This document shows, piece by piece, positions 1 through 64,000 of a stretch of 64,000 nucleotides of DNA. The stretch covers positions 3,357,826 to 3,421,825 of the forward strand of contig CP138355.1 of assembly GCA_033584155.1 (NCBI GenBank). The letters run 5' to 3'. A model generated the notes under the pieces. The model saw only the letters and a program-made list of their open reading frames with translations. It was not told the DNA's origin and did no database searches. Positions within the stretch are counted from its first letter, which is position 1. Each line of letters begins with the position of its first letter. Position numbers and translations under genes: made by a program. This DNA comes from Candidatus Electrothrix scaldis (GTDB lineage Bacteria > Desulfobacterota > Desulfobulbia > Desulfobulbales > Desulfobulbaceae).

Positions 1-320
1 GCCTCGTTTCCAGGAAGGGAGTACACCTCGACAACAAACATTCCGTTTTCCTTTTCAGGAAGAATACGGATACGGACGTTGCCGTGGAGCTTATTCTCTC
101 CCAGCTGTTCATCTGCCTTCCTCAGGATTTCAGCACCTAAGGAAAAGGCCTCTGCCGGGGTCTTTCCATAATCCCGGACGCAGATCTTGGAAGCCCCAGG
201 GCCACCAACGGTAGTTTGGTCAACTTTCAGATTTTCCTGCGCTGCCAGCGGCGTTGCGCTGAGAAAAAGAGCCGTAAGGACAACCAGACTTCTGTGCAAA
301 TGTTTCTTTGTGATTTTCAT
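1..320 (-). CDS. Secreted protein of unknown function, N-terminal part (runs off left edge)
   Basis: Reading leftward from an ATG at 320, 106 codons stay open to the window edge, so the C-terminus is missing. The start is preceded by a strong Shine-Dalgarno (AGGAGGAGAATT just before the ATG). The product begins with a basic stretch and a hydrophobic core (about residues 10-22) ending in SATPLAA, a good Sec signal peptide. The exported part mixes charged and hydrophobic residues, with a GGPGASKICVRDYGKT segment; I do not recognise a family. The leader upstream carries a candidate c-di-GMP riboswitch, which would put this exported protein under second-messenger control. The function is unknown. 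Confidence 0.75.
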   Translation of the reverse strand, partial: MKITKKHLHRSLVVLTALFLSATPLAAQENLKVDQTTVGGPGASKICVRDYGKTPAEAFSLGAEILRKADEQLGENKLHGNVRIRILPEKENGMFVVEVYSLPGNE

Positions 321-333
321 AATTCTCCTCCTG

Positions 334-455
334 GTATTAAGGGAATAAAAAGCAGACAACCCGGCTGTCTCTCCACATTGAGACCCGTGGCTTTCCGGCA
401 CCGACTCACGACGGCTGTGGCTTTTACAACTTTCCAGGAACATGTGCTACGTTGT
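334..455 (-). promoter_or_regulatory. Candidate GEMM-I (c-di-GMP / cGAMP) riboswitch in the leader of the secreted-protein gene
   Basis: On the minus strand, directly upstream of the ATG at 320, the leader contains GGAAAGCCACGGGTCTC, a short loop, then GAGACAGCCGGGTTGTC. This matches the 3' half of GEMM-I riboswitches as I remember it (AAAGCCACGGGTCT ... AGACAGCCGGGTTGCC). The closing strand GTTGTC can pair with GACAAC about 95 nt upstream, giving a P1-like helix. The P2 hairpin between them is less canonical. The call rests on motif recognition and hand pairing, not a covariance model. Confidence 0.55.
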
Positions 456-737
456 CCCTGACCAGAAAGTCTGCAGCCCGCTTTGCAAAACAATCGAGCA
501 CATCTACCACGAAGCAGGATCCGTGCCAGATTACAGGCGATAAAACTTCTCAAGAAAGAAATAAAGATAAACCGCAGGGAGAGAGAAAAAAATACCCACC
601 TATCCACATTATTGTAAACTTAAAAACATGACAACTTGTACAATAATCTGTACCAACACTGACAGATAATGTCAGTTTATAGGGAAGTTAAAACAAAAAT
701 TTGCTCAATAGCAGGGCAAAAAAAGGAGAATTTTTTT

Positions 738-1121
738 TTGAAGAGCTTACTATTTTTTTTACGAAGGCACTGGTTGAGCTGCTCAATAGGCACTCTCGCA
801 TCTATAACCTTTCTCTCGCTTTGGCCAATAGATACTTTACCGTCAGCACCAGGTAGCGATAAACTGCACCATCTCCTCGCTTATGCAACACTTGCCTTTC
901 CCGTAGCCCTGCGCAGACCAAAACGATGGTTAGGTATTATTGCATTGTTTATCGTGTACAGCGGACTTATTGAGCTGATACAACCTATTGTCCACCGTTA
1001 TGCGGAGTGGCTGGATTTGGCAGCAAACACCACGGGTTTACTCTGTGGCGTTTGTCTAACCGAAATAGTACTATGGTGGGAAAAAAGATACATGGGGACA
1101 GAACTGCCCCCAAGCATATAG
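738..1121 (+). CDS. VanZ-like family membrane protein
   Basis: A small integral membrane protein with the VanZ-like signature: a first membrane helix, then SDKLHHLLAY, a second helix, and a GLIELIQ..... EWLDLAANTTG block before a final helix. In the family these conserved charged residues sit in or next to the membrane; biochemical function is mostly unknown outside teicoplanin-resistance VanZ. I favour the TTG start at 738 because AAAAGGAGAA lies 7-8 nt upstream; the in-frame ATG at 669 has no ribosome-binding site and would add 23 hydrophilic residues. It stands alone, convergent with the flotillin gene. Confidence 0.75.
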   Translation: MKSLLFFLRRHWLSCSIGTLASITFLSLWPIDTLPSAPGSDKLHHLLAYATLAFPVALRRPKRWLGIIALFIVYSGLIELIQPIVHRYAEWLDLAANTTGLLCGVCLTEIVLWWEKRYMGTELPPSI

Positions 1122-1135
1122 GAATGGGGAAGAAG

Positions 1136-2854
1136 TTACTCTTCAGGCTCTATCTTGTGCTGACGATCACCCTTGTTTAGATCTTGCAATCCGTTAATGT
1201 CACTCCCCTTAAGCCCTATTTCAGCAAGCAAAGAATCAAGCAACGGGGCCTGTCCACGGTAACGGAGGGCTGAGTTCACCACCTGGTCTGCCAGGCTGCC
1301 TGATCCACCCTCCCCTGCGGAAGTGCTACTACCGCCCTGACCAGCATGCAGGCCATCCACCTGGATAATCTTAATCCCGTCGATTTGCTCCATTGGCTTA
1401 ACACTCTCCCGAATGATTTCGGGCAGCTGCTCAATCAAAGCCTGTTTAATCTGCATCTGAATCTGTTCTGCTGACAGGAGATTACGGGCCTCGTTCAGGG
1501 CTCGCTCACCAGCAGCATCAACGGCGTAGCGTTTCTCAGCAGCTTCAGCCTTGAGTATCGCAGCTTCCGCCTCACCCTTGGCCTTAATCTGTTCTTTTTC
1601 CGCCTCAGCCGCCGCAATGGTGCGCACAGCCTCCGCCTTATCTTTCGCAGCATTCTTCTGGGCCTCAGCAGCAACCTCAATGGCGATAGCATCTCGCTCA
1701 GCCTGTTTCTTAGCCTCAACCAGCTCCACGGCTTTCACACGTTCTGCCCGTTCGGTTTCCCGGACCGTAACAACATGCTCTTCCTCCCGAACTGCCGCTG
1801 AACGGGCCTTATCCGCCTCAGCCTGGGCCACAGACTGGGCCTTGGACTTTTCAGCAATGGCAATGGCCTTATCCTGCTCGGCAATCTCAAGAGACTTTCT
1901 CTTTTCAATCTCCTTTTCCTGCAACAGGCGTTCCTTTTCAATAGTCTGCTGCTCGGTTTCTCGCTCTGCACTGATCCTGGAAATATCAATCTGTTTTTTC
2001 GCTTCAATAGCAGCCTGCTGGGCTTCCTTTTGCTTGGAAGCCTTTTCCTGGGCAATCTCTGTAGTCTGGCCAGCACGACGAATCTCAACCTCCCGCTCCT
2101 GCTGCATTCGGGCATATTCTGACTCTCTGGCGATTTCCAGGCTCTGCTTTTCCGCCTCCAGATTTTTATTCTCAATAGCTATCTTGGTATCCAGCTCAAT
2201 CTCGTTACGGGTCTTACGCCGCGCTTCAATCTCCTGGGTCAAGCGGGTGAGCCCCTCTGCGTCAAAGGCATTATCCGGGTTAAAATGATCCTTACTGGTC
2301 TGATCCAGGCCAGTCAAAGAAACAGACTCCAATTCCAGCCCGTTTTTCAGCAGATCCTCACTTACTGATTGCTGAACCTTATTAACAAAGTCGACCCGCA
2401 TCTCATGAAGTTCTTTCATGGACATCTCAGCAGCCACTGCCCGCAGAGCATCAACAAATTTACCTTCAACCAGCTCTTTGAGCTGCTGAGGTTCCATAGT
2501 CTTATACCCTAAGGTCTGGGCAGCATTGGCAATGGACTCCTTTAATGCCTTTACCCGGACATAAAATTCCACAGCCACATCCACCCGCATCCTATCCTTG
2601 GTGATTAGGGCCTCGTTATCTCGCCGCTGCACTTCCAAGCGCAGGGTGTTCATATTCACCGGAATGACGTCCTGAAAAATAGGTAGGACCAAGGCCCCAC
2701 CATTCAAGATCACCCGTTCTCCGCCAAAACCGGTACGAACAAAGGCTATTTCTTTGGTGGACTTTTTATAGAGCTTGGCAAGGATGAGGGCCAGACCGAG
2801 CACGCAGAACAGCACGATTACAGCCACGACCAAAAAGTCGAAAATTGTCTCCAT
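1136..2854 (-). CDS. yqiK: Flotillin-like SPFH protein (YqiK family)
   Basis: 572 residues, close to the usual YqiK length. One N-terminal membrane helix (about 5-28) is followed by an SPFH/band-7 domain (about 30-200) and a very long Ala/Glu/Lys-rich coiled coil (about 210-470) typical of flotillins; the tail is Gly/Ser-rich. Flotillins form oligomeric scaffolds in membrane microdomains. The start at 2854 has an excellent ribosome-binding site (CAGGAGGAAAAT). It lies 18 bp after a protease-like gene on the same strand, so the two are probably co-transcribed and may act together at the membrane. A YqiJ-like NfeD partner, common beside yqiK elsewhere, is not seen here. Confidence 0.88.
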   Translation of the reverse strand: METIFDFLVVAVIVLFCVLGLALILAKLYKKSTKEIAFVRTGFGGERVILNGGALVLPIFQDVIPVNMNTLRLEVQRRDNEALITKDRMRVDVAVEFYVRVKALKESIANAAQTLGYKTMEPQQLKELVEGKFVDALRAVAAEMSMKELHEMRVDFVNKVQQSVSEDLLKNGLELESVSLTGLDQTSKDHFNPDNAFDAEGLTRLTQEIEARRKTRNEIELDTKIAIENKNLEAEKQSLEIARESEYARMQQEREVEIRRAGQTTEIAQEKASKQKEAQQAAIEAKKQIDISRISAERETEQQTIEKERLLQEKEIEKRKSLEIAEQDKAIAIAEKSKAQSVAQAEADKARSAAVREEEHVVTVRETERAERVKAVELVEAKKQAERDAIAIEVAAEAQKNAAKDKAEAVRTIAAAEAEKEQIKAKGEAEAAILKAEAAEKRYAVDAAGERALNEARNLLSAEQIQMQIKQALIEQLPEIIRESVKPMEQIDGIKIIQVDGLHAGQGGSSTSAGEGGSGSLADQVVNSALRYRGQAPLLDSLLAEIGLKGSDINGLQDLNKGDRQHKIEPEE

Positions 2855-2872
2855 TATTTTCCTCCTGTTTTT

Positions 2873-3940
2873 TTATTCAGTACCTTCTGTGCTCTCCTGA
2901 AGGACAGCGGCAAATTCCTCAAGCACCTTTTCAATGGGAACAGCAAAACCTGCACCTTCTTCCTGTCCCACCGCACTTATTACAACGCCACGGACAAACC
3001 CGGCTGCATCCAGCACAGGTGCTCCGCTCTTCTCTTGCGGAATAACGGCATTCAACTGAAGATACATCTGATTCTGCACACCAATCCGTCGATACCCTGC
3101 AAAAGAATGTATCGTTATTTTTTCCGTAGGAGAACTGCTGGGAAGAACAAGCAATTCTCCTAATTTTAAAACAGCAGAAAAAGCAGTAGATAGTGGAGGA
3201 CTTGCCAGGATAGTATCCTTTTGGAGCGAAACAAGACGGAGCAGGGCAAGGTCATAGCGAGAACTCATGTGTACTAAGATAGCGGTATGTTCGGAACCAT
3301 CAGCCAGCATAATATGCATCTCCGGCTGTTCCTGCGCTTGTTTCTGCTGCACCAAACGCTGTTCATCCTGTTCCTGACGGAACCTGAAATCAGCAAGATA
3401 TTTTTTTCGTTCGCTGATCAAAAGTTTCAGCTTGTCTCGCTCATCCCCTTTCCTCATTTTTTTCAAGCGGGCTTGATAACTGGTAAGCTTTTCCCCCTCA
3501 AGAGCTAAGAGCTTCGTGTTTTTCGCAATTTTTCTCTGCAAGGCTGGTAATAGATCCCGATCAGGTTCAATGTAGCGCTTGCAGGTGAGTATAAAATTTC
3601 CCTGCAAAAAAAACCCTGTGCCCTTGCCCCACAGCGTCCTGACGGAAACGAGGGACGGACGAATAGCTTCCGCAAGAGCTAAAGCAGTTCTTGCACCTTT
3701 TTCTCCTGTAGCAGGAGGGAATTGCACATTTATTTCTGGAGGTTTCCCCTCATCAACTGTCTGAGCTGATGCATAAGGCCCCAAGCCCTCCTTTTTCATA
3801 TAAGAGGAACCCACAACCCCCAAAAAAAGGAGAAGACCGAGCAATTGAATATACTGACCAATATTAGACCAAGGCAACTCCTTGGGCAAAGGATCTGTCG
3901 CAGCCTGTCTGACTGTCTTTTCCTGTTTTTTACTTTTCAA
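2873..3940 (-). CDS. Membrane-anchored trypsin-like (S1C-type) protein with coiled-coil insert, probably inactive
   Basis: 355 residues starting at TTG (3940): a basic N-terminus, one membrane helix (about 28-48), then a chymotrypsin-like fold. The first beta-barrel shows GKGTGFFLQGNFILT, but the position where HtrA/trypsin proteins carry the catalytic His (normally T-N-H-V) reads TCKRYI, with no His. The Asp region is YDLALLRL and the serine region is EKSGAPVLD instead of GNSGGPL. A charged coiled coil of about 80 residues (about 125-205) is inserted between the His and Asp regions. It is followed 18 bp later by the flotillin gene. I infer a non-catalytic or strongly altered protease acting as a scaffold partner. 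Confidence 0.68.
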   Translation of the reverse strand: MKSKKQEKTVRQAATDPLPKELPWSNIGQYIQLLGLLLFLGVVGSSYMKKEGLGPYASAQTVDEGKPPEINVQFPPATGEKGARTALALAEAIRPSLVSVRTLWGKGTGFFLQGNFILTCKRYIEPDRDLLPALQRKIAKNTKLLALEGEKLTSYQARLKKMRKGDERDKLKLLISERKKYLADFRFRQEQDEQRLVQQKQAQEQPEMHIMLADGSEHTAILVHMSSRYDLALLRLVSLQKDTILASPPLSTAFSAVLKLGELLVLPSSSPTEKITIHSFAGYRRIGVQNQMYLQLNAVIPQEKSGAPVLDAAGFVRGVVISAVGQEEGAGFAVPIEKVLEEFAAVLQESTEGTE

Positions 3941-3957
3941 TTATCCAGCAATTCTAC

Positions 3958-4134
3958 TTACTCTTCACTCTCATCACCCTCTGTTTTCCTATGCGGAAAC
4001 AAAAAGGTGCCTAAAAGATCATCTGCCTTGTTGGCAAAAATCCTGGGAAGGTGCATGGTCATATAATCTTCCCGTTTTTTCATTATCTCTCGAAACAACT
4101 CAATATTTTTCGAGTAATTGTCTGCGTCGTGCAT
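3958..4134 (-). CDS. Small 58-residue protein of unknown function
   Basis: A short ORF from ATG 4134 to TAA 3958 with a good ribosome-binding site (GAAAGGAAATAAA before the ATG). The product is hydrophilic, starts MHDADNYSKNIELF and ends in an acidic TEGDESEE tail. It overlaps the 3' end of the GAF-protein gene by 35 bp and lies 17 bp before the protease-like gene, in the same direction, so it could be a small link in one operon. I recognise no family. Confidence 0.5.
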   Translation of the reverse strand: MHDADNYSKNIELFREIMKKREDYMTMHLPRIFANKADDLLGTFLFPHRKTEGDESEE

Positions 4135-5263
4135 TTTTATTTCCTTTCATAATAAGCATATGATTTACCGTGACAGAAGAAGCAAGGGCATCACTGAGGA
4201 TATCAGCAAGAAAACGGATCGCATCAATATGTTCCTCACGAAAGGCCTTTTTCTCGCGAGAAACAAGATACACCATACCAATCATACTTTTCTTTTTTCC
4301 ATCCCAAGCCTTGAGAGGAGTAATTGCCAACGACCCAACCTCTTTGATAATTGCTTCATCTTCAGCCTCTGGAAAGAGCTTTTCTTTCATGGCCTCTTTC
4401 ATGTTTCTATACACCAGCACACTACAGGTATCCCGCGCTTCAATCAGATAACGTGGGATACCTTCATTGGCCGGGAGAGACTCCTTGAGCCACGAATTCC
4501 CCTGCAAACCATCTGTGCGCGCAAGGAGATGGTACATGACATTCCCCTGCTCTTCCTGATGCGGAAGGGCTATGCGCAAGGCCAAATCGACATTTTTTGT
4601 TTTGGTAATGATACGCACGTACTCTCTTGCCAGATCAAGGGCCTCTCTCAAATGCCGAAGGCTATCTTCGGGTGAGGCTTTTTCTTTGCCAGCAAATTTT
4701 TTCAAAAGCAGCGAATGCTCGTTACGAAGCCGGTGAGCAAGTTGATGAAGTATGTGCTGGGCGTCAAGAAATCGAATCGTTTGCTGACGAAGAACGATAA
4801 GATTGGAACCAAAAAATAGAAAGGTTAAGGTGAGGATAATGGCACTTTGGATTACAGCGTCCAGTCTTGGTAAAAATGCTGTGTGGAGGATGAGAAAAAA
4901 ACATATAGATGCGACAAGCAGGTACAGCATCCAGCGTCGATGAATGAAATACGCAAATTGATTGTATTGCCAAGCCGCTTTTCCTTCACGATAAGCCTCT
5001 ACACATTGTCGCTCAGAGCAACCCAAGATGGTCAATAAAGGGACATCATGCAATTCCCTAAAAATAAAGATCGTAGGCAGCAAAGGCATAGCATAAAAAT
5101 AGATCCAATAGCCCTGAAGAAAAACTTTTAGTGCATCCCCCTGGAGAGAGGAGGAGGCCTCCACGCCAATCCAAAGACAGGCTGCCTGGGCAAAGTAAAG
5201 AAGAATGAATTTAATAATTTTTTCCATCACAAATGAAAGGGCAAAAGAAAGGAGTAAGGACAT
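4100..5263 (-). CDS. Polytopic membrane protein with C-terminal GAF-like domain
   Basis: About 387 residues from the ATG at 5263; a TTG at 5305 and an ATG at 5227 are alternatives and none has a clear ribosome-binding site. The N-terminal third holds several membrane helices (roughly ending near residue 170), then a helical linker (LAHRLRNEHSLLLKKF ...) and a GAF-like alpha/beta domain with GSLAITPLKAWDGKKKSMIGMVYLVSR, the usual arrangement of signalling sensors. No kinase, GGDEF or other output domain follows, so it may signal through a partner. It is the first gene of the group leading to the protease-like and flotillin genes. Confidence 0.6.
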   Translation of the reverse strand: MSLLLSFALSFVMEKIIKFILLYFAQAACLWIGVEASSSLQGDALKVFLQGYWIYFYAMPLLPTIFIFRELHDVPLLTILGCSERQCVEAYREGKAAWQYNQFAYFIHRRWMLYLLVASICFFLILHTAFLPRLDAVIQSAIILTLTFLFFGSNLIVLRQQTIRFLDAQHILHQLAHRLRNEHSLLLKKFAGKEKASPEDSLRHLREALDLAREYVRIITKTKNVDLALRIALPHQEEQGNVMYHLLARTDGLQGNSWLKESLPANEGIPRYLIEARDTCSVLVYRNMKEAMKEKLFPEAEDEAIIKEVGSLAITPLKAWDGKKKSMIGMVYLVSREKKAFREEHIDAIRFLADILSDALASSVTVNHMLIMKGNKNARRRQLLEKY

Positions 5264-5612
5264 CTCAAGCTTTTCATTTTGAACACGAGCGCTCGAAAAA
5301 GTCAATACTAACCAGCTGTGTTAGATGCATATTTCACGAGGCAATGGCGCTACTCTATCCATGCACCCCACTCCCCCTTCTCATGCAAGAGAATTTGTAT
5401 TTTTTCAGATCGTCGAATTAAATTAATTATACATATTCATCATTATTCATGTACAATAATTATCATTGGCTATATATCTGCACGAAAAATAATACCACAA
5501 TGTGGTTGTTACAAATAAGGATACTCTTACAGAACTTCTTGTATACTCTTTCCTCTCAGCCACCTTGGCACAATTAATGCATTATAAAAATAAGCTATGG
5601 AGGAGCTTAGTT
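5264..5612. other. Intergenic region, AT-rich, between divergent genes
   Basis: About 350 bp with no coding region I can support. It must hold the promoters of the divergent GAF-protein gene (left) and small membrane protein gene (right). An AT-rich segment around 5440-5470 includes AATAATTATCATT, which loosely resembles half a Fur site; I do not claim it. Confidence 0.5.
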
Positions 5613-5786
5613 ATGTTGAACCTAAAAAGGAAAAGTATAAAGCCAAGAGGAGAAAGTGCAACGTCATTTCATTGCAACATGGAGGTGTTTGCTTTAGTTA
5701 TGAGCGCAATGAGCTTATTACTTTTTTTTACAGCTCTTTTATTTTTTTTAACAGGAGATGAAAATATTTATCTTTTTGATATATAG
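5613..5786 (+). CDS. Small single-pass membrane protein
   Basis: 57 residues. The ATG at 5613 follows GGAGGAGCTTAGTT, which favours this start over the longer in-frame extension from 5502. A basic N-terminus (LNLKRKSIKPRGE) precedes one strongly hydrophobic helix (about 25-48) and a short acidic tail. No recognised family. Its end lies about 130 bp upstream of the next small gene on the same strand. Confidence 0.45.
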   Translation: MLNLKRKSIKPRGESATSFHCNMEVFALVMSAMSLLLFFTALLFFLTGDENIYLFDI

Positions 5787-5913
5787 TATAATTCATAAAA
5801 TACTCTCCGCGAACAGAGCGTTTTATGTTGACATAGTCTATAGCAGTTCTTGTAATACTAGCTATTACAAGGGGTTGCCGATTTGTTTTTTTATGCAGCT
5901 AAAGGAGGATGCT

Positions 5914-6261
5914 ATGGAATATTTGAGACAACTGCCTGTATCAGGCTCTTGTGACCTTGTTGATTTTGACTATAACGACATCGTGCATGGTTTTGTTAAC
6001 GATGTCCTCTTTCTTGTTGTTTCAGGAGAAAAGCCATGCAAAGATATGGAGATAAAACTCGTTCCATTTGTCCTTGATCGACACGCAGATTACTGGAGAA
6101 TACAGGTTGTAGGGTGCCATGCGGGGACGACCAACGCGGCCCCCTCTCCTTATTTTGTTTCTATACCCCTGGACGGTATCATCGGTAAAAAAGGAATTGA
6201 ACTGATTGGTGCTGGCCGTTCCGTAAAAATCTTAAAGAAGGATCTGAGCAGTATAAACTGA
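5914..6261 (+). CDS. Conserved-looking cytoplasmic protein of unknown function
   Basis: 115 residues from the ATG at 5914, chosen because AAAGGAGG lies 6 nt upstream; the in-frame extension to 5758 has no such site. The product is soluble, with alternating strands (DVLFLVVSGEKPCKDMEIKL, YWRIQVVGCHAG, YFVSIPLDGIIG) suggesting a beta-rich fold. I do not recognise the family. A rho-independent terminator follows at 6308. Confidence 0.6.
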   Translation: MEYLRQLPVSGSCDLVDFDYNDIVHGFVNDVLFLVVSGEKPCKDMEIKLVPFVLDRHADYWRIQVVGCHAGTTNAAPSPYFVSIPLDGIIGKKGIELIGAGRSVKILKKDLSSIN

Positions 6262-6307
6262 CTCAAGGGCTTTCTGTAACCAAACACATCAACACATCTT
6301 TTACCAT

Positions 6308-6343
6308 CGGGTCCGTACGCTGTACGTGACCCGGTTTTATTTT
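6308..6343 (+). terminator. Rho-independent terminator
   Basis: The stem CGGGTC-CGTAC and its complement GTACG-(T)-GACCCG surround a 3-4 nt loop and are followed by GTTTTATTTT. It lies about 50 bp after the stop at 6261, between convergent genes. Confidence 0.75.
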
Positions 6344-6411
6344 GCGCTGCAAATCTCCGCCCCTTGATGAGCACACCTCACCAAAAGGCATCATCAAAAA
6401 ATAAGGAAAGA

Positions 6412-9042
6412 CTATGGTAGAAGGAATTGCTGCTCCCCTCGGAAATCCAAGCAGCTCAGTTCCTCCCCATCTGTTTCACAGCTAATAGCCCCCTCCGCTC
6501 TGGTTATGAGTACCGGAAGTCCTCGTTCTGTCCAGGCAGTCAGATTTCCTGGAGAAGGGTAGTGCTTCTTCCCATACTTACCCGCAGAGACGACAATCAA
6601 GGATGGATCGACAGCATCAAGGAAGGTTGCACTGCTTGATGTGCTACTCCCATGATGGGGAGCAAGCAACACATCCGCTACCAGAAGCGGCCCTTGTCTG
6701 ATCAGCTCCCTTTCCTTCTGCTTACCGATGTCGGCAGGAAAAAGAAAAGATCTTTGCCCGTGCTGATATCGTAGCACAAGCGAGGCATCATTGACAGATT
6801 CCCAGCTCTGCCGTTTTCCCTGCCCTCCCCCTCCTACGACCCTTAATACTGCGTTATGATCCTCCTGGAGTTTTTCCCCAGAACGAGGAACAACAACAGC
6901 GATGCCCAGGCGCTTAGCCTGATCGATAATTTCCTGATAGTTACCCTCAATGCGGCTATCTCCGTTGATAAAAAGCTGCCTGGGTCGAAAATGAGCCAGG
7001 ATAAAATCCATGCCATTAAAATGGTCACGATGAGGATGAGTAATCACAGCCTGATCCAGACGCCAAATCCGCTGTTGCCATAGATAGGGGGCAATAACCC
7101 GCTCACCGATATTGATTTTGCTCATCCTGTTTCCTCCCCCGTCAATGAGGACGCGAGCCCCGTTTGGCAGCTGAAGCAGGTTGGAACTCCCCTGCCCGAC
7201 ATCAAGGTAGGTCACCTTACTCCCCTCATAGTTTTCCGAGACAAAAAACCCCCAGGTAAAATGCAGGACAAGCGCCCCAACCCCGAAAAAAACCGCGCTA
7301 CGCAGGGTCCTACGATATACTGTCACCCGCAAACTCAAACACCAAAGCAGTATCAGCACTCCGTAGACCAAGATTTCTCCTGCGGTCGGCGTGATGGTCC
7401 AGAGCGAAGCCCAAGGCAGGTCAGCCCCCAGAGCTGTGCAATAATGACCAGCCTCAATCCCCAGACCACCTATCTTCAGCAGGACAATTGCCATCTCAGG
7501 ATCTATGAACAGACAAGGAATAGCTGCCAATCCCCAAGGTAAAGCCCAAAAACACAACAAGGGTTCAACCATGAGATTCATGATAGGCCCTATCAGAGAA
7601 AAGCGATGAAAATGAAACAGTGCAAAAGGCAGGGTGCCAAGGCTTGCAACCAGGGAAACCAGCAAGGCAGGGAGAAGAAATCCCTGCCATAGCCGTGCTA
7701 GCCAGCTCCGCTGTTCTGTTCCTGTCTTTCTTTTAACAGGCTCCTCGAAAAACGCGGGGAGAATTCTAGGAAGAAAGAGAAGTAAGGCGGCAACAGCACT
7801 GAAAGAGAGCTGAAACGAGGCGGTAAACAGCGTTAAAGGATTACGAAGAAGAACAACCAAAACTGCCGCAGCCAATATATTAAGCAAAGAACGCTTCCTG
7901 CGGAGAATAAGGGCCGCAAAAAGCACCAAGGTCATGATCAACGCCCGTAGCACTGGAGTATTCATGCCTGCTATAAAGCTATATCCCAACAGAATTGGCA
8001 AGGTGCCCAATGCAGCGAGAGTGGGGACGTGGGTATGAAGCAAAACTCGCTCAGAGCGTTTCAGGAGCCAGCCAAGGATTGTTCCGACCATCAAAGCCAG
8101 CAGGCTCATATGCAGACCGGATATGGCGAGCAGATGCATGGTCCCTGTAGCTTTGAACTGCTCCTGAATCTCCTTTGAGACTCCTGTCCTGCTCCCGACC
8201 AAAAGGGCCTGGTAGATACCAGCAATGGGCCCTGGAAGATTCTCGCGGAGAAAATGACTCACCTGCTGTCGCACCTGTTCAGGCAAAAAGGTGAGCACAT
8301 GGAACATACTTATTGCTGCGCCTGCAAGGCCTTTCGATTCCTGTTCAGGCAGAACATGAACACTCTGAGCCCAACCGGTAAGAAAAATATCTTTGGCCGC
8401 TAAGAATTGCTGATAATCAAAGGCACCTGGGGTCTGAAAAGCTGTGACGGGTCCGACTCTCGCTGCAATAATCAGGGCCATACCTGGTTGCAGGGCGTCA
8501 TTCTTGCCCTGCATGCTCAGACGTACGCGCCCATGAACCGACTGCCAGCTCGTCTCGCTCTCATGCAGCTGAACCTCTTCAACCTCTATCTCAAATCGGG
8601 AAATATAAACTTCCTCTCCCTCCTGTTGCTCGGCCCGCACTTCCGGCATCGAGTCCAAGGTTCCCCGCAAGGTGACCTGTTGCTGTTCTTTGAGTAAGCG
8701 CGCAAGATGCCCTTTTGCCAGAGACCGTTCGAGTTGATGCTGCAAGACAAGAGCGCCGAGTAAGAAAAAGAAGGGGAGAAGGAGGAGCAGAGAAAACCAA
8801 TCCTCCCTTTGTCCCTTCATCCAACAAGCAAATGAGATCAGAGCAAAAAGAAGCGCAAGCCCCAAGAGCAGGGAATTGGGCAAATGAAAAGAGGAGGAAT
8901 GAGCACTCAGGATACCGAGAAGGAAAGAGAGGCCAGCGAAGAAAAAAATATGACGATCAGCCCAGCGCAGGCCGTTTAAAAAGATGGATTGGAGATAGGG
9001 AGACTGAGTGGAAGCAGCTCCTGAACCCACTGGTCTTGCCAT
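6412..9042 (-). CDS. comEC: DNA internalisation competence protein ComEC/Rec2
   Basis: 876 residues, full length for ComEC. The N-terminal membrane region and DUF4131-like soluble domain are followed by the polytopic competence domain (FKATGTMHLLAISGLHMSLL; the ISGLH motif is a ComEC hallmark). The C-terminal metallo-beta-lactamase-like domain (from about residue 620) has YLDVGQGSS, VLIDGGG and THPHRDHFNG. In the family this protein is the inner-membrane channel that takes up single-stranded DNA, the MBL domain probably acting as a nuclease. The start lies 3 bp after the stop of waaA, so the two are translationally close. Confidence 0.95.
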   Translation of the reverse strand: MARPVGSGAASTQSPYLQSIFLNGLRWADRHIFFFAGLSFLLGILSAHSSSFHLPNSLLLGLALLFALISFACWMKGQREDWFSLLLLLPFFFLLGALVLQHQLERSLAKGHLARLLKEQQQVTLRGTLDSMPEVRAEQQEGEEVYISRFEIEVEEVQLHESETSWQSVHGRVRLSMQGKNDALQPGMALIIAARVGPVTAFQTPGAFDYQQFLAAKDIFLTGWAQSVHVLPEQESKGLAGAAISMFHVLTFLPEQVRQQVSHFLRENLPGPIAGIYQALLVGSRTGVSKEIQEQFKATGTMHLLAISGLHMSLLALMVGTILGWLLKRSERVLLHTHVPTLAALGTLPILLGYSFIAGMNTPVLRALIMTLVLFAALILRRKRSLLNILAAAVLVVLLRNPLTLFTASFQLSFSAVAALLLFLPRILPAFFEEPVKRKTGTEQRSWLARLWQGFLLPALLVSLVASLGTLPFALFHFHRFSLIGPIMNLMVEPLLCFWALPWGLAAIPCLFIDPEMAIVLLKIGGLGIEAGHYCTALGADLPWASLWTITPTAGEILVYGVLILLWCLSLRVTVYRRTLRSAVFFGVGALVLHFTWGFFVSENYEGSKVTYLDVGQGSSNLLQLPNGARVLIDGGGNRMSKINIGERVIAPYLWQQRIWRLDQAVITHPHRDHFNGMDFILAHFRPRQLFINGDSRIEGNYQEIIDQAKRLGIAVVVPRSGEKLQEDHNAVLRVVGGGGQGKRQSWESVNDASLVLRYQHGQRSFLFPADIGKQKERELIRQGPLLVADVLLAPHHGSSTSSSATFLDAVDPSLIVVSAGKYGKKHYPSPGNLTAWTERGLPVLITRAEGAISCETDGEELSCLDFRGEQQFLLP

Positions 9043-9045
9043 GAC

Positions 9046-10365
9046 TTAGCTCAGCAACCCCCGGACGGCCAGAACATGCCGTTGCACCCCTCCACGGTGC
9101 CGATCCACTAAATCCTGCGCGGCCTTTCCCATCTGCGCTCGGTCCCTCGCATCACCACAAAGCATAGCCAGCGTTTCATACAAAGATGGCGCGGCAACCA
9201 TTTTTCCACCACCACAGGCCATAAGTTCATCGGCAATCTCCGAAAAGTCTTCCATATGCGGTCCGAACAAGACCGGAACCCCGTGCAGAGCCGGTTCTAT
9301 GGGGTTATGTCCTCCCTGCGGCACCAAACTCCCGCCTACAAAGGCTATATGCGCCTGCCCATAACATTGTGCCAGCTCACCCAAGGTGTCCAGGATCAGC
9401 ACATGTTCGCCCTCTTCTTCTCGGCTGCGCCTTCCTGCTGCCAACCCAAAGCTGCGCGCCTTTTCAACAAGCTCTTGCCCTCGCTTGATATCCCGTGGTG
9501 CAAGAACAAGAAAGGCTTGCTCGGTATGCTGTGCCAGAAGCTGGGCAAAGGCGGCAAAAAGGACCTCCTCCTCCCCAGGATGGGTTGAGCCACAGACCCA
9601 GATAAGGGACTGTGCTTTTTCCGCTGTCAGCAGATTCAGTCCACCCTTTCCTTCATCTCCCTCTCGTTTATTCCGTTTATAAGCAGGCTGCTTCATGTCG
9701 TACTTCAAATTCCCCAAGGTCAGAACCCTGGCAGGAGGAACACCGAGCTCAATCATTTTTCGGCGATCCTCAGCTGTCTGCATAGAAAGAAGATTGAAAG
9801 CGCAGAACATGGGACGGAAAAAGAACCCGAAGCGGAGATAGGTAGCAAATGATTTCTCGGAAATTCGACCATTAACCAGCATGAAGGGAATCCCCTTTTT
9901 ATGCAAGAGATCAAGCCAATTCGGCCAGAAATCTGTCTCTACTTGAATAAAGCAATCAGGTTGGAAGACCTTAATATAACGCCGGACAGCAAAACGGAGA
10001 TCAAAAGGACTGGAGAGAATGACTTGCACGTAGGAGCTGAGCAGGTTCTCAGCCGTCTTTTTGCCACTGGAGGTAGCAACAGTCAGGACAATAAACGCCT
10101 CTGGCAGCTCTGTTCGCAGCTCTTTAATAAGAGGCAAAGCCGAGGTAACCTCGCCCACCGAAAGCGCGTGGAGCCAGATAACGGGTGTTTTCTCTGCTCC
10201 GTCAGCAGGTAGAGGGATTTTTCTTTGAATCTTACCCACAGTCATCCCCAGGCGCTCCAGCGTACGCCCACGATATTTTTCACGGCTCAGGGTGATAAAT
10301 ATAAGTATCGGGAATAGGAATATCCCGAGTATAATAAGTAAAACATTGTAGACAGCAAGAATCAT
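9046..10365 (-). CDS. waaA: 3-deoxy-D-manno-octulosonic acid (Kdo) transferase
   Basis: 439 residues, normal for WaaA/KdtA. It has an N-terminal membrane anchor (about 1-25), the glycosyltransferase-N domain with the catalytic Glu motif LHALSVGEVTSALPL, the FIQVETDFWPNW motif, and a C-terminal GT-B half with WVCGSTHPGEEE and GGSLVPQGGHNPIEPA. It transfers Kdo from CMP-Kdo to lipid IVA at the inner face of the cytoplasmic membrane. It is the upstream partner of comEC, 3 bp apart; the link is probably transcriptional rather than functional. A KdnA-like aminotransferase at the far end of the window hints that the sugar could be 8-amino-Kdo in this organism. Confidence 0.95.
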   Translation of the reverse strand: MILAVYNVLLIILGIFLFPILIFITLSREKYRGRTLERLGMTVGKIQRKIPLPADGAEKTPVIWLHALSVGEVTSALPLIKELRTELPEAFIVLTVATSSGKKTAENLLSSYVQVILSSPFDLRFAVRRYIKVFQPDCFIQVETDFWPNWLDLLHKKGIPFMLVNGRISEKSFATYLRFGFFFRPMFCAFNLLSMQTAEDRRKMIELGVPPARVLTLGNLKYDMKQPAYKRNKREGDEGKGGLNLLTAEKAQSLIWVCGSTHPGEEEVLFAAFAQLLAQHTEQAFLVLAPRDIKRGQELVEKARSFGLAAGRRSREEEGEHVLILDTLGELAQCYGQAHIAFVGGSLVPQGGHNPIEPALHGVPVLFGPHMEDFSEIADELMACGGGKMVAAPSLYETLAMLCGDARDRAQMGKAAQDLVDRHRGGVQRHVLAVRGLLS

Positions 10366-10592
10366 AGGGGGTTATCAAGAGAAGATAGTAGCCTGGTTCA
10401 CCACCAAAGCGTTTAAAAAGACTGCGGCAGGCCATGAAGGATGTCATGTTGCCCGTGCAGCATAATATAGCCAGGTAATATAGTCAATTGGAGATGTTCG
10501 GCATTGCGCCTGTTTCCGTTACAAAGTACAGTGTGGTTACCTGATCTGAACAATCCTGTTTTCAGGATATACCGACAACTGAGGGACCAACC

Positions 10593-11552
10593 ATGCGAGC
10601 AGCAAACCCGATATACGACGTTGTTTTTAAGTACCTGATGGGCGATATGAGGGTCGCCCGACTGATCCTTTCCAAAATCCTCGACCAAGAAGTTGAATAC
10701 CTTAATCTCAGACCGACCGAATTCAGAAAGAAGATTGGACTCAACCTCACTGTCTTCCGGATTGATTTTTCAGCTAAGATCCGGCAGGCGGACGGAAGTC
10801 ATAAGTTGGTTCTGATAGAAATCCAAAAGGCCAAGCTTCCTACTGATATCATGCGCTTCAGAAAATACCTGGGTGGGCATTATCAAGATCAAAACAACGT
10901 ATATGAGATCAAGGGTGGGGACAAAGAAAAGGCCCTGCCCATCATCTGCATCTACTTCCTCGGCCACCCTCTGGAACATACCACAAGTCCTGTAATAAAG
11001 GTGCAACGCAGCTATATTGATGCCGTCACTCAGGAGGAACTGACAGCCAGAGAGGAATTCATAGAGAGCCTCACCCACGACAGCTACGTCATCCAGATTC
11101 CCCGGCTCAGGAAAAAACGCCGCAACGAGCTGGAAGTACTACTCAGCATCTTTGACCAGAGCCAGCAGACGCCTGACAACCGGCATTTTCTGAATCTGAA
11201 CGAAGAAGACTATCCAGAGGAATTCCGAAGAGTGATTCGTCGCCTTGTCAAGGCCGGGGCTGAACAGGATGTCTGCGAGACAATGGATCTGGAGGATGAT
11301 ATCCTTGATGAGCTGGAGTCGCTGGAACGTACCGTGTTGCAGCGGGAAAAGGCTCTGGAGGAAACAAACAAAGCTCTCGCGGAAAAAGACGAAGCTCTAG
11401 CTGAAAAGGATGAGGCCTTGGCAGAAAATGCGAAAGCCCTGGCAGAGAGGGATAGAGCCTTGGACAGAGCGGTACAAGCCCTCGTGGCTTCAGGGATGAC
11501 GGAGGAGGATGCGAAAAAGAATCTTGGGTTATCCCCTGATGACTCTGAGTAA
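10593..11552 (+). CDS. PD-(D/E)XK nuclease-family (Rpn/transposase-like) protein
   Basis: 319 residues. The N-terminal half matches the PDDEXK family often annotated as 'nuclease family transposase': NPIYDVVFKYLMGD, then the catalytic core FRIDFSAKIRQADG ... VLIEIQKAK (D and ExQxK), then DIMRFRKYLGGHY. The C-terminal part is a coiled coil of near-exact heptads (KALEETN, KALAEKD, EALAEKD, EALAENA, KALAERD, RALDRAV), encoded by a tandem 21-bp repeat, and ends MTEEDAKKNLGL. Such proteins occur in many copies in some genomes and may act as Rpn-type recombination-promoting nucleases. It lies just downstream of, and convergent with, the broken NACHT gene. Confidence 0.82.
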   Translation: MRAANPIYDVVFKYLMGDMRVARLILSKILDQEVEYLNLRPTEFRKKIGLNLTVFRIDFSAKIRQADGSHKLVLIEIQKAKLPTDIMRFRKYLGGHYQDQNNVYEIKGGDKEKALPIICIYFLGHPLEHTTSPVIKVQRSYIDAVTQEELTAREEFIESLTHDSYVIQIPRLRKKRRNELEVLLSIFDQSQQTPDNRHFLNLNEEDYPEEFRRVIRRLVKAGAEQDVCETMDLEDDILDELESLERTVLQREKALEETNKALAEKDEALAEKDEALAENAKALAERDRALDRAVQALVASGMTEEDAKKNLGLSPDDSE

Positions 11553-11770
11553 TTCGCTATCAAGTGTCAGGTTATCCGTGCCTTTCCTGGCGCAGGATTT
11601 CTTCCAGCTCAATTCGTTTTTGGAAGTATTGGCTCAGGGCTGGTTCTTCGGTGACATGGGGGTCCATTTCGATGAGTAATTTGAAGTAGTCTTCTGTTGT
11701 TAAATCAAGTCTGCCTGGATTGGCGCAGCGCAGAAACTGCATTTGTTGATCAACTTCTCCATATTTTATA

Positions 11771-11973
11771 ACTCGACTATCAAGTTTTTTCTTCTTGACT
11801 GAATTTGCTGAACTTTTTGCAAATTACCTTTTGTATTCCATTTCAATAAATTCAACAAGTTAGTTGTTGAAGCAAGATTGACAGAAATAAGTAGCTCAGA
11901 TTTATTGATTACCCCTAACGCTCTTGAATAACTAAAAATTAATAGTCAACCTTTAAAAACTTGATAGTCGAGT
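11771..11973. mobile_element. MITE-like element (203 bp) inserted near the 3' end of the NACHT gene
   Basis: The segment is bounded by perfect 19-bp terminal inverted repeats: ACTCGACTATCAAGTTTTT at 11771-11789 and its reverse complement at 11955-11973. It is flanked by a 3-bp direct repeat ATA (11768-11770 and 11974-11976). It has no coding capacity. Excising it with one ATA joins the NACHT frame (SQFESVI) to KYGEVDQQMQFLRC and 50 more residues to a stop at 11572, so this is a real insertion. Its TIRs do not match those of the IS at 13793. Confidence 0.85.
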
Positions 11974-13433
11974 ATAACCGACTCGAACTGACTTTTATTA
12001 ATCCCGTACAACTTGATGTTTTTTCGAGCAGCATACTTTCTTCCTATTTCTTGTGTTAGCCCACGCAGGACAATAAATAAGAAAAAAATCAAGACAGATG
12101 TCAACAACACTATAATAACGTTAATTAACCAAGAGCCGGAATAATCATCTAGTCTAAAATGATCAATCACCAACTTTGCGCCTAAAGTAAGTCCATAATA
12201 AACTGCTATCAATGCTAAAAGAGCAATAGCTATAGCTAGTTCAAGGATCTTCCAAAAATTACTAAAAATTTCTCCTGGTGCATCCTTGATCCTTTTTTTC
12301 TTAAAAAAACGAGTTACCATCAAAGGGTTACAAATTAATTCTGACAGATCCCCCCACATTATACGCGCGGATATAATCAAATAATTAAGAGGAACAATCG
12401 ACAGATAGCAAGAAAAGAAGTATTTCACTCTCCTCGTCCAAATAAGAATTGACAATGCCAACATAGTAGCAAACAAGAACTCAATAACTACCACAACCAG
12501 AAACCATATAGAACCCAAAAATGCGATAAGAAATAAAACTATTGGCGGTACTGCAACTATCCCAATCACAATATCAGATAGAGTCGCATCGGGAGCATAA
12601 CACCAGAGAATATAGACAGTAACTATACAGAACAAAATACCAAACCCGACTGTCGGAATAATTATCCAATGGTTAACCGGTGACCATATCACACTGCCTA
12701 CAAGAGCTAGAAGAACAGCTACCAATACTAAACGGAAACCCCATTCCCAATAGCTATAATCGCTATATACCACATAAGAAATACTACAAGCCCACTCCTG
12801 CACAACCGCACCAACAACAAACATCTGCAACAAAAACAGAACAAAGGAAATCACGCTGACCACAGCAAGCCCTTTAGACTTGATCTTTTTGGCAAGCCTC
12901 AACCGAGACCCAATTTTTCGTAAAATAGAACCATCTGCATAGGCATTAACGACCTCAATGGGCAAAGGCGATGCAGAAACACTCTCGGAAATATTTGCCG
13001 CGACTTCCAAGGCCTGATCACGCACCCAGGAAACCTTGCTCTCCATTGTCTTTTCAACAACATCCCGAGCATCCTGATCCGGCAACCGGTCAACCAGGCG
13101 AAGCATCTTAACCTGAGATGTAGGATTTCCCTCCTCCACCAGCCATTTAACACTTCGCGCAGCCTCCTGCTCCAATGCCTCAGCCTCTTCAGACGACGGA
13201 ACAGCGGCCAGCACCCGTGTGCTCAACTCAACCCGTTCAGCATCCTGCGATTCCCGCAACACCTTGGAAACCGCATCGACCTGCTCGCTCTCTTCGCTGT
13301 CGCTGCCGATCAATCGCAGACGCTCGGTTAGCACGGATAACGGAGCTGCCTGGGCATCCATCTGCGCCACATTGACCAGGGTTTCCTGCCAGCGAGGCAG
13401 GTCAAGCAGCTTGTCCCAGGCGATCTTTTTTTG

Positions 13434-13440
13434 CCCGCGA
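13434..13440 (-). other. One-base deletion / slippery A7 run causing a frameshift in the NACHT gene
   Basis: On the minus strand the sequence is GGGCAAAAAAAGATCGCC (seven A). Upstream the frame reads HYRAQEYFTARGIV; downstream the sensible frame is KIAWDKLLDLPRWQETLVNVAQMDAQ. Joining them needs one extra A, or a -1 slip on the run. Since the gene is already broken, a decay mutation is likeliest; programmed or transcriptional slippage, or a sequencing error, would look the same. Confidence 0.8.
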
Positions 13441-13792
13441 CAATTCCGCGCGCAGTAAAATATTCCTGAGCACGATAATGCTCAAATCGAATCAGACTTG
13501 AGTCCTGTACAAGTGAGCGGTGCAACACACCGCAGGCCCGACCCCCCTCAACCACTGCATCAGTGCGCTGATCGAATAACGACTGAACATCATAAAGATC
13601 AATATCCGTTCCCTGATTCCGTAGAGTAACGGACAGAGCCAGCTGCCCCCAGTCCTTGAAAAGCTGCTCTTTTGCAGGCCAAGTCGTTTCTGCGGAGGAA
13701 AATTCCTTGAGTTTGCGACCGTACTGGTAGTCGAAAAAAAAGGCCAGCAATTGGGTTTTGGTCTCAGGCCAGCATTCATTTTCCCGTAAATA

Positions 13793-15450
13793 GATTGTCC
13801 TTAAAAACTCTCAGCACACTGATTTTAAATGAAAAAGCTGTAAGAATATTGTAAAATATGCATGTTTTTGACGTTCACCCCCTCATAAGGCATGCACATG
13901 ATCAGGTACACCAGTGACAGACAGCTTACACTTGAAGGATTCAGCCTTCCGTTTGGAGGCAAACTGAACCCTGAAAACAGATGGATCAAATGGCATAAAG
14001 TTATTCCGTGGGATGAGTTCGCCATCAGGTATTACCGAACATTGGACCCGCGTCAGGGGCGACCTGCCAAAAATGCCAGATTGGTGATCGGCGCGTTAAT
14101 CATTAAACATAAGCTGACGCTCAGTGACGAAGAAACCGTACTCCAGATTCAGGAAAACCCCTATCTTCAGTATTTTGTTGGATTTTCTTCTTTTCAAGAC
14201 AAGCAACCTCTAGCTCCGAGCCTGTTTGTTGAGATTCGAAAACGGATGGGAAAGGATGTCTTTTCTGCGTTTGAAGAAGTGATTTTGGAAAAACTTGCTC
14301 TCTCAAAGAAAAGTACGACAAATGAAGATGAAAAAAAGGATAAGGGTGAGGAAGAGCCCGTTGAAAATAAGGGGAAAATGCTTGTCGATGCAACGGTTGC
14401 TGAGCAAGCGATTCGTTACCCGACTGATCTGAGTTTACTCAACGAAGCCCGTGAGATTTCCGAGCAGCTGATTGATGATCTGTACAAACAGAGTGACTAC
14501 CCCAAAAAGCCCAGGACGTATCGGAGAGTTGCTCGCAAAAATTATCTGAACCTGGCTAAGAAAAAGAAACCAGGTAAAAAAAATCTGCGGCACGGACTTC
14601 GGCAGCAACTCCAGTACGTCCGAAGAAATCTGCGATATATTGATGAGTTGCTTGATAATGTTGGATCGGCACCTTTTCCACTTCCCCATCAGCAACAACG
14701 ACAGTATTGGATCATTCAGCATGTGTATCGCCAGCAGGATGAGATGTACAAAAAACGAAAACGACGCTGCGATGACCGAATTGTTTCCATTGCCCAACCT
14801 CATGTACGACCAATAGTTCGTGGGAAAGCAGGTAAAAATGTGGAGTTCGGTGCCAAACTCAGCGTGAGCATGGTCGATGGTTTGGCTTTTGTTGATTATA
14901 TCGGTTGGGATGCCTTCAACGAAGGCACGGATTTGCAGGCGCAGGTGGAAAACTACAAACGCCGAAATGGCTACTATCCTGCAGCAGTGCTTGCTGATCA
15001 AATTTACGGAACAAGAGAAAACCGTAAATATCTCAAAGAGAAAGGCATTCGATTTGGTGGTAAACGAATGGGCAGGTCCCCTAAAGAGACAGAAGAAAAC
15101 AAAGAACGTCTTCGGGAACTGAAAGCACAACGAATTCGGGATAGTCGAGAACGGATCCCCATTGAGGGGAAATTTGGCCAAGGAAAAAACGGCTACCGAC
15201 TCAACTACATCCGGGCAAAACTTCAGAGAACCTCTGAAGCATGGATTAACTGTATCTTCCTGGTCATGAATCTGATGGTTCTGCTCAGGAAGTTGCAGGA
15301 ACAGCTTGAAAATTTATATCTTTCACGGTTTTTACTTTTACGCAGCCAGCTGAATCATATTAGCGCTCGATTTTTTGCGTTCTTTGAGCAAATGCCAAGG
15401 CAAGTCCTGCAGTATTGCCTGTATGAGAGGTTGGCTTTTTGAGGATGCTC
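13793..15450 (+). mobile_element. IS5/IS1182-like insertion sequence, 1658 bp, with 6-bp target duplication
   Basis: Imperfect terminal inverted repeats GATTGTCCTTAAAAACTC (left) and GAGCATCCTCAAAAAGCC (right, read inward) match at 12 of 18 positions. The flanking direct repeat is TAAATA (13787-13792 and 15451-15456). The element carries one transposase gene. Removing the element and one TAAATA fuses the two NACHT halves in frame as LWLLSLYLRENECWPE, which fixes both ends and the target duplication. Confidence 0.92.
13892..15442 (+). CDS. IS5/IS1182-like DDE transposase
   Basis: 516 residues. The N-terminus has the DUF772-type block (LDPRQGRPAKNARLVIGALIIKH; ENPYLQYFVGF). The DDE residues are recognisable: D in LVDATVAEQA, D in YPAAVLADQIYGTREN, and E in IPIEGKFGQGKNGYRL. 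A Lys-rich insert (about 145-165) lies between the N-terminal domain and the catalytic core. The gene is intact and fills nearly the whole element, so the IS may be active. The stop is 8 bp from the right IS end, inside the terminal repeat. Assignment to IS5 or IS1182 is by recall. Confidence 0.93.
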   Translation: MHMIRYTSDRQLTLEGFSLPFGGKLNPENRWIKWHKVIPWDEFAIRYYRTLDPRQGRPAKNARLVIGALIIKHKLTLSDEETVLQIQENPYLQYFVGFSSFQDKQPLAPSLFVEIRKRMGKDVFSAFEEVILEKLALSKKSTTNEDEKKDKGEEEPVENKGKMLVDATVAEQAIRYPTDLSLLNEAREISEQLIDDLYKQSDYPKKPRTYRRVARKNYLNLAKKKKPGKKNLRHGLRQQLQYVRRNLRYIDELLDNVGSAPFPLPHQQQRQYWIIQHVYRQQDEMYKKRKRRCDDRIVSIAQPHVRPIVRGKAGKNVEFGAKLSVSMVDGLAFVDYIGWDAFNEGTDLQAQVENYKRRNGYYPAAVLADQIYGTRENRKYLKEKGIRFGGKRMGRSPKETEENKERLRELKAQRIRDSRERIPIEGKFGQGKNGYRLNYIRAKLQRTSEAWINCIFLVMNLMVLLRKLQEQLENLYLSRFLLLRSQLNHISARFFAFFEQMPRQVLQYCLYERLAF

Positions 15451-16619
15451 TAAATACAGCGAAAGGAGCCAGAGCGTAAAAGGATTTCCTGGTTGGATGG
15501 GCAGCTTTTCGGTTGCAAGCCGTCTGCCCAGTTCTTTGATCGACAGCAGCTCACCAGAAACCTGCTGTTTTTCTCTACCGAACTGCCTGAACAGGTACTG
15601 GGTGATGTGCCGTTGGGTAAAGGGAAGAAGGACAAGACGGCTATGCAGGAAGACAGGACTGAAATCAGTAATCCGGCAGGAGAATAAGGTCTGTATCTGC
15701 CCTGTATACCGTTGCGCATACTCGCTCAAGGCTTCTGTATGCTCGGTGTACTGCTGTCGAGACATTTCGTCCAGACCATCAAAAATAACGGTCAGCCGCT
15801 GTTGTTGTGCAAGCCCGGCAAGACGAGGAGCCAGCTCAGGACCAGCTGCTTCAGCCACCAAGGCTTCAACATCGCTGATTGAAGGATGATCAACAGGCTT
15901 CCAGCGGCCCAAGGGGATAAACAGACAGAGAGTAGGAAAGACCTTGCCACTGTTTTCATCACTTAAGGCAATGGCAACCTGTTTCAGGGTGATGGTTTTT
16001 CCGGCACCGGGGTCTCCGAGGACAATCAGCGGATTTTCTGTATTGCGGAGCTTTTTGACAAGACTACGAACAGGCTTGCTTTTTTTGCTCAAGGCAGCTA
16101 TCTGGGCACTGACCGCATCACCGCCGGATGACAAGCCAGCTACTTCTTTAATAAGCTGCTGTATCGGCGTATAGAATTTTCCACTGCCAGATGTAAATTG
16201 CGGAGGGGCTGTCGGCACTTCCTTAGCTGGCGGCGGGAGAAAAGTTTGGTCGCGGAGTCCTTGAATCCAGTCAGCCTGCTGCTCCCGCAGACGCTGTTCC
16301 AGCGCGGCCCGTTCAGGTGGATCAGGGAGCAGGCCGAGCCTGACGGTCAAGAAATAATGCAGACCGGGCCAGAGCCAATCCAGTAGAAGGCGGATCAATG
16401 AATTCTTTGCCCTGAACGAAGCAAGGGATTCTTTATCGTTGCCAGACAGATCCGGGGAAATAACTTGGTGTACCGTCACATTACCGGTGCCGGTAACAAT
16501 GTTACCCTGTCCGCTCACCGGCTGTGTGACATTCTCTTGCTTGCCAATAGCCCTGTCGCCTTGACCGACGTTCTGCTCTCCACCACCACTATTGGTGAAT
16601 TGATCACTCATGGCAAGGC

Positions 16620-18143
16620 TTACTCTTGCTTATTTTCCTGTCCAGAAAAGAAATTCACCCAGGAAGAAGTCTTTTCCCGCTGCCAGTCCTTGGGCGGCAA
16701 ATGGGGAGGGGCTGCCAAATCGGCTAAGGTAGTATCATTCTCCAGGCGGTTATAGACCCGAACCCAAAAGCAGGAACGTTCTGGGTGGACCTCGCATCGC
16801 CCACGCTGACTGCCTCCGCAGGGGCCATTGACCAGACGCTTGGGGCAATGCCATTGCGGACAAAGAAAAGCAGAAGAAGGCAAGGTGCATTCGCCGCACA
16901 TTTGGCAGTCATAGACCAGGTATTTAAAACTCTTCTCAAGCCAAAAAAGGAAATTGCTTCGCCACCTCCCCTGCGCACAAAACAAACAAAAACGGGCAAA
17001 GAGCCTACCCGTAACATATTTCTCTGTAAAGAAAAAATCATGCCCTAATTTATGCATCCAGATCGTGCCAAGGGCTCTCCCCGGCGCAAGAGGTTGGGCA
17101 AATTTTTTCTCAAATTTTTCTCCTTGATGATCTCCAGAATCAGCTGCTGGTTGCTGAAAATAATACCAGGTACCCGGCACGGGAAAATCACAGTCCGCAT
17201 TGTCTGGCAGACCCTCTTTGTCCAGTTCTTCAACCCGGTCCATAACATAGGCGATGTCCTGAAACTGGAGATTCACGCCGCCTAAATGGACCCCATTATA
17301 GCCACATTTCTTTAAGCGACTTACCATCAATGCGGCCCTATCAAGACGGGCATGCTTGGCTCCGGCAGCAGCTTCTGCCTCCATCCGCCGCACCAGATCC
17401 TCGGACAGCAGTACACCCGGTATCTTTCCCGCAGCCAAGGCGCGAGCCAACGGCAAGGTGGGAATAAAGACATTGGCCAAGAGGGGGATCTTAACTCCTT
17501 GCTCTTCAAGGAAGCCCTGAAGCTCCTCAAATTTGCGGATATCAAATCCCACCTGAGTGACAACGAAGTCTGCGCCAGCTCGAATTTTATGCAGGAGCTT
17601 TGCGTACTGCCAGACCTGTTCTGCTTCAGTGGCCTTGAAAGGAGAAACCACGCAGCCCTTAAAGATACTGGGGGTGGGATACTGCTTCTTGCATTTGCCG
17701 CTCCTGTCAGGATAGCGGCCATTTTCCATATCCCTCAAAAGCTGAAGGAGTTGAATGGAGTCCAGATCATAAACAGGCCTGCCCCGTCCATAATAGCCAG
17801 GATTAGGAAAATCTCCTCCCATCACCAACAACGAACGCAGGCGCAGGCGTTGATAGAGATAGATGTGACTACCGATCTGATTGCGATTTTTGTCTTTGAG
17901 AGAAAAATGGATAAGGGGCTCAATGCCCATATTGACGAGCTCAGCACCGATAGCCACCGGTGCCAGCGCCGGATTGCCACCAGGATTGTCGGTAAGAGAA
18001 AGTGCCTTAATTCTGCCGTCTGCTTTTGCCTGACCGGCAAAATCGAGAAGCGGGTCAACATGCTCCCGATCAAAGCCCTGGCGGGGAACAAGTTCAAAGG
18101 TAAGAGTAAATTCGCCAGGGGTACTCAGGGCTGTTTGGAGCAT
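16620..18143 (-). CDS. metF: Methylene-tetrahydrofolate reductase with C-terminal Cys-rich (MTHFR_C / MetV-like) domain
   Basis: 507 residues. Residues 1 to about 310 form the MetF TIM barrel (FTLTFELVPRQGFD, ALSLTDNPGG, the LLVMGGDFPNPG block, FVVTQVGFD). The C-terminal third has a Cys cluster CQMCGECTLPSSAFLCPQ ... GPCGGSQRGRC, the MTHFR_C/MetV-type domain that in acetogens accompanies MetF. The enzyme interconverts methylene- and methyl-THF; in autotrophic or sulfate-reducing Desulfobacterota this is a methyl-branch step of the Wood-Ljungdahl pathway as well as methionine supply. The fusion suggests an electron donor other than NADH alone (inference). It lies 20 bp after the H-NOX gene and 8 bp before the NACHT gene. 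Confidence 0.92.
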   Translation of the reverse strand: MLQTALSTPGEFTLTFELVPRQGFDREHVDPLLDFAGQAKADGRIKALSLTDNPGGNPALAPVAIGAELVNMGIEPLIHFSLKDKNRNQIGSHIYLYQRLRLRSLLVMGGDFPNPGYYGRGRPVYDLDSIQLLQLLRDMENGRYPDRSGKCKKQYPTPSIFKGCVVSPFKATEAEQVWQYAKLLHKIRAGADFVVTQVGFDIRKFEELQGFLEEQGVKIPLLANVFIPTLPLARALAAGKIPGVLLSEDLVRRMEAEAAAGAKHARLDRAALMVSRLKKCGYNGVHLGGVNLQFQDIAYVMDRVEELDKEGLPDNADCDFPVPGTWYYFQQPAADSGDHQGEKFEKKFAQPLAPGRALGTIWMHKLGHDFFFTEKYVTGRLFARFCLFCAQGRWRSNFLFWLEKSFKYLVYDCQMCGECTLPSSAFLCPQWHCPKRLVNGPCGGSQRGRCEVHPERSCFWVRVYNRLENDTTLADLAAPPHLPPKDWQREKTSSWVNFFSGQENKQE

Positions 18144-18163
18144 GCCAACGAGGTCCTCTTCCT

Positions 18164-18691
18164 TTATTCCTTTGAAAAAATGATTTCCACTTCCGTATCA
18201 CTCAACTTATTCACCACCAGCTCTTCCTGAAAATATTCTCCCACGCCCTTAGTCAAACCTATAAAGAAATCTATCAGGCCGCGATGGGAGTTGTATTGCA
18301 TAACCAGAGTTCTGCTTCCGGTCCATTCATAGTCGAATCGGGGCGGTTGGGAATTCGGAATTGTGGAGGTCACTGTTTCATGGATTTTATCCATATTCAG
18401 CAGGAATTCTTTTGCAGAGCTGGCCTCCTGGAGATACACCCCGTAGATCCTGGGAGCATATTCATTCATCCAGTATTCGCCAAAGGCTTCTGCCATTTGG
18501 GGAAGCGTCAGTTTCAGGACCTTACAAACAGAGGTGACTATCTTTATAAAGGCGGCATCATCCAACTGGGAAGTTGCAAAAAAGATAGCGTGCCGATCCA
18601 TGCCCGCACCTTCCAGTGCCTCCTCCCATTTATCTTCTCCGTAGCGATCCCTGACCAATCGGGCAAAGCAGGTTACAATCACCCCTTTCAT
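18164..18691 (-). CDS. H-NOX heme-based NO sensor
   Basis: 175 residues, the length of a stand-alone H-NOX (HNOB) domain. The proximal heme ligand is His104 in MDKIHETV, and the YxSxR heme-propionate motif is YNSHR (133-137). These proteins bind NO (sometimes O2) through ferrous heme and signal to a kinase, cyclase or regulator partner. Here the gene follows an NtrC-type response regulator by 52 bp and precedes metF by 20 bp, all in one direction, so NO sensing may feed into sigma54 control; no histidine kinase gene lies nearby. A distal-pocket Tyr that would indicate O2 binding is not obvious. Confidence 0.9.
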   Translation of the reverse strand: MKGVIVTCFARLVRDRYGEDKWEEALEGAGMDRHAIFFATSQLDDAAFIKIVTSVCKVLKLTLPQMAEAFGEYWMNEYAPRIYGVYLQEASSAKEFLLNMDKIHETVTSTIPNSQPPRFDYEWTGSRTLVMQYNSHRGLIDFFIGLTKGVGEYFQEELVVNKLSDTEVEIIFSKE

Positions 18692-18743
18692 TCAGTTCTC
18701 CACGTGGTCTCTGCCACCTGCCAGAGAGGCTAGCCTTCCTGCT

Positions 18744-20135
18744 CTATTTCTTTTTGCGCTGCAAATTGTATTTCTTCATCTTGTATTGCAGCAGGCTTTT
18801 GGTGATCCCGAGTTTTTCCGCTGCCCGGGCCTGGACATTATTCGCCTCCTCCAGGGCCTGACGAACCAGTTTTTCCTCAATACCGCTCAAGACCTCTGAA
18901 AGACTGAGTCCTTCCGGGATGAACTGACCCAGTTCCAAGGTGGAGCTCCATTCCTGGATACCCGGCATCTGGCTGCTGTCCGGCTGGACATCTTCCGCCT
19001 CAATACAGCCGTCATTACAGAGAATGGCTGCCCGCTCAATGGTGTTTTCCAGTTCGCGAATATTGCCTTCCCAGGGCAGACTGACAAGCAGGCGCATGGC
19101 TTCTGGAGAAATCTCGTTCTTTTCCCGTCCAAGCCGCTCGCCATTTTTCTTGAGAAAATAATGGACCAAGGCTGGAATATCGTCCAAACGCTCCCGCAGA
19201 GGTGGCATATGAATATGGATAACATTGAGACGATAAAAGAGATCGTTACGGAAGGATCCCTGTTCAACCTCATCTTTCAGGTCCTTATTGGTGGCAGCAA
19301 GGATACGGACATCAATAGAAATAGTGCTGTTTCCTCCCACCCGCTCAAAGGAGCGTTCCTGGAGTACCCGCAACAGCTTGGCCTGCAGGGCCGGGGTCAT
19401 CTCCCCTATTTCATCGAGAAAAAGGGTCCCGGTATCAGCCAGCTCAAATCGACCTTTGCGCATGGCTGCGGCATCGGTAAAGGCTCCTTTCTCATGCCCA
19501 AACAACTCGCTTTCCAGCAGATGCTCGGAAAGTGCTGCACAGTTCACCGAGATAAAAGGGGCATCTTTGCGCTCGCTCAAGTTATGAATAGCCCGAGCCA
19601 CCAATTCCTTTCCTGTACCAGACTCACCGGTAATCAGGACAGAGGAAGGCGTAGGCGCAACCTTTTCAATCAGGCGGTAGACGACCAGCATATTGGGGTT
19701 TTTACCGATCATGCCACCAAAACCAGAGGTAAAGGTGGCCTCGCTGCGCAGGCGCCGGATCTCCCGTACCATACCGTAATGTTCTACAGCCTTACGGGTT
19801 GATGCCAGCAACTCCTCATTGGAAAAGGGCTTAGCCAGATAGGTGAAGGCACCAAGATGCATGGCCTCAACCGCCTTGCCCACCTCTGCATAGGCAGTGA
19901 TCAGGATAACCGGCAACTGCTGGTTAAATTCCTTCAGCTTTGCCAGCAGGGCAATTCCGTCCATGCCCGGCATTTTCATATCACTGATAACCAGGTCAAG
20001 GTCTATTTCCCTGGCCATTCTCAAACCAGCCTGCCCGCTGTCCGCTGTAAAGACTTCGTAGCCCTCATCGCGCAGCAGCTCAGAAAGGACAATCAGGTAA
20101 TTCGGTTCGTCATCAACTACGAGAATAGTATGCAT
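18744..20135 (-). CDS. NtrC-family sigma54-dependent response regulator
   Basis: 463 residues in three parts. Receiver domain 1-115: acidic pocket DDE 8-10, phosphoacceptor Asp52 in VISDMKMPGMDG, Lys102 in YLAKPF. AAA+ domain about 140-380: Walker A GESGTGKE 170-177, Walker B TLFLDEIGE. Fis-type helix-turn-helix at the end: NVQARAAEKLGITKSLLQYKMKKY. The sigma54-contact loop reads GAFTDA (217-222) instead of the consensus GAFTGA, a variant found in some family members that may alter sigma54 engagement. It sits between a PHP phosphoesterase gene and the H-NOX gene. The cognate kinase is not in the window. Confidence 0.93.
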   Translation of the reverse strand: MHTILVVDDEPNYLIVLSELLRDEGYEVFTADSGQAGLRMAREIDLDLVISDMKMPGMDGIALLAKLKEFNQQLPVILITAYAEVGKAVEAMHLGAFTYLAKPFSNEELLASTRKAVEHYGMVREIRRLRSEATFTSGFGGMIGKNPNMLVVYRLIEKVAPTPSSVLITGESGTGKELVARAIHNLSERKDAPFISVNCAALSEHLLESELFGHEKGAFTDAAAMRKGRFELADTGTLFLDEIGEMTPALQAKLLRVLQERSFERVGGNSTISIDVRILAATNKDLKDEVEQGSFRNDLFYRLNVIHIHMPPLRERLDDIPALVHYFLKKNGERLGREKNEISPEAMRLLVSLPWEGNIRELENTIERAAILCNDGCIEAEDVQPDSSQMPGIQEWSSTLELGQFIPEGLSLSEVLSGIEEKLVRQALEEANNVQARAAEKLGITKSLLQYKMKKYNLQRKKK

Positions 20136-20205
20136 GATAGTTCTGATGTATAAGGTTATGGAAGGAGAACTGGTCCCCTTCTCGTCTTTATCTCTTCTTC
20201 TTTTT

Positions 20206-21081
20206 TTACGCGGAATGTTCTTCTTTGTTCTCTCTCATCTGAACATATTGCAATCGCTCAAGGAGTTCAACTATTATTGAATCCGGTGGACAGATACCGC
20301 CTGCTTCTCCCGCAAAAAGCCTGCCGTGTTGATCCCCGTGGTAGTCACTCCCCCCGGTACAGAGCAAATTATATTTCCTCGCCAGCGTCTGTAAACGTTT
20401 TTTTATCCTGCTGTTGTGGGTGGGATAAAAAACCTCCAGACCATCAAGTCCTCGTTCGACCAGTTCCCGGATGAGCTGGGGCTGCACGTTCATGTTCTTA
20501 TCAATCATTCCTGGATGGGCAAGCACGGCCACGCCTCCGGCCTGATGGAGCATGGCAATGGCCTCAGAGGCGGAATAACTCAAGCGGCTGCTCCACGCGG
20601 GCTTATTCCGTCCCAGATATATCCTAAAGGCCTGTTGCATGTTGGACACATAGCCCTTTTCTTGCATTAAACGGGCGATGTGCGGCCTGCCGGTCTGACC
20701 ACAGTCAGAGATTTGCGCCAACTCCTCTTCAGTAATGAGAAGCCCCATTTTGGTCAATTTACCGAGAATATTCCTATTCCGCTCTATCCGTCCCTCCTGG
20801 AGGCGGGCCAGCCAATCAAGAAGGACTTGATTCTTGGGATCAACACCATAGCCCAGGATATGCAGAGAATGCTCCCGATGCTTGACGCTGATCTCTATGC
20901 CGCTGATCACTGGCATGCCCAGCTCCTGACCGCATTGCATAGCCTCAGGCACCCCTTCAAGGGTGTCATGGTCTGTGAGGGCAAAGCCTTTCAGTCTGCG
21001 TTCCACCGCCATATGCACCAGCTCAGCAGGAGTGGCCGTGCCATCGGAATACACAGAATGAGTATGGAGTTCAACACACAT
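20206..21081 (-). CDS. PHP-domain phosphoesterase (TrpH/YciV-like, RNase AM family)
   Basis: 291 residues. The PHP metal-binding motifs are clear: ELHTHSVYSDG (His6, His8, Asp13), ALTDHDT (Asp37, His38), PVISGIEIS, AVLAHPG, and CTGGSDYHGD near the C-terminus. Homologues (E. coli YciV/TrpH, renamed RNase AM) act as 3',5'-nucleoside bisphosphate phosphatase and as a 5'-3' exonuclease in RNA 5'-end maturation. It is the first gene of the co-directional run leading through the NtrC-type regulator, H-NOX and metF. Confidence 0.9.
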   Translation of the reverse strand: MCVELHTHSVYSDGTATPAELVHMAVERRLKGFALTDHDTLEGVPEAMQCGQELGMPVISGIEISVKHREHSLHILGYGVDPKNQVLLDWLARLQEGRIERNRNILGKLTKMGLLITEEELAQISDCGQTGRPHIARLMQEKGYVSNMQQAFRIYLGRNKPAWSSRLSYSASEAIAMLHQAGGVAVLAHPGMIDKNMNVQPQLIRELVERGLDGLEVFYPTHNSRIKKRLQTLARKYNLLCTGGSDYHGDQHGRLFAGEAGGICPPDSIIVELLERLQYVQMRENKEEHSA

Positions 21082-21523
21082 AGAAAATAATCAACAGCAA
21101 CGCCGTAAGCTCTTCGAAAAATAACAGGCTTTGCTGGCGTTCTTTCGTACTCAACAACCCTGCTGGAACAATACGTTCTTCATCATTCCCTTATGTATAG
21201 CAAATTACTTAATGATTGTACAGAAGAGAAAATGGGTGGAGAGACAGAGAGATCTTCCTGCTGAAGCTTGTAGCCTGAACACATTCTATGCTAGTGTAGA
21301 AAAAGAAGTATGAAGCATCCTGTAACAAGAAACGCAGCCTGACAAATACACCGTGTTTTATGAAAAGAAGGATGAACTTTCAGCCTCCCAGTTCAGCCTC
21401 CCAGTATAAAGGCCCGGCAAAGGACTCATCGCATTTTCTTGACAAACCCCTTAGTGCTCCGTACGATACTTATTCAATGCAATTACATGGTGGTACCGTA
21501 AGCTCATCCAAAAGGAAAAAACT
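21082..21523. other. Intergenic region with tandem 13-bp repeat and a promoter
   Basis: About 440 bp between divergent genes with no supportable coding region. It contains two perfect adjacent copies of TTCAGCCTCCCAG (21379-21404) followed 34 bp later by a consensus-like sigma70 promoter. Apart from these I see nothing in the left 290 bp. Confidence 0.6.
21439..21467 (+). promoter_or_regulatory. Sigma70 promoter of the first HU/DUF4469-like gene
   Basis: TTGACA, a 17-bp spacer and TACGAT, about 57 bp before the ATG at 21524. The same arrangement, including the CTCCGTAC junction before and over the -10 box, is repeated upstream of the paralog at 25894, so the promoter was duplicated or conserved with the gene. 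Confidence 0.7.
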
Positions 21524-22597
21524 ATGGCAACAATACAATGGCGGCCGGATATTAACTCCCTGACCGTTCCCCAGTCCTACCGGGTTCGTTTTATCCCTCG
21601 TAACACCGCAGGCATTCAGGACCTTGCCGCAGACATCGCCCAACAATACCCCAATTTCAGCAAGGCCGACATCCTGACCATCCTGCGCGCTGAGGACGAA
21701 GCTATCCTGGCACGCCTGCTTGATGGCGAGCAGGTGGATAAGGGGGAATGTTGCAGTTGGTCCCTGTCCTTCTCTGGTCGGCTGGATAGTCCAGATGACC
21801 CGTTGCCCCCCTTAGATGACACCCTGAACGTCAAGGTTGAGGTTGCCCCACCCTTTCTTGATACCATTCGCCGTGGCGCCCTTCTGGAGCGCCTGCCCAT
21901 GAGCGAGAAGTTGCCCATGATCAGTCAGGTCGAAGAGACGCTCCTCAAGCTGCCCAATGTCCTTGCTGCAAGCGGGGTCGTCATGATCAACGGTGCCAAC
22001 CTCCTGTTTGATCCCGAGGGCGGTAGCGGCGGCTGTGTGATTGAGGGCACCCGAAGCGGAAGTATCATCCAGACCCGCTTTCCTGTGATCGCCAATAACT
22101 CGATCATGCTCATGCCCGAGATACCAGAGCAGGACAATCCCTGGAACAACGAGTACCGCATATCGGTAAGCACCCATTACAGCGAGCACGGCACGTTGTG
22201 CAGCAGCATCTATGACCGCTTCCTGCGTACCCCGCTGACTGTTCAGGACCTGGGACAGGCTGATCCGCCAGAGACCGGTGTCCTGACCGGCAGCGCAGAC
22301 ACCCCCTATGTGAGCGTCATCAGTGGCAGTCTCACGAACAATGAGACACTCCGCATTCAGGCTGTTCATGATACGCAGCGGGATATGCTTCTCTTCAGCC
22401 TGCTGAACATGTACGAAGGCGACAGGATAGGCGGGTTAGTCGTCGTCGGGGTGAATGGCGAATACACCCTTCCCGGCTTTGCCGATTCAGCAATCAGCAA
22501 ACTCGATATCCGGGTGGACGACTACGCCGCACTCAAGGCAATGATCCGCCATGACTATAATGGCAGGCTGGTGGATGTGTTGGAGGTGAGGATGTAG
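21524..22597 (+). CDS. HU-like DNA-binding / DUF4469-type protein, copy A
   Basis: 357 residues; ATG preceded by AAAAGGAAAAAACT. The N-terminal ~110 residues have an HU/IHF-like pattern (SYRVRFIPRNTAGIQDLAADIAQ, FSKADILTILRAEDEAI, WSLSFSGRL); the middle has GANLLFDPEGGSGGCVIEGTRSG and the tail TLPGFADSAISKLDI ... DYAALKAMIRHDYNGRLVDVL. I recognise it as the family annotated as DNA-binding domain plus DUF4469, of unknown function. A same-length paralog with very similar sequence begins at 25982. Downstream on the same strand, 80 bp away, is a Uma2 nuclease gene and then a STAND gene, suggesting one accessory unit. Confidence 0.75.
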   Translation: MATIQWRPDINSLTVPQSYRVRFIPRNTAGIQDLAADIAQQYPNFSKADILTILRAEDEAILARLLDGEQVDKGECCSWSLSFSGRLDSPDDPLPPLDDTLNVKVEVAPPFLDTIRRGALLERLPMSEKLPMISQVEETLLKLPNVLAASGVVMINGANLLFDPEGGSGGCVIEGTRSGSIIQTRFPVIANNSIMLMPEIPEQDNPWNNEYRISVSTHYSEHGTLCSSIYDRFLRTPLTVQDLGQADPPETGVLTGSADTPYVSVISGSLTNNETLRIQAVHDTQRDMLLFSLLNMYEGDRIGGLVVVGVNGEYTLPGFADSAISKLDIRVDDYAALKAMIRHDYNGRLVDVLEVRM

Positions 22598-22677
22598 GGA
22601 GAAGCCACAGGGGTCTCCAATCGCAAAATACTGAAGCAATGCGCTGACAAACTGAATTGAGAGGTAAATATATCATT

Positions 22678-23262
22678 ATGCTGACACAGGCAGAACAGCA
22701 CATCAGCCCGGAAGAATACCTTGCCGGGGAAAGAGAAGCCGCTACGCGACACGAGTATTTTGCAGGAGAGGTCTTTGCTATGGCCGGGGCAAGCCGGGAA
22801 CACAATCAGATCTCGGCAAATATCGTCCGTCTGTTGGGCAATCAGCTACTGGAAAGACCCTGCAGCGTTTTTGCCAGTGACATGAAGGTGAAGATCAAAC
22901 AAAAGGAGAAATACACCTACCCTGATATCGTTGTGGTGTGTGCAAAGGAGGAATACGAAGACGAGCACCAGGATGTCCTGCTGAACCCGGTTGTCCTTAT
23001 AGAAATCCTGTCCAACAGCACAGAGGCCTATGACCGAGGTGACAAATTCTCTCATTATCAGGAGATCCCTTCCTTTGCCGAATACATCCTGGTATCTCAG
23101 TATACCTTTAAGATGGAGCGGTTCAGCCGTCAGCCGAATAATTCCTGGTTGTATACGATATACCAAAGAGAACAAGATCTCCTCTCTGTCCAGGCAATAG
23201 ATTGTACGCTGCCACTGGCTGAAGTCTACAGGAAGGTGCAGCTACATGGAACTGATCGCTGA
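22678..23262 (+). CDS. Uma2-family (DUF820) endonuclease-like protein
   Basis: About 194 residues from the ATG at 22678; a TTG 21 bp upstream is in frame. It shows the Uma2 pattern: ISPEEYLAGE, RHEYFAGEVFAMAGAS, HNQISANIV, then the PD-(D/E)XK core YTYPDIVVVC ... NPVVLIEILSNSTEAYDRGDKFSHY. These small nuclease-like proteins are abundant in cyanobacteria and some Desulfobacterota; their roles are largely unknown and some are tied to mobile elements or defence. The last 17 bp overlap the start of the STAND gene, so the two are translationally coupled and may work together. Confidence 0.88.
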   Translation: MLTQAEQHISPEEYLAGEREAATRHEYFAGEVFAMAGASREHNQISANIVRLLGNQLLERPCSVFASDMKVKIKQKEKYTYPDIVVVCAKEEYEDEHQDVLLNPVVLIEILSNSTEAYDRGDKFSHYQEIPSFAEYILVSQYTFKMERFSRQPNNSWLYTIYQREQDLLSVQAIDCTLPLAEVYRKVQLHGTDR

Positions 23263-25483
23263 GCTTTGGCACTGGGTCGTAGAAGGGGTGATATGGTTGC
23301 GGGATCACCCCGAGGTCACCTGGAGCGGTGCCGGGCTGACTGCCCTTGCCGTCCTCTCCTTCCTCATTACGAAGTTATTCACCTTCTTCTCTCGGAAAGA
23401 CACCACCCCGCCTGTGGGCGATACCTTCACGAACAGCGGGAGTGGTACACAGAACATCGCTCAAGGGACGAACCCCGTCGGCAAGCAGGAGAATATCCGG
23501 CAGGATGTAACGGGTAACCGCAACATCTCCTCCGGAACCGGCGATGTATACTACAAAGAAGAGCACCACCACTACGCCCGCACCGCCCAAGGCATCCCCT
23601 TGCAGCGGCCCAAGCAGGCCCAGTATCTTGTTGGCAGGGAGGAACTGCTGCGCGATGTCCTGGCTGCGCTCGGGCCGGGCAAGGTGGTCACGCTTTGCGG
23701 ACCCGGCGGTATTGGCAAGACCGCCCTGGCCTCGCGGGTCGCCTGGGAGCTGGCTCCTGAGCAGGAAGCCCCGGCCCTGTTCCCGGACGGCCTGCTCTTC
23801 TACTCCTTTTACGGGCGCAAGGATGTGGGCCTGGCCTTTGACCACCTGGTGCGCAGTTATCGCGATGATGGGCAGGACAACAGCCCGGAGGCGGTGGGCC
23901 GTTTGCTGGCGAACAAGCAGGCCCTGATCATTCTGGACGGGGCTGAGGAGGCCGACGACCTGCCTGCCGTGCTTCGTTGCTGCGGGGGCTGCGGGGTGCT
24001 GATCACCAGCCGGAAGCGGAACGATGCGCCGGGTGAGCTGCTGGAGGTCAAACGGCTGGACAAGCTGCCCGCAGAGGAGGCGTTCCGGCTCTACAGCGGC
24101 ACAACGGCGGATGAGGCCACGGTGCGGGCCGTGTGCAAGGGACTGGGCGGCTGGCCCCTGGCCCTGCGCATTGCCGGGCAGTATCTCCGCAACACGGGTG
24201 AGAGCGCGGCAGAGTATCTGCGCTGGCTGGAGAAGCGGCCTTTCAGGAAGCTGGGCAGTGGCAAGCATCAGGAGGACAACGCGGCTCTGCTGCTGCGGCG
24301 CAGTATGGAGCAGGTGAGCGACGATGCCGTGCAGGTGCTGCGGGTGGCCGGGGTGCTGGCCTTTGCGCCTATCAGCCTTGAGCCGGTCATGGCAGTGCTG
24401 TCTGAGGAGGGGGATGACGAGGATGACCTTGAGCTGCGCAGCAGGGAAGCCCTGAACGAGCTGGTGCTCTTCGGCCTGCTGGAACGGCGGGAGGAACGGT
24501 GGCAGATAAGCCACGCCCTGGTGCATACATACGCCCGGAACGAGGAAGCCCTGAGCCGGGATGCACTGAAGCGGCTGGCAGGCTGGTACATTACTTTCTG
24601 CGAGGCTGCGAGTGCGGAAAACGCGAAAGGCTATGCCCGCCTGGATGGGGAACGGGCGCATTGCCTGCGCCTGATAGAGAGCTGCCTGGACAGGGAGCTG
24701 TGGGAGGAGGTGCAAGGCTTGGAAGGGGCGATGTGGGAGTATCTTGACCGGCAGGGCTGGTGGACAGAGCAGCTAACCGCCCTTGAGATGCGCCTGACTG
24801 CGGCCCGGCAGGCAGGCGACCGCAGAGATGAAGGCTGGTGTCTGAACAGCTTGGGCTATACCTATCGGCGACGCAGGGAAGATGACAAGGGCTTGGATTA
24901 CTACCAGCAAACCCTACCTATATGCCGCGAGCTGGGTGATCGTAAGGGAGAAGGCGTGACCCTGAATAACATGGCAGCGATCTATGACGATCTTGGTAGG
25001 TATGATAAGGCCCTGGAGACTTTTCAGCAGAGTCTGAGCATCCGACGAGAGGTCGGTGACCGAAAGGGCGAAGGCAGGACCCTGAATAATATCGCCGGGG
25101 TTTATTATGCCCAAGAAGACTATGAGCAAGCCTTGTCCTTTTATGAGCAATGCCTCCCTATCGCACAGGAGGTTGGCAATAAGATTGGGGAAGGCAGAAC
25201 CCTGAACAACATTGGCTCCATTTACTATGCACAGGGTGAGTACAGCAAGGCGGCGGACTATCATCACCAAGCCTTGGTGATTGCTCGACAGCTTGGTGAT
25301 AGGAATGGAGAAGTTAACTATTGCTGGAATGTTGGAACAGCCTATGAGAATTTGGGCGACCTTGCCCGGGCCGAGGAATACATCAGCCTAGCCGTGGAGA
25401 TCGCAGAGCAAATCAGCCACCCTTCCCTGGATAAATACCGCGATGGATTGACGGATACGCAGGCAAAGCGGCAAGGGGCGTAG
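23246..25483 (+). CDS. Membrane-anchored NB-ARC-like STAND ATPase with TPR repeats
   Basis: 745 residues. Order: a membrane helix (about 29-48); a Gly/Asn/Gln-rich motif (61-101) closely matching that of the broken NACHT protein; a linker; an NB-ARC-type NTPase with Walker A GPGGIGKT (152-159), Walker B ALIILDGAEEAD (226-237), LITSRKR and the GLGGWPLAL motif; a winged-helix-like region; and five or six TPRs (about 525-735; GEGRTLNNIAGVYYAQEDYEQAL type). STAND proteins of this kind sense a ligand through the repeats and switch on an N-terminal effector. Here the effector could be the membrane helix or the motif (inference). The gene is visibly more GC-rich than its neighbours, and it overlaps the Uma2 gene by 17 bp. 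Confidence 0.88.
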   Translation: MELIAELWHWVVEGVIWLRDHPEVTWSGAGLTALAVLSFLITKLFTFFSRKDTTPPVGDTFTNSGSGTQNIAQGTNPVGKQENIRQDVTGNRNISSGTGDVYYKEEHHHYARTAQGIPLQRPKQAQYLVGREELLRDVLAALGPGKVVTLCGPGGIGKTALASRVAWELAPEQEAPALFPDGLLFYSFYGRKDVGLAFDHLVRSYRDDGQDNSPEAVGRLLANKQALIILDGAEEADDLPAVLRCCGGCGVLITSRKRNDAPGELLEVKRLDKLPAEEAFRLYSGTTADEATVRAVCKGLGGWPLALRIAGQYLRNTGESAAEYLRWLEKRPFRKLGSGKHQEDNAALLLRRSMEQVSDDAVQVLRVAGVLAFAPISLEPVMAVLSEEGDDEDDLELRSREALNELVLFGLLERREERWQISHALVHTYARNEEALSRDALKRLAGWYITFCEAASAENAKGYARLDGERAHCLRLIESCLDRELWEEVQGLEGAMWEYLDRQGWWTEQLTALEMRLTAARQAGDRRDEGWCLNSLGYTYRRRREDDKGLDYYQQTLPICRELGDRKGEGVTLNNMAAIYDDLGRYDKALETFQQSLSIRREVGDRKGEGRTLNNIAGVYYAQEDYEQALSFYEQCLPIAQEVGNKIGEGRTLNNIGSIYYAQGEYSKAADYHHQALVIARQLGDRNGEVNYCWNVGTAYENLGDLARAEEYISLAVEIAEQISHPSLDKYRDGLTDTQAKRQGA

Positions 25484-25492
25484 GGGGATTAT

Positions 25493-25520
25493 GTAGGGGC
25501 ACGGCGCGCCGTGCCCCTAC
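25493..25520. repeat. Perfect 28-bp palindrome
   Basis: The left half is GTAGGGGCACGGCG and the right half its exact reverse complement. It begins 10 bp after the STAND stop codon and could act as a transcript-end hairpin, though no T-run follows. A diverged copy of equal length lies at 62334-62361 inside another gene's 5' end. Confidence 0.9.
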
Positions 25521-25533
25521 GGCAGGATGTGGT

Positions 25534-25672
25534 AATTCCGCCATTCCCCACAGGGTGTTACCCTGTGCTTGTTATATATAACCCCGTTGGGGTATAGGGT
25601 ATCGCCCTTCCTGCCCTGAAAGGGCAATATATATCCAGCCCGGTGCAACGCGCCGGGTAGGATTGCGGAATT
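25534..25672. repeat. Composite intergenic repeat of four short hairpins bounded by AATTCCGC / GCGGAATT
   Basis: The outer inverted repeat AATTCCGC (25534-25541) / GCGGAATT (25665-25672) encloses four hairpins: CACAGGGT-gtt-ACCCTGTG (25549-25567), ACCCC-gtt-GGGGT (25581-25593), GCCCT-gaa-AGGGC (25613-25625) and CCCGG...CCGGG (25639-25657). Modules of this look recur between genes in genomes from several phyla; I know no established function. Confidence 0.75.
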
Positions 25673-25724
25673 CATCGCCCAATCCCCAGACCACATTTCC
25701 TCATGCCCCCACAACTCCCCTGTC

Positions 25725-25829
25725 CCTGCCTGCACGAAAGATCTGCTCATGCATGCAGGAGAGCTGCGTTCATGCATGCAGGAACGATGTGCCCGTGCCT
25801 GCATGAAAGAACCGTTCATGTATGCAGGA
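25725..25829. repeat. Cluster of CCTGCAYGA / TCATGYATGCAGGA repeats
   Basis: Two copies of a roughly 36-bp unit, each an imperfect inverted repeat (25725-25760 and 25793-25829), with an extra half unit TTCATGCATGCAGGA at 25769-25783 between them. They end 65 bp before the -35 box of the next gene, so they could be operators or protein-binding sites for it. Confidence 0.7.
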
Positions 25830-25893
25830 AAAGAGAGCCCCTGCCCCCGGGAAAGAAATATCCCTCACGCCCCTGCCCCATCACCGCATTTGC

Positions 25894-25922
25894 TTGACAA
25901 ATCCCCCTGCTCTCCGTACCAT
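25894..25922 (+). promoter_or_regulatory. Sigma70 promoter of the second HU/DUF4469-like gene
   Basis: TTGACA, 17-bp spacer, TACCAT, about 60 bp before the ATG at 25982. It shares the CTCCGTAC junction with the promoter of copy A at 21439. Confidence 0.7.
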
Positions 25923-25981
25923 GCACATTATAATGCAATTACAGGAAGGTATCATGGAGTTCAATCAACAGGAGGAGTATC

Positions 25982-27055
25982 ATGGCAACAATACAATGGC
26001 GACCGGATATCAATCCCTTAACTGTTCCCCAGTCCTACCGGGTCCGTTTCATCCCACGGAATGCCGCGAACATTACCGACATAGCCGCTGACATTGCTCA
26101 GGCGCATCCCAACTTTAACAAGGCAGACATCCTGACCATCCTCAAGGCCGAGGACCAGGCCATCCAGACCCGGCTCCTCAATGGTGAGCAGGTGACCAAG
26201 GAGGGCTGTTGCAGCTGGTCCCTGTCCTTCTCTGGTCGGCTGGAAAACCCAGGCGATTCCCTGCCACCCCTGGATGAATCCCTGCATGTCAGTGTCCGCG
26301 TATCTCCTCCCTTTGTGGAGACCATCCAGCGGAGCGCCCGCACTGAGCGCCTGCCCATGCGCAGGAAGCTCCCCCAGATCAACCAGGTGGAGGAGAGCCT
26401 GTTCAAGCTCCCTGATGTACTCAATCCAGCCGGGGTCATCATGCTCAGGGGCCTCAACCTTGAGTTTGACCCGGAAGGCGGGAACGGCGGCTGTGTGCTT
26501 CAGGGCACCCGCAGTGGAAAGGCTGAGCAGACCACCTTCCCGGTGATCTCCAACTCAACCATCATGCTCATGCCCGAGATCCCGGCCCAGGATGCCCCCT
26601 GGAATAACGAGTACCGCATCTCTGTAAGCACCCATTATGGCGAGCAGGGGACGCTGCGCAGCGGTACCTATGACCGCCTGCTCCGTTCCCTCCTCCCGGT
26701 GAATGGTATGAGCCAGCCTGATCCGCCGGAAACCGGCATCCTGACCGGCAGTGCGGACCATCCCTATGTCTCGGTGGTCAGCGGCACAGTCAACGCAGAC
26801 GAGATGCTCCGCATCCAGGCGGTCCATGACGTGCATCGGGACATGCTTTTGTTCAGCCTGCTGAATATGCAGGAAGGCGGGCTGACCGGCGGGATGGTGG
26901 TGGTCGGGGTGGATGGCGAATACACCTTGCCCGGCTTTACCGACTCCGCAGTCAGCAGCCTTGATATCCGGGTGGATGACTATGCCGCATTAAAGAAGAT
27001 CGTCCGTAATGACTATAACGGCCGACTGATTGATGTATTACAGATAAGCCTTTAG
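25982..27055 (+). CDS. HU-like DNA-binding / DUF4469-type protein, copy B
   Basis: 357 residues, the same length as copy A at 21524 and alignable end to end without large gaps (MATIQWRPDIN at both starts; NEYRISVSTHY, VDGEYTLPGF and DYNGRLIDVL near the end). The ATG has a strong ribosome-binding site (AGGAGGAGTATC). The pair arose by duplication: both differ throughout, so it is not recent, yet the upstream promoter architecture is kept. It is followed 13 bp later by the ygiQ gene, with which it may be co-transcribed. Function unknown; DNA binding is inferred from the HU-like N-terminal pattern. Confidence 0.75.
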   Translation: MATIQWRPDINPLTVPQSYRVRFIPRNAANITDIAADIAQAHPNFNKADILTILKAEDQAIQTRLLNGEQVTKEGCCSWSLSFSGRLENPGDSLPPLDESLHVSVRVSPPFVETIQRSARTERLPMRRKLPQINQVEESLFKLPDVLNPAGVIMLRGLNLEFDPEGGNGGCVLQGTRSGKAEQTTFPVISNSTIMLMPEIPAQDAPWNNEYRISVSTHYGEQGTLRSGTYDRLLRSLLPVNGMSQPDPPETGILTGSADHPYVSVVSGTVNADEMLRIQAVHDVHRDMLLFSLLNMQEGGLTGGMVVVGVDGEYTLPGFTDSAVSSLDIRVDDYAALKKIVRNDYNGRLIDVLQISL

Positions 27056-27068
27056 ACTCAGGACAAAC

Positions 27069-28907
27069 GTGCCGCAGCAAAGCAAGACAACACTGGCCTT
27101 TCTCCCCACAACCCGGAAGGAACTCCACCAGCTGGGCTGGGACCGCCCGGATATTATCCTGGTCAGCGGCGATGCCTATATCGACTCGCCCTTTATCGGC
27201 ACTGCCGTGATTGGCCGAGTCCTGGCGGATGCAGGCTTCCGGGTGGGAATCATTGCCCAGCCTGATCTCCAGGGCGAGGATATCTGCCGCCTGGGCGAGC
27301 CCCGGCTCTTCTGGGGCGTGAGTGGCGGCTGTGTAGACTCGATGGTGGCCAACCGCACCGCATCGGGCAAGCACCGCAAGCAGGACGACTACACCCCTGG
27401 TGGCATCAACAACCGCAGGCCGGACCGGGCTGTGCTGATCTATGCCAACCTGATCCGCAGCAAATTCAAGAACACCTGCCCCATTGTCCTGGGCGGTATA
27501 GAGGCCAGCCTTCGCCGCATTGCCCATTATGATTACTGGAGCAAGAGCGTGCGCCGCTCCATCCTCCTGGATGCCAAGGCTGATTTCCTCCTCTACGGCA
27601 TGGCCGAGCGGGCCGTGCTGGAGCTGGCCACTGCCCTGCGGGATGATACTGATCCCTACACCATACGCGGTCTCTGCTACCCTGCTTCAGAGCGCCCAGA
27701 GGGGCACCTGCTCCTGCCTTCCTACGAGGAGGCAAAGGGAGACACCCCTCAGGGCAAGAAGGCCTTTACCCGGATGTTCCGCCGCTTTTACGAGAATAAC
27801 GATCCTATCACGGCCCAGGGCCTGGCCCAGCTCCACGGTACCCGCTGGCTGATCCAGAACCCACCTCAGCCCCACCTCTCCCCGGAAGAGCTGGATCATT
27901 TCCATAGCCTGGATTACCAGCTGGACCTCCATCCTTTCCATCAGCAGCAGGGGAATGTACGGGCCCTGGAGACGATCCGTTTCTCCCTGGCCACCCACCG
28001 GGGATGCTATGGCGAGTGTAACTTCTGCGCCATTGCTGTCCACCAGGGGCGGACCATAGTCCAGCGCACGAGGAAGTCCATCCTTGCAGAGGCCCATCGC
28101 CTGCTCAAGCACCCTGGCTTTAAAGGGCGCATCCACGACGTGGGCGGCCCTACCGCCAATATGTATGGGGTGGAATGCCGCAAGAAGCGAACCAAGGGCG
28201 CCTGCCTGGAGAAACGCTGCCTCTTTCCTGAGAAATGCAAGGCCTTGCAGGTGGATCACAGCGAGCAGCTCCGCCTGCTGGAGGAGCTGCGCCAACTCAA
28301 GGGGGTTAAGCAGGTGGTGGTGTCTTCCGGCATCCGCTACGACCTCATCCTGGCCGACCAGCGAAACGGCTTGACCTATCTGCGCCAGGTGGTGCGCCAT
28401 CATGTCTCCGGCCAGATGAAGGTGGCCCCGGAGCATTGCCAGGATAATGTACTGGCCTGTATGGGTAAGCCGGGCCGGGACAGCCTGCTCCGCTTCCGCG
28501 ATCTCTTTAATAAGATGAGCGCCCAGGAAGGGCTGAAGCAGTTCCTCACCTATTACATTATTGCGGCCCATCCCGGCTGTCGCCAGCAGGACATGCAGGC
28601 CATGAAGAACTTTGCCCAGCAGGAGCTGAAGGTCCTGCCCAGGCAGGTGCAGATCTTTACGCCCACGCCCTCAACCTGGTCTACCCTCATGTACTGGACC
28701 GGCGAGAATCCCTTGAGCGGCCAGCCCTGCTTTGTGGAGAAGGACAACCAGGCCCGGGAGCAGCAAAAGGCGGTGCTCACCGGCCCGGCCCAGAGCCCCC
28801 ATAAGAGACAGGGGCAGAATCGTACCTTTGCTCCAAAGAATCGGCAAAAGGCAGGGGCAGGGACACGAAAGAAGGGAAAGTTTACTCCCCGCAGGCGGAA
28901 GGGATAA
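27069..28907 (+). CDS. ygiQ: YgiQ-family radical SAM protein
   Basis: 612 residues starting at GTG with AGGA 6 nt upstream. The family N-terminus is recognisable (HQLGWDRPDIILVSGDAYIDSP), as are NNRRPDRAVLIYANLIR and GGIEASLRRIAHYDYWS. The radical SAM cluster motif is CX3CX2C (Cys313, Cys317, Cys320; GCYGECNFCA). The C-terminus is basic and low-complexity (KRQGQNRTFAPKNRQ...). YgiQ/UPF0313 proteins are widespread and their reaction is unknown. The gene is GC-rich like the upstream block. Confidence 0.93.
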   Translation: MPQQSKTTLAFLPTTRKELHQLGWDRPDIILVSGDAYIDSPFIGTAVIGRVLADAGFRVGIIAQPDLQGEDICRLGEPRLFWGVSGGCVDSMVANRTASGKHRKQDDYTPGGINNRRPDRAVLIYANLIRSKFKNTCPIVLGGIEASLRRIAHYDYWSKSVRRSILLDAKADFLLYGMAERAVLELATALRDDTDPYTIRGLCYPASERPEGHLLLPSYEEAKGDTPQGKKAFTRMFRRFYENNDPITAQGLAQLHGTRWLIQNPPQPHLSPEELDHFHSLDYQLDLHPFHQQQGNVRALETIRFSLATHRGCYGECNFCAIAVHQGRTIVQRTRKSILAEAHRLLKHPGFKGRIHDVGGPTANMYGVECRKKRTKGACLEKRCLFPEKCKALQVDHSEQLRLLEELRQLKGVKQVVVSSGIRYDLILADQRNGLTYLRQVVRHHVSGQMKVAPEHCQDNVLACMGKPGRDSLLRFRDLFNKMSAQEGLKQFLTYYIIAAHPGCRQQDMQAMKNFAQQELKVLPRQVQIFTPTPSTWSTLMYWTGENPLSGQPCFVEKDNQAREQQKAVLTGPAQSPHKRQGQNRTFAPKNRQKAGAGTRKKGKFTPRRRKG

Positions 28908-28910
28908 CCT

Positions 28911-29606
28911 ATGAATAAAGGGACAAAACATTCCTGGGAACCGGCGGTCCGCGAACTCTGTCGTGCCCAAGATCTTCGTCCCTGGCTAGAGAAGGGTTCC
29001 GGCAAGTTCATCCTTTGCCTCCTGCTGATCATCATTGGTGGGGCAATCTACGGAGCTTCCTTGGGCATCTGGCGCGCCCCCTTACAGGCCTGCTTTGTTG
29101 CTGTGAAATTCCCTCTCTTACTTCTGCTGACAGCCCTGGGCACAGCCTTGATCAATGGTATGCTGGCCCAGCTGCTCCATGCGCCGATTCAGTTTCGCCA
29201 GAGCCTCCTTGCTGTCCTGATGAGCTTTGCCCTACTTGCCGTGATGCTGGCCTCGTTTACCCCGCTTATCGGCTTTCTGCTCTGGCATTTGCCGCCAATG
29301 GCCAGCAAGGGCCAGATGGATGCCCACCGCATCTTTCTCCTTGCCAATGTGGCAGTCATCGCCTTTTCCGGGACAGTGGCCAATCTCCAGCTCTACTATC
29401 TCCTCAAGCAAATCAGCGGCAAGTCAGCAGGGCAAATCTTGGCTGTCTGGTTGGCGATGAACCTCTTTCTCGGGGCCCAGCTTTCCTGGAATCTGCGCCC
29501 CTTTGTTGGTACACCGGCTCTCCCGGTGACCTTTATGCGTGATGATCCTTTTAACGGCAGTTTTTACGAAGCAGTCTTCCTTCTTGTGCAACGGAGTATG
29601 CTATGA
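28911..29606 (+). CDS. Polytopic inner-membrane protein, first of a pair
   Basis: 231 residues with about six membrane helices (around 33-52, 60-82, 95-118, 140-160 and later). It has a family-like block NLRPFVGTPALPVTFMRDDPFNGSFYEAVF at the C-terminus. The stop overlaps the start of the next membrane-protein gene by 4 bp (ATGA), so the two are coupled. I recall such pairs of unknown function from other phyla (Yip1-like in appearance), but cannot name a role. Confidence 0.7.
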   Translation: MNKGTKHSWEPAVRELCRAQDLRPWLEKGSGKFILCLLLIIIGGAIYGASLGIWRAPLQACFVAVKFPLLLLLTALGTALINGMLAQLLHAPIQFRQSLLAVLMSFALLAVMLASFTPLIGFLLWHLPPMASKGQMDAHRIFLLANVAVIAFSGTVANLQLYYLLKQISGKSAGQILAVWLAMNLFLGAQLSWNLRPFVGTPALPVTFMRDDPFNGSFYEAVFLLVQRSML

Positions 29607-30358
29607 GTGATGAAAAGCTGGAATTCGAGATTGATGAGAATAATGAACAGAGTGATGTGAACGATCAAACTGACGTAGCTGCTGAAAGCAAGCAGCAGGA
29701 GCAGTTCCTGCCCAAGCAGGCAAGGATAATGCATCTGGTTGATGCCTTACTCAAGACGCCCCAGGCCCTGTACAACCATGTGCGGCGTAATGATATTGCT
29801 GTGTATACGCCCAAACTGCTTCTGATCTTTTCCGTCTGTGTCCTTTGTTACGGGCTTATTGTGGGCAGCTTCTCCGGGCATGTGCAATGGCTTGCTGCTC
29901 CCTTAAAGATCTTCTTCGGCACCTGCCTGACTGCCCTGCTCTGCTTCCCCAGCCTGTATATCCTTTCTGCCCTGAGCGGAACAGATCTGCGCCCATCTCA
30001 GCTCGCAGGCTTGCTTTGCGGCAGTATGGCACTGACCGGTATCCTGTTGATAGGCTTTGCACCTATCACCTTTATCTTCACCTTTTCAATCCAGGCCATG
30101 CCGTTCATGGGCAGCATTCATTTCCTGGTCTGGCTGGTCAGTCTCTATTTCGGCCTGCGGTGGTTGGCCCAGGGGCTTAGTGCGTTGGGCTCCGGGAGCC
30201 AGCAGATGATCAAGGTTTGGGCTGTGATCCTGCTGGTCACCCTCTTGCAGATGTCCACCACCCTGCGCCCCATCCTGGGTGAATCAGACAAGCTATTCAC
30301 AGCAGAAAAGAAATTCTTCCTTGTCCATTGGGTTGAATCGATGGGGATGAACAAGTAA
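29603..30358 (+). CDS. Polytopic inner-membrane protein, second of a pair
   Basis: 251 residues. An acidic, Asn/Gln-rich cytoplasmic N-terminus (about 1-40) is followed by five or six membrane helices. The segment LIVGSFSGHVQWLAAPLKIFFGTCLTALLCFPSLYIL resembles the first part of the preceding protein, so the pair may share ancestry and form a heteromer. It overlaps that gene by 4 bp. Yip1-like topology; function unknown. Confidence 0.68.
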   Translation: MSDEKLEFEIDENNEQSDVNDQTDVAAESKQQEQFLPKQARIMHLVDALLKTPQALYNHVRRNDIAVYTPKLLLIFSVCVLCYGLIVGSFSGHVQWLAAPLKIFFGTCLTALLCFPSLYILSALSGTDLRPSQLAGLLCGSMALTGILLIGFAPITFIFTFSIQAMPFMGSIHFLVWLVSLYFGLRWLAQGLSALGSGSQQMIKVWAVILLVTLLQMSTTLRPILGESDKLFTAEKKFFLVHWVESMGMNK

Positions 30359-30370
30359 GAGTTAGCCGCA

Positions 30371-31756
30371 ATGACTATCCTAAACTATAAAAGCATTCAC
30401 AGCACAAAAAGGCAGTTTTTTCTCAACTGTTCCATAATTATTCTGCTCTGTTTTATTCTCCTGCGCTGGTTCCTTCTCATTGATAGGTACAGTGTGAATA
30501 TGCTCTTTTGGGATCAGTGGGATTTTCTGGGAGCACTTTTTGATAGCAAAGGTCCGTGGGATCTATTCAGCTGGCAGCATGGACCACACCGTCAGGGAAT
30601 AGGTTTTTTTCTAACTAAAATAGTCGCCGATTGTTCAGGCTGGAATACCCGTGTAGAATCTTTCATGATCGGGATAGTTGTCTGCCTTGCTGCCTTGACA
30701 GCCGCTTTTCTTAAACTTCGGCTCGTGGGAAAAATTACAGCTCTTGATATTTTTATAGCCCTTCTCTACCTGACACCATTACAGTTCGGTCTCGTTGCGA
30801 ACACACCCAATGTTTCACACGGAGCCATGCCCCTGCTGCTGATTACTCTTTTTTGTTTGTGCTGGACAATAGATGGCATTACCTTGCGATATGTCCTCTG
30901 CGCAATCATTAACTTTATGGAAATTTATACGGGATTTGGCATTTTCCTCGGCTGTATTACTCCGATATTATTTTTGTCAGAACTCTATCTTGCCCGAAAA
31001 AGGAAACAGACAGGTAACATGTTCCTTGCCATTCTCTTCTTTTTTATCGCCCTTGCATCTGTACTTTCTTTTTTTATTGATTATACATTCTGCCCAGCAG
31101 CAAAGGGATTCACTTTTCCCTACCCACAGCCCCTAATGTATGCAGAGTACATTATAATAGCCTTGGGTGCGTTCTGTGGGATCAGAGGTTCGCATATTGC
31201 CTCTATGTCTGTCGGTTTTCCCGCTGCATGTTGCATGATATATATTATTATCAAGGCAGCAGCAAGCATCGTTCGTGATGCGTCAAATAGAGCGATGAAG
31301 GACAACATAGTGCAGAGGCAAATTATACTTGTACTCGTAACATTCACTCTGACATTTTCCCTAAATTTAGCTATCGGGCGTGTCTGTCTCGGGTTGGAGA
31401 CGGCAACCGCCTCGCGATATACTCCGTACATAACGCCTGCTTTTTTTGCTCTCTACCTATTTTCGACCACTCAGAAGGATGTTCCAAAACGATTGATTAT
31501 TTTTTCTATAGTCTGTTTCTTTGTTACAACCTTCTCTATCGGCAATCATAACCGGGCATATGCGGAAAGACTCTGCCAGGGAAAACTGAGGTGGAAACAA
31601 GCCTATCTCCAGACAGAAAACATCCATTCAGCCAACCGGGTAAGCGGATTCGCCATTCATCCCAACCCATCCCGTACGCATCTCAAAAGGAAGTTGGATT
31701 ATCTGAAAGAGCATCGGCTGAACCTCTATTTACCAGGAAATAGACTCATGAGATGA
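30371..31756 (+). CDS. Polytopic membrane protein, GT-C glycosyltransferase-like
   Basis: 461 residues with roughly ten membrane helices. The first periplasmic loop has NMLFWDQWDFLGALFD followed by FSWQHGPHRQGIGFFLTKI. An acidic residue pair in this loop and a polytopic fold are the pattern of GT-C enzymes that use lipid-phosphate sugars, so I suggest a membrane glycosyltransferase, without substrate. The gene is more AT-rich than the GC-rich block to its left and starts 12 bp after the membrane pair. It is convergent with the efflux adaptor gene. Confidence 0.55.
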   Translation: MTILNYKSIHSTKRQFFLNCSIIILLCFILLRWFLLIDRYSVNMLFWDQWDFLGALFDSKGPWDLFSWQHGPHRQGIGFFLTKIVADCSGWNTRVESFMIGIVVCLAALTAAFLKLRLVGKITALDIFIALLYLTPLQFGLVANTPNVSHGAMPLLLITLFCLCWTIDGITLRYVLCAIINFMEIYTGFGIFLGCITPILFLSELYLARKRKQTGNMFLAILFFFIALASVLSFFIDYTFCPAAKGFTFPYPQPLMYAEYIIIALGAFCGIRGSHIASMSVGFPAACCMIYIIIKAAASIVRDASNRAMKDNIVQRQIILVLVTFTLTFSLNLAIGRVCLGLETATASRYTPYITPAFFALYLFSTTQKDVPKRLIIFSIVCFFVTTFSIGNHNRAYAERLCQGKLRWKQAYLQTENIHSANRVSGFAIHPNPSRTHLKRKLDYLKEHRLNLYLPGNRLMR

Positions 31757-31761
31757 TTGCA

Positions 31762-32976
31762 CTATTCCGTTGGCTTTTCCCCCTCATCTTTCCCAACCTC
31801 CTCTCGCACCTTCATCCCCGGAATGGGCGATTGTAATCGGCTGATAACTATGCGCTCATCCGGGGCGATTTCCGCTTCTACCAGGACCTCACCTACCCGT
31901 CGCCAGCGCACCTGAGCATCCCGAAAAGAGAGCACTCCATCCCCATTAACCACCCAAAGTCGATTATCCTCACGCAGGGCCTTTTCCGGCAGGACAAAAA
32001 CCTTCTCCAGCTGGCCTGCCTCCATTCGAACCCGGACAAAGCTCCCCAAAAGAATAGCCTCCTGAGGAGAGCAGGTCGTCTCAGTTGTTTCCTGATCCAG
32101 ACAAAGCGGATCAGGCAGGCTGACTAAAATCCGGGCCATGCGTCCTTTGGGATCAAGATCAGCCAAGAGTTTGAACACAGTTCCCTGCCTGATCACGGAA
32201 CTACTCCCCTGCCCTCTCTCTAATATTATCTCCACTCTACTGCCCGGCACTCCTTCCTGCTCAGGAAAATGCATACGCTCCAACAGGAAAAGAGGGACCG
32301 CCACCTGGACCCAAAAGGCCTCGGTGGATACCAGCGTGGCAAGAGCAGACTGCCTGCCGATGAATTGCCCCTGCTCCACATCTTCCTCCAAAAAGATCCC
32401 GGTAAAAGGAGCGTAGATACTCGTCCGTGCTTCGTCCAGTTTGGCTGCCTCCAAGCGTGTTTTGGCAGCAGCAATCTGGGCCTGCACATGCCGAAGATGG
32501 GGTTTGCGCAAAGCCAAGTCCCGATTGGCCTCTGCCTGATTCATTTGCTTAGCCAGGATCTTCCATTCCTGACGGGCAACAGCCTGTTTCCCCCGCTCCA
32601 CAGCAAGCTCATATTCGGCTGTGGACAACTCCGCCTCCCGCTCGCGCACCTGAAAACGATAATCACGGGCATCAAGGCGCACCAGGAGCTCATCCTTATA
32701 AATAATCCCGCCGGGAACCAATTTTTCGTTTTGCTCCAGAATCCTGCCCTCAACCTCGGTGCTCACAACCAGCTTTCTAGCCGGAATTACAGTACCTGAG
32801 GTCTCAAAGAGCACTGATTCTGTACTCGGCTGGACCGCTATAGTCTGCACCAGAGGAATTGCCCGTTGGGGCCGGGTCTTCCTGGCTCGTGGTTTATTGC
32901 TATAAAAATGCCAGGCCACACCGGCTCCGCCAGCAAGAATCAGCAGAGCACATAATGCCTTAAAAAATATTTTCAT
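31762..32976 (-). CDS. RND-type efflux periplasmic adaptor (membrane fusion protein)
   Basis: 404 residues: N-terminal anchor (about 5-24), a lipoyl-like half (GRILEQNEKLVPGGIIYKDELLVRLDARDY), a helical hairpin (about 115-175), the second lipoyl half (SIYAPFTGIFLEEDVEQGQFI), and beta-barrel and membrane-proximal domains. In tripartite pumps it links the inner-membrane transporter to a TolC-type channel. It is 32 bp downstream of such a channel gene. The pump subunit itself is missing: the next gene on the left is convergent and unrelated. Confidence 0.9.
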   Translation of the reverse strand: MKIFFKALCALLILAGGAGVAWHFYSNKPRARKTRPQRAIPLVQTIAVQPSTESVLFETSGTVIPARKLVVSTEVEGRILEQNEKLVPGGIIYKDELLVRLDARDYRFQVREREAELSTAEYELAVERGKQAVARQEWKILAKQMNQAEANRDLALRKPHLRHVQAQIAAAKTRLEAAKLDEARTSIYAPFTGIFLEEDVEQGQFIGRQSALATLVSTEAFWVQVAVPLFLLERMHFPEQEGVPGSRVEIILERGQGSSSVIRQGTVFKLLADLDPKGRMARILVSLPDPLCLDQETTETTCSPQEAILLGSFVRVRMEAGQLEKVFVLPEKALREDNRLWVVNGDGVLSFRDAQVRWRRVGEVLVEAEIAPDERIVISRLQSPIPGMKVREEVGKDEGEKPTE

Positions 32977-33008
32977 GGGTAATCGGCAAGTATTCTGAAA
33001 GAAAGGAG

Positions 33009-34445
33009 TTAAAGCGGGCTGCCGCCCAAGGCATGATAGAGTTGCAAACGATAGCTCAGCAAAAGTCGCTGTTGTTGAATAAGAGAGCGCTCCAGATTCT
33101 GGACAGACACCAAAGCCGTGAGGACGGGGAGATAATCGGTTACCCCGTGCAAGTAACGATTACGGGTCTGCTCAAGCAGAGCCTCTGCCACCTGCAATTG
33201 CTCCTGAAGGGCCAGGAGGAGTTTGCTCTGCTCCTGTTCCTGTGTCAGGCTGTTCTCCACTTCCTCAACAGCCTCAAGATAGGCCTGGGACCAGGCCGCT
33301 GTTTTCTCTTCCACCTTAGCCTTGCGCAATTTCACCTCATTTTTTTTCTGATCCCAATCAAGAACCGTGGCCAGGGCCTCAGCAAAAAGCGAAAGCACCA
33401 TCTCGCCGCTGCTCAGACCTGCTGAGCCCCCTAATTTCAGGGAGGGTAAACGGTCGGCAACAGCTTCGGCAACCCGAGAATCCGCCGCTGCAACTTCCTG
33501 GCGTAATTTGCGCAGATCCGGGCGATTGAGGAGAAGGTCCGCTGGTATTCCCAGAGGGGGCAGAGGAGAGAGTTGAGGCAGGGATTCAGGCAGTGCAAAT
33601 TCTTTGCTCTCCGGCATATGTCCCTGAAGAATAAGGAGCCGATTGCGGAGCAACACAAGTTGGGCCTGAATAGGAGGAAATTGCGCCCTAACCGAGGCCA
33701 ATAGCTCTTCCTGTTGCAGAACATCGCTGGAAGAGACAGCTCCGTTGGCAAAACGCAGCTTCACGAGATCATGGGCTGTTGTATCTGCTTCCAGCTGGCT
33801 TTGCAGGAGCTCATAGAGCAAGTTCTGCTCTATGAGCTCATAATAGGTTTCTGCAATCTCGACACTTACAGCCAAAGACAGTTCTGCCAGAGCCTCTTGC
33901 TCGGCCTGGGCATCAAGAAAGGCAGCCTGACGTGCGGCAGCAAGTCGCCCCCACAGATCTGCTTCCCAGGAAAAGGTAAAGCCAAGACTCTCAGAGAGGC
34001 CAAGGTCACTGTCTTCGAAATCCGCATTCAGACCCACGCCCGCTTCCACGGTAGGGTATCGGTTAGCATTTTTTTGCTGAACAAGAAGACCTGCCTGTTT
34101 AAGCCGAGCCGCGCCTTCCTTAAGGGTAAAATTACCTTGCAGAGCTTCTTCAATATACTGGGCGAGCTGGGGATCCTCCAGCGATTGCCACCATTGCTGC
34201 GAGCTACTCTTGCTCGCCTGGAGAGATCCTCTGCTGTATTTTTTCGGCGCAACCAGTCCAGGTTGCAGGTCGGACTGCACCTGGTGTTGACAGCCTGCTA
34301 AAACCACTAGACCACACAACACCAGCGTACAGATGAGATAAGTAGTACTTTTCCTGCCAGCGCCAGCATAATCGCTCTTATCGCTCTGAACAGAAGATTG
34401 TTTCGTAGGTTGTTGCGCTGACTGATCAGCATCAAGGGCCTGCAT
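33009..34445 (-). CDS. TolC-like outer-membrane efflux lipoprotein
   Basis: About 478 residues from the ATG at 34445; a TTG 30 bp upstream gives 488. An unusual hydrophilic N-terminal stretch of about 40 residues precedes a lipoprotein signal ending LVVLAGC (lipobox Cys about 52). The mature part is the outer-membrane efflux fold with two repeated halves (SLEDPQLAQYIEEALQGNFTLKEG; IPADLLLNRPDLRKLRQEVAAA). It forms the outer-membrane channel of a tripartite pump with the adaptor encoded 32 bp downstream. The long pre-signal extension may mean a wrong start, but no ATG lies closer. Confidence 0.9.
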   Translation of the reverse strand: MQALDADQSAQQPTKQSSVQSDKSDYAGAGRKSTTYLICTLVLCGLVVLAGCQHQVQSDLQPGLVAPKKYSRGSLQASKSSSQQWWQSLEDPQLAQYIEEALQGNFTLKEGAARLKQAGLLVQQKNANRYPTVEAGVGLNADFEDSDLGLSESLGFTFSWEADLWGRLAAARQAAFLDAQAEQEALAELSLAVSVEIAETYYELIEQNLLYELLQSQLEADTTAHDLVKLRFANGAVSSSDVLQQEELLASVRAQFPPIQAQLVLLRNRLLILQGHMPESKEFALPESLPQLSPLPPLGIPADLLLNRPDLRKLRQEVAAADSRVAEAVADRLPSLKLGGSAGLSSGEMVLSLFAEALATVLDWDQKKNEVKLRKAKVEEKTAAWSQAYLEAVEEVENSLTQEQEQSKLLLALQEQLQVAEALLEQTRNRYLHGVTDYLPVLTALVSVQNLERSLIQQQRLLLSYRLQLYHALGGSPL

Positions 34446-34619
34446 GCGCTTGTCTTTCCTTTTTTTGCATGGCAACAGAGAGCAAAATCTGGTTTATATT
34501 CTGCTTACAGCCTGTTGCCAGCAAGGTCCTCAATTATCCTGCCTCTCCCAAACGATAAGGAGAGAGACTATGTGTTATCAGTCGGCCTGCGCAGAGCGCG
34601 CCCTCTTACCGCCTGTCTT

Positions 34620-35246
34620 TTACTTCACTTTTTTTACTTCAATTTCATGAGCTACCAGCCCTTTCTCTGTACGACGCCCTTCAACATCTACCAAAGAGCC
34701 AACAGCCAACTTGCCATATTCTTCATTTATCATGGTGTTAGGTGTAACAATCACCTCGCGACCGTCTATCTTCCATAGCCCGTTCAAACCCTTTTCAGGC
34801 AGGGTTTCCACCTTGCCGTAAAACTTGGAATTTCCTCGCCGATCATCAAAGCGTTCTGCCCTGCTCCGCTCCACCTCAATCTCATAGGCCTTGAGGCTCT
34901 CGCCATCACGAAGGCCTTCGACCTCGACGTATTTTCCTATGGCTGCCCGACCGTACTTCTCTTTAATTCTGGTCGAGTCCGTAACCCGAATCTGCTTCCC
35001 GTCAATAAGCCAGATGCCGTTATATCCACTTTCCGGCATTTTTTCTATTACGCCGTACAGCTTACTTTCTCCCCTGTAACGCTCTCCACGCTCGTATTCA
35101 TAGCGCTCATTGCGTTCGTGACGCTCATTCCCACTGGCAAATACCGGCCCGGTACATACTGCACAGCTCAACAGCAGGGCAGAAAAAAGAACAATATTTT
35201 TTCGAAAATTCCTGGCTACAGGCTGTTTGATCATCTGCTTATTCAT
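34620..35246 (-). CDS. Secreted protein with two DUF5666-like OB-fold repeats
   Basis: 208 residues; strong ribosome-binding site (AAGGAGAACACG). Signal peptide with hydrophobic core at about 18-35, then an Arg/Glu/Tyr-rich linker, then two repeats of about 70 residues: KLYGVIEKMPESGYNGIWLIDG ... VEVEGLRDG and KFYGKVETLPEKGLNGLWKIDG ... VDVEGRRTE. This is the DUF5666-type pattern, predicted as small beta-barrels in the periplasm or at the surface; ligands are unknown. An inverted repeat GGTAAAG / CTTTACC surrounds the region about 30-60 bp upstream of the start (35274-35305), possibly an operator. Confidence 0.75.
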   Translation of the reverse strand: MNKQMIKQPVARNFRKNIVLFSALLLSCAVCTGPVFASGNERHERNERYEYERGERYRGESKLYGVIEKMPESGYNGIWLIDGKQIRVTDSTRIKEKYGRAAIGKYVEVEGLRDGESLKAYEIEVERSRAERFDDRRGNSKFYGKVETLPEKGLNGLWKIDGREVIVTPNTMINEEYGKLAVGSLVDVEGRRTEKGLVAHEIEVKKVK

Positions 35247-35389
35247 CGTGTTCTCCTTATCATGAGACGAGTTGGTAAAGTTATAACTCCTGCCTTTTCT
35301 TTACCATACAAGAAACAAGATGAAGGGAAGATGAACAAAGCGATTATTTTTCATTTTTCGAGAAAGGTATGTTGCAAAAGGAACAAGAA

Positions 35390-36508
35390 TCATTTACCTT
35401 TTCTCTTTTTCATTTCCTCATGCCCCAGCTCGTCCATATTCTGCAAACCTTCCATTAATAGCTTCATGAAATAACCGATTTCCGGCGCATCAAAATCCTC
35501 TGAAGGCAAGCCGGGATTAAACTTGAATCGTCCTTTCTTCTCCCGAAGTATCTTAAAAAAGGCTTCTTTTCCTTTAAGTCCGGCATAGGAGGCCTTAATT
35601 AATGCTCCTTGGCGCATGGAAAAACGAGCCGTTCCATCAGAGACCTCACTGATGGTCAAAATACCGGTTTTGGCATTGGCATGCAGGGTCTGAAAAAGGG
35701 CTTCTGTAGGAATTTCCTCCAGCTTACCGATCATCCCAGAAGCATACTCATCAGAGCGGATCTTATTGGATTGGGCCAATCTTTTTGCAAGGAGTCGATT
35801 GAAATACCTGTGCAGAGAAGGGTATTTATCCATAATGAACTGAAAGTTTTTACGATGGATACTCAGGATCTGCACGTCCCCCTTGGCCTGAATCGTTGAC
35901 CCTACTTCCTGATCGCAGATCAGGCTCATCTCGCCAAAGACCTCACCCTCACCAAGGGTGGAGATAGAAATACCTGTCTCATTCAGCACTGTCACCTCGC
36001 CAGTGATGACAATATACAGGTTTTTCCCCTGTTCCCCCTTCCGCAGGACAATCTCATCTTTTTTATGAATTTTTAGATCTGCACTCTGGAGTATTTCCGC
36101 AAGATTTCTCGGACTGACATTCCGGAAGAAGGAAAATTTGCTGATTTTATTCAGCACCGGGGCCAACTCTTTATGCTGCCCCTTCAGATTATCATGCTCT
36201 AAGGAGAGAGGATGCTTGGTGGAATGCTCAAGACGGATGCTACCGACGCAACCTGAACAGGAAATAAGGCAGTCCGGGATCTGATCAGCCCGTTCATATT
36301 TAATAACGATTTTAACCAGGTCACCATAGAGTATCTCGCAGTTATCCCGGTTCTGATTCGAATACACAGCTGTCGTGCAGACAAAGGAGCTGTCTCCAGC
36401 GGTCTCCATCATAATGGCTACCCCAGAAACAGTAAAGGCATCTCCATACTGATATTTCGGGCATTTATTTGTTTCGCAGACCCGAAAGACGACTCTTGGC
36501 AGTCCCAT
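35390..36508 (-). CDS. Cyclic-nucleotide-binding domain protein with C-terminal DUF4388 domain
   Basis: 372 residues in three parts. Residues 1-95 form a Cys-containing domain (VCETNKCPKYQYGDAF ... CLISCSGCVGSIRL) resembling the TIGR04076 family. Residues about 120-245 form a CRP-type cNMP-binding domain (FFRNVSPRNLAEIL, KGEQGKNLYIVITGEV, LGEGEVFGEMSL). Residues about 255-350 resemble DUF4388/PATAN (ALFQTLHANAKTGILTIS ... FSMRQGALIKASY ... EKKGRFKF). No DNA-binding helix-turn-helix is present, so it is not a classical CRP; a protein-protein signalling role is likelier. Confidence 0.8.
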   Translation of the reverse strand: MGLPRVVFRVCETNKCPKYQYGDAFTVSGVAIMMETAGDSSFVCTTAVYSNQNRDNCEILYGDLVKIVIKYERADQIPDCLISCSGCVGSIRLEHSTKHPLSLEHDNLKGQHKELAPVLNKISKFSFFRNVSPRNLAEILQSADLKIHKKDEIVLRKGEQGKNLYIVITGEVTVLNETGISISTLGEGEVFGEMSLICDQEVGSTIQAKGDVQILSIHRKNFQFIMDKYPSLHRYFNRLLAKRLAQSNKIRSDEYASGMIGKLEEIPTEALFQTLHANAKTGILTISEVSDGTARFSMRQGALIKASYAGLKGKEAFFKILREKKGRFKFNPGLPSEDFDAPEIGYFMKLLMEGLQNMDELGHEEMKKRKGK

Positions 36509-36950
36509 TCCTTACATATTGATGCGTATAGATAAAAAGTGTGCTCATCCGCTTGCCGCAACGCAAAAAAACGTCTCCGCTCCCTCGTTGTAACAAAGGT
36601 CTTAAAAGCGCTACCAAGCTTGAGCTTAAATCACACGAAGATCGAAGAATTACAAAGAAAAATTCGAATAGCCTTCGCTCAAAAAAAGAAACATTATTTT
36701 AAATCTATTATGACAATAAAAAAAAAGAATGCGCAACGTATTTCCCAAGATCTTTTGCTTTTCACGGGGCGCGGCAAAAGAAAATTTTCCGTTTCTCAGC
36801 CTCTGTTAGCGGAAGAAACATTCATTTTTCATGCAGAAAAAAAGGAAATGAAGGTATACTAGGAAAGGTATGAAAACATAAACCAGCTGTTTGCAGTAAA
36901 GCAGCAGCGTCCCCCCTACCCGCCCCCCCCAGAGAAAAGGAGGAAGCATT
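36509..36950. other. Intergenic region upstream of hflX
   Basis: About 440 bp, AT-rich, between divergent genes. A 107-codon open frame (36539-36862) has no ribosome-binding site and a composition unlike a protein, so I do not call it. A TATACT at 36855 could be a -10 box but has no clear -35 partner. A C-rich run lies at 36911-36930. Confidence 0.5.
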
Positions 36951-38570
36951 ATTAGTATCATCGGCAATAAATCAGGGCTCAAAACAAAACAGCTCCGGGC
37001 ACTTGAGCGCTTGGAACAAAAAAAGGTTAACCCGGACGAAATTATTGGGCGGGATCTGGCTCGCTCCATGACCTCTCTCTCTACCGAACTGAATCGTCAA
37101 ATCGGCCTTATCATCCATCGCTCCGGCAAGGTGGAATTTGTCCTTCTTGGTGATTACAATCGGATTGAAATACCGGTCCTCAGTAAAATCCGTACCGCAG
37201 GCGGACGCTTACGCGGGCTCCGCTGTGTGCATACCAGCTTCCATTCTTCGGGTATAACAGAAGAAGACGTCATGGACATGGCCTGTCTGCGCCTGGACAT
37301 GATCTCTGTCCTGACCATGAAGGACGGCTATCCAGACCTGCTCCATACAGCACACCTTGTCCCAACCCCAAGGGATGACCGGGATTGGAATCTTCTTGAG
37401 CCGGTCCACCCAGCAGCGCAGCAACAATCCTGCCTTGCTCTGATTGAAAGCATAGAGCATCAGTTTTCCAGGGCGCGGCCAATTCGTGAAGTAGACAAAG
37501 GACGGGACCGGGCCATCCTCATTTCCGTCAGCACAGGTTCACGGGCGGAGGCAGAAGATTCCATGCTGGAGCTATCGGAACTGGCTCGGGCAGCAGGCGT
37601 ACAGGTGGTTGACCAAGTCATTCAACGACGTCGTCAGCTGCACCCCCGCTTTATTCTCGGTCGGGGCAAGCTGGTTGATATTGTGATGATGAGCCTGCGA
37701 AACGGAGCCAACCTGCTCATCTTTGATCAGGAGCTCTCCCCATCCCAGGTACGCTCTGTGACTAACCACACGGACCTGCGGATCATCGACCGCACCCAGC
37801 TGATTCTGGACATCTTTGCCTCCAGGGCCCGCTCCAGGGAAGGTAAACTCCAGATAGAAATGGCCCAACTCAAATATATGCTCCCCATGCTCACCACCAA
37901 AGACGACGCCCTGTCCCGACTTACTGGTGGAATCGGTGCCCGTGGACCTGGGGAGACAAAGCTGGAGATTGATCGCCGCCGCATCAATGATCGGCTCGCC
38001 CGTCTAGCCAAGGAACTCAAAGCTGTGGGGAAACAACGGTATCATCGCCGAAACCGCCGGAGAAAGCACGATGTGCCAGTGGTCTCTTTGGTTGGCTATA
38101 CCAATGCAGGCAAGTCCACCTTACTCAATACCTTGACCCATTCCCATATCCAGGCAGAGGACATGCTCTTTGCCACCTTGGACCCCACCTCCCGCCGTCT
38201 TCGTTTCCCCGAGGAAACCGAAGTCATTATCACGGATACGGTGGGCTTTATCCGCCAACTGCCTGCTGAATTGCTCAAGGCCTTTGAATCCACTTTGGAA
38301 GAACTTTTTGAAGCGGATCTCCTGCTCCATGTCATTGACATTTCCAACCATGCCTGGGAGGATCAGGTTAAGGTGGTGAAAGACCTTTTGCAAAGGCTGG
38401 AACTGGACAGAATCCCCTGTCTACGGGTATACAATAAAATCGATAAGCTTGCGGATGATCTTCCGCCCCAGGTAAAAAACGGGCTTTGCATCTGCGCTCA
38501 TGAGGCAACAACCCTTCAGAAACTCCTGGGCATGATGGAGCATATGCTGCTCGACATGAACCGAGGGTAA
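36951..38570 (+). CDS. hflX: Ribosome-associated GTPase HflX, apparent AUU start
   Basis: 539 residues if started at ATT 36951. HflX N-terminal domain (IIGNKSGLKTKQLRALERL at the start), the RPIREVDKGRDRAILISVST boundary, QVVDQVIQRRRQLHPRFILGRGKL, the GIGARGPGETKLEIDRRRI linker, and the G domain: P-loop GYTNAGKS, DTVGF, NKID. HflX splits stalled ribosomes. The N-terminal IGN..GLK.KQL.ALERL block is conserved in the family, so translation must start before the first canonical codon, TTG 37011. In frame between the stop at 36897 and 37011 there is no ATG, GTG or TTG, while AAAAGGAGG lies 7 nt before ATT 36951. Confidence 0.93.
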   Translation: MSIIGNKSGLKTKQLRALERLEQKKVNPDEIIGRDLARSMTSLSTELNRQIGLIIHRSGKVEFVLLGDYNRIEIPVLSKIRTAGGRLRGLRCVHTSFHSSGITEEDVMDMACLRLDMISVLTMKDGYPDLLHTAHLVPTPRDDRDWNLLEPVHPAAQQQSCLALIESIEHQFSRARPIREVDKGRDRAILISVSTGSRAEAEDSMLELSELARAAGVQVVDQVIQRRRQLHPRFILGRGKLVDIVMMSLRNGANLLIFDQELSPSQVRSVTNHTDLRIIDRTQLILDIFASRARSREGKLQIEMAQLKYMLPMLTTKDDALSRLTGGIGARGPGETKLEIDRRRINDRLARLAKELKAVGKQRYHRRNRRRKHDVPVVSLVGYTNAGKSTLLNTLTHSHIQAEDMLFATLDPTSRRLRFPEETEVIITDTVGFIRQLPAELLKAFESTLEELFEADLLLHVIDISNHAWEDQVKVVKDLLQRLELDRIPCLRVYNKIDKLADDLPPQVKNGLCICAHEATTLQKLLGMMEHMLLDMNRG

Positions 38571-38867
38571 AGAGTAACTCTGTATTTCCAGCTGACCACA
38601 ATACCATCCCGTAACATTTTAGAAGCGTCATGTTCAATTTCAAACAAGAATGTAACCACCCGGACTCCTGAACAATATAAATAAAAGCTCATTGGCGATA
38701 AAGGAGGATTCTCCTTGACAAGAAGACCAAATTAATCTTCATTAGGTGAGCTGGTTTTTTATTTTCAATCACCAACAGTGCAAACGCCTGGCAAAACCTC
38801 GGCCCGCACTGAACCTTACAAGACATTTGCTCAATCAAGCAAATGCAGGAGGCGACACAGTCGTATC

Positions 38868-39251
38868 ATGGACAGCTATATAATCATCGGGTTTACGGCC
38901 TTTCTCGGCGCTCTTTTTGTCGGAGGATCTATTGGGTTGGCAAAACTCATCTCCTTCCGCACCAAGGATACCGCCCTTAAATTGCAGCCTTTTGAATGTT
39001 CGGAGCCCCCTATCGGGGGAGCACGTATCCGTTTCAAAGTGGCCTATTACATCTTTGCCCTGCTTTTCCTTCTCTTCGACGTCGAGACCCTGTTTCTCTT
39101 TCCCTGCGTAAAAATTTTCAGAGCAGTAGTGGACGGCCAAATCACCGCGATAAGCCATCAACTCGTTTTCATAGAATTATCTGTTTTTATCTGTATTCTT
39201 TTTTCAGGTCTTCTCTATGCCTGGCGTAAGGGGGTTTTGGTATGGGAGTAA
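38868..39251 (+). CDS. nuoA: NADH-quinone oxidoreductase subunit A
   Basis: 127 residues from the ATG at 38868 (AGGAGG about 15 nt upstream). Three membrane helices with family motifs: [34 protein letters not shown], and a third helix ending [13 protein letters not shown]. NuoA is a membrane-arm subunit at the quinone site of complex I. Its last 10 bp overlap the start of the nuoB-nuoC fusion, so they are coupled. A TTGACA at 38714 in the leader may be part of its promoter, without a convincing -10. Confidence 0.93.
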
Positions 39252-40498
39252 AAATTGACAACAAATCTTCTGCGCTGGCCCATGACGCTGGAAAAATCGT
39301 CGAAATGCTGCCCGGTGGCATGAGCCTTGCCCGCTCTGTAGAGATGCTCGTGGCATGGGGACGGGCAAATTCGCTCTGGCCCTTACTCTACGGTACGTCC
39401 TGTTGCGCTATTGAAATGATGAGTACCGGTGCCGCCCGGCACGACTGGGCCCGTTTCGGCGTTGAAGTTGCCCGAGCCAGTGCCCGTCAGGCAGACATGA
39501 TCATTTTGGCTGGTACTGTTGTCGAAAAAATGGCAGAAAATCTGATCACCCTGTACGAGCAGATGCCTGCTCCCAAGTATGTTATTGCTATGGGATCCTG
39601 CAGTATTTCAGGTGGTCCTTTTTATTATGATTCCTACTCTGTTGTAAAGGGTGCAGATCGTTTGATCCCAGTGGATGTCTATATCCCTGGCTGCCCTCCC
39701 CGGCCTGAGGCCCTGTTCTACGGCATCATGCAGTTACAGGAGAAAATCAAAAAAGAAGGCCGTGATATTCCTTGGTCCCTGAATGACCTGGTGAAAGGCC
39801 CCTTTCTTGATACCTTTACTGAGGACAAGAAGGAATGGGATGCACTGGAAGCGAAAAAAGATCAGGAAATGGCTGCTGCCAGAGAGCAATTCAAAATTGA
39901 CAATCCTGATTATAAGCCACCTAAACCTGTTCGTCCGAAGAAAGAAAAATTTCCTTCGCCTGCACCACGTGCGCAGGCCCCACAAGGAGTCAGCAATTGG
40001 ACCATGCTCCAGACACTTCAGGGAAAATTCCCTGCCATCACAGTGCAGGATCATCCTGAAGCTACTCCGAAACAGGTGGCAGAATTGGGTACAGGCTACA
40101 CCTTGGATATGGTTGTTCCCAAGGAGCAGTACCGAGAGGTTATGGAATACCTGAAGGAAAATGAGGAACTCAGCCTGGAGATGTTCATCCAGCTTACCTG
40201 TGTGGACTGGAAGGAATACTTTGACGTAGTGGTTCACCTGCTTTCTGTCAAGGGTGGGCATAAGCTCTTCCTCCGCTGTCGGGTGGAGAAAGATGAGGCA
40301 GGTGGTGGCGAGATAGACACCATCTCTGACCTCTATGCCGGTGCGGACTGGCACGAGCGTGAGGTCTACGATATGTACGGTGTTCGTTTCACCAATCATC
40401 CGGATATGCGTAGAATCTACCTGAAGAACGACTTCCCAGGACACCCCCTGCGGAAGGATTTTGAAGATCCCACTCGGGTGGTCAAACGTCCTTATTAA
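39242..40498 (+). CDS. nuoBC: Fused NADH-quinone oxidoreductase subunits B and C
   Basis: 418 residues. The N-terminal ~175 residues are NuoB with the N2 cluster ligands Cys54/Cys55 ([10 protein letters not shown]), Cys120 ([11 protein letters not shown]) and Cys151 ([13 protein letters not shown]). A Lys/Pro-rich linker (about 190-255) joins a NuoC domain ([44 protein letters not shown]). Both belong to the peripheral arm that passes electrons to quinone. It overlaps nuoA and is closed by a strong terminator at 40533, with no nuoD or later subunits after it. Confidence 0.93.
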
Positions 40499-40532
40499 GG
40501 ACAAGCAATCTCCGTTGTTCCCAGTCTATTCC

Positions 40533-40572
40533 AAAAGGTGAATCTGTCCTAGCAGGTTCACCTTTTTCTTTT
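40533..40572 (+). terminator. Rho-independent terminator after nuoBC
   Basis: AAAGGTGAA and its complement TTCACCTTT close a hairpin ending in CCTTTTTCTTTT, 35 bp after the nuoBC stop. Confidence 0.85.
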
Positions 40573-41276
40573 CCACCTCTCCTCTTTCAGCAAAGTTCCA
40601 GCAAAAAAAACTCATCTTGCTTCTACATTACTTTTTGCATAACATTCCGCATGATATTGGTATATAGTTTCCTTCGTAGGCAAGGATAAGCTATTGAACC
40701 ATTTTATTTTGTCGGTAAATATTTTTCCCCCACCTCCTTCAGAGGGCAATTCGGATTTTCCAGACGAAGAGGACAAGCGTAACTTAACTTGATTATACGA
40801 GAATTATATTCATTTTCTCTTTTTTCCTGCTGCATCTCATTACCTCAATAAAATTAGTAAGGGTGATCACGACAGATTCAATGTAACTTCACTCTATCCC
40901 TGAAAGATAAGCTCTTCATCAAAAACATAACAGGATAACGTTGTCAATATTTTTCATAGAGAACCAAGAGGGTTAAACAACATTCTTACATCTCAAAGCC
41001 TGTTTTTCATTTGTCGGACAGGAAAAAAGCTCTATCGCAGAGCTGAAAATAAATTTATATTCTTTGCTGGAGAAAACGACAAGCAATAGCTACACCGTAG
41101 GATAGCAACTGTACATAACGAGATAAATGTACAACAAGCTTGCGGGTGAACAATTCGGGTAATTACGCGCTCGGGATGCGAGTGATGCATGTCCCGATAT
41201 TTTCTGGTATGATAACAGGAAATTCGTTCGCTCAACCAGGAATAGCCTGGGCATCTACGCAAAGAAAAAGCGCTAC
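40573..41276. other. Long AT-rich intergenic region
   Basis: About 700 bp without a supportable gene, tRNA or other RNA. A short hairpin AGCTCT-ATCGC-AGAGCT lies at 41030-41046 and, on the minus strand, is followed by TTTTTT, but no minus-strand gene precedes it. An extended -10-like TGGTATGAT around 41209 could serve the gene starting at 41277. Confidence 0.5.
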
Positions 41277-42911
41277 ATGAAGAACACACAATGGACTATA
41301 GCGGACCTCATTGACCTGGAATTCTTTTTGAATCAGGATGATGGGGAGGATCTGGACGATCTTGCTGCCCGTGATCGGCAGATATACACAGAGCTACCCC
41401 AAGAAAGCAAGGAGGCCAAAGCTCCAGCGCTACTTCGTGCCTGGCTGTCCTCACGGCGACACATCCTCCTGAAAGAAGCAGAGGAAACCGCCCTGCCGGG
41501 CCGCACCTGGCAGGAGATACTCTATATCTTTTATGCCATTACCCTCTTTACCGGCCTTTTGTCCGGGGGAGGCTTAGCCTTTTCCTTTCTCGCCTATTCC
41601 GGTAAAGAACCCATCAATGTGGCAGGCTATTTTGCCGTCTTTGTTCTGGTCCAGGTTCTGCTCTTCTTCCTGCTCGCTGGCTCTGCCTTTATCCAGAGGA
41701 TCCAGGGCAAGAATGTCATTGAGTCATCCCTGCTCTATCGCCTCATCTCGCGCCTTTTTTCCAGCCTGCTCCATAAAGTTATGACTGGGGTGCAGAAAAG
41801 GGCCTCGCAGAAGATCTCCGCAGAGACTCGGCTGAAGTGGTCTGCCTCTGCTGCGAGCATCAGACAGATCCGGCAACGCTACGGTCTCCTCTTTCTTCGC
41901 CCCTTTTTCCTCATTGTCCAGGTCTTCGGAGTGTGCTTTAATATCGGTGTCCTGGCAGCCACTCTGTTCAAGGTCATCGGGGCTGATGTGGCCTTTGGCT
42001 GGCAAAGCACCTTGCAGGTCACGCCTGCCTCAGTACACGAATTGGTGCAATGGGTCGCCCTGCCCTGGTCCTGGCTTCCTAACAAATTTATCCCGACTCT
42101 TAGCCAGATAGAGGGATCTCGGCTGGTACTCAAAGAAGGTATATATTTCCTGGTCAATACAGACCTCACCTCCTGGTGGCCCTTTCTCTGTCTCTCTGTC
42201 CTCTGCTATGGCCTGCTGCCTCGCCTGCTTCTGCTCATCATCGTCAGCATCCAGCAAAGCCAGAACCTTGCTCAGCTTGATTTCCAGCAGGGGTATTTTC
42301 GCCAGACCCTGCATCGGATGCGGACACCCCGGGTATCTACTTCTGCTCGTCTGGAAAACACAAGTACCGAACCAGTCAAGCCTGTAGCCCCTCCACCTGA
42401 TCCCGCCCGCCGGGAAGAACAAGGAGGGAGGGAGAACATTGATGAGCCTACACATCCTCCGACACCAGATGCCCCGCTCACCTCACTTGCTCCTCTCATT
42501 GCCCTGATCCCCGATGAAATCCTGCCTGATTGTCCCATTGAGGAACTGAAGCAACAAATCCAGGATCGGCTAGGATACACCCTTGCCCTCCACCTCCCAT
42601 TCTGGACCATAGAAAGCTCTGAAGAAGAGGAACTGGCACAGGTAAAAACAGCCCAGGATGAACAAAAAAGCAAAGATGTGCTGGTCCTGCTGGAGTCCTG
42701 GCAGCCTCCCATTGAAGAGCTATTTTCCTGGCTTGGTCAACTGCGCCAGGCCCTCGGCACAGAGCCGATCATCCTCCTGGCCCTGATCGGTAAACCAAAT
42801 GCGGATACCATCCTTACCCCGGTGCAAGCACAACACCTGCAAATCTGGCAACAGAAAACAGCAACGCTGGACGACCCCGGCCTGCAACTCCTTGAGTTGG
42901 TGAAATCATGA
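41277..42911 (+). CDS. DUF2868 membrane protein
   Basis: 544 residues. N-terminal soluble part with TIADLIDLEFFLNQDDGEDL and RAWLSSRR, two membrane helices (about 80-145), a helical middle region, two more membrane helices (about 200-235 and 290-335), a Pro-rich linker (about 360-400) and a C-terminal alpha/beta domain. This is the DUF2868 family, which in Proteobacteria typically neighbours a DUF3482 GTPase, as here: the stop overlaps the GTPase start by 4 bp (ATGA). It is probably the membrane partner of that GTPase. Confidence 0.82.
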   Translation: MKNTQWTIADLIDLEFFLNQDDGEDLDDLAARDRQIYTELPQESKEAKAPALLRAWLSSRRHILLKEAEETALPGRTWQEILYIFYAITLFTGLLSGGGLAFSFLAYSGKEPINVAGYFAVFVLVQVLLFFLLAGSAFIQRIQGKNVIESSLLYRLISRLFSSLLHKVMTGVQKRASQKISAETRLKWSASAASIRQIRQRYGLLFLRPFFLIVQVFGVCFNIGVLAATLFKVIGADVAFGWQSTLQVTPASVHELVQWVALPWSWLPNKFIPTLSQIEGSRLVLKEGIYFLVNTDLTSWWPFLCLSVLCYGLLPRLLLLIIVSIQQSQNLAQLDFQQGYFRQTLHRMRTPRVSTSARLENTSTEPVKPVAPPPDPARREEQGGRENIDEPTHPPTPDAPLTSLAPLIALIPDEILPDCPIEELKQQIQDRLGYTLALHLPFWTIESSEEEELAQVKTAQDEQKSKDVLVLLESWQPPIEELFSWLGQLRQALGTEPIILLALIGKPNADTILTPVQAQHLQIWQQKTATLDDPGLQLLELVKS

Positions 42912-44356
42912 GTACCCTTCCAAAAGCAATAGTTCCTGAATTCGCTATTCCTGAATTCGCCATTGTTGGCCATCCCAACGAGGGTAAGTCCTCGGTGCTC
43001 TCCACCCTGAGCGAGGATGACTCGGTCCGGGTTAGTCCGGTGCCGGGTGAAACCAAGGAATGCCGGACCTTCCCGGTGATCATTGATAATAAAGAGGTCA
43101 TTCGTTTCACAGACACCCCTGGCTTCCAGAATCCCCGCAAGACCTTAGCCTGGATGCAGCAATATCAGGGCGATGACCGGGACCTGATTACCGAGTTTGT
43201 CCGAGCCCATCGTGACAATCCGGCCTTTCACGACGACTGCGCCTTGCTCGCGCCCCTGGGGGCCGGGGCTGGCCTGATCTTTGTAGTGGATGGCTCCAGA
43301 CCCCTGCGCAATATCGATAAGGCTGAGATGGAGATCCTCCGCCTTACGGGTAGACCACGCATGGCCATCATCAACTGTAAGGATGAGGACAGCTCCTTCC
43401 TGGATGGCTGGCAGAGTGAATTCCGCAAGCATTTCAATTCCATTCGCCTCTTCAATGCCAATAAAGCGACCTATGGGCAACGTATCGCCCTGCTGAACAG
43501 CCTCAAGGCCATTGACCAGGATCTGGAAGGAGTGATCGAGTCAGTCATTCAGGCCTTTCAGGCGGACTGGCAGAACCGCAATCGCCAAACCGCTGCTCTG
43601 ATTGTTGCCATGCTCTCGGACAGCCTGCTCTATCATAAGTCTGTGGCTTGCCCGCCTGGTGCTGATGAAGAGAAGCTGAAAGAGGAGCTTCATAACAAAT
43701 ATACCGCGTTTGTCAGCAAGAGGGAGCGCACAGCGCACCAACAGATACGCAAGTTATTCAAGCATAATATCTTTAACCTGCAACTGCCCAGTCATTCCAT
43801 CCTCCAGCAGGACCTCTTTGCCGCCAAGACCTGGCAATTTCTCGGTCTGACCGCCAGCCAGTTGACGATGGCCGGTGCCATCAGCGGGGCCGCTCTGGGT
43901 GCGGGCCTTGACACCCTGGCAGCTGGCATCACCTTTGGGGTCTTTACCGCGATTGGTGGGGCATTTGGTGCGGCGGCAGCAGCTATGAAGGGCAAGGAGA
44001 TGCTCACAGGGTCTCGACTTCTGGGGATGAAGCTGGATCAGCAAAAGCTCCAGGTCGGGCCAGTAACTAATGTCCAGCTGCTCTATATCCTTCTTGACCG
44101 CGCCCTGCTCTATTACAGCCACGTCATCAACTGGGCGCATGGGCGGCGGGATTACCCGGAGGGGGCATCAAAGGATGAGAACGAGGGAGAAGAAAAACGG
44201 GGGTACACCAGCAGCTGGTCCAAGCAGGAACGCCGAGTTTGTGATCGCTTCTTTAAGAACCTTCAGAGTAGTTACCTGCCGGACAGGGATCAGGGAGAAG
44301 TGGAGATGAATGCCCTTTTGCAGGAGAAGTTGCGGGAGATCGCGGTGGATGAGTGA
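42908..44356 (+). CDS. DUF3482-type GTPase
   Basis: 482 residues. The N-terminal G domain (about 15-200) has P-loop GHPNEGKSS, switch TKECRTFPV, G3 DTPGF, and a C-terminal region (DUF3482) with a Gly/Ala-rich hydrophobic hairpin (AGAISGAALGAGLDTLAAGITFG ... GGAFGAAAAAMKG; about 318-360), possibly inserting into the membrane. It overlaps the DUF2868 gene by 4 bp. The pair is widespread but its role is unsettled. A strong hairpin lies 38 bp after the stop. Confidence 0.85.
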   Translation: MSTLPKAIVPEFAIPEFAIVGHPNEGKSSVLSTLSEDDSVRVSPVPGETKECRTFPVIIDNKEVIRFTDTPGFQNPRKTLAWMQQYQGDDRDLITEFVRAHRDNPAFHDDCALLAPLGAGAGLIFVVDGSRPLRNIDKAEMEILRLTGRPRMAIINCKDEDSSFLDGWQSEFRKHFNSIRLFNANKATYGQRIALLNSLKAIDQDLEGVIESVIQAFQADWQNRNRQTAALIVAMLSDSLLYHKSVACPPGADEEKLKEELHNKYTAFVSKRERTAHQQIRKLFKHNIFNLQLPSHSILQQDLFAAKTWQFLGLTASQLTMAGAISGAALGAGLDTLAAGITFGVFTAIGGAFGAAAAAMKGKEMLTGSRLLGMKLDQQKLQVGPVTNVQLLYILLDRALLYYSHVINWAHGRRDYPEGASKDENEGEEKRGYTSSWSKQERRVCDRFFKNLQSSYLPDRDQGEVEMNALLQEKLREIAVDE

Positions 44357-44394
44357 GACTGCACCTCACTCTGATATTTCTTATTAAGGTACGG

Positions 44395-44441
44395 CGGAAT
44401 GACAAGGGCGGAGCCTTGCTGGCCCCGCCCTTATCATTCCG
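44395..44441. terminator. Long perfect hairpin between convergent genes
   Basis: CGGAATGACAAGGGCGG pairs with CCGCCCTTATCATTCCG with a single mismatch across a 13-nt loop, between the stops at 44356 and 44466. There is no clear T-run on either side, so it may be a factor-dependent or bidirectional end signal. Confidence 0.6.
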
Positions 44442-44465
44442 TATGCAGATACTCTCCTGTTCAGA

Positions 44466-47453
44466 TTACATGCCTTCCAGATACCCGATGCCTTTCATGA
44501 TAAGGGGATACACCTGCTCCTGGGCAGCGCAGTCCTGAATCCAATCCTTTTTATGCGGTCGTCCGGCTTTTGCGCAGCCGTCAACTCGTGTGCGGACTTC
44601 TCTCCGTAGCTTCCGCAGGGCCTTATGGTACTCAAGCTTCTCAGCCAGTTCAAGAGATCGGTTGATCTTCTTGACTAGCTTGGCCTGCTGCTGTTTTTTA
44701 TTGAACACGTTAGCAGCAAGTCCGCTGACTGCTACGCCTGCCTCCTGAAGAGTCTCCGTAACAGCGTGCAGAGAGACTACCTCTTCTAAATAGCGGACAG
44801 CCTCTGTAACCAGAAGATAAACCTGTTCCTGAGCGGCGCAGTCCTGAATCCAGTCATTCTTCTGCGCCTGTCCAGATATTGCGCAGCCGTCGATTCTCTT
44901 GAGCACATCCTTGCGCAGGAGATTCAGAGCACGTAGGTATTTCCCCCTATCCGCCAAGGCAAGAGCACGGTTGATCATACGTACGAGCTGCTTCCGCCGT
45001 TGCTCCGCCTTTCTCTTCTTTCCCTTGAACACAGCCGGATCAAGTTCCTTCACTACGCTTCCTGCGTCCAGAAGGGTTTCCGTGACCGCGTTCGGATAAG
45101 AAATTGTGGTAACCGCTTCAGCACTATCCGGCTCGCTGTCGATCAGCCCGTCATTAACCACAAGAATGACCTCGTAGGTTCCGGGCAGGTCGGCAATGAG
45201 GCAGGACTGTACAGTAGTCGGATTGTCGAGCTCGGCACTACTGCCCGCAGGCCACGCGCTCAATGTCCAGGAGTAAGCCAGCAGGTCTCCATCGATATCA
45301 GTACTGTTACTGCCGTCAAAACAGATCTCATCTCCCAGCACAGCAGCTTGATCCGCTCCGGCATCAGCTATCGGTGCATGGTTGTAGTGGAACTCAAAAG
45401 AACCTGCATCACAGCCGTCACCGCTTGGGCGAGACATCCCCCGCTGATCTGTGGTCAGGTCAACGCTGCATTCAGCCAGATCAATGGCCGGGCTGCCTTC
45501 AGGCAAGGCATGGGTTTGGGTGGGGCCACCGTTATCTGCCAGGGGGCTGAGGATATCTTCCAAGGCTGTGCCGTCATCTCCTGTGGCATCAATATCGCTC
45601 GCTCCAGGTGTAAAGCCGACAAATGCGTCGGCATTGCTCTCGCCGCTATGACCAAAAAAATTAAAGCTATCGCTATGTATCTCCCCGTACTTTTTATAAA
45701 CTTCATTTCCTTCTTTAGCTGTATTGCCGCTGATCAGGGAGTTATTCAGCGTGACAGTGCCTTCATAGTCATTGTAAATCCCCCCTCCATCGGCGACAGG
45801 TAGATAGTAATCATATTCAGAGGAAGAGTTGACAACGTTGCCGCTGATCGTGGAGCTATTCAGGGTAACAGCGCCTTGAAGGTTATAAATGCCCCCGCCG
45901 TAGGAGGAGGCACCTTCGGATCTGGATATGGAGTTGGTCTCTGCTGAGTTACCGCTGACCGTGGAGTTGGTCAACGTAATCTCACCCTCGTTGTACATTC
46001 CCCCGCCGTAAGCAGAGTCACTGCCCCAATTGAGAATGGAGGTGCGGTGTTTAACAGAATTATCGCTGACCGTAGAGTTGATCAGTGTAACGGTGTCCAC
46101 GTTGTAAATTCCACCGCCGCCATCATTGGCAGAGTTACTGCTCACCGTGGAGTCAGTCAATGTGATGGTACCTGTGTTATAAATCCCTCCACCATTCTTT
46201 CTGGCAGAGTTATCACTGATCGTAGAATTGTACAGCATAACTGTACCCTCGTTATAAATCCCCCCACCATAGATATTACTGTGGAGGCCAGAATGGGCAG
46301 AATTGCCACTGACTGTAGAGTTAGTCAGGGTTACTAAGCCCTTGTTGTAAATTCCTCCGCCGTAAACGTAGACGCCTTTATCGTCAGAAGCATCGATAGA
46401 ATTGTCACTGACCGTGGAATCGGTCAATGTGATAGTGCCCTCGTTGTAAATTCCCCCACCGTAGGCGTAGGGGTAGAAGGAAGCGTAGGCATGGACAGAA
46501 TTACCATTGACTGTGGAGTTGTTCAACGTAACAGTACCGCCGCCCCGGTTATAAATTCCTCCACCATAGGCTGGAATATCCTCGCAGAAGGCGTTAGCAT
46601 AAGCAGAATTGCCACTGACTGTGGAGTTATTGAACGTGACAGTGCCTTCGTTGTACATCCCTCCGCCATAAGCGGCGGCTTCGTCAGGGGCATGAGTATA
46701 GGCAGAGTTCTCACTAACCGTAGAATTGGTCAGCGTGACAGTTCCCTTGTTGCAAATCCCCCCGCCATAGAGATAGGCCTTGTTGGTTTTGGAGGTGGTG
46801 GTAGCGGAGTTACCACTGACTGTAGAGTTGTTCAGCGTGACAGTGCCTTCGTTGTACATTCCTCCGCCGTAGAGATAGACGATGTTGGCTTTGGTGGTTG
46901 CAGCGGAGTTGTCACTGACCGTGGAGTTGTTCAACGTGACAGTACCTTTGTTATAAATACCTCCGCCGTAGAGATAGATATTGTTGGTTTGGGTAGAGGT
47001 GACAGAGTTATCACTGATCGTGGAGTTGTTCAACGTAACAGTACCCTCGTTGTACATTCCCCCACCTTTTGTTGCCGTGCCGCCCTTGACGACGCCCTTA
47101 TTTAAAGTCAGGTCGCCGGTGCTCATTACATGAAGCACACTACCTATATTCTCGTCCTGATTGCCGTTGATAAAGTGATCGTTCCCCTCAATGGTGATGG
47201 TGCTGCTGATCTGCGGCAGGGCCGCGCTCAGGGTGACATCCGTCGTTAAAATGATGGTATCCTCATCAGAGCCTGCGGCGCAATGCCCTGTGGCGATGTC
47301 CATATTTGCCGCCGTGATGGCATCGGCCAAGGTACAGGATGTGGCGGAATCATTGCCGTCCACTGTAATTTCTGCCGCCTGTGCTGAAATAGCCGGTGCT
47401 ATATAAAGCGGCACAGCTAGTAGCATCAGGCATGCCTGTTGCAACATTTTCAT
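44466..47453 (-). CDS. Large secreted beta-helix protein with PKD-like domain and two C-terminal helical repeats
   Basis: 995 residues with a strong ribosome-binding site (AAAGGAGGT). Signal peptide ending ISAQAA, then a CSLREA-like start (ITVDGNDSATSCTLADAITAAN). Residues about 110-610 hold 14 copies of a beta-helix unit (GGGIYNKGTVTLNNSTVSDNSA type), as in Pmp-like surface proteins. Then the choice-of-anchor block LADNGGPTQTHALPEGSPAIDLA, a PKD-like domain (ADAGADQAAVLGDEICFDGSNS), and two copies of a helical unit of about 105 residues containing KxDWIQDCAAQEQVY. Probably exported or surface-exposed. It has no autotransporter barrel; the C-terminal units may anchor it. Confidence 0.85.
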   Translation of the reverse strand: MKMLQQACLMLLAVPLYIAPAISAQAAEITVDGNDSATSCTLADAITAANMDIATGHCAAGSDEDTIILTTDVTLSAALPQISSTITIEGNDHFINGNQDENIGSVLHVMSTGDLTLNKGVVKGGTATKGGGMYNEGTVTLNNSTISDNSVTSTQTNNIYLYGGGIYNKGTVTLNNSTVSDNSAATTKANIVYLYGGGMYNEGTVTLNNSTVSGNSATTTSKTNKAYLYGGGICNKGTVTLTNSTVSENSAYTHAPDEAAAYGGGMYNEGTVTFNNSTVSGNSAYANAFCEDIPAYGGGIYNRGGGTVTLNNSTVNGNSVHAYASFYPYAYGGGIYNEGTITLTDSTVSDNSIDASDDKGVYVYGGGIYNKGLVTLTNSTVSGNSAHSGLHSNIYGGGIYNEGTVMLYNSTISDNSARKNGGGIYNTGTITLTDSTVSSNSANDGGGGIYNVDTVTLINSTVSDNSVKHRTSILNWGSDSAYGGGMYNEGEITLTNSTVSGNSAETNSISRSEGASSYGGGIYNLQGAVTLNSSTISGNVVNSSSEYDYYLPVADGGGIYNDYEGTVTLNNSLISGNTAKEGNEVYKKYGEIHSDSFNFFGHSGESNADAFVGFTPGASDIDATGDDGTALEDILSPLADNGGPTQTHALPEGSPAIDLAECSVDLTTDQRGMSRPSGDGCDAGSFEFHYNHAPIADAGADQAAVLGDEICFDGSNSTDIDGDLLAYSWTLSAWPAGSSAELDNPTTVQSCLIADLPGTYEVILVVNDGLIDSEPDSAEAVTTISYPNAVTETLLDAGSVVKELDPAVFKGKKRKAEQRRKQLVRMINRALALADRGKYLRALNLLRKDVLKRIDGCAISGQAQKNDWIQDCAAQEQVYLLVTEAVRYLEEVVSLHAVTETLQEAGVAVSGLAANVFNKKQQQAKLVKKINRSLELAEKLEYHKALRKLRREVRTRVDGCAKAGRPHKKDWIQDCAAQEQVYPLIMKGIGYLEGM

Positions 47454-47947
47454 CTTTTTTTACCTCCTTTGATCGTTCATCGTCTTTATGTTATCACCAG
47501 TATGTACTCCATATCCATCTACTGAATAAGCACAAATATTCATGGTACAGTACAACTACCCTGCAAAGGTACAATTTCTTAAACCCTGGCGCAATAAAAA
47601 TATTTTCAATATCCTCAAATAATTACTAGCACTTCTTACTCGCAAAGAAAGCCATTTTCTACCTCATAGCACGAATACGCTATATTCCAAAACAGGGTAG
47701 AAAGTGTTTTTTTCTTCTCGCGTAGCAAAATAAAAACTATTGACAGAACAAAAAACGTGCCATTTCTACCACAAGGTATCTCCTTATTTTCACCCTCATA
47801 TCGAATACAGCCCCCTCCCCAAACGCCCTTCTCACGCGCTCTTTATTGTACAAATCATTTGAGAACAAGTATCATAAGAGAAGAGGAAGGCGGATGGATT
47901 CCGCCGCAAAGGAAACAGAACCGGGGGAGGCGGGGATAAAAAAACAA
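47454..47947. other. Intergenic region left of the IS66 element
   Basis: About 490 bp, AT-rich, holding the promoter region of the beta-helix protein gene and the left target duplication of the IS. No coding region is supportable. Confidence 0.5.
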
Positions 47948-49493
47948 GTAACTAATCACAGGGTATCGAAACTAAAAGAATTAGTAGCGGCCCTTTCCGT
48001 AATCTGCTAGAGTTACATTCACTATAATGTAATCTCTTTTTTCGTGACATATCCAATTTTGCCCTGATGTCCGCTGATAATCCTCTACCCGACGATCTCA
48101 AAATAACCGAAGTCGATCTTGCCGCCACTCCTCCGGCAGTATTGGATCTGGTGCGGATTCTTGCTGCCGAGAATGCTGCATTGCGCAAGCGGGTAGAAGA
48201 GCTGGAGGCCAAGCTCGGAGAAAATTCATCAAATTCCAATAAGCCACCGTCTTCCGATTCTCCCTACGATGAAAAAGGGGAAACTGAAGAGAAGAAAAAG
48301 AAGGGGCAAGGATCGCAGAAACCACCCAAAAAGCGCAAAGGATCACGGCAGAAATTCATGTCGCCCACGGAAACGCAGGATGTAACGCCCTCCACCTGTT
48401 CCTGTGGCTGCAGCAGCTTCAAAAATCTCGAACCATACTATACCCACCAGCACATCGAACTCCCCGAAATCGTGATGTCGGTCATTCATTTCACCCTGTA
48501 TAAAGGGGAATGCACTGGCTGCGGAAAAACCGGTAAAGGATACGTTCCCGGAGAATTCCAGGCTGGCTTCGGTCCGAGATTCACAGCCCTGGTCGGCGAG
48601 ATCAGCGGTATTGACGGCAACAGTCGCGAGACCGTTCAGACATTCTGCTCTTCTGTCCTCGGTGTTCCCGTCAGCCTTGGAGCTATACAAAAAATCATTG
48701 ATCGGGCCTCGGCAGCGGTCAAACCGCATTATGAAACTATACGGGACGTAGCCCGAAGCCAGGATGTCAATTATCTCGACGAAACTACTTGGAAAAAAGG
48801 CGGCAAACTCCACTGGCTGTGGGTTATGACCAATTCAACGGTCGCCTATTTTATGATTCATCGACACCGATCCAGGGAAGCCTTTGAACAGCTTATCGGT
48901 ATCTGGGAAGGTATTCTGGTCAGTGACGGTTACAGGCTCTATCAAAGCTGGGTCAATGGCCGCCAAACCTGCCTTGCCCATCTGATACGCAGAGCACAAG
49001 GACTATCCGAGCGTGATAACCCGGAGCTTGCTAAATGCGGCAAATGGGCTGCCGCCGAACTGAGACGATTGTGTAAAATGGCGAAGGATCCACCAACTCA
49101 GGGTGAATGGTCATCATTTTATGCCCGGCTTTGCCGACTTATTGCGCTGTATCGCGACTGCGACAGTGATGCGGGGAAGTTTGTCCGCCATATTGAGGAT
49201 GAAATGGATTCACTTTTTATCTTCCTGTTTGAGGAGGGGGTGGATCCCACCAACAATTTTGCTGAACGAATGATTCGCTTCGCCGTGCTCTGGCGAAAAC
49301 GCAGCCAGGGAACAAAGAGCGACAAAGGAAATCGATGGGTTGAGCGAATTCTCTCGCTGCGCCAGACATGCAGATTGCAAGGCAAATCCACGTTTGAGGT
49401 GCTCACCGATGCTGTGCGTTCTTATTTCAGGCAACAGACTCCTGACTTAGACTGGATCAGACAGGCCGCTTGAGCTACCCTGTGATTAGTTAC
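47948..49493 (+). mobile_element. Complete IS66-family element, 1546 bp, with 8-bp target duplication
   Basis: Perfect 18-bp terminal inverted repeats: GTAACTAATCACAGGGTA at 47948-47965 and its complement at 49476-49493. Direct repeat AAAAACAA on both sides (47940-47947 and 49494-49501), the 8-bp duplication typical of IS66. It carries only the transposase (no tnpA/tnpB accessory genes), like the short IS66 subgroup. Confidence 0.95.
48067..49473 (+). CDS. IS66-family transposase
   Basis: 468 residues. N-terminal leucine-zipper-like helix (LAAENAALRKRVEELEAKLGENSSNSNKPPSSD), a Lys-rich linker, a zinc-finger-like CSCGCSS plus CTGCGKTG, then the DDE core: D in NYLDETTWKK, D in ILVSDGYRLYQ, and E in NNFAERMIRFAVLWRKRSQG. 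The gene is intact in an element with perfect ends, so it may be active. Confidence 0.95.
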   Translation: MSADNPLPDDLKITEVDLAATPPAVLDLVRILAAENAALRKRVEELEAKLGENSSNSNKPPSSDSPYDEKGETEEKKKKGQGSQKPPKKRKGSRQKFMSPTETQDVTPSTCSCGCSSFKNLEPYYTHQHIELPEIVMSVIHFTLYKGECTGCGKTGKGYVPGEFQAGFGPRFTALVGEISGIDGNSRETVQTFCSSVLGVPVSLGAIQKIIDRASAAVKPHYETIRDVARSQDVNYLDETTWKKGGKLHWLWVMTNSTVAYFMIHRHRSREAFEQLIGIWEGILVSDGYRLYQSWVNGRQTCLAHLIRRAQGLSERDNPELAKCGKWAAAELRRLCKMAKDPPTQGEWSSFYARLCRLIALYRDCDSDAGKFVRHIEDEMDSLFIFLFEEGVDPTNNFAERMIRFAVLWRKRSQGTKSDKGNRWVERILSLRQTCRLQGKSTFEVLTDAVRSYFRQQTPDLDWIRQAA

Positions 49494-49566
49494 AAAAACA
49501 AATGATCAGCCCGGCAAGATTTAAACTGGACTGATCATCTCTGTTCGTGCAGCGAAAGAGCCTAAC

Positions 49567-49674
49567 TCAACTCTTCTTCTTTTTCTTCTTCGGTTCAGCC
49601 GGTGTCTCCACCTTGAGATGCGGAAAGAGAATCACGTCACGGATGGACGGTGAATCGATGAACAACATCACCAG
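49567..49674 (-). pseudogene. Remnant of a second lysS 3' end
   Basis: On the minus strand this segment encodes LVMLFIDSPSIRDVILFPHL followed by KVETPAEPKKKKKK and a stop, matching the C-terminus of the intact lysS 0.8 kb upstream at 30 of 34 residues. No other lysS sequence precedes it. Its first bases (CTGGTGATG) supply the last codon and the TGA stop of the DUF6398-like gene. It marks an old tandem duplication or recombination at this site. Confidence 0.85.
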
Positions 49675-50306
49675 AGCTTGAGTTGTCGTCCAACCTTTTG
49701 AACCTGTTCTTCTTCCTTTTTCTTCCTCTTCTTTTCAGCAATCTCTCGGTTTATTTCAGCCCGACGTTCTTTTTTGGCCTGAGCAGCCGCTTCTTCCTGT
49801 TTTTTCTGTTCAGCCATGAACTGCTCAATTTCCCTGGATTCCTCCTCGTCCGCCATTTCATAAATGACTTCGTCAACCAAGGACTCAATCTTGCTCTCTA
49901 CTACTTTTTTCGGAAGAATAAAGCCATCCTTGGTCATGACAAAGGAAAGGGAGTCGATAATCTCTTCGGTACAGAACCTCTTGTCAGCATGAGAAATATT
50001 CAGCGTTTTTTCAATAACTGTGGCCTTATTGGCAGTCGTTGTCTTATTGGTGCCGAAAAAATCACATATCACATCAGCGGTCAGAAAATTTTCATTTTCC
50101 TTATCAAAAAGAAAATTCGCTCGGGCTATCACATAGACAATTGAAGCAGCCCAAATCTCTTTCTTTCCACGGGTAATTGTCAACTTACGATTCTGAGCTA
50201 ATGCAATGCATAATCGTCTTGTGCAGGCTGTCAGTTCCTCGTTGAGATAACGGGTACCAAAGGATCGGACAAGTTCAATTATTTCTTTTGTTCTTTCTTC
50301 ACTCAT
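49668..50306 (-). CDS. DUF6398-like protein with charged coiled-coil tail
   Basis: 212 residues. The N-terminal ~120 residues match the DUF6398 pattern (CTRRLCIALAQN, GKKEIWAASIVYVIARANFLFD, FFGTNKTTTANKATVI), a helical domain with a helix-turn-helix-like part. The C-terminal ~60 residues are a Glu/Lys/Ala coiled coil (EEAAAQAKKERRAEINREIAEKKRKKKEEEQ). Function unknown. It lies between intact lysS and the lysS remnant, and its stop codon falls inside the remnant, so its original 3' end was probably altered by that rearrangement. Confidence 0.75.
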   Translation of the reverse strand: MSEERTKEIIELVRSFGTRYLNEELTACTRRLCIALAQNRKLTITRGKKEIWAASIVYVIARANFLFDKENENFLTADVICDFFGTNKTTTANKATVIEKTLNISHADKRFCTEEIIDSLSFVMTKDGFILPKKVVESKIESLVDEVIYEMADEEESREIEQFMAEQKKQEEAAAQAKKERRAEINREIAEKKRKKKEEEQVQKVGRQLKLW

Positions 50307-50383
50307 TGAGACATTGAAGCTAGCTATATGAAAGTGGTCGGACTGGCTGACCAGCAGCCCCGATAAATCTTCGTGTTACGTTA

Positions 50384-50408
50384 TCCCTCCCCGAAGAGGA
50401 GGGATCTA
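50384..50408 (-). terminator. Hairpin after lysS
   Basis: ATCCCTCC pairs with GGAGGGAT across a 7-nt loop, 21 bp after the lysS stop on the minus strand. No T-run follows, so termination is only suggested. Confidence 0.4.
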
Positions 50409-50428
50409 AGATCAGGTGAAAATACTGC

Positions 50429-51946
50429 TTACTTCTTCTTTTTCTTCTTCGGCTCAGCAGGGACCTCAGCCTTGAGATGGGGAAAAAGGATCACGTCGCG
50501 GATGGACGGCGAATCCGTGAGCAGCATCACCAGGCGATCAATACCGATCCCCTCTCCAGCTGCTGCCGGCATCCCGTATTCCAAGGCCCGAACATAATCC
50601 GCATCCAGCTCAGGATGAATCTCCTCATCATCGCCGCGCTCGTCAATCTGCTTGGCAAAGCGCTCGTGCTGATCAATAGGATCATTCAGCTCGGAAAAAG
50701 CATTGGCCAGCTCCCGACCGGTGATGAACAGCTCAAAGCGATCAGTGATGCTCGGGTCTTCCTCATTGCGGCGTGCCAGCGGAGAAACCTCTGCCGGATA
50801 GGCCGTAATAAAGGTGGGATCAATAAGCTTTTCTTCCACCAGTAGCTCGAACAGCTCGGTCTTGGCCTTGCCCGGACCAGCATCAGGCTGAAGCTTAATC
50901 CCGTGCTTCTTAGCCAGCCCCATAATGGTGGCATCATCCTTGAGCAACTCAGGGGCAATACCGCCCACTTCCACCAGAGCCTCATCCATTGTGTAGCGTT
51001 TCCAAGGAGGAGCCAAATTCACCGGAATGCCCTGATAAACAATCTCTGCCGAACCACAAACCTTGGTCGCTATGGTGGAAATCATCTCCTCGGTCAGGTC
51101 AATCAGATCCTCATAGGTAGCATAGGACTGATAGAACTCCAACATGGTGAATTCTGGATTATGGCGGGTGGAAAGGCCCTCATTGCGAAAGTTCCGGTTG
51201 ATCTCAAAAACCCGCTCAAAGCCGCCCACCAGGAGACGCTTGAGATAGAGCTCCGGCGCAATACGCAGGAAAAGATCCATATCCAGGGCATTATGATGGG
51301 TCTTGAATGGCTTGGCTGTGGCACCGCCAGGCACTGGCTGCATCATCGGGGTTTCCACCTCCATAAAGCCCCGCTCGGTGAGGAATTCCCGCATCAAACG
51401 GATAATCTCCACCCGCTTGCGAAAGGTGTCCCGCACCTCTGGATTGACAATCAAATCTACATAGCGCTGGCGGTAGCGGGTCTCTACGTCAGTGAGCCCG
51501 TGAAATTTCTCCGGCAGAGGACGCAGAGACTTGGTGATCATATGCAGATGTGAGGCCTCCAGGGAAGGCTCACCGGTCTTGGTCTTGAACAATTTGCCCT
51601 CAACCCCGACAATATCGCCCACATCCCATTTTTTAAAGAGCTGAAACTCCTCATCCAGCAGATCCCGGCGGGCATAGATCTGCATCCGTCCGGTTTCGTC
51701 CTGAACATGAAAAAAAGCAGCCTTACCAAACTTCCGCAAAGACATAACGCGACCAGCCACCCGGTACATAACTTCATCTGGGGCATGGGTTTCCGGCTCC
51801 AGACTCTCGGCTAAAGGCAGGATTTCCTTCACCGGCTGGGGGTTTTTAAAATCGTTGCTAAAAAGATTAACCCCGGCATCGGCCAGTGTTTCCGCTTTTT
51901 CACGTCGCTGCTTAAGGAGTTGATTCGTATTATCCATGTATCGCAC
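50429..51946 (-). CDS. lysS: Lysyl-tRNA synthetase, class II
   Basis: 505 residues, full length with the N-terminal anticodon-binding OB domain (YRVAGRVMSLRKFGKAAFFHVQDETGRMQIYARRD), class II motif 1 (FLTERGFMEVETPMMQPVPGGATAKPF), motif 2 (FRNEGLSTRHNPEFTMLEFY) and motif 3 (GEGIGIDRLVMLLTDSPSIRDVILFPHLK). The tail is EPKKKKKK. It charges tRNA-Lys; because the OB domain is present it is not the truncated EpmA. GTG at 51946 overlaps the TAG of ablB; an ATG nine bases later is the alternative start. It is the third gene of the ablA-ablB-lysS unit. Confidence 0.96.
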   Translation of the reverse strand: MRYMDNTNQLLKQRREKAETLADAGVNLFSNDFKNPQPVKEILPLAESLEPETHAPDEVMYRVAGRVMSLRKFGKAAFFHVQDETGRMQIYARRDLLDEEFQLFKKWDVGDIVGVEGKLFKTKTGEPSLEASHLHMITKSLRPLPEKFHGLTDVETRYRQRYVDLIVNPEVRDTFRKRVEIIRLMREFLTERGFMEVETPMMQPVPGGATAKPFKTHHNALDMDLFLRIAPELYLKRLLVGGFERVFEINRNFRNEGLSTRHNPEFTMLEFYQSYATYEDLIDLTEEMISTIATKVCGSAEIVYQGIPVNLAPPWKRYTMDEALVEVGGIAPELLKDDATIMGLAKKHGIKLQPDAGPGKAKTELFELLVEEKLIDPTFITAYPAEVSPLARRNEEDPSITDRFELFITGRELANAFSELNDPIDQHERFAKQIDERGDDEEIHPELDADYVRALEYGMPAAAGEGIGIDRLVMLLTDSPSIRDVILFPHLKAEVPAEPKKKKKK

Positions 51947-52812
51947 TAATGGGTTATGATTGTTTCCGACGGCTGAACAAGCGGTTTATACCACACATTC
52001 ATGCTCTCAATCTTGCCGGAGATATTGGTATTGTTTTTCAAGCGCCCGGCAAACTTGTACCCGGCCCTGGCAAAGGTGATGTTCATGGCCGGGGACGCCG
52101 CGCGGGCAATGGTATAGGCAGTGCGGATATTTTCCTCCTGCATGGCCCTTTCCATCTGCTGCAAAAGGTGGAAGGAAAGATTATGTCCTGCCTGCTCCGG
52201 CAAGGTGGCAAAATCGGTCATCTCCACATTAGCCGCCTCTCTGTCCATCTCTGCCGAGGACAGAGCTGTAAGCTCGCCCTTGCTTTCCGCACCAAAATAG
52301 GCCACATGGCTCTGCATGGTCTCCAGCAGATACCCGGCATCATGGATGGGAAAGGGATAGGAGGCAAAGGTCTGACGATAAATTGCCGCCATTGCGGGGA
52401 CATCATTCTGCTGACAGGAACGCAAACAAAAGCCAGCATCAGGAGGAGGTACCACTGTTTTCTGCTTATCCTGGGCAATATGCAGGATATTTTCCAGTCC
52501 CGCAACATCATCTTCTTGCTGACGGGCATTATTCAAATAATAGCCCATAAACAAAGCTCCTGTTCTGCCGGAAAAGAAACCGGGAATTTCCGCCTCTTGC
52601 GCAAAACCAGCCTGAAAAAAAACAGCCGCCGCATACTCCGGCACCTTAGCAAAAATCTTGGAATAGCCTTTCTGTTCTGCCAACTGAACCAGCTGCTGGG
52701 GAAAATCTGCCGGAGACTGCTCGGCGAGCCGCATAAGATAAATGCGATCATTATACGGCCCGTGCTGGATGGTGCTGCCCTGATACTCCTCAACAGTATC
52801 TTTCTTAGACAT
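51946..52812 (-). CDS. ablB: Beta-lysine N-acetyltransferase (AblB), GNAT family
   Basis: About 288 residues from the ATG at 52812, which has GGGAGGAGC just before it; the longer frame starting at 52869 lacks one. An N-terminal region ending GYYLNNAR precedes a GNAT domain (about 125-275) with [35 protein letters not shown] as the acetyl-CoA-binding stretch and [34 protein letters not shown] at the end, characteristic of AblB. It acetylates beta-lysine to N-epsilon-acetyl-beta-lysine, an osmoprotectant. It overlaps ablA by 8 bp and touches lysS. Confidence 0.92.
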
Positions 52813-54118
52813 GCTCCTCCCTCTTCTCCAGCCGCTCAGTATGCTGCGGCACGAGGGAAATGATATCATTATAGTCAGCCAGAAGCTTTTTCACGCCCAC
52901 TGCCCGATACTCTGTCGCCCCTTCCAGGGGTAACTGGAGCTCACATTTATCGCAGTTGCGATCACAAAAAACAGGTTCGTAAGAATCTGGCTCCTTATAG
53001 GTGGTAATGACGCCTTCATAATTACGCAGCACAACCTTATTTGTGGACCAGGAAATAAGGTAGTTTGGCATGATGGGTATCTTGCCGCCGCCTCCAGGCG
53101 CGTCGATAACATAGGTGGGGACGCTGAAACCGCTGGTATGTCCAATCATACTCTCGATAATCTCAATCCCCTTCCCCACCGGGGTACGGAAATGACTCAA
53201 TCCTTCTGAGAGATCACACTGGTAGAGATAATAGGGCCGAACTCGGTTGGCCACTAGCTTATGAACCAGGGTCCGCATGATTCGGGGGCAGTCGTTGACT
53301 CCAGACAGGAGCACCGACTGGTTACCCAAGGGGATGCCTGCATCGGCAAGCTTTGCCAAGGCTGACCGGGCGGATTTGGTAAGCTCTCTCGGATGATTGA
53401 AGTGGGTATTAATCCACAAAGGCTGATGTTTTTTCAACATACTAACCAACTCGTCCGTAATCCGATAAGGCAGGACCACCGGAGTACGAGTCCCGACGCG
53501 CACTACTTCAACATGCTCTATTCTTCCCAACTCAGTCAGGATATAATCCAGATACTCATCAGGCAGCAAGAAGGGGTCGCCGCCGCTCAGGAGGACATCA
53601 CGAATTTGAGGAGTATTTCGGATATATTCCAGCCCCTGCTCAATGGCCTTTTTAGACGGGATATTATCAACATCACCGACTTTGCGTTTCCTGGTGCAAT
53701 GGCGACAATACATAGCGCAGACATTACTGACCAAGAAGAGAACTCTATCCGGGTAGCGATGGGTAATACCCGGCACCGGGCTGTCTTCATCCTCATGCAG
53801 AGGATCAGACATATCCTCATTTGACATATCCAATTCCCTGATAGACGGAACGGCCTGCATAAACACAGGATCATTCTCAAAATTATCTGTATCAATAAGT
53901 GAGAGATAGTAGGGAGTAATCGATAGAGGAAATTTCTCTATGGTTTGTTGGATATTTTTTCTTTTTTCTTCTCCAAAATCAAGGTCCAGAAAATCTTCCA
54001 GCTGACGTAAGGAACGAATGCGATTTTTCACCTGCCATCTCCAGTCCTTCCACATGGCCTTGGAAGCGTCGACATCGATTCGTTCTGCAATTTCCTGCTG
54101 GCTTTCTGTATAAATCAT
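52805..54118 (-). CDS. ablA: Lysine 2,3-aminomutase (AblA/KamA)
   Basis: 437 residues, the length of true lysine 2,3-aminomutases rather than the shorter EpmB. Radical SAM motif CX3CX2C (Cys134, Cys138, Cys141; CAMYCRHC), [18 protein letters not shown], and the PLP lysine Lys346 in [10 protein letters not shown]. It converts L-alpha-lysine to L-beta-lysine using SAM, a 4Fe-4S cluster and PLP. The C-terminal part has [12 protein letters not shown], probably binding zinc or stabilising the oligomer. Good ribosome-binding site (AAAAGGAGAG). First gene of ablA-ablB-lysS. Confidence 0.95.
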
Positions 54119-54296
54119 TACTCTCCTTTTGGTTAAATAAGGGATAAGCGAACAGCCACCGAATGCCCTTTCAGGAGCTGTTCGCCGCTTTACAAGTAGC
54201 TTTCCCCCTTAGCCGATGGGTAAGGGGATAAAAGCAATGATGGTGAAAAGCATGTTTTGCTCCACCATCGCTTTACCATCGTAAGTATCGTATCGG

Positions 54297-54324
54297 AAAA
54301 CCACCCTCTCTGAGGGGAGGGTGG
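54297..54324 (-). terminator. Rho-independent terminator after the MetE-like gene
   Basis: On the minus strand CCACCCTC and GAGGGTGG close a hairpin followed by TTTT, 12 bp after the stop at 54336. Confidence 0.7.
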
Positions 54325-54335
54325 AGTGTGTCTTT

Positions 54336-55448
54336 TTATGCGAGGTATTTTGCCCGCAAATTTGCAGACACATCTTTGGTGAGCTGCAGAACCTTTTCTG
54401 CATACTCCAGACGGAGTGAGCCGGTGCCACAGCTGGGGGTTATCAGGGTCTGGCGGAGCAGAGCAGCCTGATCACGGTCGGGACGGATAAGCTTTTTCAC
54501 CTGCTGTTCCCAGAGCATCGTCAAAGATTCAGCACTTTCCTTTTCAATATCATAAGGTTTACCGGTTGGAATACCGCCCCAGGCAAGAATACCGCCCCGA
54601 TCAAGATATGCATGTACCTGATCTGTCAACGCGGCCAACTTGTCAAAAAAGCTGTAAGCATCAAAACTGAGGATGTCAATATCTGATTCCAAAAGAACTT
54701 CCCATTCAGTATTGGCACAGACATGAATACCAGCCAGCCCACCAGCCTGGTGAATGGATGCAATCACCTCATTGAGTATATCCTGAATTTCCGCATTATT
54801 CACGGAAATAAAAGCAGATGACCCCAGCCCTGCCAGAGCAGGCTCGTCAATGAACATAATTACCGGCACCTTATGACAACAGGTCAGAAAACGGGTCTGC
54901 CAAGCTGCCTTCATGGCAATACCCTTGGTCACCATCTCCCGAACCGTGTCATCGTAATATCCGGCCCGCCCCTGGGCATCCTTCACCCCAGTCAGCATGG
55001 TAAAGGGACCAGTGACCTGCCCTTTGAGAGCAGCAAGAGTTCTGTTGCGCTCATCGGCTCGCAAAGACTCTGCAAAGGCATACAGGCCCTCGGCCCGCTC
55101 CCGACTGACCCTGAATCTGGCCCCAGCCGGAGACTCTGGGTTTTCCTGCACATCCATGTAGTCTTCGTAAAAGGCCAGCATCTGCTCCTCAAAACCAGCA
55201 AAGCTCGTGTCGTAAAGGATACGTCCTTCCGGGCTGCTCAGGTTCTCTTCCCGAATACAGGGGATGCCCTCAGCAAACTGAGGCATCATGCCCTCATAGG
55301 GATCACCCGGCAGCTGCGGCCAGAGGGGAATCTCCGGGGTTGCGGAGAAAATACGCTCAATGGCCTCCTTATGATTGCTCAGGGGCAAAGAGCCGATGAG
55401 GACAGGAAGACCGTTGGGGGTAAATTTATTTTTAATCGATGTTGTCAT
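54336..55448 (-). CDS. MetE/UROD-like methyltransferase (core methionine synthase-like)
   Basis: 370 residues, about half of classical MetE and like the short 'core' enzymes. A TIM-barrel with IGSLPLSNHKEAIERI at the N-terminus, QVTGPFTML, FIDEPALAGLG, and likely zinc ligands in GIHVCANTEW (His-x-Cys) and TPSCGTGSL (Cys). Core-MetE homologues make methionine from homocysteine using a methylated corrinoid protein rather than methyl-folate; that fits an organism with a Wood-Ljungdahl-type methyl branch. The uroporphyrinogen decarboxylase-like fold makes other corrinoid methyl transfers possible. Confidence 0.8.
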   Translation of the reverse strand: MTTSIKNKFTPNGLPVLIGSLPLSNHKEAIERIFSATPEIPLWPQLPGDPYEGMMPQFAEGIPCIREENLSSPEGRILYDTSFAGFEEQMLAFYEDYMDVQENPESPAGARFRVSRERAEGLYAFAESLRADERNRTLAALKGQVTGPFTMLTGVKDAQGRAGYYDDTVREMVTKGIAMKAAWQTRFLTCCHKVPVIMFIDEPALAGLGSSAFISVNNAEIQDILNEVIASIHQAGGLAGIHVCANTEWEVLLESDIDILSFDAYSFFDKLAALTDQVHAYLDRGGILAWGGIPTGKPYDIEKESAESLTMLWEQQVKKLIRPDRDQAALLRQTLITPSCGTGSLRLEYAEKVLQLTKDVSANLRAKYLA

Positions 55449-55533
55449 TTGTGATCCTTAAATATATCGAAAAAATTCAGCGTGGAGCATGTAATCTCCA
55501 GCAAAAATCGAATCTCAGGTGACATTCAGGTCG

Positions 55534-56508
55534 TCAATCTTGGCATAACCTATTCATATGTTCACTGAGTTTTTCTATCTGGTTATGTAATCGTTTCAAT
55601 TCCGGCAAATCCGAAACTGTTTTTTCAAATTCAGAACCGTCACTATATGTTATCTGGTACAGATAACTTGCTCTCGGTGAGGTCATATTAAATGAAGGGG
55701 ATTTCAAGAAATCTGTAGCTGAGGCTACAGATGGAAAGGCAAGAGGAGCGGAATCATGCCGCAAAACGAGCCGTATTTCCTGGGGCAATGCGCTAAGGCT
55801 TCCTTTCACTCGGTCTACATAGGAGGAGATAACAGCTTGGCCTAATAAACGATGGAGTGTTTTCTGAACTTCCTTTTTCTTATCAGTACCAAAAAGCCTA
55901 TTAAATTCTTCGACGAGCTCTCCCTTCTCAGCCTCCGGGAGTCGATCTGGGTAGTCCATCGTCAAACCGCACTCAGCAAAGGCCGTGACAATTTTATCTT
56001 TTGGTACATAAAACAAATCAATGTTCCTGCTTCTGACCAAAGCCCGCGCAGGCTCTGTAAAATCACCAGCTGCTACAATACCCAGAAACCTTGCTGTCGG
56101 GTAAGTTTCCCGCATTGGCATCAGTTTGCCACTGTCATCCCGCGCCTTATCCTTTGAGTGTCGTGCTCCTCGCCGCCAAAAACACTCAACAAACGCAACC
56201 GGAACACCGACCTTATCTTCAGCCCCTCCCAGTTCCAAGACATAATCATAGTCAACAGAGTTGCCATCTACATCATCCCAGAGAACCTTGCCAGTCCTTG
56301 TTGTTCTGGTAATAAAACGTGAATCAACGAAAAGCTGAAGTTTTCTTGCCGCCTCCTGAAGAAGTGGAAGGACAAAGTACTCCTCATACCAATCACCGAT
56401 CAGCTGCCCAAGTTTATGTCCAGAAGAGGCACTACGCTTATTCACGTTTACCCTTCGATCCACAGCCGTCCCTCCTGAAGAGGAACCCTGTGCTTTCTGT
56501 TTTTCCAC
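55534..56508 (-). CDS. Nuclease-like partner of the adjacent DNA methyltransferase (probable restriction endonuclease)
   Basis: 324 residues from GTG 56508, overlapping the methyltransferase gene by 61 bp; no good ribosome-binding site, so the start may be later. Residues about 15-60 (GHKLGQLIGDWYEEYFVLPLL) and a possible PD-(D/E)XK-type core, DYDYVLELGG ... VPVAFVECFWRRGARHSKDKARDD, precede a helical middle and a C-terminal coiled coil (LPELKRLHNQIEKLSEHM). Position right after a DNA methyltransferase and this core suggest the restriction half of a type II-like system. The family is not firmly recognised. Confidence 0.62.
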   Translation of the reverse strand: MEKQKAQGSSSGGTAVDRRVNVNKRSASSGHKLGQLIGDWYEEYFVLPLLQEAARKLQLFVDSRFITRTTRTGKVLWDDVDGNSVDYDYVLELGGAEDKVGVPVAFVECFWRRGARHSKDKARDDSGKLMPMRETYPTARFLGIVAAGDFTEPARALVRSRNIDLFYVPKDKIVTAFAECGLTMDYPDRLPEAEKGELVEEFNRLFGTDKKKEVQKTLHRLLGQAVISSYVDRVKGSLSALPQEIRLVLRHDSAPLAFPSVASATDFLKSPSFNMTSPRASYLYQITYSDGSEFEKTVSDLPELKRLHNQIEKLSEHMNRLCQD

Positions 56509-57770
56509 TTTATATTACGATCTCTCAATTTCTCAAAAGAATACGAGGAAAAGCCTGCTGCCAGAGCCAGCTCGCCGAGCCATTTATCAACGGAGAGATA
56601 AACTCCGTAAGGAGCTGAATCACCAATAACAAAGCACATTCTCCCACCTTTTTTACATAAAGGCCGGAGTGCATGAAACACCCTTCCTAAATCCATAAAA
56701 TAGGCCGCTGCCATAGTATGGTACGTCTTCTTTCCCCCTCTTGTCAGCCGCACCTCTTCCAGCTCTCTGCATGCTTTGCCTAAGCCATCTATAATTGGAG
56801 CTAAAACTTCCTCATCAAGCAAAGCATCCAATTGTAACTTTTCCTTTGCGGAATGCTGTGAGCAGGAGCGCAACAGATATTGCCTGACGGAGGAATGCAA
56901 TTCCCCCCAGCCTGTTATTTCTCCCCAGAATGTCATTTCCAGCCGGGTTGCATCGGCGTAGTCGTAGTTGTTTGGGTAGGGAGGTGAGGTTATAATGAGA
57001 TCAAAAGGCTCTTCAACAGCACATTCCGGGGCACGGGCATCGGTTCGCAGAATGTGCGCACCGGAGTTCCATTCCTGTCGTTGAGCAATGCGAATATCAT
57101 CAACAAGCTGGTTCAGCTTGAAACAAAAGGCCTCAAATGGATCAGAAACTTTTGCTTTTTTCTTGTTCGGCAAGACATACTGCCACTGGGCTGTCCCTGC
57201 CGTGCTGCATGGACGCAGTATACTTGTGATACACAGCCAAAGGAGCTCCTGCTCAGCACTTCCATGATTAAAGCTCTGGAGAAAAGCATGCTTTAAAGCA
57301 TCAAGCCGACACAGCGCATCAGAGGTAAAGCATTTTTTGAGAAGAGGAACCTCTGTCGCTCGTTGTTTAGGAATAATGCGTTTGGCCTGAATAACAAGCT
57401 TGCCTGCCAGTTCCTGTAGCAGCCCTGTGTCTATGTTCCAACCTAACTTCGCCTGCGCAACACGATGAATAAAGGGATGCGGCTCAAATCCTATCGCTTT
57501 TACCTGCACAGCCTCAGCAGCTAACAAGGTCGTACCTGAACCAGCAAAAGGGTCTAAAACCGTGACCTTTTTTCCTTCGTCATGACGGTAGCGCTGTATT
57601 TCCTGCTCCACCCATTTTGCCGAAAATCCCGCTGAATACCTGAACCAGCGATGAACTGGCAGTTTCATATTATCGGTAAACGTACCGGAACGGGACTCTT
57701 TCTTCTCAGAAGCAACAAGAGGCTTGCTGCACTCAGGAAAAAGTAACTGCTGTTTGTATGTCTCTAACAT
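56448..57770 (-). CDS. DNA methyltransferase (TSPPY class, probable N4-cytosine)
   Basis: 440 residues. The SAM-binding motif is VLDPFAGSGTTLLAAEA (about 90-106) and the catalytic motif is TSPPYPNNYDYADATRLEMTFWG (about 265-287); the SPPY form is commonest in N4-cytosine and some N6-adenine enzymes of the beta-type order, but motif order here puts FxGxG first. The C-terminal part has MCFVIGDSAPYGVYLSVDKWLGELALAAGF, echoed in the partial methyltransferase at the right edge. It overlaps the downstream nuclease-like gene by 61 bp, forming an apparent restriction-modification unit. Confidence 0.85.
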   Translation of the reverse strand: MLETYKQQLLFPECSKPLVASEKKESRSGTFTDNMKLPVHRWFRYSAGFSAKWVEQEIQRYRHDEGKKVTVLDPFAGSGTTLLAAEAVQVKAIGFEPHPFIHRVAQAKLGWNIDTGLLQELAGKLVIQAKRIIPKQRATEVPLLKKCFTSDALCRLDALKHAFLQSFNHGSAEQELLWLCITSILRPCSTAGTAQWQYVLPNKKKAKVSDPFEAFCFKLNQLVDDIRIAQRQEWNSGAHILRTDARAPECAVEEPFDLIITSPPYPNNYDYADATRLEMTFWGEITGWGELHSSVRQYLLRSCSQHSAKEKLQLDALLDEEVLAPIIDGLGKACRELEEVRLTRGGKKTYHTMAAAYFMDLGRVFHALRPLCKKGGRMCFVIGDSAPYGVYLSVDKWLGELALAAGFSSYSFEKLRDRNIKWKNRKHRVPLQEGRLWIEG

Positions 57771-57846
57771 TCTTTTCTTAAAAAAGTAACCAGCTCGTTA
57801 AACGATCCCATCAATGCAGAACTGTCAAAAAAAAATCTGCTTTCTT

Positions 57847-59550
57847 TCATCCGGGAAGTACAGCAAGCATCTTCCGTGCCGCCGCAAAACCATCCTCAAG
57901 GGATCGCGAAAAAGCCACTTTGCCAATTCGCTTCCTGATCCCGGCCCGTCTGAGCTTTAAAATCATGCGGGGCTGGAGGTCATTGATGATGAGCCCGATA
58001 TTCCTCAGAGACAAATCATTGCTTATTGATTCCATCGCCACAATAGCGCTCATGTCCAACATGGTAACCTCCGACATATCGAGAATCACGACCCGCACAT
58101 CAGGTCGTACCATAGAAATAGTTTTCAGGGCCTTCTGGGCGGAACCGAAGAACAAGGGACCATTGATATCATAGACGGCTGTGTGCTCAGGCAACTCATA
58201 ATCTGCATGGCTGTTTTCAATGGCCGAGGTCTGAGTCAGACTGATGGTCCTGCGAATAAATAAAACCGCAGCCAGGCCCATGCCCACAGCGACGGCAACG
58301 GTCATATCGAAAAGTACCGTCAAAAGAAAGCAAGTGATAAGGACGAAGATATCCCCACTGGGTGCTATTTTTACAGTGCGAATAAAATGCCGGGCCTCGC
58401 TCATATTCCATGCAACCATAAGCAATAAGGCGGCCATTGCGGACATGGGAATATAGGACAGGAGAGGCGCAAGCAGTAAAATCGCTACCAGAATAAAAAG
58501 CCCATGAATAACCGAAGACAAAGGCATGGTTCCGCCAGCCTTGACATTGGCTGCTGTTCGGGCAATGGCAGCAGTGGCCGGAATGCCGCCGAATAAGGGC
58601 GCAAGCAGATTGCCGATCCCCTGCCCGATGAGCTCATCATTGGGATTATGCTTTTTCCCGGACATACCATCAGCAACCACGGCACAGAGTAAGGATTCCA
58701 GGGCACCCAAGATAGCGATGGTGATTGCCGAAGGAAATAACAGCCTCACCAAAGCAAAATTGAATCCTATGGGATTACCATCTGCACCGGGCAGATTCCA
58801 CGGCCACTCAAAAGAGGGCAGCACCGGTGGTATTCCATTGCCCGTTATCCCGTTTATCTCAAAATGAAAGCGTGTCCCAATGGTGGCAACCGAAAAATCC
58901 GAAAAAAAACTGGTCAACAGCCAAGCAACCAAGCTTCCGATCAAAAGAGCAACGAGATGACTGGGAACCCTTGAACGAAATCGCGGCCAAATCAACAAGA
59001 CCGCCAGGGTCAAGGCACCGATACAGGTCTCCTGCCAGTTGATCGAAGGTAAGGCCTGCACAAGAGCTGCTAACTTATCCAAATAGTGACCGCTCATGGA
59101 CTCAACATGCAGTCCTAGGAAGTCCTTGATCTGAAACGTGCCGATCACCACCCCAATGCCTGCGGTAAAGCCTACGGTGACCGGATAGGGGACTATCTCG
59201 ATCAACCTGCCAAGCTTACCTATTCCCATCAGGATCAAAATTAATCCGGCCATCATGCCGCTGACCAGCAGGCCCCCGATGCCGAACTTATGAACTATAG
59301 GCAGCAAGATCACAACAAAGGCAGCTGTTGGACCGGAGATATTCACCTTGGAGCCGCCAGTGAGGGAAATGACAATACCGGCAACCATTGCCGTGTACAG
59401 CCCATGCTGAGGAGCTACTCCGCTGGCAATCGCCAGGGCCATAGAGAGCGGAAGCGCAATAACGCCTACTGTCAGGCCTGCCAGCACATTGGCCTGGATT
59501 TCCGAGTACGAGGGTTTGCTTTGTAAAGATCTTCTCAGGGCAGATAGCAT
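57847..59550 (-). CDS. SulP-family anion transporter with STAS domain (DauA-like)
   Basis: 567 residues, normal length. Twelve to fourteen membrane helices with the SulP signatures (ANVLAGLTVGVIALPLSMALAIASGVAPQHGLYTA; GSKVNISGPTAAFVVI; LFGGIPATAAIARTAANVKAGG) and a C-terminal STAS domain (about 455-560; YDINGPLFFGSAQKAL, VVILDMSEVTMLDMSAIVAM). Family substrates include sulfate, bicarbonate and C4-dicarboxylates (DauA); sequence alone does not choose. Strong ribosome-binding site. Downstream of a small membrane-protein gene by 9 bp. Confidence 0.92.
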   Translation of the reverse strand: MLSALRRSLQSKPSYSEIQANVLAGLTVGVIALPLSMALAIASGVAPQHGLYTAMVAGIVISLTGGSKVNISGPTAAFVVILLPIVHKFGIGGLLVSGMMAGLILILMGIGKLGRLIEIVPYPVTVGFTAGIGVVIGTFQIKDFLGLHVESMSGHYLDKLAALVQALPSINWQETCIGALTLAVLLIWPRFRSRVPSHLVALLIGSLVAWLLTSFFSDFSVATIGTRFHFEINGITGNGIPPVLPSFEWPWNLPGADGNPIGFNFALVRLLFPSAITIAILGALESLLCAVVADGMSGKKHNPNDELIGQGIGNLLAPLFGGIPATAAIARTAANVKAGGTMPLSSVIHGLFILVAILLLAPLLSYIPMSAMAALLLMVAWNMSEARHFIRTVKIAPSGDIFVLITCFLLTVLFDMTVAVAVGMGLAAVLFIRRTISLTQTSAIENSHADYELPEHTAVYDINGPLFFGSAQKALKTISMVRPDVRVVILDMSEVTMLDMSAIVAMESISNDLSLRNIGLIINDLQPRMILKLRRAGIRKRIGKVAFSRSLEDGFAAARKMLAVLPG

Positions 59551-59559
59551 ATTTTCCCC

Positions 59560-59991
59560 TTAGGCTCTCGGGTGGTTGCCAGCCTTTTTCTTTCTCTGAA
59601 GGCAGGTCTGCACCAGTCCGACAAGCATCAAGGTGACATTAACGCCAAAGGCAAAGCCAGTAAACGTGGTCTTGGTCAGAATCCGCGCCTTCACGTCAGG
59701 CCAGTTATTCACCCGCACGGTAACATCCGTGGCAACAACAGGATAAGGAACCAGTTCCCCATCAGCAGCGAAAAAAGTCTTTCCATCCAAGTGCTCCTGC
59801 AAGGGCTCCCCTCCGATCAACACCTGAAAATCATCTCCCGTTTCTTTGAGGGAGAGCGGCTGATCCTTATGGGTCCAGTAGCTCCCCTGTTCCCCGTAGA
59901 AGACCTGCATAAGATCGGCATAAAGGCTGTTTCCTATGGTGACCACTCCGACTAGACCAATAAAAAAAAGTAATGGATTTATAAACTTCAT
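59560..59991 (-). CDS. Two-helix membrane protein of unknown function
   Basis: 143 residues: an N-terminal membrane helix (about 4-24), a periplasmic part of about 80 residues (YGEQGSYWTHKDQPLSL ... VTVRVNNWPDVKARIL), a second helix (about 112-130) and a basic tail. It lies 9 bp before the SulP gene on the same strand and could modulate that transporter (inference). No family recognised. Confidence 0.6.
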   Translation of the reverse strand: MKFINPLLFFIGLVGVVTIGNSLYADLMQVFYGEQGSYWTHKDQPLSLKETGDDFQVLIGGEPLQEHLDGKTFFAADGELVPYPVVATDVTVRVNNWPDVKARILTKTTFTGFAFGVNVTLMLVGLVQTCLQRKKKAGNHPRA

Positions 59992-60022
59992 AGCTATACT
60001 TTTGGCACGTAAAGTACCTCAA

Positions 60023-60463
60023 TCACTCCCCTGCTGACTCAGATATTGCCCTGATCATCTCTGGAGTAATTTCCTTCAGACCGGTCAGGGTCTCAAGCAC
60101 ACCTTCCATCTTTTCAATATTTTCTTTCATGATCTCTGTAATATCTTCGCCGAACTCTTGCTGGACAGAATCTGATGCCGACAGAATAACCATACTGTTC
60201 ATCAGGTCACGTAGCAGCTGATTTGCAGCCCTCATTGCGGCATTATACGCAGCAACCTTTTCCAGCTCCTTCCTCTTTTTTATGCCGATAATATAATCGG
60301 TCACTAAACCGATAGCGACCAGAATAAGCACGAAAAGAGACCGATCCAGCACGGCACTATGCAATGTATAGATGAATTTAATCAAATCGAAATTAAAAGT
60401 CATCTCCCCGACAAACATCAAACCAGACAAAATCAAAAAGAAAAGGGTAAATCTGAACTTCAT
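60023..60463 (-). CDS. Small two-helix membrane protein with cytoplasmic helical tail
   Basis: 146 residues with two membrane helices (about 4-22 and 40-60) and a mostly helical cytoplasmic part (KKRKELEKVAAYNAAMRAANQLLRDLMNSM; ITEIMKENIEKMEGVLETL). The helical part superficially resembles the dimerisation helices of histidine kinases but has no phospho-acceptor His. Function unknown. Same strand as the deaminase gene upstream (16 bp) and the small membrane-protein gene downstream. Confidence 0.6.
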   Translation of the reverse strand: MKFRFTLFFLILSGLMFVGEMTFNFDLIKFIYTLHSAVLDRSLFVLILVAIGLVTDYIIGIKKRKELEKVAAYNAAMRAANQLLRDLMNSMVILSASDSVQQEFGEDITEIMKENIEKMEGVLETLTGLKEITPEMIRAISESAGE

Positions 60464-60479
60464 GTTTTCACACCAAAGA

Positions 60480-61118
60480 TCATTTTATTTTGTGCCCATC
60501 AGAACATGTCTTACCGAGCCGTGCATTATAGACAAAGCCGTCATCGGCTGAAAATTCTTCAAAGACCTCTATTGCTTTCTGCCGCAGAATATTTTCCCGC
60601 ACTTCTATGCCCCGTTGCTCCAGTTCAGCACGCCAGGCGGGATGCACTGGCCCCTCATCAAATCCTGTAATCTTTTCCAGTTCCGGGCCTGAACCAGCAA
60701 TAACCAAAGAGCGTATACCCGACCAAAGTACCGCGCCAAAACACATACTGCAAGGCTGCCAGTTCACAACAAGCTGATGGGCTGGCAGACCGGACGCTCC
60801 CAAATCATACACATCCAAGAGCTTCTGGGCCAGGGAAAGGGCAACAATTTCTGCATGAGCTGAGGAGCAGGTACTGGGCATAACCCGATTCACCCCGATG
60901 ACCACCAAACGCCCTGAGTCCCGCTCAAAAACCCCGGCGGCAAAGGGACCTCCTGTTTTTTGCTGAAAATTCCTGCGGGCAAAATCAAGCACTACAGCCA
61001 TGCGCTCTTCTTCTGTGGGCAGGTATTCCGGAAGCTCATGCAGGGCAACAAGGGCCCAAGCTGGCAAGTCAAAGGCAGCAGAACAATTTTCCTTATCAAA
61101 GCGCTTTTTCCTTACCAT
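60480..61118 (-). CDS. CMP/dCMP- or guanine-type deaminase family protein
   Basis: 212 residues with the zinc-dependent deaminase motifs: His88-Ala-Glu90 in SSAHAEIVAL and Pro122-Cys-x-x-Cys126 in NWQPCSMCFGAVLWSGI. The extended N- and C-termini fit nucleoside or guanine deaminase-like members better than tRNA adenosine deaminase TadA (about 150-170 residues). The substrate cannot be read from sequence. The ATG overlaps the TAA of the upstream L,D-transpeptidase gene (TAATG), giving translational coupling. Confidence 0.85.
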   Translation of the reverse strand: MVRKKRFDKENCSAAFDLPAWALVALHELPEYLPTEEERMAVVLDFARRNFQQKTGGPFAAGVFERDSGRLVVIGVNRVMPSTCSSAHAEIVALSLAQKLLDVYDLGASGLPAHQLVVNWQPCSMCFGAVLWSGIRSLVIAGSGPELEKITGFDEGPVHPAWRAELEQRGIEVRENILRQKAIEVFEEFSADDGFVYNARLGKTCSDGHKIK

Positions 61119-62407
61119 TATTTCCTTACCTTTACATTTACAGTATCAGGCTCATCACGATCCTTAAGAATCACAAAGGCCTTACCCAACTTGGCAGCAA
61201 CAGACCATCTCTTTCCTGTCGTTCCTGGTTGGAGTATGAAATCATCCTTGTGAAAAACGCCTGCCTCCAAAAGAATCTGGAGTAATTGCTCCTGCTGATT
61301 ACCCGTATTAATACAGCCGTGGGTGGGATGCAAGGGAGAAGTCCCTGAAGCTTGCAGATGACTCGTAGATTGTTTGGCCTCGAAATCACCAGGGGCAATG
61401 CGCAAAGCTATGCGTCCGAGGGTATAGGCAAGAGGCCATTCATTGATCCAATAGTCATCCAGAGCAGACTCAGGGACAATACGGGAAAGGAGAAAGGAAT
61501 TGATCGGATACGGCTGCACGTTGATCGGTGGCATAGCCGCATCAAGATCAATCCGGGCTGTCTGAAACCAGGGGGAATCGCCGCCTCCGCTGACAGCGCC
61601 CCAAATGGTATAAATCCCCTGAGGCGTATCATGATTGATCTGTAATCTCCGGCTGATCGTACTTCGGCTGCCGCCCCGTATTGAGCGGGCCAGAACCGAC
61701 ATATGAAATTGCTCTCCGCTCTTCTTATCCAGCAGCCATTTGCCGTTCCGCTTCGCCGTTAAGTCACAGGGACCACTCCGGTCTGCTGGACAAAACACAT
61801 AGATCAGAAAAAGATCAGGATCTGTCTTGGCATTGACCACCACCTTAGTTGTGGCCTCTCTTTCTTTCCGCACAGGTTGCAACTGACGCAACACCTTCTC
61901 AGCGATCAAGCCATACTGTTTGGATTTGTTTCTCTGAACAAACAACACCACCGGAAAAAAGCTTGTCCTTTGCGCTTGCTCGTGCGCTCTGGATGAACCG
62001 GATGTCGGAGTAACCTCCTCTGCCGCAAGCCGCATGACTTCCTGAGGATTGACCAGCACACAATCTCCTGGTGCCAGTTGACTTGGGTAAAAAAGGGCAT
62101 CACCTTCCTTTGCACTAAAGAGAAGCCTTCCCTCCTGGAGGGTTGCATTGCGCTGGAGGGCTGTCTGTTGCGAAGTAATATTTGAAGCAAGAAAAACCTG
62201 AAAAGACTGGGGCGGGCGAGTTTCCGGGGCACAGAACTTCCTGATATCTGCGCCTGTGGCAAAGCTGATCTGCCCCAAGATGATGAAAAAAAGACAGAGA
62301 GAGGAAACAAGGGCTACAACCTTCCCCGCATGCCTAGGGGCACAGCGCGCCATGCCCCTAGCAAAACCACAAAACTTTCGGGCAATCATCCCTACGGAAC
62401 CCGACAT
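61118..62407 (-). CDS. L,D-transpeptidase-like (YkuD) periplasmic protein
   Basis: 429 residues. The C-terminal part has the YkuD active-site pattern ending PLHPTHGCINTG, whose Cys would be the nucleophile; the preceding region has NHDTPQGIYTIWGAVSG. A hydrophobic stretch (about 31-50) ending ISFATGA is the signal sequence or anchor. L,D-transpeptidases cross-link peptidoglycan or attach proteins to it. Oddly, residues FARGMARCAPRHAG before the signal are encoded by a 28-bp palindromic repeat (62334-62361), and no good ribosome-binding site precedes ATG 62407; an ATG at 62353 inside the repeat is an alternative start. Confidence 0.78.
   Translation of the reverse strand: MSGSVGMIARKFCGFARGMARCAPRHAGKVVALVSSLCLFFIILGQISFATGADIRKFCAPETRPPQSFQVFLASNITSQQTALQRNATLQEGRLLFSAKEGDALFYPSQLAPGDCVLVNPQEVMRLAAEEVTPTSGSSRAHEQAQRTSFFPVVLFVQRNKSKQYGLIAEKVLRQLQPVRKEREATTKVVVNAKTDPDLFLIYVFCPADRSGPCDLTAKRNGKWLLDKKSGEQFHMSVLARSIRGGSRSTISRRLQINHDTPQGIYTIWGAVSGGGDSPWFQTARIDLDAAMPPINVQPYPINSFLLSRIVPESALDDYWINEWPLAYTLGRIALRIAPGDFEAKQSTSHLQASGTSPLHPTHGCINTGNQQEQLLQILLEAGVFHKDDFILQPGTTGKRWSVAAKLGKAFVILKDRDEPDTVNVKVRK
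62334..62361. repeat. 28-bp imperfect palindrome, diverged copy of the repeat at 25493
   Basis: The arms CTAGGGGCA / TGCCCCTAG are perfect, with mismatches near the centre. Same length and core (GGGGCAC.GCGCGCC.TGCCCC) as the perfect palindrome at 25493-25520, so the two belong to one dispersed repeat family. This copy lies inside the 5' coding region of the L,D-transpeptidase gene. Confidence 0.8.
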
Positions 62408-62422
62408 AAGAAGGCGAGGTGC

Positions 62423-63622
62423 TTAGAGAGCAGCAGCCTTGGCCAAGGCTGCCAGCATGGTCTCTCGCTGGGCATCACTCAGATTAACCGGTACCTGATA
62501 AACCAAGGTACGGCTCATTAATTCAACCGAGGCAGGCAGTGCCTCTGGATCATAAATAAAACGACGCTTGCCGTGGGCATCAAAGGGCCAGCCATTATGG
62601 GCTAGAGTTTTGCCGCCCAGCAAATGTTCCCAGGAAGGATAGAAATGCCAGGTATTCTCACCAAAATTGATGGCACCGGCCTTGTTCTCCCGCAGGACCT
62701 GATTTACCTTGGCAGCCTGTTCTTTATCCGGCAGCATAAAGGCGAAAAATGTGGCAGAATCTCCTTTTTCATCCAGAATCTCCCGGAAACTGACTCCCGC
62801 GATCTTGGAAGCAGCCTCTTTCAGGATGGCTTTGTTCTTCTGCTGAGAGGCAATCATCCCATCCAGCTTCGCCAGCTGCGCCAGACCAATAGCACCTTGC
62901 AGTTCCATCATCCGGTAGTTAAAACCGATAAAACTGCGCCCTTCCCCGCCGCGTCCGCCGGGATTAACTGCATGGTCATGGCCGTGATCATGGTATTCAG
63001 AGCAATTGCGCCACGATTCTTCATCGTTGGTGATTACCATTCCGCCTTCGCCAGTGGTCATAGTCTTGACCGAGTCAAAGGAGAAGGTACCGAACTGACC
63101 AAAGGTGCCGAGATGCTGACCAGCAAGTCGTGCGCCAGCTGCCTGAGCCGTATCTTCGAGAACCGGAATGCCATACTTATCAGCAATGGCCTTGATCTCC
63201 ACGATCCGGGCCGGAGCACCGAGCATGTGAACCGGGATAATAGCCTTGGTCTTGTCCGTGATCTTCTTCTCCAGATCATACGGATCCATGTTCAGGGTCT
63301 GATCCACCTCGGTGAAGACCGGCACAGCCCCGACATCGAAGATGGCCTCCCAAGTGGCAACAAAGGTAAAACCCTGGGTGATAACCTCGTCACCGATCCC
63401 CACACCGAGTGCCGTTAAAGCGACCTTCAACGCGGCTGTTCCCGAGGTCACGGCCTGGGCGTGGGCAGCTCCGGTATACTTGGCAAAGGCCTGCTCAAAC
63501 TCGCGCACCTTGTACACGCCCTTACGCTGCTCACCGAACTCGTAGCGAAACAGGACACCGGTGTCAAACACCTCCAGGGCCTGCTGCTTTTCCTCTTCTC
63601 CGAATACTTCAAAACCCGGCAT
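62423..63622 (-). CDS. DegT/DnrJ-family PLP aminotransferase, KdnA-like
   Basis: 399 residues; start with GAGGAAC upstream. Family features: SSGT-like TSGTAAL (59-65), TFVATWEAI, PVHMLGAPARI, LEDTAQAAGA, and the PLP lysine Lys186 in SFDSVKTMTTGEGG. The opening MPGFEVFGEEE, EYHDHGHDH and GDSATFFAFMLP closely match, as I recall it, KdnA of Shewanella, which makes 8-amino-3,8-dideoxy-octulosonate (Kdo8N) for lipopolysaccharide. Its partner dehydrogenase KdnB is not in the window. Other sugar aminotransfer is possible. The window's waaA could use the product. Confidence 0.82.
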   Translation of the reverse strand: MPGFEVFGEEEKQQALEVFDTGVLFRYEFGEQRKGVYKVREFEQAFAKYTGAAHAQAVTSGTAALKVALTALGVGIGDEVITQGFTFVATWEAIFDVGAVPVFTEVDQTLNMDPYDLEKKITDKTKAIIPVHMLGAPARIVEIKAIADKYGIPVLEDTAQAAGARLAGQHLGTFGQFGTFSFDSVKTMTTGEGGMVITNDEESWRNCSEYHDHGHDHAVNPGGRGGEGRSFIGFNYRMMELQGAIGLAQLAKLDGMIASQQKNKAILKEAASKIAGVSFREILDEKGDSATFFAFMLPDKEQAAKVNQVLRENKAGAINFGENTWHFYPSWEHLLGGKTLAHNGWPFDAHGKRRFIYDPEALPASVELMSRTLVYQVPVNLSDAQRETMLAALAKAAAL

Positions 63623-63667
63623 AGTTGTTCCTCATTTTATTTTTACTTTGTTGCCAGCGACCCTTCT

Positions 63668-64000
63668 TTAAAACAATGTAAGTTGAACCTGTTGCGCTGT
63701 ATTCTCCCCAAAAAATCCCGGTTCATACTGCCGTTCTTCCTGCCATGTGGCATAAACACAGTATTCAAACAATTCCTTCTTACTGTTACGTTTCCTGACT
63801 ACCTTACTGCCTATATTAGTAAAGCCTAAAGAATTCATTGACTCCTCCAGCAATTTCTCAGCATGCACCTGAACACCATAAAAGCTTGAATTTCCTACAA
63901 TGTAACAAAGAACAGATCCCTTACTCAAATGCCTTCGCAAACTCTGAAGATGTAACTGCATATCATGAAAATACTTCCAAACATAGTTTGCCATCAGCAA
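63668..64000 (-). CDS. DNA methyltransferase, C-terminal part (runs off right edge)
   Basis: The last 110 or so residues before the stop at 63668; the frame stays open to the window edge, so the catalytic motifs are missing. KGSVLCYIVGNSSFYGVQV ... LLEESMNSLGF ... RKRNSKKELFEYCVYATW parallels the end of the methyltransferase at 56448 and is typical of the C-terminal strands of such enzymes. It may belong to a second modification system beginning to the right. Confidence 0.7.
   Translation of the reverse strand: MLMANYVWKYFHDMQLHLQSLRRHLSKGSVLCYIVGNSSFYGVQVHAEKLLEESMNSLGFTNIGSKVVRKRNSKKELFEYCVYATWQEERQYEPGFFGENTAQQVQLTLF

Follow-up and report, generated by a model that had tools for sequence, protein, structure and literature searches.

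In this study, the hflX gene of Candidatus Electrothrix scaldis, which lies on the plus strand of a 64,000-nucleotide stretch of DNA (the window), was found very probably to begin at the AUU codon at 36951-36953. Moreover, a start at AUU, AUC or AUA (collectively AUH) appears to be an old trait of the phylum Desulfobacterota, and most of the sampled long-type hflX genes appear to use one of these codons. We consider it fairly likely that translation starts with fMet at AUU 36951, that this start is such an old phylum trait, that it has been selected to be weak, and that HflX output, low as a result, rises once there are more 30S subunits than free IF3.

The hflX coding sequence spans 36951-38570 on the plus strand, stop codon included, and encodes a product of 539 amino acids. 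HflX is a ribosome-splitting GTPase. The identity of the product is clear from the TIGR03156 equivalog profile (445.8 bits against a curated cut-off of 216.75), from three Pfam domains (GTP-bdg_N, GTP-bdg_M and MMR_HSR1) and from a structure comparison in which its fold matched ribosome-bound HflX structures. The nearest relatives with a name on record, with 84-86% protein identity, belong to a Desulfobulbaceae MAG, Ca. E. aarhusensis and Ca. E. gigas. Elsewhere in the window, an ORF at 39242-40498 resembles, as judged by eye, a NuoB-NuoC fusion of complex I. Reading of the sequence confirmed the original prediction that the hflX frame is shut on its 5' side by an in-frame TAA (36897-36899) and that no canonical start codon stands ahead of the conserved HflX sequence, because the first ATG, GTG or TTG after this stop is the TTG at 37011-37013. 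The Shine-Dalgarno sequence (SD), AAAAGGAGG, occupies 36935-36943; ATT 36951 is placed 7 nt after it, and a second ATT (36948-36950) is placed 4 nt after it. The segment encoded from the start region is (I)SIIGNKSGLKTKQLRALERL, and the 19 conserved codons at 36954-37010 (SIIGNKSGLKTKQLRALER) would be missing from the product if translation began at TTG 37011.

The comparison of start codons in related genomes that the original prediction had proposed was carried out on long-type hflX genes of Desulfobacterota. A total of 292 loci were gathered, 217 from the host order and 75 from outside it; the latter comprised 60 loci, about one per family among the matches listed, and a further 15 taken from a second sampling of 30. 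Two loci at contig ends (L082 and L261) were left out, as were 37 whose start region exactly duplicated that of another locus, which gave 253 non-redundant genes, the window gene included, with 178 in the order and 75 outside it (69 families). Some loci were placed in the host order by name and similarity rather than by individual GTDB assignment. The outside-order loci shared 33-52% local identity with the window protein over the first 100 amino acids. L335-L349, whose matches lack this N terminus, were also left out; 14 of them are short-type and L340 is cut by its contig. Two long-type copies occur in some genomes (G139, G094 and the isolate carrying L069 and L070), and both L069 and L070 have an ATG two codons 3' of the usual position.

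The genes were anchored on a conserved GLK motif, and the start lies 9 codons before this motif in most genomes and 8 codons before it in Electrothrix. An SD was counted when its core was at least 4 nt and its spacing 4-10 nt. The strict pattern was defined as an in-frame stop upstream, no ATG, GTG or TTG from there to column -6, an AUH codon and an SD. In addition, a start was assigned to each gene (n = 252, L164 having no assignable start) with column -9 preferred, so that the 221 of 252 genes assigned AUH represent a generous count and the 213 of 253 with AUH at the aligned position the strict one. In this assignment L195 was given TTG and probably starts at an ATG at -10, and L183 and L192 are doubtful.

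Of the 253 genes, 213 had AUH where the alignment places the start (162/178 in the order and 51/75 outside it), and 202 of the 253 also had an SD at 4-10 nt (154 and 48, respectively). The relatives thus bore out ATT 36951 as the predicted start. An odd start codon as such is upheld by these counts, but AUU in particular is not, the conserved property being the class AUH. The strict pattern, in which the frame is closed and offers no canonical option, was found in 153 of 253 genes (118 in the order and 35 outside it). Among the 69 outside-order families, 44 own at least one gene that combines AUH with an SD and lacks a canonical codon between columns -10 and -6; 35 contain at least one strict-pattern gene. 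Cultured sulfate reducers also carry the AUH start. Among cultured relatives, the codon is ATT in Desulfobulbus elongatus (L063), ATC in Desulfogranum mediterraneum (L110) and ATA in Desulfogranum japonicum (L047), and Desulforhopalus vacuolatus (L100) was assigned GTG. Furthermore, the spacing from SD to AUH had its maximum at 6-7 nt; among the 207 genes with a core of at least 4 nt, these two values account for 58 and 78.

The composition of the aligned columns points in the same direction. In column -9 of the 253 genes, 209 codons begin with AT, the third base being C in 107, A in 58, T in 28 and G in 16; GT occurs nine times (seven with AUH one codon later, two as GTG starts) and CT twice. 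The aliphatic column -6, in contrast, is a mixture of GT (115), AT (96) and CT (28), and the fixation of column -9 at AT therefore argues for a start codon rather than for an isoleucine. Canonical starts were assigned to 31 of 252 genes, and a canonical codon lies somewhere within columns -10 to -6 in 44 of 253, which indicates that AUH is not indispensable. In another 42 of 253 genes, canonical codons were found solely beyond column -10 at scattered positions, and upstream canonical starts were rejected. A tree was built from 119 full-length proteins, all but one of which had an assigned codon; among these 118, the 11 canonical tips require 9 changes, as expected of scattered losses from an AUH background. 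About 38 third-base changes were placed on this tree, about 7 of them to G, which suggests that AUG arises, yet rarely spreads or is poorly kept.

The pattern exceeds chance, since AUH stands in 213 of 253 hflX genes and the control gene, der, lacks the pattern. The der gene was found in 56 of 58 genomes of the host order, and ATG, GTG or TTG occurred 4-22 codons before the P-loop in 29 of the 30 loci examined; L350, and arguably L362 with its GTG at a distance of just 4 codons, instead have a clear candidate in an ATG 55-56 codons before the P-loop. The sample from outside the phylum was tiny (two Fusobacterium records and E. coli). The long-type hflX genes of Fusobacterium animalis and F. 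vincentii have ATG at the homologous place, L380, the sole long-type gene among 24 viral-contig relatives, starts with ATG, and E. coli hflX starts with TTG and encodes a protein without the long N-terminal part.

IF3 discriminates against start codons whose pairing with the initiator tRNA is poor. In the mechanism proposed here, translation of hflX would start with fMet at AUU 36951, aided by the strong SD 7 nt upstream, and selection would hold this start weak. As the third base of AUH pairs poorly with the initiator tRNA, IF3 would disfavour it and the HflX level would normally be low. When 30S subunits exceed free IF3, more HflX would be made, and the supply of the 70S-splitting enzyme would thereby track how the subunit pool stands. 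According to Katoh and Suga (PMC10158994), IF3 demands Watson-Crick pairing at the first two positions of the codon and is laxer at the third, which matches the hflX pattern of a fixed AU and a freer third base. In PMC8407246, E. coli HflX is described as made at the onset of persister resuscitation and about 100 times below ribosomal proteins, so that low, conditional output is a known habit of HflX. PMC12493154 states that HflX splits 70S ribosomes and that heat-shock promoters drive it in E. coli. From the anatomy of the locus and its conservation, we infer that AUU 36951 is used in the cell, that output is low and that it would depend on IF3. On these grounds hflX is probably a low-output gene and probably IF3-sensitive, and control by IF3 is plausible.

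A serious rival to IF3 control is that the AUU start acts as a plain fixed brake, giving constantly low HflX tuned against SD strength without any sensing of IF3; we regard this as possible, if somewhat doubtful. The relatives with canonical starts, which mostly have a weak or absent SD, speak for it. A core of at least 4 nt was present in 9 of 23 ATG genes versus 207 of 221 AUH genes, the median SD energy was -4.3 kcal/mol in AUG genes and -7.9 kcal/mol in AUH genes, and the mean was -5.3 kcal/mol for canonical starts and -8.3 kcal/mol for AUH (Mann-Whitney p 2e-6, uncorrected for kinship). The start of E. coli hflX, TTG, is also a weaker one, and SD compensation is reported for GUG and UUG starts generally in PMC5622118. 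However, an AUG with a weak SD would suffice as a brake, and the AUH with a strong SD seen in 202 of 253 genes would be an odd route to the same end. Moreover, the compensation was not significant in seven independent pairs, of which about 4.1 agreed and about 0.5 disagreed (median p 0.22), and the weaker SD beside canonical starts is therefore a trend only. A weak SD beside AUG fits selection for a low output and sensing of IF3 alike.

It is highly improbable that translation begins instead at TTG 37011 or at some other canonical codon downstream, with the conserved upstream residues untranslated. TTG 37011 is indeed the first canonical codon of the frame, but a canonical codon stands at the aligned position in just 28 of 253 genes. 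The congeners compared were L005, a separate assembly with a 99%-identical protein, and five more distant ones (L006-L010); a seventh, G006, has a truncated copy and was left out. Between the window gene and L006-L010, change in codons 2-20 is mainly synonymous: over the 19 codons that follow ATT 36951, synonymous differences number 6-10 and non-synonymous ones 1-4. Upstream of the SD, 17-19 of 19 triplets differ, in an ungapped comparison whose count is inflated by indels. L005 shows zero differences in the 19 codons, and its upstream differences are mostly an artefact of the ungapped alignment. Furthermore, G5, G9, L10, K11 and L18 are the same in all 45 homologues aligned, and the structure predicted from the 45-row alignment contains a strand at residues 3-5 and a helix at residues 12-23 within a confident fold (mean pLDDT 82 for residues 1-10 and 93 for residues 11-20). 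The N-terminal part folded by itself gave a pLDDT of 33, and that model was set aside.

A sequencing or assembly error that conceals an ATG, for which the homopolymer C runs shortly upstream (36911-36930) might speak, deserves practically no credence, because the same ATT is found in the separate assembly L005, ATT or ATC in the five other congeners, and AUH in 213 of the 253 genes, which come from many assemblies. The two readings that the original prediction had set against its own, a hidden ATG and a start at TTG 37011, thus both fail and are effectively excluded by sequence comparison, given that L005 and the other congeners keep ATT or ATC and that the 20 residues which a start at TTG 37011 would remove are conserved and modelled as folded. 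The prediction had left the choice between ATT 36951 and ATT 36948 open; only the former stood, and ATT 36948 was rejected as the start since five congeners (L006-L010) have GTT there and keep ATC or ATT at the position of 36951. Taken together, the TAA closure, the SD, the conservation of AUH and the exclusion of both an error and TTG 37011 make AUU 36951 very probably the start of hflX.

The leader was also searched for structure and for promoters. The leaders of the window gene and of four Electrothrix congeners, five in all, formed no hairpin or SD-sequestering fold better than those of shuffled sequences. The C runs at 36911-36930, directly 5' of the SD, are common to L001 and its 99% relative L005; L006 is more weakly C-rich and L007-L010 lack them. 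An SD-sequestering C-tract was rejected because the leaders fold like shuffles and long C runs are confined to L001 and L005. No promoter-like site was found on the plus strand of the hflX leader, and a promoter or terminator was rejected, the single candidate, a weak minus-strand site resembling a promoter, lying within shuffle expectation.

The odd-start phenomenon is known, and hflX as such a gene and the phylum-wide range appear to be new; searches of an open-access library turned up no report of a non-canonical hflX start. To our knowledge, few genes have proven AUH starts. If the proposal is true, a ribosome-splitting GTPase that retains AUH across most of the families sampled in a phylum would be a very widespread case, and the anti-association activities of IF3 and HflX would come under one control. 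It is conceivable, at somewhat less than an even chance, that Desulfobacterota possess an old IF3-HflX circuit in which HflX is subject to the start-codon check that also governs IF3, so that splitting is freed when 30S outruns IF3, and that HflX proteins annotated from a downstream canonical codon are truncated. Automatic annotation assumes ATG, GTG or TTG and would therefore misplace the N terminus of HflX in Desulfobacterota genomes.

HflX of E. coli, Listeria and Mycobacterium is the same GTPase with the same fold as the window HflX. None of the solved HflX sequences found extends over the N-terminal part of the window protein, about 185 residues long, and a Pfam search of this part returned nothing convincing. 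Among the genomes sampled from other families, 14 have as their best match a short-type HflX without this part, and L335 has no canonical start ahead of the conserved sequence but contains stops within the match. In many relatives the N-terminal domain carries HTH-(L/P)xGE-x-(I/L)(S/T/N)xxD (residues 85-120, window 37203-37310), which we take to be reminiscent of the metal-binding JAMM/RadC motif. In Electrothrix and its close family, the second H of HTH is lost (e.g. HTS, HTV).

Among genes with odd starts, infC, which encodes IF3, is known for an AUH-type start, and autoregulation by its own product is experimentally established. It was found in 57 of 58 genomes of the host order, and as in hflX, AUH stands behind an SD at the homologous position in all 36 loci examined, several of which also have an in-frame canonical codon. 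In the genome of the window, infC (L311, G000:C1:3977160-3977663, minus strand) has an apparent AUU start behind caggagg. Unlike infC, which encodes IF3 itself, hflX would be a putative target of IF3. The AUU start is shared with E. coli pcnB, an unrelated gene, whose expression it reportedly limits, as Binns and Masters are said to have found in 2002. The original prediction held that AUU starts are well known only for infC and pcnB, which proved too narrow, as odd starts are also described for sigR (GTC), cvfC1 (AUU) and ccpN (AUA) in PMC5472188 and PMC13009471. Like hflX, sigR of Streptomyces is a stress gene whose non-canonical start is conserved and accompanied by an extensive RBS, and its translation from GTC is repressed by IF3 in vivo according to PMC5472188; unlike that of hflX, its start is GTC and is well conserved in Streptomyces, and for the other actinobacteria considered in that paper there is no evidence of it. 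Similarly, ccpN and cvfC1 of Staphylococcus aureus combine a conserved odd start with an extended SD, as hflX does. They are other genes in another phylum, and for them PMC13009471 reports initiation seen by ribosome profiling and an output from the conserved AUU and AUA starts of about 10-30% of that of AUG.
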